Positions 1 through 64,000 of a stretch of 64,000 bases of DNA are shown piece by piece (position 1 is the stretch's first letter; each line of letters starts with the position of its first letter). The notes under the pieces are model-generated. The model did not search any database, had not been told where the DNA came from, and saw only the letters and a list, made by a program, of their open reading frames with translations. Both the position numbers and the translations under genes were made by a program. This DNA is from Odontesthes bonariensis (taxonomy: Eukaryota > Chordata > Actinopteri > Atheriniformes > Atherinopsidae). The DNA lies in NCBI RefSeq assembly GCF_027942865.1, contig NC_134509.1:13976017-14040016 (forward strand). The letters run 5' to 3'.

Positions 1-229
1 TAAAACACATGTGGAACTGGCCCCTCATCAGTGTCACTTTCAGCGAGCTGCAGATAAGTCGATTCCTGCCTCTTAAACGCTGCCAACAGACCCACAGCGT
101 TTCGTTAGTGCATCTGTTTCCACAGAGTTAATGCTCCTTGCGGCTTACGCTTCATTAGTGGCTAATGTTTGAAGTTTGAGCTCGAGTCAGCGAACTAGTT
201 GTCCCCGCAAATGTAGGGCCACGCCGATA

Positions 230-567
230 ACGGTAGATGAAATACTGATCTCGGCCTTTTTAAATCGAAGCTTAAGACCCACCTTTTTAGACTGGCGTTC
301 GAACTCTGATTAGGGCCACTATGCATCCATTCTATCCGCTCTTTTTTAATTATCTTAATTTTATACAAATTTTATTCAATTCATTTTATTGCACTTGTGG
401 AAGGCGTTTAATGCCCTGCAGCACTTTTAGCACTTTTACCATTTCTGAATCGTGTTTTATGTTTTGTTTTATGTATTGTTGTTTTTATCCTGTTGTAAAG
501 CACTTTGAGTACCAGTTGGCTATTGTAAGGGGCTATATAAATAAAGTTTGATTGATTGATTGAAATA
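230..567 (+). mobile_element. LINE (L2/CR1-like) 3' end with ATTG-repeat tail
   Basis: The left part reads as the decayed C-terminal coding end typical of fish L2-like reverse transcriptases (a Leu-Lys-Thr-His-Leu-Phe-like string near 275). It is followed by the usual 3' UTR sequence with TTGTAAAGCACTTTGAGTA and GGCTATATAAATAAAG, and ends in a GATTGATTGATTGA tail at about 550-567. The tail and family resemblance are clear. The exact left boundary and the clade name are inferred. Confidence 0.6.
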
Positions 568-1147
568 CACGGCGCTCCTTTCTTTGCTAAATCTTTACGT
601 TATAAACTGTGTGACTGTTTCATGCTGGAGGATCTCTGCCTGCCGATTTCACATCTCATCCTCATCATTGATTCAGGACCGTCGTGTCACAGATCTGAAA
701 GTTTGTTTCTTCTGAAACCTGCACACTGTGCACCTGTGACGCTTTGAGGTCTACTGACCCGGCACAGCTAAACGTCAACCCGTGCAGTTTTAATCATCCC
801 CACTCATGTTGTTATGAAGACTTATGAAGCAGTGGCACATTGATTCACACTCCCTCCTGGTGTTTCATAAGAAATACGATGATGATGGAAAAACAACCAA
901 TTTCAATGAATAAATAAGTTTAAAAAAAAAAAAATAATAATCGTTTTCTAGAAAAAAATTCTATTTCCAAGTAGTACTGGTGCAGTACAATGGCTCCAAA
1001 ACTGGTCGCACTAGCAGTCGTGGTCACAGCCGGGAGCCATTAGATGTATAGTCTGACTGAAACTGAGCTTCTCAAAACTAATATATCCAGTATACTCAAA
1101 TGGGCTGAAAAACGCACTGAAAATTTGGACTAAAGATCCGCCCAATA

Positions 1148-1340
1148 GGGGCAGTCTGTGGCGTAGTGGATACAGCAGGTGCCCCATGTACAAGAGGCTA
1201 TAGTCCTCGCTGCAGCTGGCCCCGGTTCGAGTCCCACATCGGACGGCCCTTTGCTGCGTGTTGTTCCCCCTCTCTCTGCTTCCTGTCTCTCTACACTGTC
1301 CTATCTAATAAAAGGCATAAAAAGCCCCAAAAAAATCATT
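1148..1340 (+). mobile_element. tRNA-derived SINE, plus-strand copy
   Basis: The 5' part has a tRNA-like layout with RNA polymerase III boxes: an A-box-like stretch TGGCGTAGTGGATACAGCAG at about 1159-1178 and a B box GGTTCGAGTCC at 1224-1234. An unrelated body with a CTCTCTCTGCTTCCTGTCTC motif and an A-rich end (AAAGGCATAAAAAGCCCC, then A runs) follows. A second copy of the same family sits at 18041-18234 on the minus strand, which confirms that it is a dispersed repeat. Confidence 0.8.
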
Positions 1341-1946
1341 ATAAAAAAAAATAAAAAATCCACCCAATAACTATGTCTCACTTAAAGCACTTCATGACTG
1401 ACGCTCTGCTCTAATAAAATCCTGATTTTGTCACCATTTAAGTAACTTCAAGACAACATCTGTGCAGTGGATTTGGCTGTACTCGCATCTAAGTAGAGTA
1501 AGTTGTTTTCTAACACAGTCAAACATAGTTGTATAAATTTAGTTGATTCCATTCCTGGGACAGTGGGACAACGATGGTGGCCAAATTAAAGGGCCAAGAC
1601 GAGCTGTAGCGCGACTCAACTTAGTATGCAACTGTGCTCACTGTTCAGTTCGTTTTATGCTGGTGAAGGGAGCCACCTCGGTGTTGAATGTCAACTAGTG
1701 TTCATGCGTTCAGCTGGTAGCGAGGGGAAGGGCTGTCTGTTGCGGTGCTGTGGGAAGCGGCTAACTTGAGGAGGAGGATGAAGACAGCACTATTGGTACA
1801 GATACTATTGCAAATGAATATCTTATTAGATGCGAAGTTTATTACCATCGATTAGTGCAAGATTATCATTATTTTGACAACCCCGGCGTTAAACATCTGT
1901 GTGGCAAAACTAGTAAAACTAGTTTGATCAATTAAAAGGCACTAAC

Positions 1947-4900
1947 TTGGTGCAGTTTTCCAGCGAGTTGTCGTTATAATAGATGCAGATGCCGAGCAGC
2001 AGCGCACACAGACCCTGCACCAGCCTTTCATCTTCCCCGAGGTTCTCTGAGATCTGAGCGGTCAGCTACAGAAGTCACAGAGTCAAGGATTCAATCGACA
2101 TCCATTTGAAGAAAGCAGAATGTACATGTTACCCCCCACCGAGTCATCAAGATCTATCTATTTCAGGTTCAGTGGTTGAATTTAAAGAGAAAAAAAGCTA
2201 AAGGAAAAGGTGAAACTGAGGGAAAAATGCAGTTACTGTGACTAAACTGGCAGATTGTGAGCGAGCAGCTTCAAGGATACAAAGGGAACATTATCCTGGT
2301 TGTGAAGGAAGTGCGTGACAGCAATCGGACAGTTGCTGATCCACGTACACAGAAGCATGAGGAGGCCCACCCTGGTCTGGACTTTACTGCCCTGCAGAGA
2401 ACAACAGCAAAAGAGGAAAATCTTAACATGTGCTCGGATGAAAATGGATAGAACAAATATTTAGGAATCTGTCTTTGAAAAGGAAGACGAAAGACCCTGA
2501 GGAAGAGGATGCTGGCTGAACATTATTTAGTCCAGCAATGAATCCTTTAATCTAGATCAAATCCAGATTGAGATCTTTCTTACCAAAGAATTTTATCTAG
2601 CAAGAGTTCAGATCAAAAAATAGCAACAGAACTTTTTTGAAAATCAGCAGGTGCAAAAACAAGCATCGATTCTGCAGAGACGTGGACATTTTGGGAACAA
2701 TAAAGTTCATTTATTGCTATCTGGATGAACTTTGCAAACAAGCAGAGTAAAACAATCTGATTATTAGAAGAATGGAAAAAGTCATGGTTGTCAATCAATG
2801 CTGCAAATAACATAACCCATTAGTAGTTAATACGGTTATAATAAGTTAATAAGAACACAGCCAAGACAAAAATATTCAGACATTTCAACGAGGTTAGCTT
2901 GACAAGAGCGTGCAGTCATATGAGCAGATACCAGAGTCTTTACCCTCGGACATGAAGTATGCGACAAAGTCATGATGGAATTGTTTTGTAGTTTCCAATT
3001 CTTATTCTTCAGGTAATTGATAACTTTCAAATCAAAAAGTTTGATAAGAAAGGGAAAAATACGCTTAGCTTTTTTTTTTTTTTTAGCTGATAAAAATCTA
3101 ATTAAAATGATTTCCTTTAACTTATGATAAAACATCTAAAATACTTTTTTTCAGAATTTTATGCAAGTTTACAACTCCATCAGCTGAAGCAGGGGAAATA
3201 AAAAATAAAATAAAAAAAAAGAGGTGATTTTCATGGAGCTGGGATGTAAAACAAAAAATGTTGTGCAGGTTTAAGGTCTAAACTGCAGCTTTAGGTTTGT
3301 AATCAGCTGATGCATCGACACGTAACCCATTCAGACCTCAGGCTTTGTTTAAAACTGCCCTCTAAAACCAGAGATTTGGAGAACTTAAAACTGGCGACCA
3401 AAACTTTTTAGTTCTACTATCTTTAAAGTAAAATCCATTTGATAGTTTGAGCCTTAATCTTTTATCATAAAATACTGACGTTGCCTACAAGTTCAGCGAA
3501 AATTTGAAATGGTAACAAGGTCTTGAAAACAAGGAGGCGCCGCGTGGCTCGCTCCAGACTCGAAAAAGTTCAGGTCAAAATGGGTTATTGCCCAGCGTGC
3601 TTTAAAACAAGGGGACGCCTACTTCCCGCAGTGGAAACAATGGAGGCCAAAAATGTGTGGAGATCTGAGCCATGAGGGTGGATGAGAAAACTTATCAGCA
3701 TTACATACCAAAACAAAAACAAAAATCACCTTTTCAGCTTTAGCCTCCAAATGTGACGTAATGCAAAAATGAGGAAAACAAAAGAAAGAAAATGACCACA
3801 GGCATCATAAGAGCAAACAGTCATGTGTGTGTGTAAAAAAAAGTGCTCTCAGCTCAGTCTTCAGATTTGTTGTTGAAAAATGTTAAATAAACCCAATCTC
3901 CCGACTTTAAAAACACTAAAACATTCAAAAGTGATCCAAGCTTAGCAGAATGTCAAATCTGACTATGTGTTTACTTGCAGTGATATTTACTGAGGCTGTC
4001 ACTTTGGGCCTCAGAGGATGACGATGTTTTCCGGTCTGCTCTCAGTCTTACACAAGACTGCTTTCCAGAGAGTCAATTTTCTTCATTGGTTCCGACCTTT
4101 TGTCAATAGAGTTGATAAACAAACTGTACATGTGGCTCAAGCTCTTGGCAACCAATCATTGGAAAGTACAAAAGTAAACAGCAGAAGACAGGCTGAATTT
4201 TAGGTTCGGTTTTTTTTTTTGTCAGACCATCTCTCACCTAAGGCATCCATTCTCTGACCTCGAGGTTTCAGCAGTGCTCTGCATCCACTCACATCCAGTC
4301 ACTCACATCTGACTCTCTTAGCAATTTGCTGCAATTTACATTCAGTTTAAAAAAAGATCTGCGACTGTTTTCTGTGCCTTGTAATAGACAGAAATTAAAT
4401 ATCTACTATGTGGTGTAGCCAAAACTAAGTGTTGAAAGTAATTAAGATAGTCCAGTTACAGCAATGTATCATTCTTCCAGACCAAGATAACTCTCAGCCA
4501 ATCAGGATTCAATGTGCTGCTGTTTCAAAGTGGCAACGCCCCATCTCTCAGTGAAAGGGAAACCAATTTCCATTTTTCGTATCAGCAGTCTCTTTGTTTT
4601 CAGTCACTACCATTAACTAATGTAACGTAGGTTAGGGCTGGATTGTAGATATTGATAAGAGATCCATCTAGAGGCTCAGCTCTGAGCTGAAACGGTAAGA
4701 CTATTTACATCCAATAGAAAGCTTTAAATAAAGGGTGATTGTGAAGTTCCGAACACTTCAACACAGAAGCTATGATCGGAGCTTGAACATGTCCACAAAA
4801 GTACAATCATTTATATGTTGCTACATGTCACAAAACCTTCAGCCAGTTATGTAATATATTTCTATAAAAATACAGGTTTATGTTAAGTAAGACAAAAACA

Positions 4901-7900
4901 GTAAAGGTCCCTCACTGACAGGAAAAGGCCCAAAAATTAGCTGCAGGACACACTTCCTGAGCAGACAGATAAGAGCTAGCAGAAAAGCAACCATTCGAGT
5001 TCAAAGCTCAAAGCTCAAAGCAGGTATTAGGACGATGTCAGCAAAGATACAACAACAAAGAACAGTTGCTCTGTCATGTTCTCTGAAGCTCTGTTGGATG
5101 TCCCCTTTGTGTTCTTCCCAACACTGCACTGGCAGTAAGAGTTCACCTGTCTGCTACCTTAAAGAGGAAGAAATGGGTCATAGCCTTAGGTTAGGGACAA
5201 GGCGAGGTACTAGAGTTAAAAGGGGGGGGGGGGGGGGGGAGCAAGATCCACCAATGCGTGGGCTGCCAAGACCCTTACTACATACGCCAAGCCAAAATAA
5301 CCAGGACAGGTGCCACCCGAAAACACACACGTACACACTCCAAAGGCACTTTACTCACCCGCCGGACGATCTTATCACCCTGCAAAACCACAATAATGTG
5401 ACACTGTTCTCTTCATTGTGGTACACAATTCAGTATTTACCTTTTTTCCAAAAAAAAGTCCTCTTTTTAAAATCATACTACCCAGAAACACATAGTCTGT
5501 CAGTATGTGCATCAGGAGGATCGTCACGTCCTACCTGAGACAGGATGTTGGTGCACTGCTGCAGCAGAGAGACGGGAGGTTTGCCCAGGCTGGTGGCGAG
5601 CTGAACCCTCAGCAGCTGCTCCTTCTGAGTGAGGTTGTCCTGAAGGGCGTGGGCCAAGGCCACAGCAGCACACCAGTTGGAGAGGGAGTCTGCAGAGAAC
5701 AGGCCTCCACACAGCAGCTGGCCTGCTGAGATGGAATTGGCTGGAGGGGCAAAAAAATAAAACAAGGGAGCCATTAGGAAAGAACACTCAAACAATGTGA
5801 GCCTTTAGAAACACACTAGGATCTATATCACCTCCTGGGGACATTGATTGTGACTTACCATCAATGGTGGAGGGCAGCAGAGTAGCCACTATCTCCCCCT
5901 GGCCCTTCTGGTTTTTGTAGAGGAAACACTGGAAACAGTAAAGGACTGCACAGCGAAGCACAAATGGCTGCCTTTCATTTACCATGGACATGAGCAGCAC
6001 CACGATGGCTGGTCTGCAGGGACATGAAGAGATCACACATCGAGTTCATCAAAAGGAAACGTTTCCAGCCAGATGAATGAGGTCCTACACTTTGGTGAAT
6101 CGGTTGTATTACCTTGGTGGGTTTGAAGGGGCGTTGACAGAAGCAAAGAAGTCCTGGTTGACCTGTGAGCCTCTGATAACCTCTGAAACTGTGTTTATAG
6201 TCTGAAAGAAAGCAGTTAGATCAGAGGGAAAGGAGCTTAATCTCTTGTTCAGTGTCAGGAAGAGTCAATTTGGATGGTTAACGACACTTTTACTGAGATT
6301 ACCTCAGTGAGGATGTCAGCAGGCACACCGGTGGCCATGAGGATGGTACACAGCTGCTGCAACAGGCCACACTGGAACATGCACTTCTGACAGCTGGCTG
6401 TAGCTCCAGGAGAGTTCACCGGTGACACCATCACTCGAACCAACTGGATTCACACGGTTGTTAAAGATTAATAAGTGGCATTTAGATTTAAAAAAAAAAA
6501 ATCAAACACAAAACAATTAGACTTGACTGTTATGACTTACCTGCAGCATGAGGTGAAGGTTAGTGACCTTCTGTGCAGACCAGCCAGAGTTGTCGTCGCC
6601 CACCTCAAACCAGGGCGTCATTCTCTGGATGTAAGAACCCTCCTTGAAGAAGTTCTGATTTGAACTGTTGTTCTTTAACAAGTTGAGAAGCAACAGCAAA
6701 CAGTCCTCCACCACAATACCTGCACAGAGGAATGAGGATGGCTCGGAGGACAAGAAAATGATCCACTCAACGTTCTTTTTATTCAAATGTCGAGTGGAGA
6801 TTCTGTAGTTAATTTAGTTCACCTCCATCACTGCTGCCCTCTTCTGTGATGATGTCGAGGAGTCGCTCAAATGCGTTCTCAAATGCCACAATTTTCTGAA
6901 TGGCTGCATTGCCTTTGGTCAGCTGCTGAAGCAACAGCAAGCCCTGTTGCAGGCAGGAAACAGGATGTCACCCACTCATACAGATCTGCAGTCAACACTC
7001 AACTTTAGAGGATCACAAATGTTGGTTCATAAAGAACGAAAGATAAATGCACTCACATCATTGCGTATTACTTCTCTAGAGTCTGCCAATAGGTCCATTA
7101 ATCTGGAAACGCCTGTGAAAGGAAATAAAAGGTGCTGGAACAAAGGCCCCTCTGCCTCCAAAATGACTGACGGCCTCATTATGAGGCGAATAGATGTAGA
7201 AGTGTTGATATAAAACTCTATGTAGACACATTTGATCTAAAGTGAGGAGATGAAACTCACCCATGGGGCTGACAAGAATGATCCCCTGCAACTGGACGCC
7301 CTGGCTCTTCAGGAGAGCAGTCAGCAACTTCACCCCAGGCCAACGGACGTGGAAGTCAAACTCCTAAAATCATATCAATTCGTTAAACACATCATCAGAC
7401 TGACCTTTTTGTGCTGGACCAGGAACTGTGCAGTACCTCCAACAGAGTGAGAAGCAGTGTTATGTGCTCGGGGTCCTGGATGAACTTCTCTGTAAATAGG
7501 GCACCAAGGTCATCTGCCTGCTTCTGGGCATTCTCATCTGTGAAAGGGAATTAAAAAAAAAAAAAACTTAAACAACTCCTTAAATACTACGTCAGGAGTT
7601 GGTTATCGACTCAAGAGACAGGCTAGTTTGGTCATAAGAATCAGCCCGAGTCACAGCGTCAAAGTCTGTAACTTCTCAAAATGTTGCACTACGATGTGAA
7701 GAAACCGCGACGGAAATGACGGCGACATCACAAGGACCGCGTGTGACTGAGACGAATAAATGTGGGCATGTTCAGGCTGATACTTGTGACCAAACCTTTG
7801 GGATTACATGAGACTACACATCGACGACGGGACAGCAGGACAGACGGGTTACTGCAAAGGATTCTCCAGTGATGAACATCAAATGAAAAATCACTTTGAT

Positions 7901-10900
7901 AAGAGTTTAAAAATAAATGGGTCTACTACCCTAAACAACAGAACTATTACGTCATACAGATCATTTTAGACTTTCTTTAAACTTAATTTTTGACATAAAT
8001 ATCTAAAAGCTTATTGCGTAGATTTTCCTGGAGTCGACATTATTGTTATATTTCTGTTGCTTTGCTCTAAAAATCCAGCAGCAGCTGTTCTCGCTTTACT
8101 GAAGCACTGTGTGCACTCCATGCTCAGCACCAGACAGTGAACAAACGGAGAGACTGGATGATGCGCATAAAATGGAGATTGTAAATCAGCTTTCCTGATT
8201 CAGCTTCAGAAAAACTGAAGAGTAAATATGTATCTAACGTCACCATGAGGACAAAAACATGCCTCCTAAGTCTTGCTCCTTTTCTCTTGTCCATGTTGGC
8301 TGTACTGGCAAGTTGAGAATGATCAAATTGTACATGCAGCCAAACCTTAATGAAGCCGTGTTATTGTTACTTTGTCACACGGGAAAAATCCACAGATTCC
8401 ATGACAAACTAACGCAGAAAAGTGAATAAACCATTCTTGAAATTTGGGTTAACCAACGAGACAAAAAAAACAAAAAACCTTAAAATTGTTTCAACTTTCA
8501 CAATAACATGATCACGTATTAACATATTGGGAGAAACAAAGGAGAATTTGAAACAACGTAAAGAGCAAATTAACAGAGCGCGCTGTGGGATTAGTAAAGC
8601 ACAAACACCCTCCTGCCATTTTTCTGGTGCCAAAAGATTTTTTAGTGAAGTTAGTCGTCTTGTAATACTACAGCTACTGCACGTGTGGCTTGGTTTCAGT
8701 ACTGACCAGGCATGGACACATTTTTATTTTTCCCTGAGGCAGGGAGAGGGGTGACTGCATCTGCAAGGGGAGGGGGTGGGGGTGGAGGGGGACAGGGAAA
8801 GTTTAAAGCCTCACTCAAAAGCTAGCATTCATCAAAGTACTCAGAAGTCTAACATCAGCTAACTGATTCTTGTGAAGTCATGCTGCAAAAACAACCCGAA
8901 ACACAGCCTAGTAGTTTATCAGCTTTTTGCAGTTAGGCCACTGCAGGAGGTGTGAAAAAAAAAATACATTAATGTGCATGTTCTCCACATCCCAACGAGG
9001 GAGAAGGTATGAACTGGCAAGTGTTGCTGGTAGTTAAAGGGGTTGGCATCATGCAAAGTCAGAGTTTTACCTTCTGATTCATCTGTAGGGTTAAAACATG
9101 GAAGAGAAGAGAGAGACGAGAGTCTTTACATAACGTAGTCATTATCAGTATTTTGACGAAGGGAATGCAAAACTGAATGCTGACAACTGACAAGAAATTA
9201 GCTCATCTACACACGCAGACTTTACACAGGTTTTAAGTCAACTTGTGCTGTTTATACCCGCCACACAAGTAGTAGGAATAATCTCCAGAATGGTCTAAAA
9301 TATTATTAGATAAATGTTTACTTCTCCTTCCAATGGTGAATATTTGCAGGATAAATCCTATCATTTCTAATAATAACTGAAAGGTGTAATACCTTGTTCT
9401 TCCTCCTCATCATTGCAGATGATGTTGTACAGCGTGTCCAAAGCATATCCGACGATTTCGGAGTCAGATCTGTTTCATGTGGGGAGAGAATCCCAATATT
9501 TACAAGACGTGTTTCATTATTTGCAGAATAGGGAACAGCAGTAAACAAAACTAGAAAGAAATATGAAGGAATTTCCCACTTCACAGACAGCGAGGTCAAA
9601 TACTGCAAAACCTAACATACTAGTACAAGAATAATCTGAGGGCACAGTATCCATCAATATCTGTAACTTATAGTGGTTGGAGAGGAAAAGAAATGTTATA
9701 AATATGAAACATAGTTTTTTAACTTACTCAAAGTCTTTTTACTCCTCACACTATATCACATCATAGGTTTGGTTCAAAATTGGGGGGGGGGGTGTCAATA
9801 AATTTATACACTCCATTACTGACAACAACACAATAATAACATTTTTGCAACGGTTCAAAACTATACAACTGGCTTATCTCATTTACTTGTAGAAGCACCT
9901 CCATACCTGTCAGTCTGTAGTATGTTAATCAAGTGATCCATCGCCTGTGTGCCGACCTCCATACGGTATTTCTACAAAAAGGTAACAAGTCTAATAAGAT
10001 TTTGCAGAGAGCCTAAAATGAACTATTTCAATCCATGTACATGGAGCAAAAAAAAAAAAAAAAGCATGCTGAGCTCTGCCCTTCTTCTTATTACACACAG
10101 GAAGACCATGTGGTAAACCTGCACTGACCATCCCGATGTATTAATGTGCAGCCCTGTGCCTCTAAACCCTCTATTCAAGCCTGATAAACTCATTACTCAT
10201 GGCTGAAGGGGCAGCTTGTAACACAAACAGTCTGTGAAAAGAGGCAGGATGGTGGTTTACATCAACTATTAGTTCACTTTTATCAGGAAAATTTTGACAA
10301 GACCTTTATCTATGACATGTTTATAACAGTGTCATAGCAATAAGATACCAACAACACTTTTTTGTCAACACATGAGCATCATACCTTTCAAGAATGTTTT
10401 TATACATTTTTTTTTTTGTTGGTAACAAGCTGTTGTATTTCACATTGGGTTTAGGCACTAACTTCAAGCAATGAAAATAGGTGCTACTGCTTTCTACTCT
10501 AGTTTGTTGACCGACCATAACAATAAAAACATTGCGACCGCCATCTTCAGAGTCTAGGCTGTTTAATCTAAAAATAAAAAATAAAAAAAGAACAACAAAT
10601 AACTGAGCTTCACCTCGCACACCTCAGGAAGTTTCAAATGACATATTGGAAGAGATGTGTAACGTGACCTAATCGTTTGGCTCTTTGGTTGTGGTAAAGC
10701 AAAGCAGCTCTTTAAAATTGTATAAGCTGAAACAACTGAAGCGGTCCTGGTTCAAGTAAGTCAAAAAGAGGATTATTTAACCTACATCTAGTCTCAGTAA
10801 TTTACTCTTCATATTTTACCTTAGAGAGGGACTTAAGAGCCCGGACAGCATCTCTACGGTCTTCTAGGAGCGTCGAGGAGGCAACCCGGTCACACAACTT

Positions 10901-11606
10901 CTGGATCTGTGAATGGAGAAATCATCATTTGTTTAGCTTGCATTACTTCCACCTCAACACTTCATTGCTGGTGGTTATTTCATATGTCTCACTTCCTTGT
11001 AAGTTATTAGATATATCTAATGATACAGAATAGAGCAACAATTATCTTTGGTTATCCTATTAACATCAACAGCACATATGTGACATAGCTCAGATTTGAG
11101 AAGCAAAAGCCCAACAGGGTCTGGCAACACTTATCAGAGGAGCTCAATCATTCAAAAATGTTCTCGAGATAACAATATGACAGTATAACACCAATCAATA
11201 ATTCACTGTGCTGTAGAGATTAGCTTACTGAATATTTACATGTAATTTTATTAATCAAAGACATATGCTGTGTGACGTTTGACAGCAGGTAAGGTACCTC
11301 AAGGCTAGCTGACATAATTGCTCAGTTAGCCAATTAGCCTGACTGGTTTACTAATTCAGAGAGGTGTATCCATCTTAAAATATTATTCAGAGTGTCTATG
11401 ATAAATCGATAACAGTGAGCCTAAAACATACGGGTATGTTTGTTGTTGGTGGTGTTTTGACGTCATAAATGTGTCCAGTTTGTGCAAAACACAGTGGTGA
11501 AATCTTAGCTAGCCGGAGCTAGCCGTGCTGGTTTTCCTACCGTCTCCGCTCCTGACGGCTGCGGCCCGGCAGCCTGCCCTCCCATCACTCCTCTGAAGAA
11601 GTTCAT
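1947..11606 (-). CDS. uso1: USO1/p115 vesicle tethering factor, exons 1-16 (3' part off window)
   Basis: USO1 (p115) is a peripheral Golgi protein that tethers ER-to-Golgi and intra-Golgi vesicles with GM130, giantin, Rab1 and SNAREs. Coding exons in order: 11541-11606 (ATG at 11604-11606), 10820-10906, 9907-9971, 9393-9469, 9071-9082, 7437-7537, 7261-7363, 7057-7112, 6823-6943, 6541-6719, 6303-6443, 6113-6201, 5859-6013, 5535-5740, 2281-2391, 1947-2065. All junctions are GT-AG and keep frame, giving about 562 codons. The product starts MNFFRGVMGGQ. Recognisable head-domain stretches include ALDTLYNII, VRWPGVKLLT, FKEGSYIQRM, ILMATGVPADIL, PAIVVLLMSMVNERQPF and LVQGLCALLLG. This is the armadillo-like globular head only; the family is about 960 residues, so the coiled-coil tail and acidic end lie to the left. 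I saw no further exon in 1-1946. The 5-residue-scale microexon at 9071-9082 is unusual. Identification is secure. Confidence 0.96.
2392..5534. other. USO1 intron, 3.1 kb, no coding signal
   Basis: This is the intron between the exons at 5535-5740 and 2281-2391 (minus strand). It is AT-rich, with short A/T runs and a 19-20-base G run at about 5222-5240 next to a low-complexity stretch. I see no exon of another gene and no clear mobile element. Confidence 0.5.
7538..9070. other. USO1 intron, 1.5 kb
   Basis: This is the intron between the microexon at 9071-9082 and the exon at 7437-7537. A purine-rich GGGGAGGGGGTGGGGGTGGAGGGGG run near 8765-8795 could form G-rich secondary structure. Nothing else stands out. 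Confidence 0.5.
9071..9082 (-). other. uso1: 12-nt in-frame microexon of USO1
   Basis: The 12 bases lie between a 3' splice site (pyrimidine-rich, ending CCCTACAG) and a GTAAAAC donor. They insert four residues (DESE) between the acidic end of exon 4 (NDEEEEQ) and the exon at 7437-7537 (DENAQKQ). The flanking exons are in phase with or without it, so it can be skipped cleanly. This acidic loop is variable between USO1 proteins. That the microexon is spliced in is inferred from signals only. Confidence 0.6.
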
Positions 11607-14600
11607 CCTTACAGACGTCTTCTCTGTGGAGTATATGAAGCGTCACTCTATTCACAAAAAAAACTCGTATCACTCTCTCCGCGGTCCGTATAAAAAAAGT
11701 ACATGAAAAGTGAGGAAGGAAAAATACAAATATGATTTTTAACACTATGTACACTGACCGACCCCGGAACACAAATGTGATGGCACTGCGCATGCGCGAA
11801 AACGTGGCGATACGTGGCCAAACAGCAGACGAGCGCGTAGTTTATTTAAAGGGCAAGAAGACAGTGATGTCACAATCGATAATGGTACAGTGAGGGGTAA
11901 TATAGTCAGTGGGCTTTCATGGCACTGAAAGGATCGGATTATTGGCTAAATTACAATAAGACTGAGTTCCTCCTAGGATATATGCTAGTGAATGAACAAA
12001 AGCACAAAGCATGTCATACTCCGATATGATAGGTGGCGCTGTGCCCATCTCAACTATTGTGTTACAGGGCTAGGTTAATTTAGTTGTAGGCAGAAGTGAG
12101 AAGAGATTTTATTTTTATCAGGAATGAAACAATGCAACATGTCAACATGTCATAAAAACATTCTGAATAATAAATAACAGGAAAAGTACACGTGTTATTA
12201 GCTAAATTAAGAAGAAAAATAGGCTAATAATTGTGCATCAGAAAATTTCAGGCCACAGTTAAGCTATCTGATATGAGCAATTGATTATAATACATGCATA
12301 TGTAAGTTCAAATAGTGTAGGTGAGGCTGTTTTATCCACCATTACAAAATAGTTGTTGGTTGGATTGTCATGCACAGAGCCCAGGTTTAATGTTTGTCAG
12401 CTGACTTTGTGCAAAAATGGGACAGAAAACCTTCCAGAAATTTTTTTTCTTGATTGTCTCTGGATCTTCATTGAAATATCTCATTAAGAACAGCACACTG
12501 TCAGCAAACACTGTGCATGGATATTTCTCAACGGAATTATAATTGATTAAATAGCCAGAAAAGTATTTCCCAAAATTTGAACAAGGGACATTTTTGGAGT
12601 AAACTTCGTGGCACATGTGGTCAGATAACACAATGTTGGGCCGTTATTATCTAACACACCCCAGAGTCCACGACACGAGGGAAAGTCTTTCAGTGGTATA
12701 TATTATGGAAATGTTATTCCTAAAGCACATTATACTACACACAGACTCAATGTGCTTCACACATGAAGTCCACAACTCTGAAGAAATCAACTACTTCTTC
12801 AGGCCCACACAATTAGCCTATAATCAGAAACAGATTATACTCAAAATGTCTGTTTTGTTGTTTTAGTTTTTTTTAAAGGAATTTATCAAAAAATACACAC
12901 ATCATAATAAAGTATTCACCTTTCATTCAAAAACTTGAATGTGTGTTGCTGTAATGTTTTTGCACCATAGTAAGTATTCAAATTCTGGTCAAAATAAATC
13001 TTTTATCCTGAAATACGTCACAGGTTGGGGAAGACTCAAACACCGATTCGGCTCTTTTTTGCTTCTCCACACGACCACAAACTGATTAACATACAGTGAG
13101 CAATAAAAAAAAAGTCATGTTTTTTAAATTGGTGAAGTAATATCATAATATCATCATAACACTCGAGTTATTGAGTGAATTCATTTGCAGGGAAAATAAT
13201 ACGTTGAGAATTCCTGTTCGCATATTCTGTATGAAACTGATACCTGCAACAAATGCACAACATGGATAAGCCACGTGTTTAGAGAACTGTTCTCTGTTTG
13301 GACACAGGGACATTTTCATCACTGCTAAGCAGAGAAGCTGGGATGACGTTTCTTCCTTTTCTCTATTTTATTATTTTTTTTTAGAAAGCGACTGACACGG
13401 ACATAGAAGACTTGGGGTCTAAATTCAAACTGACATGTCGACTCTACTTCTGGACTTTGAACGTACTTTTATAAATCAGGTCTCCACATTGTCCTATTGT
13501 TGCGTCAGTCGACTCTTGCCTTTTCCCAGGGGTGTAACTCTCCATAGTTTAGTTAAGTTAAGATTCCTGTGTGGGTTTCTCAGGCAGAAATTGCACTCCT
13601 CAGTTGAGCTTCTGGAGACAGGAGTTTTCTTTTCAGTCGTTATTTTTGGCATATCCACGAGCATTCGAGCTGCCATCGACAAACATCTTCTCCCCCAACA
13701 CCCATGCAGAAGTTTATGGATTATTCATATTCTATAAATTACAGCATTTAACATATTTATTTTAAATATGTTAATAGCAGCTCCACATCCACAATAATTC
13801 ATACAGATGACACTCTTCCACCTCCAGCACCAACTGCTAGCAGCCCAGAGCAGGATAAACATCCCTGTTCTCCTCCTCCTAACGCCCCCTACTGTGCCTA
13901 AGGTTATTTCCCCAAATCTGGCCAAAGAGAGAAGGTTTATACGGACAAGATGCTGGTAATTTCAGGTTTTCAGTGGAAGGTGATCGGGTTTGTATTCTGC
14001 CATCTCCACAGTTGGTCTTGGATTTTCTTAGAGAGTCAATTCTAAGTGTGACGGCTTCATCTGGGCAGTGTGATTCCAACTCAAAGTAAAAAAAAAAAAA
14101 AGTCCCAAGCTTGATTTTTGTAGGACATGAAACATCCATAGAAGATGAGAGCAATGGTGACGTTACTAAAGGTGACTGGGTACATGATAAACATCCACAC
14201 TCTGTATTTGCCTTTCATTGAGGTGCTTTTCAGCAGGGAAACAGGGATTCTGCCTCTGCAGGTGTAAAATGAGAAGCCATTTTTGTTACAGAGACTTCCG
14301 TTTAATACCTTTGTTTGTGAGAGAATAGTGGAGAACGTTAAGACGACAATTGTTTACTCAGATAATGATTAATCCATTCATGTGGCATGGACTCGGATAA
14401 ACTATAACAAAGAGGCTTCAGCCGTAACTTTAATTTAGGACAAGAGAGAACCTTCGTTCCTTCGAAAAGAAGATTTATAAAAATAAAAAAAATAGAACAG
14501 GATGCTCTGAATCACCTTGCACAATAACCACCAAATAAATAATAGATCGTATGGCTCATCAACCGGCAACAATTACACAACCTCACCAACCTGTAAACAT

Positions 14601-14633
14601 GACTCATGGTATGAGCGCTGTTGTTATCAGTAG
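11607..14633. other. Intergenic: USO1 5' flank to G3BP2 3' end
   Basis: The right side of the USO1 start (11607-11800) is its 5' UTR and promoter with an NRF1-type palindrome. From about 11850 to 14633 I see AT-rich sequence without a supported gene. The longest open stretches (about 100 codons near 13435-13737 and 91 near 13879-14154) show no family resemblance and contain low-complexity runs. G3BP2 transcription should end near 14634. Confidence 0.5.
11788..11797. promoter_or_regulatory. Palindromic NRF1-type site in USO1 promoter
   Basis: The perfect palindrome GCGCATGCGC lies 182 bp upstream of the USO1 start codon, in a locally GC- and CpG-richer stretch with no obvious TATA box. This is the NRF1 consensus, common in CpG-type promoters of housekeeping genes, which fits USO1. 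The transcription start is not visible directly; the site could lie at or just upstream of it. Confidence 0.6.
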
Positions 14634-17431
14634 TTTATTGTATGTTAAATCCAACACATTCAGAATGTAGAAAAAAAAAGAAAAAGAAGAAAGGACTAAA
14701 CTAGAGTGTGTGTGGGGAGGGGGATCTCCACCTGCAACAATTTTGACAAGTTAAAGGGTAAACAGTAAAATTACGATGGCAGCCAGCTGTTTGCCACACC
14801 TGCTAAAGCCAAGAAGGTACTTCTGTTTCCACCCAGAAAGGACCGGAACGATCGAAACGAGGATCCACCGACTTCATATTCATTCACAGGAAAATTAAAT
14901 AACAGCTATTTTTCATGGAAGGATCCTTTACAGTTTAGAGGGGGTGGGGTGAGTCTTTGAAGTAGCTCAGAAAACCAAAGGAAGAAAAAAAAAAACCAAA
15001 AAAAAAACTGTTCATCTGATAAATTTCTTTGCGCAAACATTTTTCCACCACAAACAAAAGCCCAAGATTGGTCTGAAAGCATGATGGCTCCTCTTCACCA
15101 CTCTGTGACCCCCTACAGTAATGAACTGAACAAAAAAAAAATTAAAAAACTGCAGTCAAGTGGAGCAATTATTACCTGACAAACATATTTTTTCTGCGAT
15201 ATCGGGCCAAGAAATCTACCATAAATATACCATGTCTGTACATCTTATTTTAAGTAGGAGTAAGAGCAAACATTTCGTGCTGAGAACTACTTTTTTTTTT
15301 TTTCCTTCTTCCCCGCTGCCGGATGAGAAATTTTGAAAGGCTTTGTTCAGACCGACAGATTGTCCCAGAAATATTGGAAAATAGTGCAACACCACCAGAC
15401 GAGGAAGACCTTGGTATATTTGTCAAGAAAAATGCTACATCATTTCACATCCCATTTCAGTGCAAGATAACAAAAGTAACACCCATCGCTTTTCCCTTTC
15501 CAGCTGAAACCAAAGGCCTTCCCCTCCCTACCAAAGGATGAAAAACAAAATAAGAGTTCGTGTCCACGTTGAACTCGCCTTGAATGGGTAAAAAAAAAAG
15601 AAAGACTAAATAAAAATAAGCCTTGTGAATAATCAGCATATGAAAATACAAATGCGTTGAAAGTAGAAAAAGTGAGCACAATTATTTACTTGCCAACAGA
15701 CTGCAGCTTGGACCGGCTCGCCCAAAAATTAGAAGATTGTTGGCGTGAAAAACAACTTATGAGTAAACGTATTAACCTGCCAAAAGGTCAAAGAGGAAAT
15801 AAAAAGTAGCAGAATCACAGACCGTAGCGCCTTTTAAAAGAAAAAAAAAAAAAAAAAAAAAAGGAAGTAGTTTAATGACATCATGGTCACGTAGAACCAT
15901 GATCTGATAAACCACGGACCAGTTTATTTCACGATCATCATCTTTAATGTACCTTTTCTTTTTTCTTTTTTGGAGGGAGGGGGGATTTGTGTGTATGTGT
16001 GACTTCAAATGCACCTCTTAACCACTTAAACAGAAATGGAGGCACGTTTCGCCTCTACAAAACTCAGAACAAACATTTACAACGACAAACCCAAAAAAAA
16101 AAAAAATACAAAACTCACAGCAGATCATCTTAGGTAGTAAAACAGTATGGAAAAAAGAAATATGCACCTGAAAAACATAAATCTTATGAATACTGCGAGT
16201 ATCATCGTAAGTCTGCTCCCAGCAGAATATAGTTCAAAAAGAATGAGCAGCTCTGTATACCGGGAGGCAACGAGCCCCGAACCGCTTCACACGTCAGTAA
16301 GACTAGAATAGGTGAAATAGAAGGCACCATCATGCTTTTATCAAGTCGAGAAAAAAAGAAATTATACACAGAAAAGCAAAACATACAGTAAATGATGATT
16401 TTTTTTTTTTTGCTGTACATTTATTCGATTACTCCGCACTCAAGACAGGAAGGGAGGAAAGGTTTCGCTCGTCCCTTTTCGCAGTCAAGCTGGCAGGAAA
16501 AAACAAAACAAAGAAAAACAAGAAACTTGGAATCAAAAAGAAAAACGAGCCGCCATCATTACCACTCTCCTATTGCTCATCCTCTGTCCCCCACTCATTT
16601 GGTGAAAGTTCAAGATTTTAACTCTTTTTTGATTTACAAATGAGGAAAAAAAAATATATAATGTAGATTCGCTTGTCATCTTGTCCGTCCAGCAGTATCT
16701 GAAGTGAAGTTTTGGATCAAAAGTGTGAGGAGTACATTGGTCCGAGCGGTCAGGCTGGGAAAGAGGCCTGTCCCGGTAAGTCGTATCGCTTTGAGATCAA
16801 ACGGGTCTCTCCAGCTGCGTTCCGAGAATGGATGTCAATGTAACATGACAAAAAGTACCCATTAGTGCATATTGATGAGTGCATTATGCAATTTTGAAGC
16901 AGTGGCCTCTCAAAAGGGGGAAAGCAAAAGGCAAGCCTTTCCTCTGGAACAGCACGAATTTTGCTTCTCACACTTCTCCAACAGTAACGGGCAGAAAACT
17001 ACGATATAAAATGTGCAATATAGGGATTTCGTGAAGCGACCCAGTTAAGTTAGAATCTCTTTTTCAAAACGACGGGCTGCACTGTTGAAGTTTAAAGTCT
17101 CATCAGTCCCTCCTAATGTGGCAGATTAGTCCTGGTTGTTTTGCCATTTTTCATGAATTTACAAATTATGAGTTTGTGAATTCTTGAGATACCCAAAAAG
17201 GACGCTCAGCTCACAACTAATAAGCGGAATTCTGTTTGCTTATTTCGTTTCGTCTATTTCACAAACAAATGGGGAACACAAACAAAAAAAGAAAAAAAAC
17301 AAACAAAAGAAAAAAAACAAACAAAAGAAAAAAACAAATATATATTTTATACATGTGGGTTTCTTTTCTCAACGAGAACAGCTGAAGATGAAGAACACGG
17401 CACTACTCCCACACTGCAGGTGAGGCTCTTC
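14634..17431 (-). other. g3bp2: G3BP2 3' UTR with likely poly(A) signal
   Basis: Downstream of the G3BP2 stop (17432-17434 on the minus strand) there is about 2.8 kb without other genes. It is rich in A/T runs, such as long A tracts at 15841-15862 and 17285-17335. The last candidate poly(A) signal is AATAAA on the minus strand at 14634-14639. The UTR extent is inferred from the position of that signal; nearer signals could also be used. Confidence 0.4.
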
Positions 17432-26700
<9,269 letters not shown>

Positions 26701-28583
26701 GTGATCTCTGCTGCACCAGAGATTGAAGATTTAAAGTGATAGGTGCGATTTATTTTTTTACCCCTGCAATCTGGGGCAGGGAACCCCCATTACACCAATT
26801 CAACCAATGGACTGCTTACACTAAGCGACACAGAAAAAGACGTCATGCACGTATCCACACCCACCACTAACTTTCTAACGTTGGGCCAAAAACAATTACC
26901 GTAAACATGCAGACAAATTAGCTGTCTCTCTTGAATTTATCATTGTTTATCAAAAAAAATCTTAACTTCCTCGAATTCCTTTGGACTATATGTTTAGGGT
27001 TATACAAGCATAACTACAGTTTCAAATTCTCTGCAAATGACCTGAAACATCATCAGCTTCTCAAACAAATTCCGGAATCGGGAACCCAATTGAATAAACA
27101 GAAAAAGGTATCAACTTGTTGTATTAGTTTATTTAACAATGGATATCAACATTACATATGTACAAGTGACAAAACCCTCTCAAATTAGCAGTTACTTTGA
27201 AGGTGGCATGAAACTCAGGTGTTTTCAATAATTTTATCTGGTGGGCACCCTGCTTTATTCAAAGAACAATGTTTGTTTGTTTTTTTAATTAAAATTTGAT
27301 CTTCACAGCACATGTTTGAGTTGTTAATCAGGTTGGTGAAGGTTACATAAACCATTTCCAAATAGCTTGGTTTTCACTTATCCTCAGTCAGACAGATTGT
27401 GAAAAATAAGATTGAATACTTATCCTGACCAGATATTTCAGCCAAAAAAAGATCCCATTAAGATGTGTAATTATCATTGTGTTCAAAGAAAGGACAACTC
27501 AGACAGGCATAAAAAATAATATCTTACCCCATCAACAAAACATGGTGTCTTGGTTTTGGGCATTTGGGCACTGGAGCAACAAATACTCAATCATACCAGT
27601 TAATGCCCACTGAAAATGTCTTGAAATCTGTTTGTGAACTGATCTCAAGCAGTAGCCTACGGGCCAATTGCCCCGCTCCTCTTATCCGAGTATATAGTTG
27701 CCATAGCAACCACAAACCCAAACACACAGAGGTTATGTAACTTTCAATTAATCTTAAACTGTGAAATTTCTTGAACAAATACACAGTAGATAGACGCCTC
27801 AAAGGGTCCTAAAAGCTTCAGAGAAACCTTTTAAATATAATTTTTAAAAAACGATATTGGGACGGTATTCTCATCCTCATAATGAACAAAAACAATCCCG
27901 AGACAGTTTTATATTGACGGACTGGAAATGAAAACAAATAACACGCTTAATAACATATGAAAGTGGACAGTTTCATCCCCAAAAAAAAAACAAAAAAAGT
28001 TTCCCACTGAGATATTTCCATTTTTTCTGCGACGCCATGACTTCTAGTGTAACCTGAGTCCCGAACAAACGAGAATGAGAATTTTCGGGGAACAGATCAA
28101 GAACAAGATGGCTGTTCTGGGACAAGAAAAATATCTTTGTTTTTTCACTTAATAACCATATTTTCAACTGGTGGTCATTATTATAGGCCTATTGGACCGC
28201 CACAACCGCCTTTAGGGCACACTTTTACTATAAAGGATTTAGTGTTTGCGAAGGAATTTAACCAAGCTCGAGGAAAGTTTTCTAACGGTTCGGTAAGGGC
28301 GACAGATACTGCAGTTGGTTACAAGGAGCAGGATGTCGCTACTGAACGAAGTTTTGTATGGCTTTCACGTCTAATGTTTAGTTGTTGACAAAGTTTCAGA
28401 AGCTCATAGTTGCATTTAGGCATTTAACAGTTGAGAAAATATCGTAGGAACGAAAAGCTGGAAATGCTTCAGTCTTTCTAAACTCGTATCTTTAGTGTTT
28501 TTTCCCCCCCTTCTCCTTCTTTTTGGGGATAAGTGTCAACTTTTCAGATGCTTCGTGCTTTATAAAACAAAGGTAACTGGACC
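26701..28583. other. Intergenic: divergent G3BP2 and PKD2 5' flanks
   Basis: About 1.9 kb separates the likely G3BP2 first exon (minus) from the PKD2 start codon (plus). No CpG-dense island and no clear TATA-type core promoter are obvious by eye. The small open frames (26931-27188, 28137-28388) match nothing I know. The PKD2 5' UTR and promoter must lie in the right half. Confidence 0.5.
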
Positions 28584-36977
<8,394 letters not shown>

Positions 36978-39244
36978 AGACCCGGCACGCCAAAGAATAC
37001 TCCACTCTGGAAAGAAACAATTGGAAAAGTTCCCGCGGCAGCACAAGAAACTCCAGATGCGGGACGGTTTTTTTACCAACTTATTGAAGATGTTTAAATT
37101 ACTTGATATTTAAATGCACTGAAAGTGAGCGAGGTCCAAATCTGACCGTGGTCTTTAATCTCTCCAATCCAAAACGTATTGCTCTGATGAAATGAGTTTA
37201 AAGAAGAACGATTTTACATTCATCTGATTCACACATCGCCGCGTGAGACACGTACACCAGCACGTTCGCTGTTCCTAAGAATTCAGAGCGCGCCTTTTAT
37301 ATCCCGTGAGAAAAACGCTCACCTGCTTTTGATCCGCACATCGTAGCGTTCACGTGAATGTTGATTTTTGCTGATCATTCGTTCATCATTTAACTTACAG
37401 TAGGTACAAGCATGGCGCAGTCTGTCATATTTACTCATCTTCTGTACATCAATTAAGCTTCACATTAACTAGCTTATGATTTTATGATACATATTGTAAC
37501 TTGAAACAAACTTCAATTTGGAGTGCGGTTAGTATTCATGGGAAACCCATGCATTTATTTGACCCTTTTTTTGTTTTTTCCTGTATCTTAAATTTGAATT
37601 TTTTTTTTTTTTACAATCTAATTTCTAATATGTTGCACTAAATAAAGTGTTGTAAAAAGGGAGTGTTTTTTCTGATTTCTGACAATAAAAAAGTAGAGAT
37701 TTCAGCCAAACTGACTCGTTCTAGTGACAGTTATATACTGAACGTGGGCTTCAGGTGCAGCCCATACGCCTCGATTTGAAGGTATTCACATCCAAACTAG
37801 AGAAAGCACAATCATTTAAATCTCTTTAACGTGTCATCTTTGTTGTGGGATGTTTTGATAAGATATTTTTCTTTTATCGTGTCGAGCATCCTGCGATCCT
37901 TCACTGCTGCCGCTGCTGTTGTTTGTGGACATTCAACTCAGCAGTGTGTTTTTCTAACCTCCAAATGTGACTACATTTTTTTTCAATTGGCCACTATCTT
38001 GGATGGGTTTTATTTGTTTCTTGCAGCCAGAGGACGACCTGCTTGACCTCCCTTCATAACATGATCTCACAGCAGCAGAAACCAAATACAAAAGCTGCTC
38101 CTCAGACCATTTTACTGCTTAGCCGAAGAAGAAATAACACAAGAAAGGCTCACATCTGTCCATGGAAGACCTTTTACGTTTGCAGACATAAATCCTGAAA
38201 TAAAACATTTGTATTTAATATCAAAATGGTATTAAGTCTAAGGAAAATATAGACAATGCAGTATGTCTTTGTGTTGGTGTGCATTCATAGCACAGACACT
38301 GTAAAATGTATTAGAAGTAAAAACTAAGGGTCAAGATCACATGAACATGTTTATAACAGAATACAAATATATCACAAGAGTTTTCTTTAAAAACAAAATA
38401 ACTATTTGTGACTATGCTATAACATCTACACTGACAAATGGTCAGTTTTGAGAACTCAGAAACGGCTAAAGCCGCATTGAGACTACGGATCTATGAAAGC
38501 TATGAAAAAAAGGCACAGAGTGATCGACTAGAAAACAACCTCTAAACTACATTCAGAAATAGCCACAGGTTGCTGTGGAATGTAGATCTGTGTCAGTGCT
38601 CTGAACGATCTGCTGCTCCTCGGAGCCACAGTGATGCCAAAAACGCATGGTTCTTGAAACATTGGCACTTTAGAGACACGTGCCTTTTACCAGACAAAGA
38701 TAATCAAACCAATGTTTACATTCAAGGAAGTTTATCTACAACCAGTAACAAAGTATGCAAAAGCAAATGACAAGAACAATTAATGAAGACTTTGGTAATT
38801 TGGGAAATACACTTAGTGGCTCTCTTGCTGATTGTTGCGTAAGCAGATCAATACTTTCATGGCTGCTCATTAGTTTGCTCTATCAATAACTAAACATTAA
38901 TAATGGGTCAGAATGAACTTCGATTTCCAGGGGCCTGCAGCTTCATAGCAGCAAATTCTGCTTTCAAGGCTCGTATCAATTTTCTGCCACTGATGGGTGA
39001 AATTTAATCGCTCAATGTTTCAAATTAAACATAAAAGCCGATCACTGCGCTCACGTCACACAGTGATCGGCTAGTGGCCACGATGGAGCTTCACAGACAT
39101 AGTAAATAGATAAAAGGACAAATTTTAGTTAGCTCATTGTAGGCAAGTTAATTAAGTGTATTTCCCAAAATGCTGCAGTTACACATTAACAGAGATGGTT
39201 TATGGAGAACATTGAAAACAAGGAGAAGAATCCAGAGTCCCACA
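36978..39244. other. Convergent 3' ends of PKD2 and ABCG2
   Basis: The PKD2 3' UTR follows its stop at 36975-36977. A clear AATAAA lies at 37641-37646, after TTGCACTA and before a TGTTGT stretch, so PKD2 probably ends near 37660. The ABCG2 3' UTR comes from the right on the minus strand, possibly using ATTAAA-type signals. No other gene is apparent between them. Confidence 0.6.
37641..37646 (+). terminator. pkd2: PKD2 poly(A) signal
   Basis: The canonical AATAAA hexamer lies 664 bp beyond the PKD2 stop codon. A GT/T-rich stretch follows 10-30 bases later, the usual layout of a cleavage and polyadenylation site. Confidence 0.65.
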
Positions 39245-42200
39245 TTAAGTGAACTTCTTGATGTAGCGGAGCTTCACATAGGCAATGATGAGGAATAAGA
39301 TCATCATAACAGTCAGAGCCACATGATTCTCCCACAGTCCCCAGGAGCTGTACTCTATCCCCAGGTAATCCAGGTACTGCTCTCCTGTACATCTGAAACG
39401 AGGCAAACCCAACTGGTCAGCCATCAGACGACTTGGTGTGAACAACTAAGATACCGTGGGAGCAGGTGAGCAGTCTACTCACGTCTGGCCCGCTGTGTTC
39501 ACTGTGCAGTTGGCTGTCGCCACATTGACGTGTGGGATCACAGGCTCATCACAGAACTTCAAACCCACGAACTCATTGATTTTCAAGGCCTGAATGTAGA
39601 CAGTAAATAGCAAAGTAAATATGGAGGATTGAGGACTGACGAGATTTAGGCTTTCATACTGTTCGTTCACCGGTCAGGCGTAAGATTGAAACCACTGACA
39701 GGCAAAGCGAGTAACACTGCTCCTCGTCTTACAAGGCGAAGTTCAGCTGGGAAAACTTGACTCCTGGCATTCACATGCACGTAAGTTTGGCACATCTCAC
39801 CTGTCTAACAGTTTTTGCAGACCAGTCACACCCCTTCCACACCCATGAGGCAAAAGTAGCCCCATACAGCGGCAGAGGTGTTGAAGACGGGGCTCAAAGA
39901 ACACAACAAAGAGCCTGGGGTGTTGACCTCAAATCTTCCAAGATTAAAAATCCGATGGGATCAGATGGCTTCTGCTGGAAGGATGACCCCCATCCTACCC
40001 AAAGGATCAAGTTCTGGTGGTAATGCCCCACTACCGGACACTCCAGGACAAGCTCAGATACACTTTGATGGAATGAGGAGCAGCTGCTCAGTATTATGCA
40101 GGTGGTCAGAAAGATATGGCTGAATATGCAAGTGATTATGTTGGAAACTGGATTGGATTGAATCAGAATTGTATTGATTTGGAATAAAGATTAGCTTGGC
40201 TCGCATGTAACTGGATTTACCATCATATACCTATTATGAATACATGTAAAATGTGTGGGGCGATGTAAAGAAAATATATACTTGGTCGTGTGCTAAATGT
40301 GTAAGTGCCGTAGTTAACAGCAGTAAACAATCTTTGATAAAACTCTACACGTTTCTGGAAATGTTTACAGGTGAAATAGTTCAGGTTTGACTTACTGCGA
40401 GACCATATCGAGGAATACTGAAGTACTTGAGCCAAGCCAGCCAGTCCAGGATGCTGGGTAGGTTCACCAGGAGACCTGAAAAAATCTAGAAACAAAACAC
40501 AAACTCAGTCAACGGGCCTGTTTTTTTTTGTTGTTGTTTTTTTTATACCAGGCAGCTGCAGAGTCTAACAGCCACAACTATAAGGAGTGAAGCCTTCATC
40601 ACAAGCATTTTTTTCTTGGTATTTCCAGCAGTTAGTAACTAAGCCCACAAGGAAGATCTGTATGTTGGCAGCCAATTCCTGATTCAATTCAGTTCTCATC
40701 ATTGCTTTTTTTTGGGCCTATTTCCTGTGCTGTTTTGGATACAACCATCACCACTGAACAGATTTGTACGGGGTATTGAAGGTGCTTGGTGGCTCGTTTA
40801 AATATTTTTTCAAATCCACAGAATTTCAGAGACTTTTATGGGGAGAAGCAAGCTTGGACCACAAGGGGGCTCCACAGGTGAACTTGTTTAACTGTGCGAT
40901 TGAAAGTGACCTTAAATTCTGAAAATCAACAGTTATTCCACCATCTCTACTCCTCCACACATTAACAACCCCCAACCTTTTGCTTTTATTGCCTCTGCTC
41001 CCTCCTGAACCCTCTGGGCTGAGAGAGCTCTGCCTCAGAGAGCCAAGCTCACATTTTTTTTCCTTCTTTCCCACTTACTGTGATGATTTAAACTTCTATA
41101 ATTAGTTTTAACCCTTAATAAGACAGATTGTATGCATGTAGGTGTGATCAGAATCCCACCTAATACTGTTGCACTACGTTTTATAAAGAGACCAAACGTT
41201 TTCCTTTAAACTTATATTGATGTTTTTCTCACCATCATGAAGACAAAGGAGATGGTCATCAAGATGCTTGCAAGAGCTACGACGCTCTGGTCAGCTGAGA
41301 TGGCCATGGTCATGGCGGTGGCTGTATTGGCCACCAGCGTCACTGTCAGCGTGAAGACAAGAAAGGCCGCGACTGTGGGCTTCAGCCCTGAGCGGACACA
41401 CAGTTAGCAGAGACTGAATTCAGACCTGATTTAGCGGTCACAGTTCAATCAGCACGTACATCTGTGATTCTTACCGATCAAAAAATAGACAATGACGCTG
41501 AAAATAACAGATGTGATGGTGCGCATGGTGATGTCTGACAAGATCTTAGAGAGGAAGTAGACAGATACTCTGTAGTAGCCACTGATGTACTCATGCCTGT
41601 CACAAGATGACACATTAAATAAGCACGGCTCAACGTGTCCCACTTATATTACTCCCTGCCAGCATACGTACACAAACAGCTTCCTTTCGGTGATGAAGAC
41701 CTCAGCTGCAGACACAGTGCTGAAACACTGGTTGGTAGCGATGAAGAAGAGGGCACCCGTCCTGGAGGGAACAACAAGTCAAAATCTGGTCAACAGCTCT
41801 CTCTTGGACAACATGTCTTATTGCAAAAGTCTTAACAGTTGATCATGGAGACGCTCTTTGAATTTGAGGTAGTTCTCTGCAGAACAAATTAGCACAAATG
41901 GCGCAGTGTGGACTACAATCCTGGTCAAAATCATGACTTCTAATGCTGGTTAGAATCATTTCCTAATTTCAGAAATTGGCAAAAACACTGGCTTTATGGT
42001 AACTTTATGACGATGACAACTTAAAAAAGAAAATCATTTACAGGGGATGTCCTGTTTGTTCAAGACTGTGTTTGTGGAACCTGTGTACATGAACCTAAAA
42101 ATAGACTTGTTTAAGTGTGTGAAATGCTCAAATGCAACATGAAAAAGTCCATTTCAAGAGCTGGAAGAACGCACGACTCTTCATTTTGACCTTGGGCATG

Positions 42201-43038
42201 CCCATCATGCCCACCGAGTCAGGACAAATAAAGCGCTGTTCCGAGTTGTTATCACTGTCTTCATTGCATCTTTTCTGTACAGTGGTGAGTATCTGCTGCG
42301 CTTTAACACCCATGCTAACATACTGTACATCTTGAAAAGAGGCTGACTTCTCTGGGGCCTTGTTATCTGACAGAAAGAAAAGTGGATGACTTGAGACATT
42401 TTAGCCCCATGCATAGCCCCATACCATGCCGTCTATGCACTGACATTGAATACAGATACTGATGTTAGGTCCTGACATTCCGCTGAACCATGCACAGAAA
42501 CAAAGAGGGAGACCACTACGTACCAGGTTGTGCCCAAAAATGATAAGAAAAGAGGATTAACAATGACTCTACTTTTCACACTGCTTATCAAAAAAAGCAA
42601 CAAGTGATCGAAACTCGGAGCTGCTCAGTTAAGGAAAATGATGAATTATGATTATTTTAGTCAACAGTGAGGTGACAATTACCTCGAGCATATGCAGTTA
42701 GTGACGCCTGAAAATGCATAAATTAATGATTTGCAATGGTGAAACTGTCACATTATATAATCAGATGGAAGGTCTTACTGTGAAATATTTATTCTATCCA
42801 TATAAGGACACGGGCAGTGTGTGTTGGATCAGTCGTCTCACCTGTTCTGGATGCCGCTCTGGTCATCTTTGACCCCAAAGAAAATGGCTCCTACGACGAG
42901 AGCAAGGAAGATGTTGACTCCCAGCTGCAAAGGCAAAACAAAGAGATGACATGTGTTCCTTTACGATATTTCTAAAAACTAGTGCTTATGAAATGATGGA
43001 CTGCGCTTGGAAAAATCCAAAACTCAAACAACACTTCA

Positions 43039-43075
<37 letters not shown>

Positions 43076-46000
43076 TATATACACACACACACACGTATAT
43101 GTATATATACACAACACACTGCAATGCAACACACTGAAGATTGGTGGTCTGTTGCATTCATTAGGGTCATCCTAGAGAAGATTGTTAGTTTTTCTTTTAA
43201 GCTTCTTAGTAGATTATTTTCATTAAGTGACATTCAATCACATTATCCATCCCAGACAACATTCATGTCAGTTCACTGGACTGAACAATATTCTTAACTC
43301 ATGCACTTTTTCGTTAGTGATAATCGCCACACTGTAAGGAGAAAAAAGGCTAATTCCACAATGAGGCATGAAAGAATAAATCATTCCTTAAAACGAGTCA
43401 AAACAGGGATTAAATGTCTGATCCAAAGAACAACGAATTCCTGAGAGATGAAAAGGACTGCAAGAAATTATTTCCCTGTAACTGATGCAAACACACAACC
43501 TAATGGCCCTGATGACAGCCATAAGACAATAAGCAGGTGTTGTGACCTCTTTCACTTTTGCACCTCTCCTGTCACCTCCTGTCACAGGCAAAACTGTGCC
43601 AGAGAAGGCACTTTCGGAGTCAAGGGACTATTTCATAGTTCTTAATAATAATGGAAGAAACATCCCATTTCAGTATGGAAATTTATCAAAATACTCTTAT
43701 GCGTGTGTGTGTGTCATTTCAGCTGTTACCTCAGAGTAAGTACTTCCCAGCATTGGAGGGAATCTTCTGTGACGTAAATGAACGATGATTGATCCAGCAC
43801 TTCTGATACTGGGGTAATTCAGCCTTAAATGTTTGAACTAGAAAGTGATTCTTAAGACGAGGAGCCCACTAATTACAAGATCATATCCAAGTGGAGGTAT
43901 CAGAACAGTACTTAATTCACTATATACGGCTTTTGACAGTATTAGAAACATTCAACAGCTGCGACCAGTGAGGTCCTGGCTGGAGCAGACCTAGCTCCCA
44001 GCAAACCTAGGTTGTCTAACAACTCAAACCGGGCTCCAGCGGCTTGCTTAGCTCACCAACAGCTGTGGCCCCTTCTTTGGCCTTGCCACTACTGTCCTTT
44101 TCAAGTAGATTGTGCTTACTTCTCCGGTTAGTTTGCTAGTGTCTCATTTCACTGGTTCCTCACAATACATGCAAATGTACTGTACAACCCCATCCTGTGG
44201 TTTCTGAAATTAGTCTACGTCTGACCTCACCTCTCTAAAGACTTTAGGTGGTGCTCTGGAGATTCAAAGCAGAAATCCTCAGCAATCACGTTGATGGCAG
44301 ATTTTGCTAATAATTTGATTTCCAACACAAAAAAACACCCCCCATTTCAGTATTCCTACCTGCAGAGCAAAGTACCAAAGTAAAAGCCCTCAAAGGTATG
44401 TAGTCCCGCCGGGAGTTGCAAGGGAACTTAAACAAATCTTTTGGTATTCATTGAAAAACATGTTTTAAATAAAAAATGAAAATGTTGGTGAATACGTGCT
44501 CAGCACAGTAATTCTCATCATAGCACAAAGTAGAGTTGCTGGGGATCAGGGGTCAAGTGAACACAATGCGCCTCCTTTAGATCTGCTAAATAGAGTGAGA
44601 GCGACACAAGTTTTAAGCCCAGAAATGTAGAGATTATGACAGGACCAGGCGGTTCCCAGGGTGAAGGGATAAGCCAGTAAGGTTGAACCTTTTTCACCTC
44701 ATACCCCTCAGCTCCTCATGTGGAAGCAAGGCAGCAAGGAGGGATAGGTCATTATCCCATCATGTGATGACTCCCAGACCTGGGCCAAGGGGCTTTTGCC
44801 AGATATGATATCAGTTCAGATCTAGACGCAAAGAGCCATGAATAAGGTCATAACAGTCACCAAAGCCGATTAAGGCACCCGCGCCGCCAAGCGTATCCCT
44901 TAGAGTGGAATTATTTTGACTTATTTAGGGCCAATTAGCTGGCTCATAATCCTTAAAGTGAGGAGACATCGAACAGCATTTTGACACCACGGGACAACTA
45001 ATGAGAGCATCAAGTTGACCCCCTCAAAGAGCTGCTTGTGTTATCAAAATCTTTTTACAACACGTTTAAACTTGTGAAAAGCCTAAATAAAATCAAGTTT
45101 TCGTACGTGAGGATGCTTACCTGTGCCACAGATGTTTGGGGGTTCAACAAGAGGTTTTGAAAAGTTCTCTGAAGAACCCATCGTAGCTGGTGAAAGAAGG
45201 AGCTGGTGTAGGTGATGGTGCAGGATTTTGTGCGCGACGCACATTCCTTGTTCTGGGCAATGCGTTTTAACTCAGCTTGTGTCTCACTGGAGTAGCTGCT
45301 GTTCCTGTACTCTTCCACGAGGTGCTCCTCAATGCTTTGCCTGGTGCTACCGTCCTCCACAAAGTCCAAAGCTGTCCATGGATACAATGGATTTCATCAT
45401 TGGAAATACTCTACGACCACAACAGGCTCCTTCTTGAAACAAAGGAAACTTTACCATAATGTTATTCCTCCTCTATGTAGAAAATGTTCCAGATAGGAAT
45501 ACTTTGTGCTGCTAAATTGTTTTAATATTTTTGCATTATCTGGTGTTTGCAACACTCAATCAAATAATCAAGAGTCAGACATCCTCATCACATTCTGATT
45601 TGAAAGGATTTTTTTTTTTGTTCCAAGTTATTTTTTCTTCTATTTTCACTCCATAAAAATTCTACTTTGTGTGTACTCTTACTTTGCATAGTGCATGTTT
45701 TACATCTTGTTCAAAGGATTTTATCACGTTTTCTTATGTTGAAAGATGCCATAGAAATAAATGTATCTTCCTGTGATATGTTTCCATAAAAGCAGCGTAA
45801 AAATGCCTCCTGATTGCAAGCCAACCCATATGGGTATAGACCAAGGGTTTCATATTTGCCCAATGTTAATTGGTTTTATTGAAGGATTACACTCAGTGCG
45901 AGGTGGGCCCCGCACTTCTCCTATTATCTTTCTTTAAGCCTAAAAGGTTCCCAATTGTGTTCGCTATTTTGAGCCCATAAACACATTGTGGGTGAGCCAC

Positions 46001-47284
46001 ATGGTTGCCCCAAGAAGGCCCCAGAATAATTCCCATTCAAGTCCATTCAGTACCCATGTACCCAACCAGTGTCTTAAAGGGTCAATGCAGGCCGTAATTT
46101 TTCACCCCTTTCTTTACCCACATACACACGATGATGTGGAAGAAGTAAATTAGAGAGCCAGCATCATGTTATCAAAACTTCTGAATGATAGACATGATGA
46201 AACCTGACAGTAACAAACAAAAGGTTTGTTTATAACGTTACCTTCAGTGCCTTGTTCTTTGGTCACGGTTGTGGTAGCAAAGTCTCCATTTATAACATCC
46301 AGAAAGAAGTCAGCTGGGTTGTTATGGGGCTCACATGGATGACCTTGAACATAAATCCCAATTTCTCGATATAATACCACCACATGCCAAAAGCTCTACT
46401 GACAGGTTGATAGATTCTATTACTTAAAGTGATCATTTAAAACCTAAACACGATCATAAAGACAAATCTTGAGGTAATAATCTTTGACAGAATATAGTCA
46501 CCGATGCTGCTAAAGTAGTCCAAAGCATTTGGTGCTGGTCCATGGTAAACCATTTTACCACTAACCAACAGGGTCAGAGTGTCAAACAGCCTATAGATGG
46601 AGTAGCGAGGTTGGTGGATGGACATGATTATGGTTCTCCCATGAGCAGCCATTCTGAAAACAGACAACAATCAGTGAATTCAGTAAAGCAGCACAGTAAG
46701 GAAATCAGTCATCTAATGTGTGTAATCATGATCAATAAAAGGATAGGACCTTTTTTTGAATTTATGGAGAATCTCATGATTCAAATCGATCAGGAAACAA
46801 TTCATAAACTTTCACAGTGAACACATGGGGTACTTCTAATGTCTTAAAGACAGAAATCATACTTGTATAGGGAGGGAAGAACGAAGTTGAAATCAGAATG
46901 AATTAGACAGACGTAATGTCAAACATAGTATTTAACTATAAAATTGAGTTAATGATTAAGAATCTAAAGATGAGAGAGACAGATATCTGGTATATCTTGT
47001 AATAAAATGCAGTCGATTGAACACTCAGTAACAAGAAAGGTGTAATTTAAGTGCAGATTATGTTGATAGAGAGAGAGACAACAAAGAGTCAGATCTCCAC
47101 ACCTTTTCAGCAGCAGCAGCACAGAGTTTGCAGTGCTTGCATCCAGCCCCGTGGTCGGTTCATCCAGGAAGAGAACCGGAGGATCAATAATCAGCTCCAT
47201 GCCGATGCTTGTTCTTTTCCTCTCACCTCCAGAGATTCCCCGTGTCATCTGTGTGCCCACCTGGGGGAACAAACAAAACAAAAC

Positions 47285-47338
<54 letters not shown>

Positions 47339-50300
47339 ATCACAGATGAGCGACTCTATCGTGACTCTATTCTGGAAAAGACAAGTAGGTAAGAGGGAAA
47401 GCAAGTCTACCTTGGAGTCGGCCACTTTTGTGAGACCCAGTTCTTTAATGAGGTGATTGACTCGAGCCTCCTTCTCACTCTGTGGCACAGAGCTGGGGAG
47501 CCGCAGTGCTGCAGAAAAACGGAGATTCTCCCTCACGGTCAGGGTGCCCAAAACCACATCGTCCTTGCAAAGAGAAAAAAAGAGCTTGAGCATCACTCTC
47601 ATATTTGTCTGGCTCTGATCTATTTGGGTGAAAATGTGCATCTTCACAGAACTCCTGTGCGATGAACTGGGGCCTAATGTGTTCAGAACAATTAGAAAAA
47701 CTCTAAAGCTAAGGCCACGGTACAATTTTCATATATAAAAGGGGTTAAAGGACAATGTGTGTGATGTGAGCGGAGACAAGTCTCAACTTTTCAGCCCACT
47801 GTTTTGCTTTTGTGGCCTTCGACTTTTGTTTTACAATAGTAATGAATTACGTATGAACTCTTGGATTAGCTTTAATTTCTTTTTTATTATGCTAGAAACT
47901 AACCGTTTGTCTCTACGTTACTTTCCAAACATTATACACATCAACACAATGCTTCAACAAGAGGCTCAAGAAACCGATGCCTTTATCAGGCCTGTCCTTC
48001 GCCGTTAATCAACGGCGCATCGGTTCATTTTCGGTTTACAAAGACAGTGTTAGTGGGTTTGATTAATTCACTTGGACCACGTAGCCAGAGAGACACTTGA
48101 AGTCTGGAGGCTGTGGCGCTCCGTCAATAAGTACTTCCCCCGAGAGACCCACAGGATCCTTTCTTGCAGCCAGAATATCCAAGAATCTTTGGAGAAACAC
48201 AAATATACAATAAAAACAACATTTTAACAGTTAAAAAAAAAGTCATTTTGAAAAAGGTTGGAATGCTCCGTGAAATGTCACTGAAAAGAGATGACAATTA
48301 TTTGCCAGTGATTCAAAGTACATAGACTTCCTATTTAATGTTGAACCAGTGAAGTCTTTTGGTTTATACAAAGATTTGGCGTATGACCTCTTGAGAAGAA
48401 TTAGACCGATTGCATTATTAAATATATTAATATCAGTGGCGTCCAAACTTTACACCTTCATGTTTAGTTTTTTTTTTCTACCATCATCAGGAGCATTGAG
48501 CACATTGTGGAGTATTTTTTCACAGCGACTCAAGTAACTGAAAAGGAAAAAAAAAACCTTTTGGGGGGGTTAAGCTGCAGCCTCTCCTCTCTGTCTGACA
48601 CACAACAGAGGAACAGCAAGAAGCTCCCACAGAAAACAGCAACAGGCCCTTTACTGTACCGTGAATACAAATTCTTCTGCATCACAGAGCAGGTTCAACA
48701 AGCACAAACACGGTTTAGTGCAGTATTTTCATCTGCTCCAAACCACCAAAGGCATGTTTTGCACAGCAAAGACACACTAGCGTGGCAAATAAAAATTGCT
48801 ATGGTATAACAAGAGTTTTTTTTTAGTTTTTTTTTTTTTTAAAGAAAACTCTAACATTGCGCTGCAGCTGATGTACTGTCCAATCTCGTCTGAGAAGAAA
48901 ATGTACCCATCACGAAACCTCTTGGTTGCCATCAAGACCCAAATTGTCTTGTTTTTCAAATAAAAAGCAAAATGTTCATTTTTCTATATTCTATAAATAC
49001 TTTTTTTGGAAAATGGAGCATACTTACGAAGATTTCCCACCACCAGTTGGTCCAAGAATAGCGTTCAAGCCAGGTCTCATAATCCCACTAAAAAAAAAAA
49101 AAAAACACACACACACACGTATAGCCAAACAGACATATTTAATTAACAGAGAGGCAAGTAATGAGGCACACAGGAATTAGCTTGCTATTATTTATAATCA
49201 TCAGTGATGGTAGATTTTAGGGGCTGCAAGGTGGTGCAGTGGTTAGCAAGTCAAGTCAAATGTATTTATATAGCACATTTCATGTACAAAACAATTCAAG
49301 GTGCTTTACATAAAATAAAAGCATTGCAGCGGGGAGTGGAAGAAGCATTAAAAATACATAAAAGAATAATAAGAGAAACAAATAAAATAATTAAAATGAA
49401 ATAAAATGATTAAAAACAAGCAACAGTCTAGATAAGTTAAAATATACTGTGCATAGACGATTTCATGCATAGACACAAGAGAAAAGAAATGTTTTTAACC
49501 TAGATTTAAAAATGTCTCCATTTGGTGAATGTTTAATCTCCACTGGCAGTTTGTTCCACTTGTTTGCGGCATAACAGCTAAATGCTACTTCTCCATGTTT
49601 AGTCTCTTTGGGTACTCCAGCTTCCCCCCATCGACCCCAAACATGCATGGGAGGTTAGATTATAATTGTTGATTCTAAACTGACCGTCGGAGTGAGTGTG
49701 AGAGGGCCGTGCCTCTCGCCCTGCAACCCTGGATATATACAAAAGCCATTGAATGATTTCTTTCATTGCCTTGTTACTAAATGTATTTTCCTCCCTCCCG
49801 CCTGTTCGTTAAAGGACTTTTTGCAGCTTTTACAGATATGCGGGAACATTTCAGGAGAGATTCTGACCAAAAACTTGAGGTGAATTCAAAAACAAAACCC
49901 TTGACCTCATGACGAAACAGTCACACAAAAGCACAGACACACACAAAAAAAATGGTGATACAAAATTAAAATAAAAGACCGAATAAAAGCGTTGAGGTGG
50001 ATCACGTGGTGCCGTTTAATTCGCTTCCCTGGCACCCTCCTCTTTAGCGCATCAGAGATTATATGCAAGAACCCATACTTAATATCACATAATTAACAGT
50101 GTGGCAGGTAAAGGCCCGATCACTTGTGGGAAATGATTTATTCATTCTTCCATGGGAAATGTCAGTAACATCTAATGCATCTGAGAGAAACCTCTATTCG
50201 GTGTTGTTCTGCTTTGTAAAATTACGAGTTACACTGAAAGGAAAACCACATAAACTGTTAGATTGAGCCAAAAATGAATGTTTTTTAAATTTGTTTCATT

Positions 50301-51551
50301 GTTGCTATGTTTTTCTAAAAGTGAACAAACTACAAATCTTATGTTTTGTTTTATTGTGGGTTATTACGAAGAAACAGTGGAGAATGGGATTAATCATTTA
50401 GCATATAGGGGCAATCATTTATTGTAAACATGTCATTTACGACAGCTAATTATTGTGGAAAAGCAAGTAGGTTATAATGACAACTATAATACGGAATAAT
50501 GATGACATGAAGCGGTATGACATCCCATACTAGCAATATTATTTATGAACATTTTCTTACCCCCTGCTGCGTCCTAGTTTTAGCGTTGATGAAGGTAGTC
50601 CGGCTAGTTGGCTGGGGGCCACAAAAATAAAGCACTTTGCTTCTCAAATTAATATGCGTTCCAAAGAGTAATACATTTGCATCACAAAATCGTTCTCCAG
50701 GAAAAAGTCAGACCTCACAATCGCTTGGCGCTATTTTGTCTCCCTTCGTATCACTCCGTGATTGCCACCTGCCGATGGCCGCACCCAGGGGCGATTTTAG
50801 GATCTGGTCTAAGGGGTGCCCAGCCCCCAGTGCTCACAGAGGCACATTATTTCTCACTAATTGAGGCGAACTAGTACATTTATAAATTTTGGAGCCGTAT
50901 TAGTTTTGCTTTGGGACAGCTCGGTCTGCACGGTCTACATAGCCCGTAGTGATATGAAGGTAGAAAATAGCGGTAAAGCGATTGTGAGGTCTGACTTTTT
51001 CCTGGAGAACGATTTTGTGACGCAAATGTATTACTCTTTTGAACGCATATTGTTATGAGAAGCAAAACGCTTTATTTTTGTGGCCCCAGCCAACTAGCCG
51101 GACTACCTTCATCAATGCCAAAACGAGGCCGGAACTAAGAAAATGTTCATAAATAATATTGCTAGTATGGGATGTCATACAGCTTCATGTCAAAAGAGGC
51201 GAACTATCCCTTTAACATTTGCAGTATCGTTTTGGATGAAAGGACGGCAGATGGTGACTTAAAGAGAAAGGTGAAACTTACGGTGATGCAGAATTAAGAC
51301 AATGCAAATGTTGTTTAAACTCACTTGATGTCCACCAGTATTTCCCGGGGACTTATTTCCGCTCCGCAGAGGAAGCCGCTCCTCAGGTTTACTCTGTACT
51401 GGATGTTGTGGAAGCTCACAGTGGAACCACACGGCTGTTTGTTCTGGACCACGGTTGTCCCAGTCTTTGATCTGGCCAGCCCGTTGGTACTGACGTCTTC
51501 TATCATGGCAATGTTAACATGGCAGGCTCTCTCCATCATCTGGTGAAGCAT
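39245..51551 (-). CDS. abcg2: ABCG2 half-transporter (BCRP-like), complete
   Basis: ABCG2 is a homodimeric ABC exporter of urate, porphyrins and xenobiotics in the plasma membrane. Coding exons: 51325-51551, 49028-49087, 48072-48186, 47411-47563, 47103-47260, 46502-46653, 46242-46343, 45121-45371, 42842-42924, 41672-41761, 41475-41596, 41233-41387, 40396-40485, 39483-39589, 39245-39392. The total is 2013 nt, 670 codons plus stop (human 655). As usual for ABCG, the nucleotide-binding domain comes first: Walker A GPTGGGKSS split by an intron, Q-loop GYVVQDD, signature ISGGERKR, Walker B VLFLDEPTTGLD, H-loop SIHQPRYS. Six membrane segments follow (HQLRWVLQRTFQN, GVNIFLALVVGAIFF, TNQCFSTVSA, SGLLVNL). 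The last extracellular loop keeps three cysteines and an NCT glycosylation site. I chose the Met at 51549-51551 because an acceptor (ACCCTGACAG) lies five bases before it; a Met a few codons on is possible. Fish have several abcg2 paralogues; which one this is was not resolved. Confidence 0.95.
39795..40130 (+). mobile_element. Decayed Tc1-like transposase fragment
   Basis: Several short stretches recall the C-terminal coding end and 3' UTR of fish Tc1/mariner elements. Examples are a GACCAGTCACACCCCTT-like stretch, CAAAGAACACAACAAAGAGCC, GGTGTTGACCTCAAAT, and CAGTATTATGCAGGTGGTCAGAAAGATATGGC, which resembles the usual ATTAGGCAGGTGGTCATAATGTTATG end. The frame is broken and no DDE triad can be followed. 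It lies in the ABCG2 intron between the exons at 40396 and 39589. Assignment is from memory of the family consensus, so only moderate. Confidence 0.45.
42925..45120. other. ABCG2 intron, 2.2 kb, with TA/CA microsatellite
   Basis: The intron between the exons at 45121-45371 and 42842-42924 holds an alternating (TA)n / (CA)n / (TATG) microsatellite at 43039-43111. The rest is non-coding with no clear mobile element. Confidence 0.6.
43039..43111. repeat. (TA)n-(CA)n microsatellite
   Basis: The tract runs TATATATA for about 30 bases, ACATATATATATACACACACACACACG, then TATATGTATATATACAC. It produces artificial Tyr-Ile and Tyr-Val open frames on both strands. Confidence 0.95.
45372..46241. other. 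ABCG2 intron, 0.9 kb
   Basis: AT-rich intron. A stretch at about 45820-46080 with repeated CCCATATGGGTATA, TTTGCCCAA, GAGGTGGGCCC and GCCCCAAGAAGGCCCCAG motifs looks like an old dispersed repeat, but I cannot place it in a family. Confidence 0.35.
47288..47335. repeat. (CA)n microsatellite upstream of an ABCG2 3' splice site
   Basis: About 23-24 CA dinucleotides. On the transcribed (minus) strand this is (TG)n, followed by (TTTTG)3-like sequence, TTTGTTCCCCC and the AG of the exon at 47103-47260. That exon encodes the signature and Walker B motifs. Confidence 0.95.
49251..49700 (-). mobile_element. 5'-truncated L2-like LINE with readable RT C-terminus
   Basis: On the minus strand the element opens with a short frame including AFSCYAANKWNKLPVEIKHS and FKSRLKTFLFSC. 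These are the usual last residues of fish L2/CR1-type reverse transcriptases. A 3' UTR follows, ending GTGCTATATAAATACATTTGACTTGACTTG. The tail sits directly beside a GGGGCTGCAAGGTGGTGCAGTGGTTAGCA fragment on the plus strand (49219-49247), possibly a piece of another repeat. Confidence 0.65.
50502..51215. mobile_element. TTAA-type inverted-repeat element, left end missing
   Basis: The right arm ends GAGGCGAACTATCCCT followed by TTAA (51212-51215). Internal parts of both arms match as inverted copies over roughly 270 bp, for example GTATGACATCCCATACTAGC at the left against GCTAGTATGGGATGTCATAC at the right, and GGTAGTCCGGCTAGTTGGCTG against its complement. The left arm starts inside the repeat at about 50502 and lacks the terminal 20-odd bases. 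A CAGGGGCGATTTTAGGATC segment at about 50786 may be an hAT-type insertion in the left arm. Confidence 0.75.
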
Positions 51552-51556
51552 GCACC

Positions 51557-53699
51557 CTGTCAGGGTAGAAACCAACCGTGATTTGTTTCAGATAAGATCC
51601 GACTTTGTGCTCTCACCACCACTAAACCCAAAAAGGAGGGGCAGGACCTTATTGGAGGCACCGACAGTAGAGCTTTGGAATGGATCCAGAGCAATACAAA
51701 TTATTCTCCACCTAAAATACAGAGAAGAGGACGTACTAAAAAGTGTAAAGACAACAAAAACGCCCTAAAACACATCACAGAATTTAAAAAAAAAAATGCA
51801 CTTGTCTTTTCTCAATTAGTGTGAGATTGCTGTTTAGCATTAATCAAATAGTTTAAAAGATGGGTCGCAACAGTGGAGTAAACTGGCTTTCACAGATATT
51901 TTTGATATCTAATATTTCCCCAATCAGTGATGTTTAAGTAAAATGTGTAATCATTCAGATTTATATAAGGAAACACGGTTTGTTGTGTTGATCTATTTCT
52001 GGTACTACTTCAAACCCACATCAGTATTCATTATTCTCAGGATCACAGTTAAATCAGGGAGAATTCAAAAGAGAGCCTGGTTCATCTTATCATGTTCAAA
52101 TGTAGATTTCCTTTCTCTGTCACGAATGATCCATTAGATTAGTGAACAAAAGTCAGGACAAACAATTGTGGACTTATTTTCCACAGTTACGAGAGCAGAT
52201 CATGACTGGAACGAACATGCTTTCTACAGCAAAACAAGCATCGCTATCACCTCATATGAGTATCAGGGAATAATTCAAAGCACGGATGTTCTCAGCCGCC
52301 GTACAACACAGACTGATGCAGAGCTCTTTAAGGCTGAAGGGTAGTAAACACACTCCTGATTCACACAAACCAGTTTGGATCACTTATTTAAATAGTCATC
52401 AAACGCATCCACAAGTAATCATCTTAATTTCTGCACTGTCAGAGGAAATGGCAGATCAGATCTCATTTTTGTCAAGCGGAGTACAAACTTGGCAAAGTAA
52501 CGAAAAAGGAGGCCAAACTCAAAAAAGAAATCCGGTGTAGTTAAAGGATAAGACCGGTTTTTTGACATTGGGCCCTTGATTTCACATTATAACATGATGT
52601 TCTACTCACCCCTGCTTGTTGTTGGTCATTTGGAGCTGTTCCGAAGATATTCGCGAGGCGTCTGGCTGCTCTCTTGAGATATTCGGCCATGAAACGGTTT
52701 CCTATGGGCAACTTTATACAGGCACAAACTATGCTTTTTATAATTTATTAATTACTGTACACTAGCACTGATAACGTGGAGGTGCGTCGCTTACTTAAAA
52801 AAATCCGGGTTACTAATTTTAGCCGAATGAATAAATAGGCAGCAGGTCTGTGGGCTGTCTGTGGCAGTAGCACGACGAGGACGTCAGTAACACCCACTTT
52901 ACGACAAAAAAAATCAAAATTACAGTAACCCGGATTTTTTTAAGTAAGCGACGCACCTCCACGTTATCAGTGCTAATGTACAGTAATTAATAAATTATAA
53001 ACAGCATAGTTTGTGCCTGTATAAGCTTGCCCATAGGAAACCGTTTCATGGCCGAATATCTCAAGAGAGCAGCCAGACGCCTCTCGAATATCTTCGGAAC
53101 AGCTCCAAATGTTCAACAACAAGCAGGGGTGAGTAGAACATCATGTTATAATGTGAAATCAAGGGCCCAATGTCAAAAAACCGGTCTTATCCTTTAAAAG
53201 GATTCGTCAAACTTTTCAAACGAGATACAGCCACCCTCATTATCCCATGGTTTCACACTGGAAAACGGACATTAAAAAATAACAACAATACATAAAAGGC
53301 ACAGTGTGGACTTAGGAATTACATGAGACATTCACAGGCTCTAGTGTCTTATGTCACTAAAGTGGCTGCGTGTTCATGCAATTTGCATTACTTTGATCAG
53401 AGTTCTTGTTACCACTGAGGACACAGAGGTCTGGCTCTTAAATTTCTGTGCAGATGTGGAAGTTTAAGAAGCATCATTCTCAGAGGCCACTATTCTGTGG
53501 CATCGTGAATATTGCCCCTAATGCTTCTCTTTTTGTGCGTGAAATAAAATTCACACACACATCACCTGACTTGTTTCCTGCATATCCAGACAGAGCATCT
53601 GCACTCTCGCATCAGAGAAATCAAAATACAAAGCAGAAGTTGCCGACATCCTAAGAAAACTATCGCAAAGTAGAGAAAAGCTCAGTTGGAATGACTTAC
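51557..53699. other. ABCG2 first intron, with a TTAA fold-back element
   Basis: The intron between the non-coding first exon and the ATG exon contains the 657-bp TTAA fold-back element at 52541-53197. Outside it I see no coding or repeat signal. Confidence 0.55.
52541..53197. mobile_element. TTAA-flanked fold-back element in ABCG2 intron 1
   Basis: TTAA at 52541-52544 and 53194-53197 bound a sequence whose two ends are long inverted copies: AGGATAAGACCGGTTTTTTG at the left, its complement at the right. The arms run for about 270 bp with few mismatches. The 100-odd-base centre (about 52815-52910) is unique. No transposase is encoded. Termini begin AGG after TTAA, as in the other TTAA elements here. 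Confidence 0.9.
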
Positions 53700-53840
53700 C
53701 GTGTAATGAGGATGCGAGAGGGCAGCTGGTGGAGACTGACGGAACAGAAAATCAGAGCAGCCTGAAAAACATCAGCTCACGGGGGACTTTTAACTGCTGT
53801 CCTGCAAAGCTGCACAGCGGAGTAACCCTTTACTGACCAC
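53700..53840 (-). other. abcg2: ABCG2 non-coding first exon and promoter side
   Basis: A good donor on the minus strand (CATTACACG then GTAAGTCATT) follows an exon-like stretch with no in-frame use. It is the likely 5' UTR exon, spliced to the acceptor at 51557. Vertebrate ABCG2 genes have non-coding first exons. Its 5' end is not visible; 53840 is approximate. Confidence 0.5.
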
Positions 53841-54539
53841 TCAACTCCACAAGCCAACTTCTAAAAAAGCCATCTTTTAATGTCCGTCTGTCTGTCTGCT
53901 CCAACCATTATAAAGAAAAATACCCACACAAATGTAAATGATGGATACGCGTTGTCCCTGAATCTGAAAAGTAAACGACTGCAGTAACGGTAAAAAAAAA
54001 AAAAAAAAAAGACCTTTATATTTTACATGATTCGTTTGGCGTTTTCTTATCAACCCAGAAAGATTCTGCTGTTTGGATATTCACACGTAAGGTAGAGGAT
54101 CAGTTTTCAACTTTTGGATTTACATATTCGTCTTTCAAAATGTGCCAGGATGGCATAAACACCGAGCTGGAGGTGACATCATGCTGTCCCAGTCATGAGT
54201 ACGTGATGTGAATACCACCCTGCTTTTTGATTATTTCATTTTAAGATGCTTTACTTGGGTGTTAGATTTTTTTCCTTTTAGAAAGCAGAAACGTGTTTGA
54301 ACGTATGCACGTTTTTCCACACTAATCCGGACATTTTTCAAGGCTGCGCAAGGACCCGTAAAAACATTTACATCATTATACATAAGATATTTAAGACCTT
54401 TTAGTTGTGGGGTCCATTTTAACTTGGGTGATACCTCATTGAGCTGGCTGGCTTTGCTAGAGGCTACGGTTTAAAAAGGAATCAAAACAATCAGATGTTG
54501 GTCATTAAAAATAATCGAGAAGAAACTTGAGTCTTTAAA
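53841..54539. other. Intergenic: ABCG2 5' flank to provirus
   Basis: AT-rich flank with an A run at 53993-54010. There is no gene or repeat that I can name. The ABCG2 promoter should lie at its left end. Confidence 0.5.
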
Positions 54540-54970
54540 TGTTGGAAAACTGTATATAGATTTTCATTTTTAGTAAACAACATTTTATAGACAGACATGT
54601 AGTGTATGAACTTTGCTTAGTGTGATACAAAGTAATTCAAGGGAACTGTGAGAAACAGGGTACTCTAGTCTTCCCACGTAGGAGAATGTGCAACCAATTG
54701 AGGAACTAGATGTCCCAGTGAAACAATTGTTGCATCTTGCTCACAAGATTGTTTTACGTATGCTGATTGTAACTAAGCTGTGTAATAAAAAGAACTACAC
54801 GGGGAAAGTCGGATGGAGTCGTTTGAGCACGGGTGAAGGAGTAAGTTCTGTCACTCCGTCCGGCTCCCCTTGCAAGTAAAAATACAATCTTGTGCACTGT
54901 GTGTTTTGTTGATCACTGGGGTTGTCTTGAGTGAGCTGTGTTCCAGCTGGGTTAACTTTTAGACCCAACA
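54540..54970 (+). repeat. 5' LTR of the provirus
   Basis: 431 bp bounded by the inverted hexamers TGTTGG and CCAACA, ending in the canonical TG...CA. It contains AATAAA at 54784-54789, a likely poly(A) signal. The same first 28 bases recur at 60650-60677, right after a purine tract, which identifies the 3' LTR. Confidence 0.9.
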
Positions 54971-54975
54971 TTTCT

Positions 54976-54993
54976 TGGTCCTTCGAGCCGGAT
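54976..54993 (+). other. Primer binding site, tRNA-Tyr type
   Basis: TGGTCCTTCGAGCCGGAT lies 5 bases after the 5' LTR. It is the exact complement of the 3' end of vertebrate tRNA-Tyr, with its CCA and the acceptor stem ending TCGAAGGA, for 18 bases. Confidence 0.85.
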
Positions 54994-55177
54994 GATGTAT
55001 TTAACTCTCTGTGACTTCTACATAAATATTGTAACTTGTGACATTCGCATAGCATGATGGGTTGACAGATCTACACGGTTGGAACTTTTCATATTCGAGG
55101 GTTGAGATTCCCATCATGCTATGCGAATGTCACAAGTTACAATATTTATGTAGAAGTCACAGAGAGTTAAATACATC
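54994..55177. repeat. Inverted repeat directly after the primer site
   Basis: GATGTATTTAACTCTCTGTG and what follows, about 70 bases up to the GATGGG near 55061, recur as an inverted copy ending GAGAGTTAAATACATC at 55177. A central stretch of about 45 bases separates them. The arms look nearly identical. It starts at the last base of the primer site match. It could be a small inserted element or part of the leader. Confidence 0.85.
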
Positions 55178-55201
55178 TTAACACCCGATGCAAGGGTTAA
55201 C

Positions 55202-55428
55202 GTGGAAGATTTCATAAACAAGCACAGGCAGCTCTGTAATTCATACAGACTGAACAGCTCAGAAATGGAAGTCACCTTTAGGAGGTGTCTGACATATGAC
55301 TGGGATCGGGTCAGGGGTGAATTTACAGGGTTAGCTGCTGGTGACCAGGCCCTACTGCCCCATACTGACAATGCACTTACGCAACAGAGAGATGCAGTGT
55401 ATGGCCGCACGAGGGACATATTTATCAA
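55202..55428 (+). pseudogene. gag-like remnant
   Basis: An open frame of about 75 codons contains CNSYRLNSSEMEVTFRRCL, YDWDRVRGEF and NALTQQRDAVYGRTRDIF. The style (Trp-Asp-Arg-Val-Arg-Gly, then a Thr-Gln-Gln-Arg helix) is that of retroviral capsid. Its position just after the primer site also fits gag. It is cut at 55428 by an inserted LINE tail. The rest of gag, the protease and most of the reverse transcriptase are missing. Confidence 0.5.
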
Positions 55429-55640
55429 ATCAAATCAAATTTATCTGTAGCACATTTCATGTACTAAACAATTCAAAGTGCTTTACATTAAATAAAAGGG
55501 AGTGTAAGAAGCATTAAAAATACGTAAAAGAATATCAAATAATTTAAATGAATTTAACACAAGCAACAGTACAGATAAGTTCAAAGATTTCATGCATGAG
55601 AAAAGAAATGTTTTTAGACCAGTATTTAAAAAAATGATCA
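55428..55640 (-). mobile_element. L2-like LINE tail inserted in the provirus
   Basis: On the minus strand it reads the end of a reverse transcriptase frame (LKTFLFSCMKSL) and a 3' UTR ending ...GTGCTACAGATAAATTTGATTTGATTTG. It is the same family as 49251-49700, at its own small deletion state. Confidence 0.65.
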
Positions 55641-55705
55641 AAACAGCAGTAATGTTGCCACGCAGCATAGCCGTATGCAAGTGTGCAGCACACACCCGAG
55701 GTTAA

Positions 55706-55852
55706 GACCCCGTCACTAAAGGAAATGCATTAGCAGACAAAACCGCCAAGGAAGCAGCAACAGGCTTGCATGGGATGCATTTGATGCTCCAAGAGACGAC
55801 ATCAAACCCCCACATTGACCACCAAGTCCTTAAAGAAATGCAAACAAATGCT
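55706..55852 (+). pseudogene. pol remnant: RNase H C-terminal end
   Basis: A short frame reads VTKGNALADKTAKEAA, the conserved last helix of retroviral RNase H (Gly-Asn-x-x-Ala-Asp). It loses similarity soon after about 55852. Nothing of the catalytic part remains upstream. Confidence 0.6.
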
Positions 55853-56246
55853 CCAAATTTTTTTTGCAGAGCATGTCTTATTTGTTGTAAGTGTAGCGTG
55901 GTGCAGAGTGAAGACTGCCTCCACTACACATTTAATTTGTTGTATTTATTTTGTTCTGCAAAGAGCAAAAGTAGGTAAACTTATTTATTACAGTTCGCCA
56001 CACACAGCTTCTTTGACATTCACGTGCGTGTTCTCGTTCTCTAATAACATCAGCACCAACATCAAAACAAATAATTATGTATGTTACATCACTATTCAAA
56101 AACCAGTTTCATCAAGTACATTCAATATCAACTTTTTTCTGAAATACACAGTCAGTCAATCACGCCTCCCAAACATTGTCATATTAACCAAATTAATTAT
56201 TTATTTATTTATTAAACCATGAACTAAACATGAGCAGCGCGGGCTC

Positions 56247-57551
56247 TTAAAGCGACACTCCGGAATTTTCGACATTGGACCTCATTTCCGAGTCAACCAG
56301 AGTGTAAGAAATGTGTACAGATGTTTTTTTTTTTTTTTAAATTCCATGCAGCCCTTGTAAAACCACTGGTCGCTGTTGCTAAGCTAGCGCAAGTGATCCA
56401 CTTTTGGTAGCCTGCCACAAGAAAACAGTCTTGCCCAATTCAATAAACACTCAAAGCACATCAATTGTCTTGCCAGGCTATCGATGCAAATATCTACGTT
56501 GATAGAGAGATTTAGGGAGTAAAACCAACCTTACAATTATATTTTATCACCCGCAGCCATTCTTGCATCCTGGTTTGAAAGTTTGGCAGCCGCGGACTAA
56601 TATCTAGCACCAATCTTACCGGCAATACTTTCACATAACTTCTGATACCCATTCTTACAGCAATTACACAAACCAACAGTAAATCACTATAGCAGGTAAA
56701 TACAAAAGCATAGCAAAGGTTATAGGTAACGTAAGCTAAGTCATCATCACTGAACCATGTGCTACCATCATGAAAGCAGAAAGCCTGTACCAACCTGTTC
56801 TTCAGAGACTGTTTGCACCACAGTGGCTGTCCTTGGTATACCTGGGAAGGCGGATGGCACTGCAGACGGTTTCAGAACTTTCTTTGCGGACTTTCTGGAC
56901 TTTATGAAATCATCGGAGCTGAAGTGATCACTGCAGATGACCCGGATACGCAGCGTCTCCATCGGAGTTTGTACGTCTTATCCTGCAGCTGGGAGCCAGA
57001 GTTTTGTTCTTTCCGGATCTTTTAATGGAAAACAATGAAAACTTTTCGGAAACCATCTATTGGCTCTATTGTTGCAATTAGCAAAGGCACACTGATTTAC
57101 CATGTTGCCACGTTGTTGGTTTATAATCCGCTCGCTGCAAACTCGCTCGATCCAAACGCAACAGATGTAGAACTAGCTTGGAACTAGCAGCTCACAACTG
57201 CCGAGAGTAAGGTAAAATTCCGCTGACCACTAGAAACTAGTCCCTCATATGATAAAAATCCATGTAATGCAAGGTCAGTTTTATTTCAAACATTACTCTA
57301 TCACCACTGACCTTTACATCCACTGCCTGACATAATAATTGATGTGCTTTGAGTGTTTATTGAATTGGGCAAGACTGTTTTTTTGTGGCAGGCTACCAAA
57401 AGTGGATCACTTGCGCTAGCTTAGCAACAGCGACCAGGGCTGCATGGAATTAAAAAACAAACAAACAAAAAAAACATCTGCACACATTTCTTGCACTCTG
57501 GTTGACTCGGAAATGAGGTCCAATGTCGAAAATTCCGAAGTGTCGCTTTAA
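56247..57551. mobile_element. TTAA-flanked element with inverted repeats, carrying a THAP exon
   Basis: TTAA at 56247-56250 and 57548-57551 bound about 1.3 kb. Its ends are inverted copies (AGCGACACTCCGGAATTTTC at the left, the near-complement at the right) with arms of roughly 230-250 bp. The centre, on the minus strand, has a THAP zinc-finger exon (56793-57103) ending at a GT donor. This is not a simple fold-back: it carries gene-like cargo. No second, transposase-coding region was seen. Confidence 0.8.
56793..57103 (-). pseudogene. THAP-domain exon with one in-frame stop
   Basis: Starting at the ATG at 57101-57103, the frame opens MVNQCAFANCNNR, with the C-x4-C pair of a THAP (C2CH) finger. 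It continues with a Trp-Leu stretch, then VICSDHFSSDDFI (the C-x2-H pair with the usual HF) and LKPSAVPSAF (the AVPx-F box). Order and spacing are those of a THAP domain of about 85-90 residues. One TAA stop at 56978-56980 interrupts it, in the segment before the C-x2-H pair. A GTTGGT donor follows EEQ near 56793. THAP domains occur in host DNA-binding proteins and in P-element-like transposases; which source applies is unknown. Confidence 0.75.
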
Positions 57552-58396
57552 GATCAACTTCTATTCCATTTCCTCTCCAGCTTCACGCGCTCGAGGTTGC
57601 TAGGCGACCAACGCTTCCACTGGCCACCCATCCTAAGTACGTTACGTTCGCTGAACAAGTAATGTTCATAAACAAAATCACAAAGTCCAACTGGGATTAT
57701 AAAGTACCACATAAACATTGTCATATTAACCAAATTAATTATGTATCTATTTAAAGTTATTTATTTCTTAAACCATAAACTACACATGAGCAGCGCAGAT
57801 CGACTACTATTCTCCAGCTGAACGGGCGCTCGAGGTTGCTAGGCAACCATCACTAACCACTGGCCAGCCATCCTCAGTACATTACGTTCGCTGAACAAGT
57901 AACGTTTATAAACAAAATCACATTAAGTCCAACCGGGATTATAAAATACCACATAACATATTCACACATCAATTACACCCTTCTAACCCTCCCTTCTTAC
58001 CTGCAAAGAGCAAAAGTAGGTAAACTTATTTATTACAGTTCGCCACACACAGCTTCTTTCACATTCACGTCTGTGTTCTCGTTCGCGGAACGTATTCCCG
58101 CGAGACTTCCTTTGTCCCTGCACACACAGTGTAGCGAACGAGCCCTCTGCTGGTAGGGGTTAGACACTGCATCCCGATTGATTGATGACAATATTTTACA
58201 CTAAATAATAACAACAATAAACTAATCTCCTATCTAATCAGAAAACACCCAGACTATTTTCACCACCCTGAACATGAGCTGTCCAAAATGGGAAATCAAA
58301 TTAACTATCAATAATAATCACTTAGGTGTATTAACGCACTGATGGCTCTGTATGCCACACTAGCACAATGCTCAGGGCAATGTAAGACCTAAACGT

Positions 58397-59214
58397 GGTC
58401 AGTTCCCGCAAGCTCAACACCCATTTCAATATCTACATATGGACTTTATCGAATTGAACAAATGCCAGAACTACAAGTATTGCCTTGTCCTGATATGCCC
58501 TTTTTCTAAATGGGTTGAAATAGTTCTGAGCAAACATGCGGACGCTTTGACAGTAGCTAAGGCACTCTGTAAGTCCATAGTACCTCAATATGGCATTCCT
58601 GAGAAACTGTATAGTGATAATGGCACCCACTTTGTCAATGATGTTGTGTCCAGGATGGCACAGCATTTGGGAATGACATTAAAAAAAATCATTGTTCTTA
58701 CCACCCACAAAGTGCTGGGCTGGTGGAAAGAACAAATGGGACAATCAAACAAAGACTCAGGAAAACAATGGAGCAAACGGGGAAAGCATGGCCAGACTGT
58801 TTAGACCTAGTCAAGCTGTACATGCGAATCACACCCACAGGGAATGGTTTAACTCCATTTGAAATAGTCCAAGGCAGACCCTTTCGATTACCTGTGTTTG
58901 CAGCAGACGACAATAAAGCAGTAGAAGAGACCACACTGGCAGAATGGATGTGCAAAATGTTGCAAGAGAAATAAATTGTGAGTGCAAATGATCTGCCGAA
59001 TGCTGTTATTTCTCCACAGAAACGACATGCCAAACCAGGAGATTGGGTCCTGATAAAAGTCATAAAGCGGAAGTGTTGGTCAAGTCCACGCTGGGAAGGC
59101 CCGTTCCAGGTCCTGCTGTCGACTCCCACAGCAGTGAAAATCGCTGAAAGGTCAACGTGGATACATCTCAGCCACTGCAAGACGGTAACACATTTCCCAG
59201 CTGACAACGAGTAG
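58397..59214 (+). pseudogene. pol remnant: integrase core and C-terminal domain, broken
   Basis: The core has the three catalytic acidic positions in context: MDFIEL (Asp), SDNGTHF (Asp) and LVERTNGTIK (Glu). The last is reached only by a frame change at the A run near 58680-58688. An in-frame TAA (58972-58974) precedes the C-terminal part, which carries a GPF module ([16 protein letters not shown]) and a WIHLSHCK end typical of class I-like integrases. The HHCC zinc domain before 58397 is not intact. It ends just before env. Confidence 0.85.
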
Positions 59215-59274
59215 TGGTGGAAGTCTGGCTACAAAGGGCAGTGTGATACATAGCTCACACTAGGTCTCAAACCA

Positions 59275-59517
59275 GTGAAGAAAACAACTGATCCACACTC
59301 ATTTAGAATGGCGGGAAAACTCTGTCTGGTGGTTACAGGACTGTTTTTAGGTGTATCCCTAAGGCTGTGGACATGGTCAGGAGCAGGAGGGCTGCAGCGA
59401 TCACGACGATGGACATACCATACCAACCATGACTGGATTCCTGAGGACCCTAAACACCCAATAGACACTATGTGGTACTCTTATGCGCGAGTGTTAACTC
59501 GCACTTACAACAGATAG
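59275..59517 (+). pseudogene. env N-terminal part with signal peptide, ends at frame break
   Basis: The frame carries a hydrophobic leader from the Met at 59308 (MAGKLCLVVTGLFLGVSLRL) and stops at a TAG at 59515-59517. The main env frame continues from 59519 in another frame, so a small indel near 59515 separates leader and body. Confidence 0.7.
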
Positions 59518-59518
59518 C

Positions 59519-60562
59519 GTGGGTTATCAACATTCAAGTATCAAAATTGATGACACTGTCTCCCACGCAGTGGGACTACGAAATGGCATAAATGACACCA
59601 TGTTCTGGATAAATTACAACTACACCATCAAAGGGGAACTAAGACCACAGAAAGTGTTTATGAATTTAACTGGAAAACATGCCATGTGTTATTGTCAAGA
59701 GAATGGTTCAGTCCCTGTAGGTAGTCTTAATATGACTGCTGACTGTGATCAAACGATGGTGAGTGGAGAAGGGGCTCCAGTAAAAATAAATGCAAATTCA
59801 AACGGCACTTATTTGGTGCAAGGTGGATGGTGGTTGTGTGGACGAGATGCATATCTGATGCTGCCAGCCAATTGGACGGGCGTGTGTGCGCCCATATTCG
59901 TGACTGACCATACAATTATAATCAATGCAATTCCAGGTCAACTAAAGATGGGTGCGAGAAGAAAAAGAGATATTCCCGAGTTCAAACCACATGATGCAGT
60001 CTGGGGCTCAGATGTCCCTGATGAACACAAACATTGGTCAACCGGCAACAAAGTCTTGCTTTCTGTCTTTCCCTGGCTGGGAGTGGGCAAGAATGTGCTC
60101 CATTTGGAAACCATAGACTATAGACTTGGAGCTTTCATTAATCTTACATCAATAGTGCATGAAGGTCAAAACAGAGAAATAAATGCTTTGCGGACAATGG
60201 TTCTTCAGAACAGAATGGTGATGATAAATACTTCATGTTGTACCTACATTCCGGACGAAATCGTAACTAATGTATCCGTAGCTATGCAAGGCCTACGTAA
60301 CCTTCAAAAGGCCATAGGTCAAGACAATAATGCTAAAGGTCTCGACTTGATGTCCTGGCTGACTTCAGGACCATGGTGGCACATCCTAATGCGAATTGCA
60401 ATACCTATTCTCTGTGTCATGTTTCTGCTTTGCCTATTCACAATGTGCATTATTCCTTGTCTTAAATCAATGATTAACAATATGATGGCAGGAATGTTTT
60501 CTAACTATGTCTTACTTGTCCAACATGACCCAGAGGAGCTCAGCAAGGATGCTACAGTCTAA
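59519..60562 (+). pseudogene. env body: SU end, furin-type site, TM with anchor (347 codons open)
   Basis: This retroviral envelope glycoprotein body is open for 347 codons. It has several N-glycosylation sites (NDT, NYT, NLT, NGS, NMT, NGT, NWT). A conserved surface-unit C-terminal motif GGWWLCGRDAYLMLPANW precedes a cleavage site RRKR at 59957-59968. The transmembrane unit has heptad-like helices, a Cys-Cys pair after LQNRMVM and a hydrophobic anchor (about 60375-60460, ILMRIAIPILCVMFLLCLF) with a short cytoplasmic tail. Its start here is a GTG after the upstream frame break, so no leader is joined to it. Class I-like by layout. Confidence 0.8.
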
Positions 60563-60639
60563 GTGACACCAATACTGAAAACACATTATGTGAATGGTAC
60601 TAGGTTGATATTGACTCGTGGTAACTAAAAATGAAAAAT

Positions 60640-60649
60640 AGGAGGGAAA
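60640..60649 (+). other. Polypurine tract before 3' LTR
   Basis: AGGAGGGAAA directly precedes TGTTGG of the 3' LTR. This is the position and composition of a plus-strand primer tract. Confidence 0.8.
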
Positions 60650-60700
60650 TGTTGGAAAACTGTATATAGATTTTCATCCATCCATCCATCCATCCATCCA

Positions 60701-60955
60701 TTATCTGCCGCTTGTCCGGGGATCGGGTCGCGGGGGCAGCAGCCTAAGCAGAGAAACCCAGACGTCCCTGTCCCCGGCCACTTCCTCCAGCTCTTCTGGG
60801 GGGACCCCGAGGCGTTCCCAGGTCAGCCGAGAGACATAGTCTCTCCAACGTGTCCTGGGTCTTCCCCGGGGTCTCCTCCCAGTGGGACGGGCCCGGAACA
60901 CCTCACCAGGGAGGTGTCCAGGAGGCATTCTCACCAGATGCCCGAGCCACCTCAT
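60701..60955 (-). pseudogene. LINE reverse transcriptase C-terminal end, shifted frame
   Basis: The frame carries RWLGHLVRMPPGHLPGEVFR and a RPRGRPRTRWRDYVSRL stretch, the usual last part of this LINE group's protein. It ends near the GGAT-type tail. It is out of frame with the main RT body. Confidence 0.8.
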
Positions 60956-62480
60956 CTGACTCCTCGATGCGGAGGAGCAGCGGTTCTACTCCGAGCCCCT
61001 CCCGGATGACCGAGCTTCTCACCCTATCTCTAAGGGAGAGCCCAGACACCCTGCGGTGGAAACTCATTTCGGCTGCTTGTATTCGCGATCTCGTTCTTTC
61101 GGTCACTACCCACAGCTCGTGACCATAGGTGAGGGTAAGAACATAGACTGACCAGTAAATCGAGAGCTTCGCCTTCTGGCTCAGCTCCTTCTTCACCACG
61201 ACGGGCCGGTGCAGATCCCGCATCACTGCAGACGCCGCACCGATCCGCCTGTCAATCTCCTGCTCCATTCGTCCCTCACTCGCGAACAAGACCCCGAGAT
61301 ACTTGAACTCCTCCACTTGGGGAAGGATCTCATTCCCGACCCGGAGAGAGCATTCCACCCTTTTCCGGCTGAGGACCATGGTCTCAGATTTGGAGGTGCT
61401 GATTCTCATCCCAGCCGCTTCACACTCGGCAGCGAACCGCTCCAGTGAGAGCTGGAGGTCACGGCCCGACGACGCCAACAGAACCGCATCGTCCGCAAAA
61501 AGCAGAGACCCGATTCTGAGGTCGCCAAAACGGACCCCCTCAACGCCCTGGCTGCGCCTAGAAATTCTGTCCATAAAAATTATGAACAGAATCGGTGACA
61601 AAGGGCAGCCCTGACGGAGTCCAACCCTCACAGGAAACATGTCCGACTTACTGCCAGCAATGCGGACCAAACTCTGACACCGGTCATACAGAGACCGAAC
61701 AGCCCATATCAAGGAGTCCGGCACTCCATACTCCCGGAGCACCCCCCACAAGAGTCCCCGAGGGACACGGTCGAACGCCTTCTCCAAGTCCACAAAACAC
61801 ATGTAGACCAGTTGGGCGAACTCCCATGCACCCTCCAGGATCCTGCCGAGGGTATAGAGCTGGTCCACTGTTCCACGGCCAGGACGAAAACCACACTGCA
61901 CCTCCTGAATCCGAGATTCGACTATCCGGCGGATCCTCCTCTCCAGTACCCCCGAATAGACCTTGCCAGGGAGGCTGAGGAGTGTGATCCCCCTATAGTT
62001 GGAACACACCCTCCGGTCCCCCTTTTTAAAGAGGGGGACCACCACCCCGATCTGCCAGTCCAGACGCACTGCCCCCGATGTCCACGCGATGCTACAGAGG
62101 CGTGTCAACCAATACAGCCCTACAACATCCAGAGCCTTGAGGAACTCAGGGCGGACCTCATCCACCCCCGGGTCCTTGCCACCGAGGAGTTTTTTAACCA
62201 CCTCGGCAACCTCAGCCCCAGAAATGGGAGGCCCCACGTCCGAGCTCCCCAACTCTGCTTCCTTATCGGAAGGCGTGTCGGTAGGATTGAGGAGGCCCTC
62301 GAAGTACTCCCCCCACCGACTCACGACGTCCCCAGTTGAGGTCAGTAGAGCCCCGCCCTCACCATACACGGTGTTGACGGTGCACCGCTTCCCCCCCCCC
62401 TGAGCCGCCGGATGGTGGACCAGAATCTCTTCGAGGCCATCCGGAAGTCGTTCTCCATGGCCTCCCCGAACTCCTCCCAA
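60903..62480 (-). pseudogene. LINE reverse transcriptase frame
   Basis: The 525-codon frame contains the RT motifs in order: FRPGRGTVDQLYTL, VYMCFVDLEKAFDRVP, GLRQGCPLSPILFIIFMD, and the catalytic FADD in SLLFADDAVLLASS. A thumb-like region (LGVLFASEGRMEQEIDRRIG) follows. It runs into its own stop at 60903. The normal C-terminal end (RWLGHLVRMPPGHLPGEVF, LTWERLGVPPEELEEVA) continues in another frame at 60701-60955, so an indel near 60950 truncates it. Confidence 0.9.
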
Positions 62481-63391
62481 GCCCGAGTTTTTGCCTCAGC
62501 AACCGCCGAGGCCGCGTTCCGCTTGGCCTGTCGGTACCCATCAGCTGCTTCCAGAGTCCCACTGGCCAAAAAGGCCCGATAGGACTCCTTCTTCAGCTTG
62601 ACGGCTTCCCTCACCACTGGGGTCCACCTGCGGGTTTGGGGGTTGCCGCCACGACAGGCACCGACGACCTTACGGCCACAGCTCCGGTCGGCCGCCTCAA
62701 CAATGGAGGCACGGAACCTGGCCCATTCGGGCTCAATGTCCCCCACCTCCCCCGAGACATGGCTGAAGCTCTGCCAGAGGTGGGAGTTGAAACTCCTCCT
62801 TACAGGGGATTCCGCCAGCCGTTCCCAACAGACCCTCACAATACGTTTGGGCCTGCCAGGTCTGACCGGCTTCCTCCCCCACCAGCGGAGCCAACTCACC
62901 ACCAGGTGGTGATCAGTTGACAGCGCCGCCCCTCTCTTCACCCGAGTGTCCAGGACATGCGGCCGCAAGTCCGACGATACAACCACAAAGTCGATCATCG
63001 AGCTGCGGCCTAGGGTGTCCTGGTGCCAAGTGCACATATGGACACCCTTATGCCTGAACATGGTGTTCGTTATGGACAGTCCGTGACGAGCACAGAAGTC
63101 CAACAACAAAACACCACTATGATTCAGATCGGGGGGGCCGTTCCTCCCAATCACGCCCCTCCAGGTCTCACTGTCATTGCCCACGTGAGCATTGAAGTCC
63201 CCCAGCAGGACGAGGGAGTCTCCCGGAGGAGCACTCTCCAGTGCCTCCTCCAGGGACTCCAAAAAGGTTGGGTACTCTGAACTGCTGTTCGGTGCATAAG
63301 CACAAACAACAGTCAGGACCCGTCCCCCCACCCTAAGGCGGAGGGAGGCTACCCTCTCGTCTCGTCGGTAAACCCCAATGTACAGGCGCAC
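62342..63391 (-). pseudogene. LINE APE endonuclease frame
   Basis: The 349-codon frame has the endonuclease motifs [26 protein letters not shown] and [11 protein letters not shown], with the Asp and His of APE-like nucleases. The linker runs to the G run at 62391-62401 (minus strand), where the frame changes into the RT. The first endonuclease motifs ([30 protein letters not shown]) are in another frame at 63349-63891, so a second indel lies near 63370. Confidence 0.85.
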
Positions 63392-63891
63392 AGCTGGGGG
63401 GCAATAAGTATGCCCACACCTGCTCTACGCCTCTCACCGCGGGCAACTCCAGAGTGGAAGAGAGTCCAACCCCTCTCGAGGAGGCTGGTTCCGGAGCCCA
63501 AGCCATGCGTCGAGGTGAGTCCGACTATATCTAGCCGGAACCGCTCAGCCTCGCGCACCAGCTCAGGCTCCTTCCCCAGCAGAGAGGTGACGTTCCACGT
63601 CCCAAGAGCCAGCATCAGTAGCCGAGGATCAGACCGCCAAGGTCTCTGCCTTCGGCTGCCGCCCAGCTCACAAAGCGCCCAGCTCACAAAGCACCCGACC
63701 CCCATGGCCCCTCCCACGGGTGGTGAGCCCGTCAGAAGGGGGACCCGTGTAATTTCTTCGGGCTGTGCCCGACCGAGCCCCACGCGCACAGACCCGGCCA
63801 CCAGGCGCTTGCCGGCGGGCCCCACCCCTGGGCCTGGCTCCAGGAGGAGGCCCCGGTAACCCACGTCCGGGCGAAGGTACACGTTCTCCAA
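63349..63891 (-). pseudogene. LINE N-terminal part with first endonuclease motifs
   Basis: The frame contains LALGTWNVTSLLGKEPELV, LDIVGLTSTHGLG and [13 protein letters not shown], the N-terminal strands of the APE endonuclease including the Asn near its active site. A GC-rich leader-like stretch precedes it. It is shifted against the next frame near 63370. Confidence 0.8.
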
Positions 63892-63981
63892 AGATAGTAT
63901 TCATCATAGGGGTTTTATGAGCTGTTCTTTGTCTGGTCCCTCATCTAGGATCTGTTTGCCATGGGTGACCCTACCAGGGGC

Positions 63982-64000
63982 TTAAAGGGATAGTTTGCCT
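63982..64000 (+). mobile_element. Left end of another TTAA element at window edge
   Basis: TTAA at 63982-63985 is followed by AGGGATAGTTTGCCT. The complement of the right end of the element at 50502-51215 starts almost identically (AGGGATAGTTCGCCT). It lies inside LINE 5' sequence, so it postdates the LINE if confirmed. Only 19 bases are visible. Confidence 0.6.

Follow-up and report, generated by a model that had tools for sequence, protein, structure and literature searches.

Introduction

Kolobok elements are cut-and-paste DNA transposons that target TTAA, and their transposases usually have DDE, THAP and H2CH motifs together with an AVPTIF-type box (PMC6004289). The superfamily goes back to Kapitonov and Jurka (2007, as cited in PMC6004289 and PMC9587614). 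In Xenopus, ten full-length Kolobok copies had AG ends and nine had TTAA on both sides (PMC6004289), and THAP is listed for Kolobok-1_XT and Kolobok-2_BF (PMC2203978). Ends of the form 5'-RR/YY-3' set Kolobok apart from piggyBac in the account of PMC9587614, in whose main text the word THAP does not occur. The transposons of fish include Kolobok (PMC6817897), and fusions of host proteins with transposases are mentioned in PMC8700633.

Here we describe an element of Odontesthes bonariensis that combines TTAA flanks with a THAP exon. We read it from one copy, at positions 56247-57551 (1.3 kb, TTAA included at both ends) of the 64,000-nucleotide stretch of contig NC_134509.1 that we analyzed, hereafter the window, and from its neighbors, protein records and published papers. 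A first-pass annotation of this DNA knew of no described family with both TTAA and THAP; Kolobok is such a family, with TTAA duplications, RR/YY termini and usually THAP (PMC9587614, PMC6004289). We conclude that the element is probably a nonautonomous, internally deleted Kolobok-type transposon, of the cut-and-paste class, that keeps exon 1 of its transposase; because the transposase core is missing from the single copy, we call it Kolobok-type and regard its membership as provisional.

Results

At its left edge the element has the sequence gggctc-TTAA-AGCGACACT, and at its right edge, on the + strand, AGTGTCGCT-TTAA-gatcaa, with the two target-site copies of TTAA at 56247-56250 and 57548-57551 (no strand assigned). 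Inside the TTAA, the left end starts AGCGACACTCCGG and the right end, read inward, starts AGCGACACTTCGG; the termini are AG...CT, that is RR/YY, in agreement with the Kolobok rule of 5'-RR and YY-3'. One Xenopus Kolobok subfamily begins AGCGATTCT (PMC6004289), compared with AGCGACACT here. The flanks have only TTAA in common, and none of the flank repeats of 2, 3 or 5-10 bp match. TTAA on both flanks agrees with the 4-bp target site of Kolobok, as seen in a single copy whose neighboring duplicate has no TTAA; TTAA is palindromic, so that in one copy the target and the end of the arm read alike.

The terminal inverted repeats are long. By arm alignment, the left arm occupies 56251-56535 (+ strand) and the right arm 57268-57547 (- strand), or 56247-56535 against 57268-57551 with TTAA counted in. 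We tallied arm identity in 40-column steps of the alignment: in the outer 200 columns 175 of 181 ungapped positions are identical (19 gap columns excluded, TTAA counted in), and in the following 120 columns 84 of 109 (11 gap columns excluded); over the whole arm blastn gives 83.4% identity across 296 columns. Judged from this alignment, a well-kept outer part of ~200-220 bp grades into an inner part that is older or less constrained. Provided they were alike at insertion, the outer arms have since diverged by ~3%, an amount suggestive of a fairly young copy.

To place these arms against background we scanned the window, which holds 422 TTAA sites, for inverted 24-mers bounded by TTAA, allowing up to five mismatches. 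The scan returned nine rows, against none in each of five first-order Markov controls. Four of the nine are nested in two larger elements, one is an A/T run, and one (55001-55170) has arms that extend beyond the TTAA; the other three are separate complete elements, at 36255-36715, 52541-53197 and 56247-57551, all of which begin TTAA-AG.

The two other complete elements differ in their likeness to the THAP element. The 657-bp element at 52541-53197 is bounded by TTAA, has AGGATAAGACCGG termini and arms 97% complementary over 274 nt, and has TTAAAG and a TTTT-GACATTGG stretch in common with the THAP element. With the first six bases removed, the scores of the four arm pairs were reached by 16, 30, 68 and 50 of 1000 shuffles, so that kinship between the two is weak and only suggestive. 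The element at 36255-36715 is a 461-bp near-perfect foldback with TTAA at both ends, AG...CT termini and arms 99% complementary over 182 nt; past the first bases it has no likeness to the THAP element (643 to 986 of 1000 shuffles reach the score).

The window holds further repeats and candidate mobile sequences. A long inverted-repeat element at ~50503-51215 is missing its left terminus; its surviving right end reads inward TTAA-AGGGATAGTTCGCC and, in the same direction, ends with TTAAAGGGATAGTTCGCCTCTTTTGACAT, a stretch absent from the left end. At 54994-55177 a perfect 68-nt inverted repeat, its arms 48 nt apart, has TTAA within the arms and is therefore not a TTAA-edged element. To the right of the THAP element, ORFs at 58364-60559 (+ strand) resemble, by eye, retroviral or retrotransposon integrase and envelope, and long ORFs at 60906-63424 (- strand) resemble, also by eye, LINE reverse transcriptase and endonuclease.

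The element lies within, and splits, a copy of a duplicated stretch. Within 55956-58084 duplicated pieces lie ~240 bp apart, and 55956-56039 is repeated at 58001-58084 with 96% identity; Tandem Repeats Finder at its threshold reported no array in 55000-59000, though the duplicated pieces are plain by comparison. Pieces adjoining the element are spaced by 237-242 bases, and pieces on either side of it are 1542 and 1556 apart, which becomes ~241 and ~255 when the 1301-base insertion is subtracted. A second, uninterrupted copy at 57713-57960 (+ strand), delimited by alignment to the joined flanks, permits a near-empty-site comparison: joined over one TTAA, the flanks match the copy from 57713 at 215 of 234 ungapped columns, with 44 gap columns. 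At the insertion point a 9-nt gap covers the TTAA, which the neighboring duplicate does not have, so the alignment shows that the flanks belong together and not, in itself, a single TTAA.

Between the arms lies a THAP exon on the minus strand (56795-57103), running for 103 codons, stop included, from the ATG at 57103-57101 to the CAG before a splice donor, and identified by Pfam, by the structure 2ko0 and by a match to the fish protein P0001 described below. The two pieces before and after an in-frame stop score 24.3 and 26.8 bits with the Pfam THAP model PF05485, against a cut-off of 23.9; the human THAP1 structure 2ko0 aligns with exon residues 1-87 (E 2.9e-11), and a human THAP2 structure matches the exon at E 1.7e-5. 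Counted by hand in the translation, C5, C10, P26, W36, C57, H60, F61 and the AVPSAF box are kept, with C5, C10, C57 and H60 as the zinc ligands. The stop is a TAA at codon 42 (56978-56980, minus strand, from the translation), so this copy is no longer able to make the whole THAP piece. The first-pass annotation had described TTAA-bounded long inverted repeats around a THAP exon with a start codon, both zinc-ligand pairs, an AVP box, a GT donor and one disabling stop, and all of this stands; it had left the strand of the exon unstated.

The splice donor (CAG/GT, with the GT at 56794-56793 on the minus strand) is placed by P0001, whose similarity to the element stops exactly here. We had also considered a donor right after AVPSAFP and dropped it because P0001 runs on in frame to the donor at 56794. 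From the donor to the left arm (56536-56792, minus strand) there is no further match to P0001 and no long ORF, and this stretch is probably a remnant of the intron, with the deletion joint in it or beyond it. On its position, the stretch from the right arm to the ATG (57104-57267, minus strand) is the probable promoter and 5' untranslated region. The longest stop-to-stop frame within the element is 119 aa, as expected for a deletion derivative.

Protein relatives were sought with the 103 exon residues by a method that requires five-residue words in common and, at this query length, covers subjects of ~57-180 aa; the query alone returned three candidates, none at E <= 0.001. Padding the query with X letters admitted subjects of ~264-840 aa and returned 19 candidates, two of them at E <= 10: P0001, a 338-aa protein of Odontesthes bonariensis itself, and frog THAP4. 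The exon matches residues 1-103 of P0001, which is one isoform of its gene, PAE49_011020, at 96 of 103 positions, and the similarity ends exactly at the donor; the remainder of P0001 has no match in the window below E 4. After the exon junction P0001 continues with a stretch rich in cysteine and histidine (by eye) and then a BESS motif.

This second part of P0001, the zinc/BESS module, is common to 44 listed proteins, whose named sources are all fish. In 37 of the 44, including isoform 3 of the Odontesthes gene, merely 5-33 residues, most often 8, stand ahead of the shared module. The other seven are P0001, P0015, P0026, P0041, P0043, P0044 and P0045. P0015, from Nothobranchius, has a THAP that is 29% identical to the element exon and meets the module where the THAP of P0001 does; P0041, also from Nothobranchius, has a weak partial THAP below the Pfam cut-off. 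P0043, from Labrus, carries HTH_Tnp_Tc5, a Tc5-type transposase helix-turn-helix, and shares the module solely from its residue 44 onward, with the joint further in, while P0045, which bears a THAP, has just the final part of the module. P0044 is partial, and P0026 has a longer start with no other Pfam match at 0.01. Different transposon-like DNA-binding N-termini, with THAP of at least two kinds and one HTH_Tnp_Tc5, are thus found in P0001, P0015, P0041, P0043 and P0045.

Discussion

The element agrees with Kolobok, including the Xenopus XKol elements, in TTAA duplication and AG (RR) termini, and its exon encodes a THAP with an AVP box, though this copy does not contain the transposase to which the exon would belong; nonautonomous relatives, the T2 MITEs, are presumed members of the superfamily (PMC6004289). 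The element differs in having no catalytic core, arms of ~285 bp and a THAP exon that ends in a splice donor. Support for the Kolobok-type reading comes from the TTAA flanks, the AG...CT termini, the THAP known from Kolobok, the continuity of the flanks in the duplicate, the further TTAA-AG elements in the window, and our finding no conserved host THAP gene with this exon among the subject lengths searched. Against it, this copy has no visible transposase sequence, neither of the two protein searches (subject lengths ~57-180 and 264-840 aa) returned a transposase with a related THAP, the one protein closely related to the exon is no transposase, and the matches ranking after it are THAP proteins of host type (frog THAP4 at 43%, and the human THAP1 and THAP2 structures). 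The palindromic TTAA of a single copy, its absence from the neighboring duplicate, the lack of an array reported by Tandem Repeats Finder and the weak or missing likeness of the arms to those of the 52541 and 36255 elements also count against it.

Pattern searches in sequence collections gave no relatives. The terminal inverted repeat pattern had no matches in viral_contigs and none in genome_contigs, viral and prokaryote collections unsuited to a fish element. A looser pattern picked out 16 viral stretches, which scored 18-27 against the arm trimmed of its first six bases; shuffled arms averaged 20-27, about the same, and we therefore take these stretches as chance. A scan of viral contigs with a protein pattern gave two matches, neither a relative.

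The first-pass annotation had offered two alternatives, of which a deletion derivative of a THAP-bearing TTAA transposon fits best; capture of a host first exon is disfavored. A TTAA element could have taken up the first exon of a host THAP-zinc-BESS gene by transduplication and carried it as cargo, and P0001 has just such an exon, from the same species, with 96 of 103 residues identical and the boundary exactly at the donor. This origin is nonetheless unlikely. Among the 44 listed proteins the exon occurs in P0001 alone, one isoform of its gene; 37 of the 44, isoform 3 of that gene included, begin instead with a short leader, and P0015 from Nothobranchius bears another THAP, at 29% identity. 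Kolobok moreover already accounts for THAP with TTAA (PMC6004289). In these counts each 90% cluster is represented by one protein, and names like 'isoform X2' (for example P0004, from Leuresthes) hint at unlisted isoforms.

Membership in other superfamilies is much less probable. A nonautonomous piggyBac-superfamily element with an acquired THAP exon would have TTAA on both sides, as seen here, but piggyBac transposases are not known to carry THAP. The TTAA duplication is common to both, but the termini differ: RR/YY ends are the stated contrast of Kolobok to piggyBac (PMC9587614), so that non-RR/YY ends would be expected where the element has AG...CT, and on these termini we reject piggyBac membership as very improbable. 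A P-superfamily origin has the THAP exon in its favor, P elements being THAP-bearing as well, and is if anything less probable still. P elements make target-site duplications of ~8 bp; the element has 4-bp TTAA and its flanks have no 7- or 8-bp repeats, and we reject this membership on target-site length. An undescribed TTAA superfamily with THAP, separate from Kolobok, would sit with the lack of any visible catalytic core in this copy, but it is just as improbable, all testable features of the termini and target site fitting Kolobok.

For the Kolobok-type element, the termini, arms, flanking TTAA, THAP exon, stop and donor lead us to infer the following history. Its ancestor would have carried a transposase gene on the minus strand, with the THAP DNA-binding domain as the first coding exon. 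An internal deletion would then have removed every later exon, and the catalytic core with them, so that exon 1 with its donor and the two long arms stayed behind. Mobilization would be in trans: a full-length relative would supply the transposase to bind the arms, excise the element and insert it at TTAA, with duplication of the TTAA.

The relation of the element to P0001 has an apparent direction. Because 37 of the 44 module proteins begin with a short leader, this type of start looks like the ancestral one and the P0001 THAP like an addition. Our five-residue-word searches (subjects of ~57-180 and 264-840 aa) turned up no conserved host THAP gene bearing the element exon, which among the proteins found was present in one isoform of one species. 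Together these observations favor transfer of the exon from transposon to host over capture of a host exon by the transposon, on the basis of gene models, one representative per 90% cluster, among which 'isoform X2' names imply unlisted isoforms.

We tentatively suggest, at somewhat less than even confidence, that a copy of the element beside a fish zinc/BESS gene provides an alternative first exon, whereby the host protein gains the DNA-binding domain of a transposon and could be steered to copies of the element across the genome. This resembles the host-transposase fusions of PMC8700633 in that, to judge from the Odontesthes isoform, a DNA-binding exon of a transposon would be joined by splicing to a host gene; it differs in that the fused copy is known from one gene model, outside the window. 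In the literature searched we found no paper joining THAP, BESS, fish and transposon, and none on the subject for THAP and Odontesthes. The differing N-termini of P0015, P0043 and P0045 raise the further prospect that the zinc/BESS gene may be a repeated acceptor.

In itself the element is ordinary, since Kolobok already combines TTAA with THAP. What makes it valuable is its role as a source, for it gives the transposon context of an exon and splice donor already used by a fish gene model. A young transfer of an exon from transposon to host, and an acceptor gene that is possibly recurrent, thereby become open to direct testing in available genomes and RNA reads.
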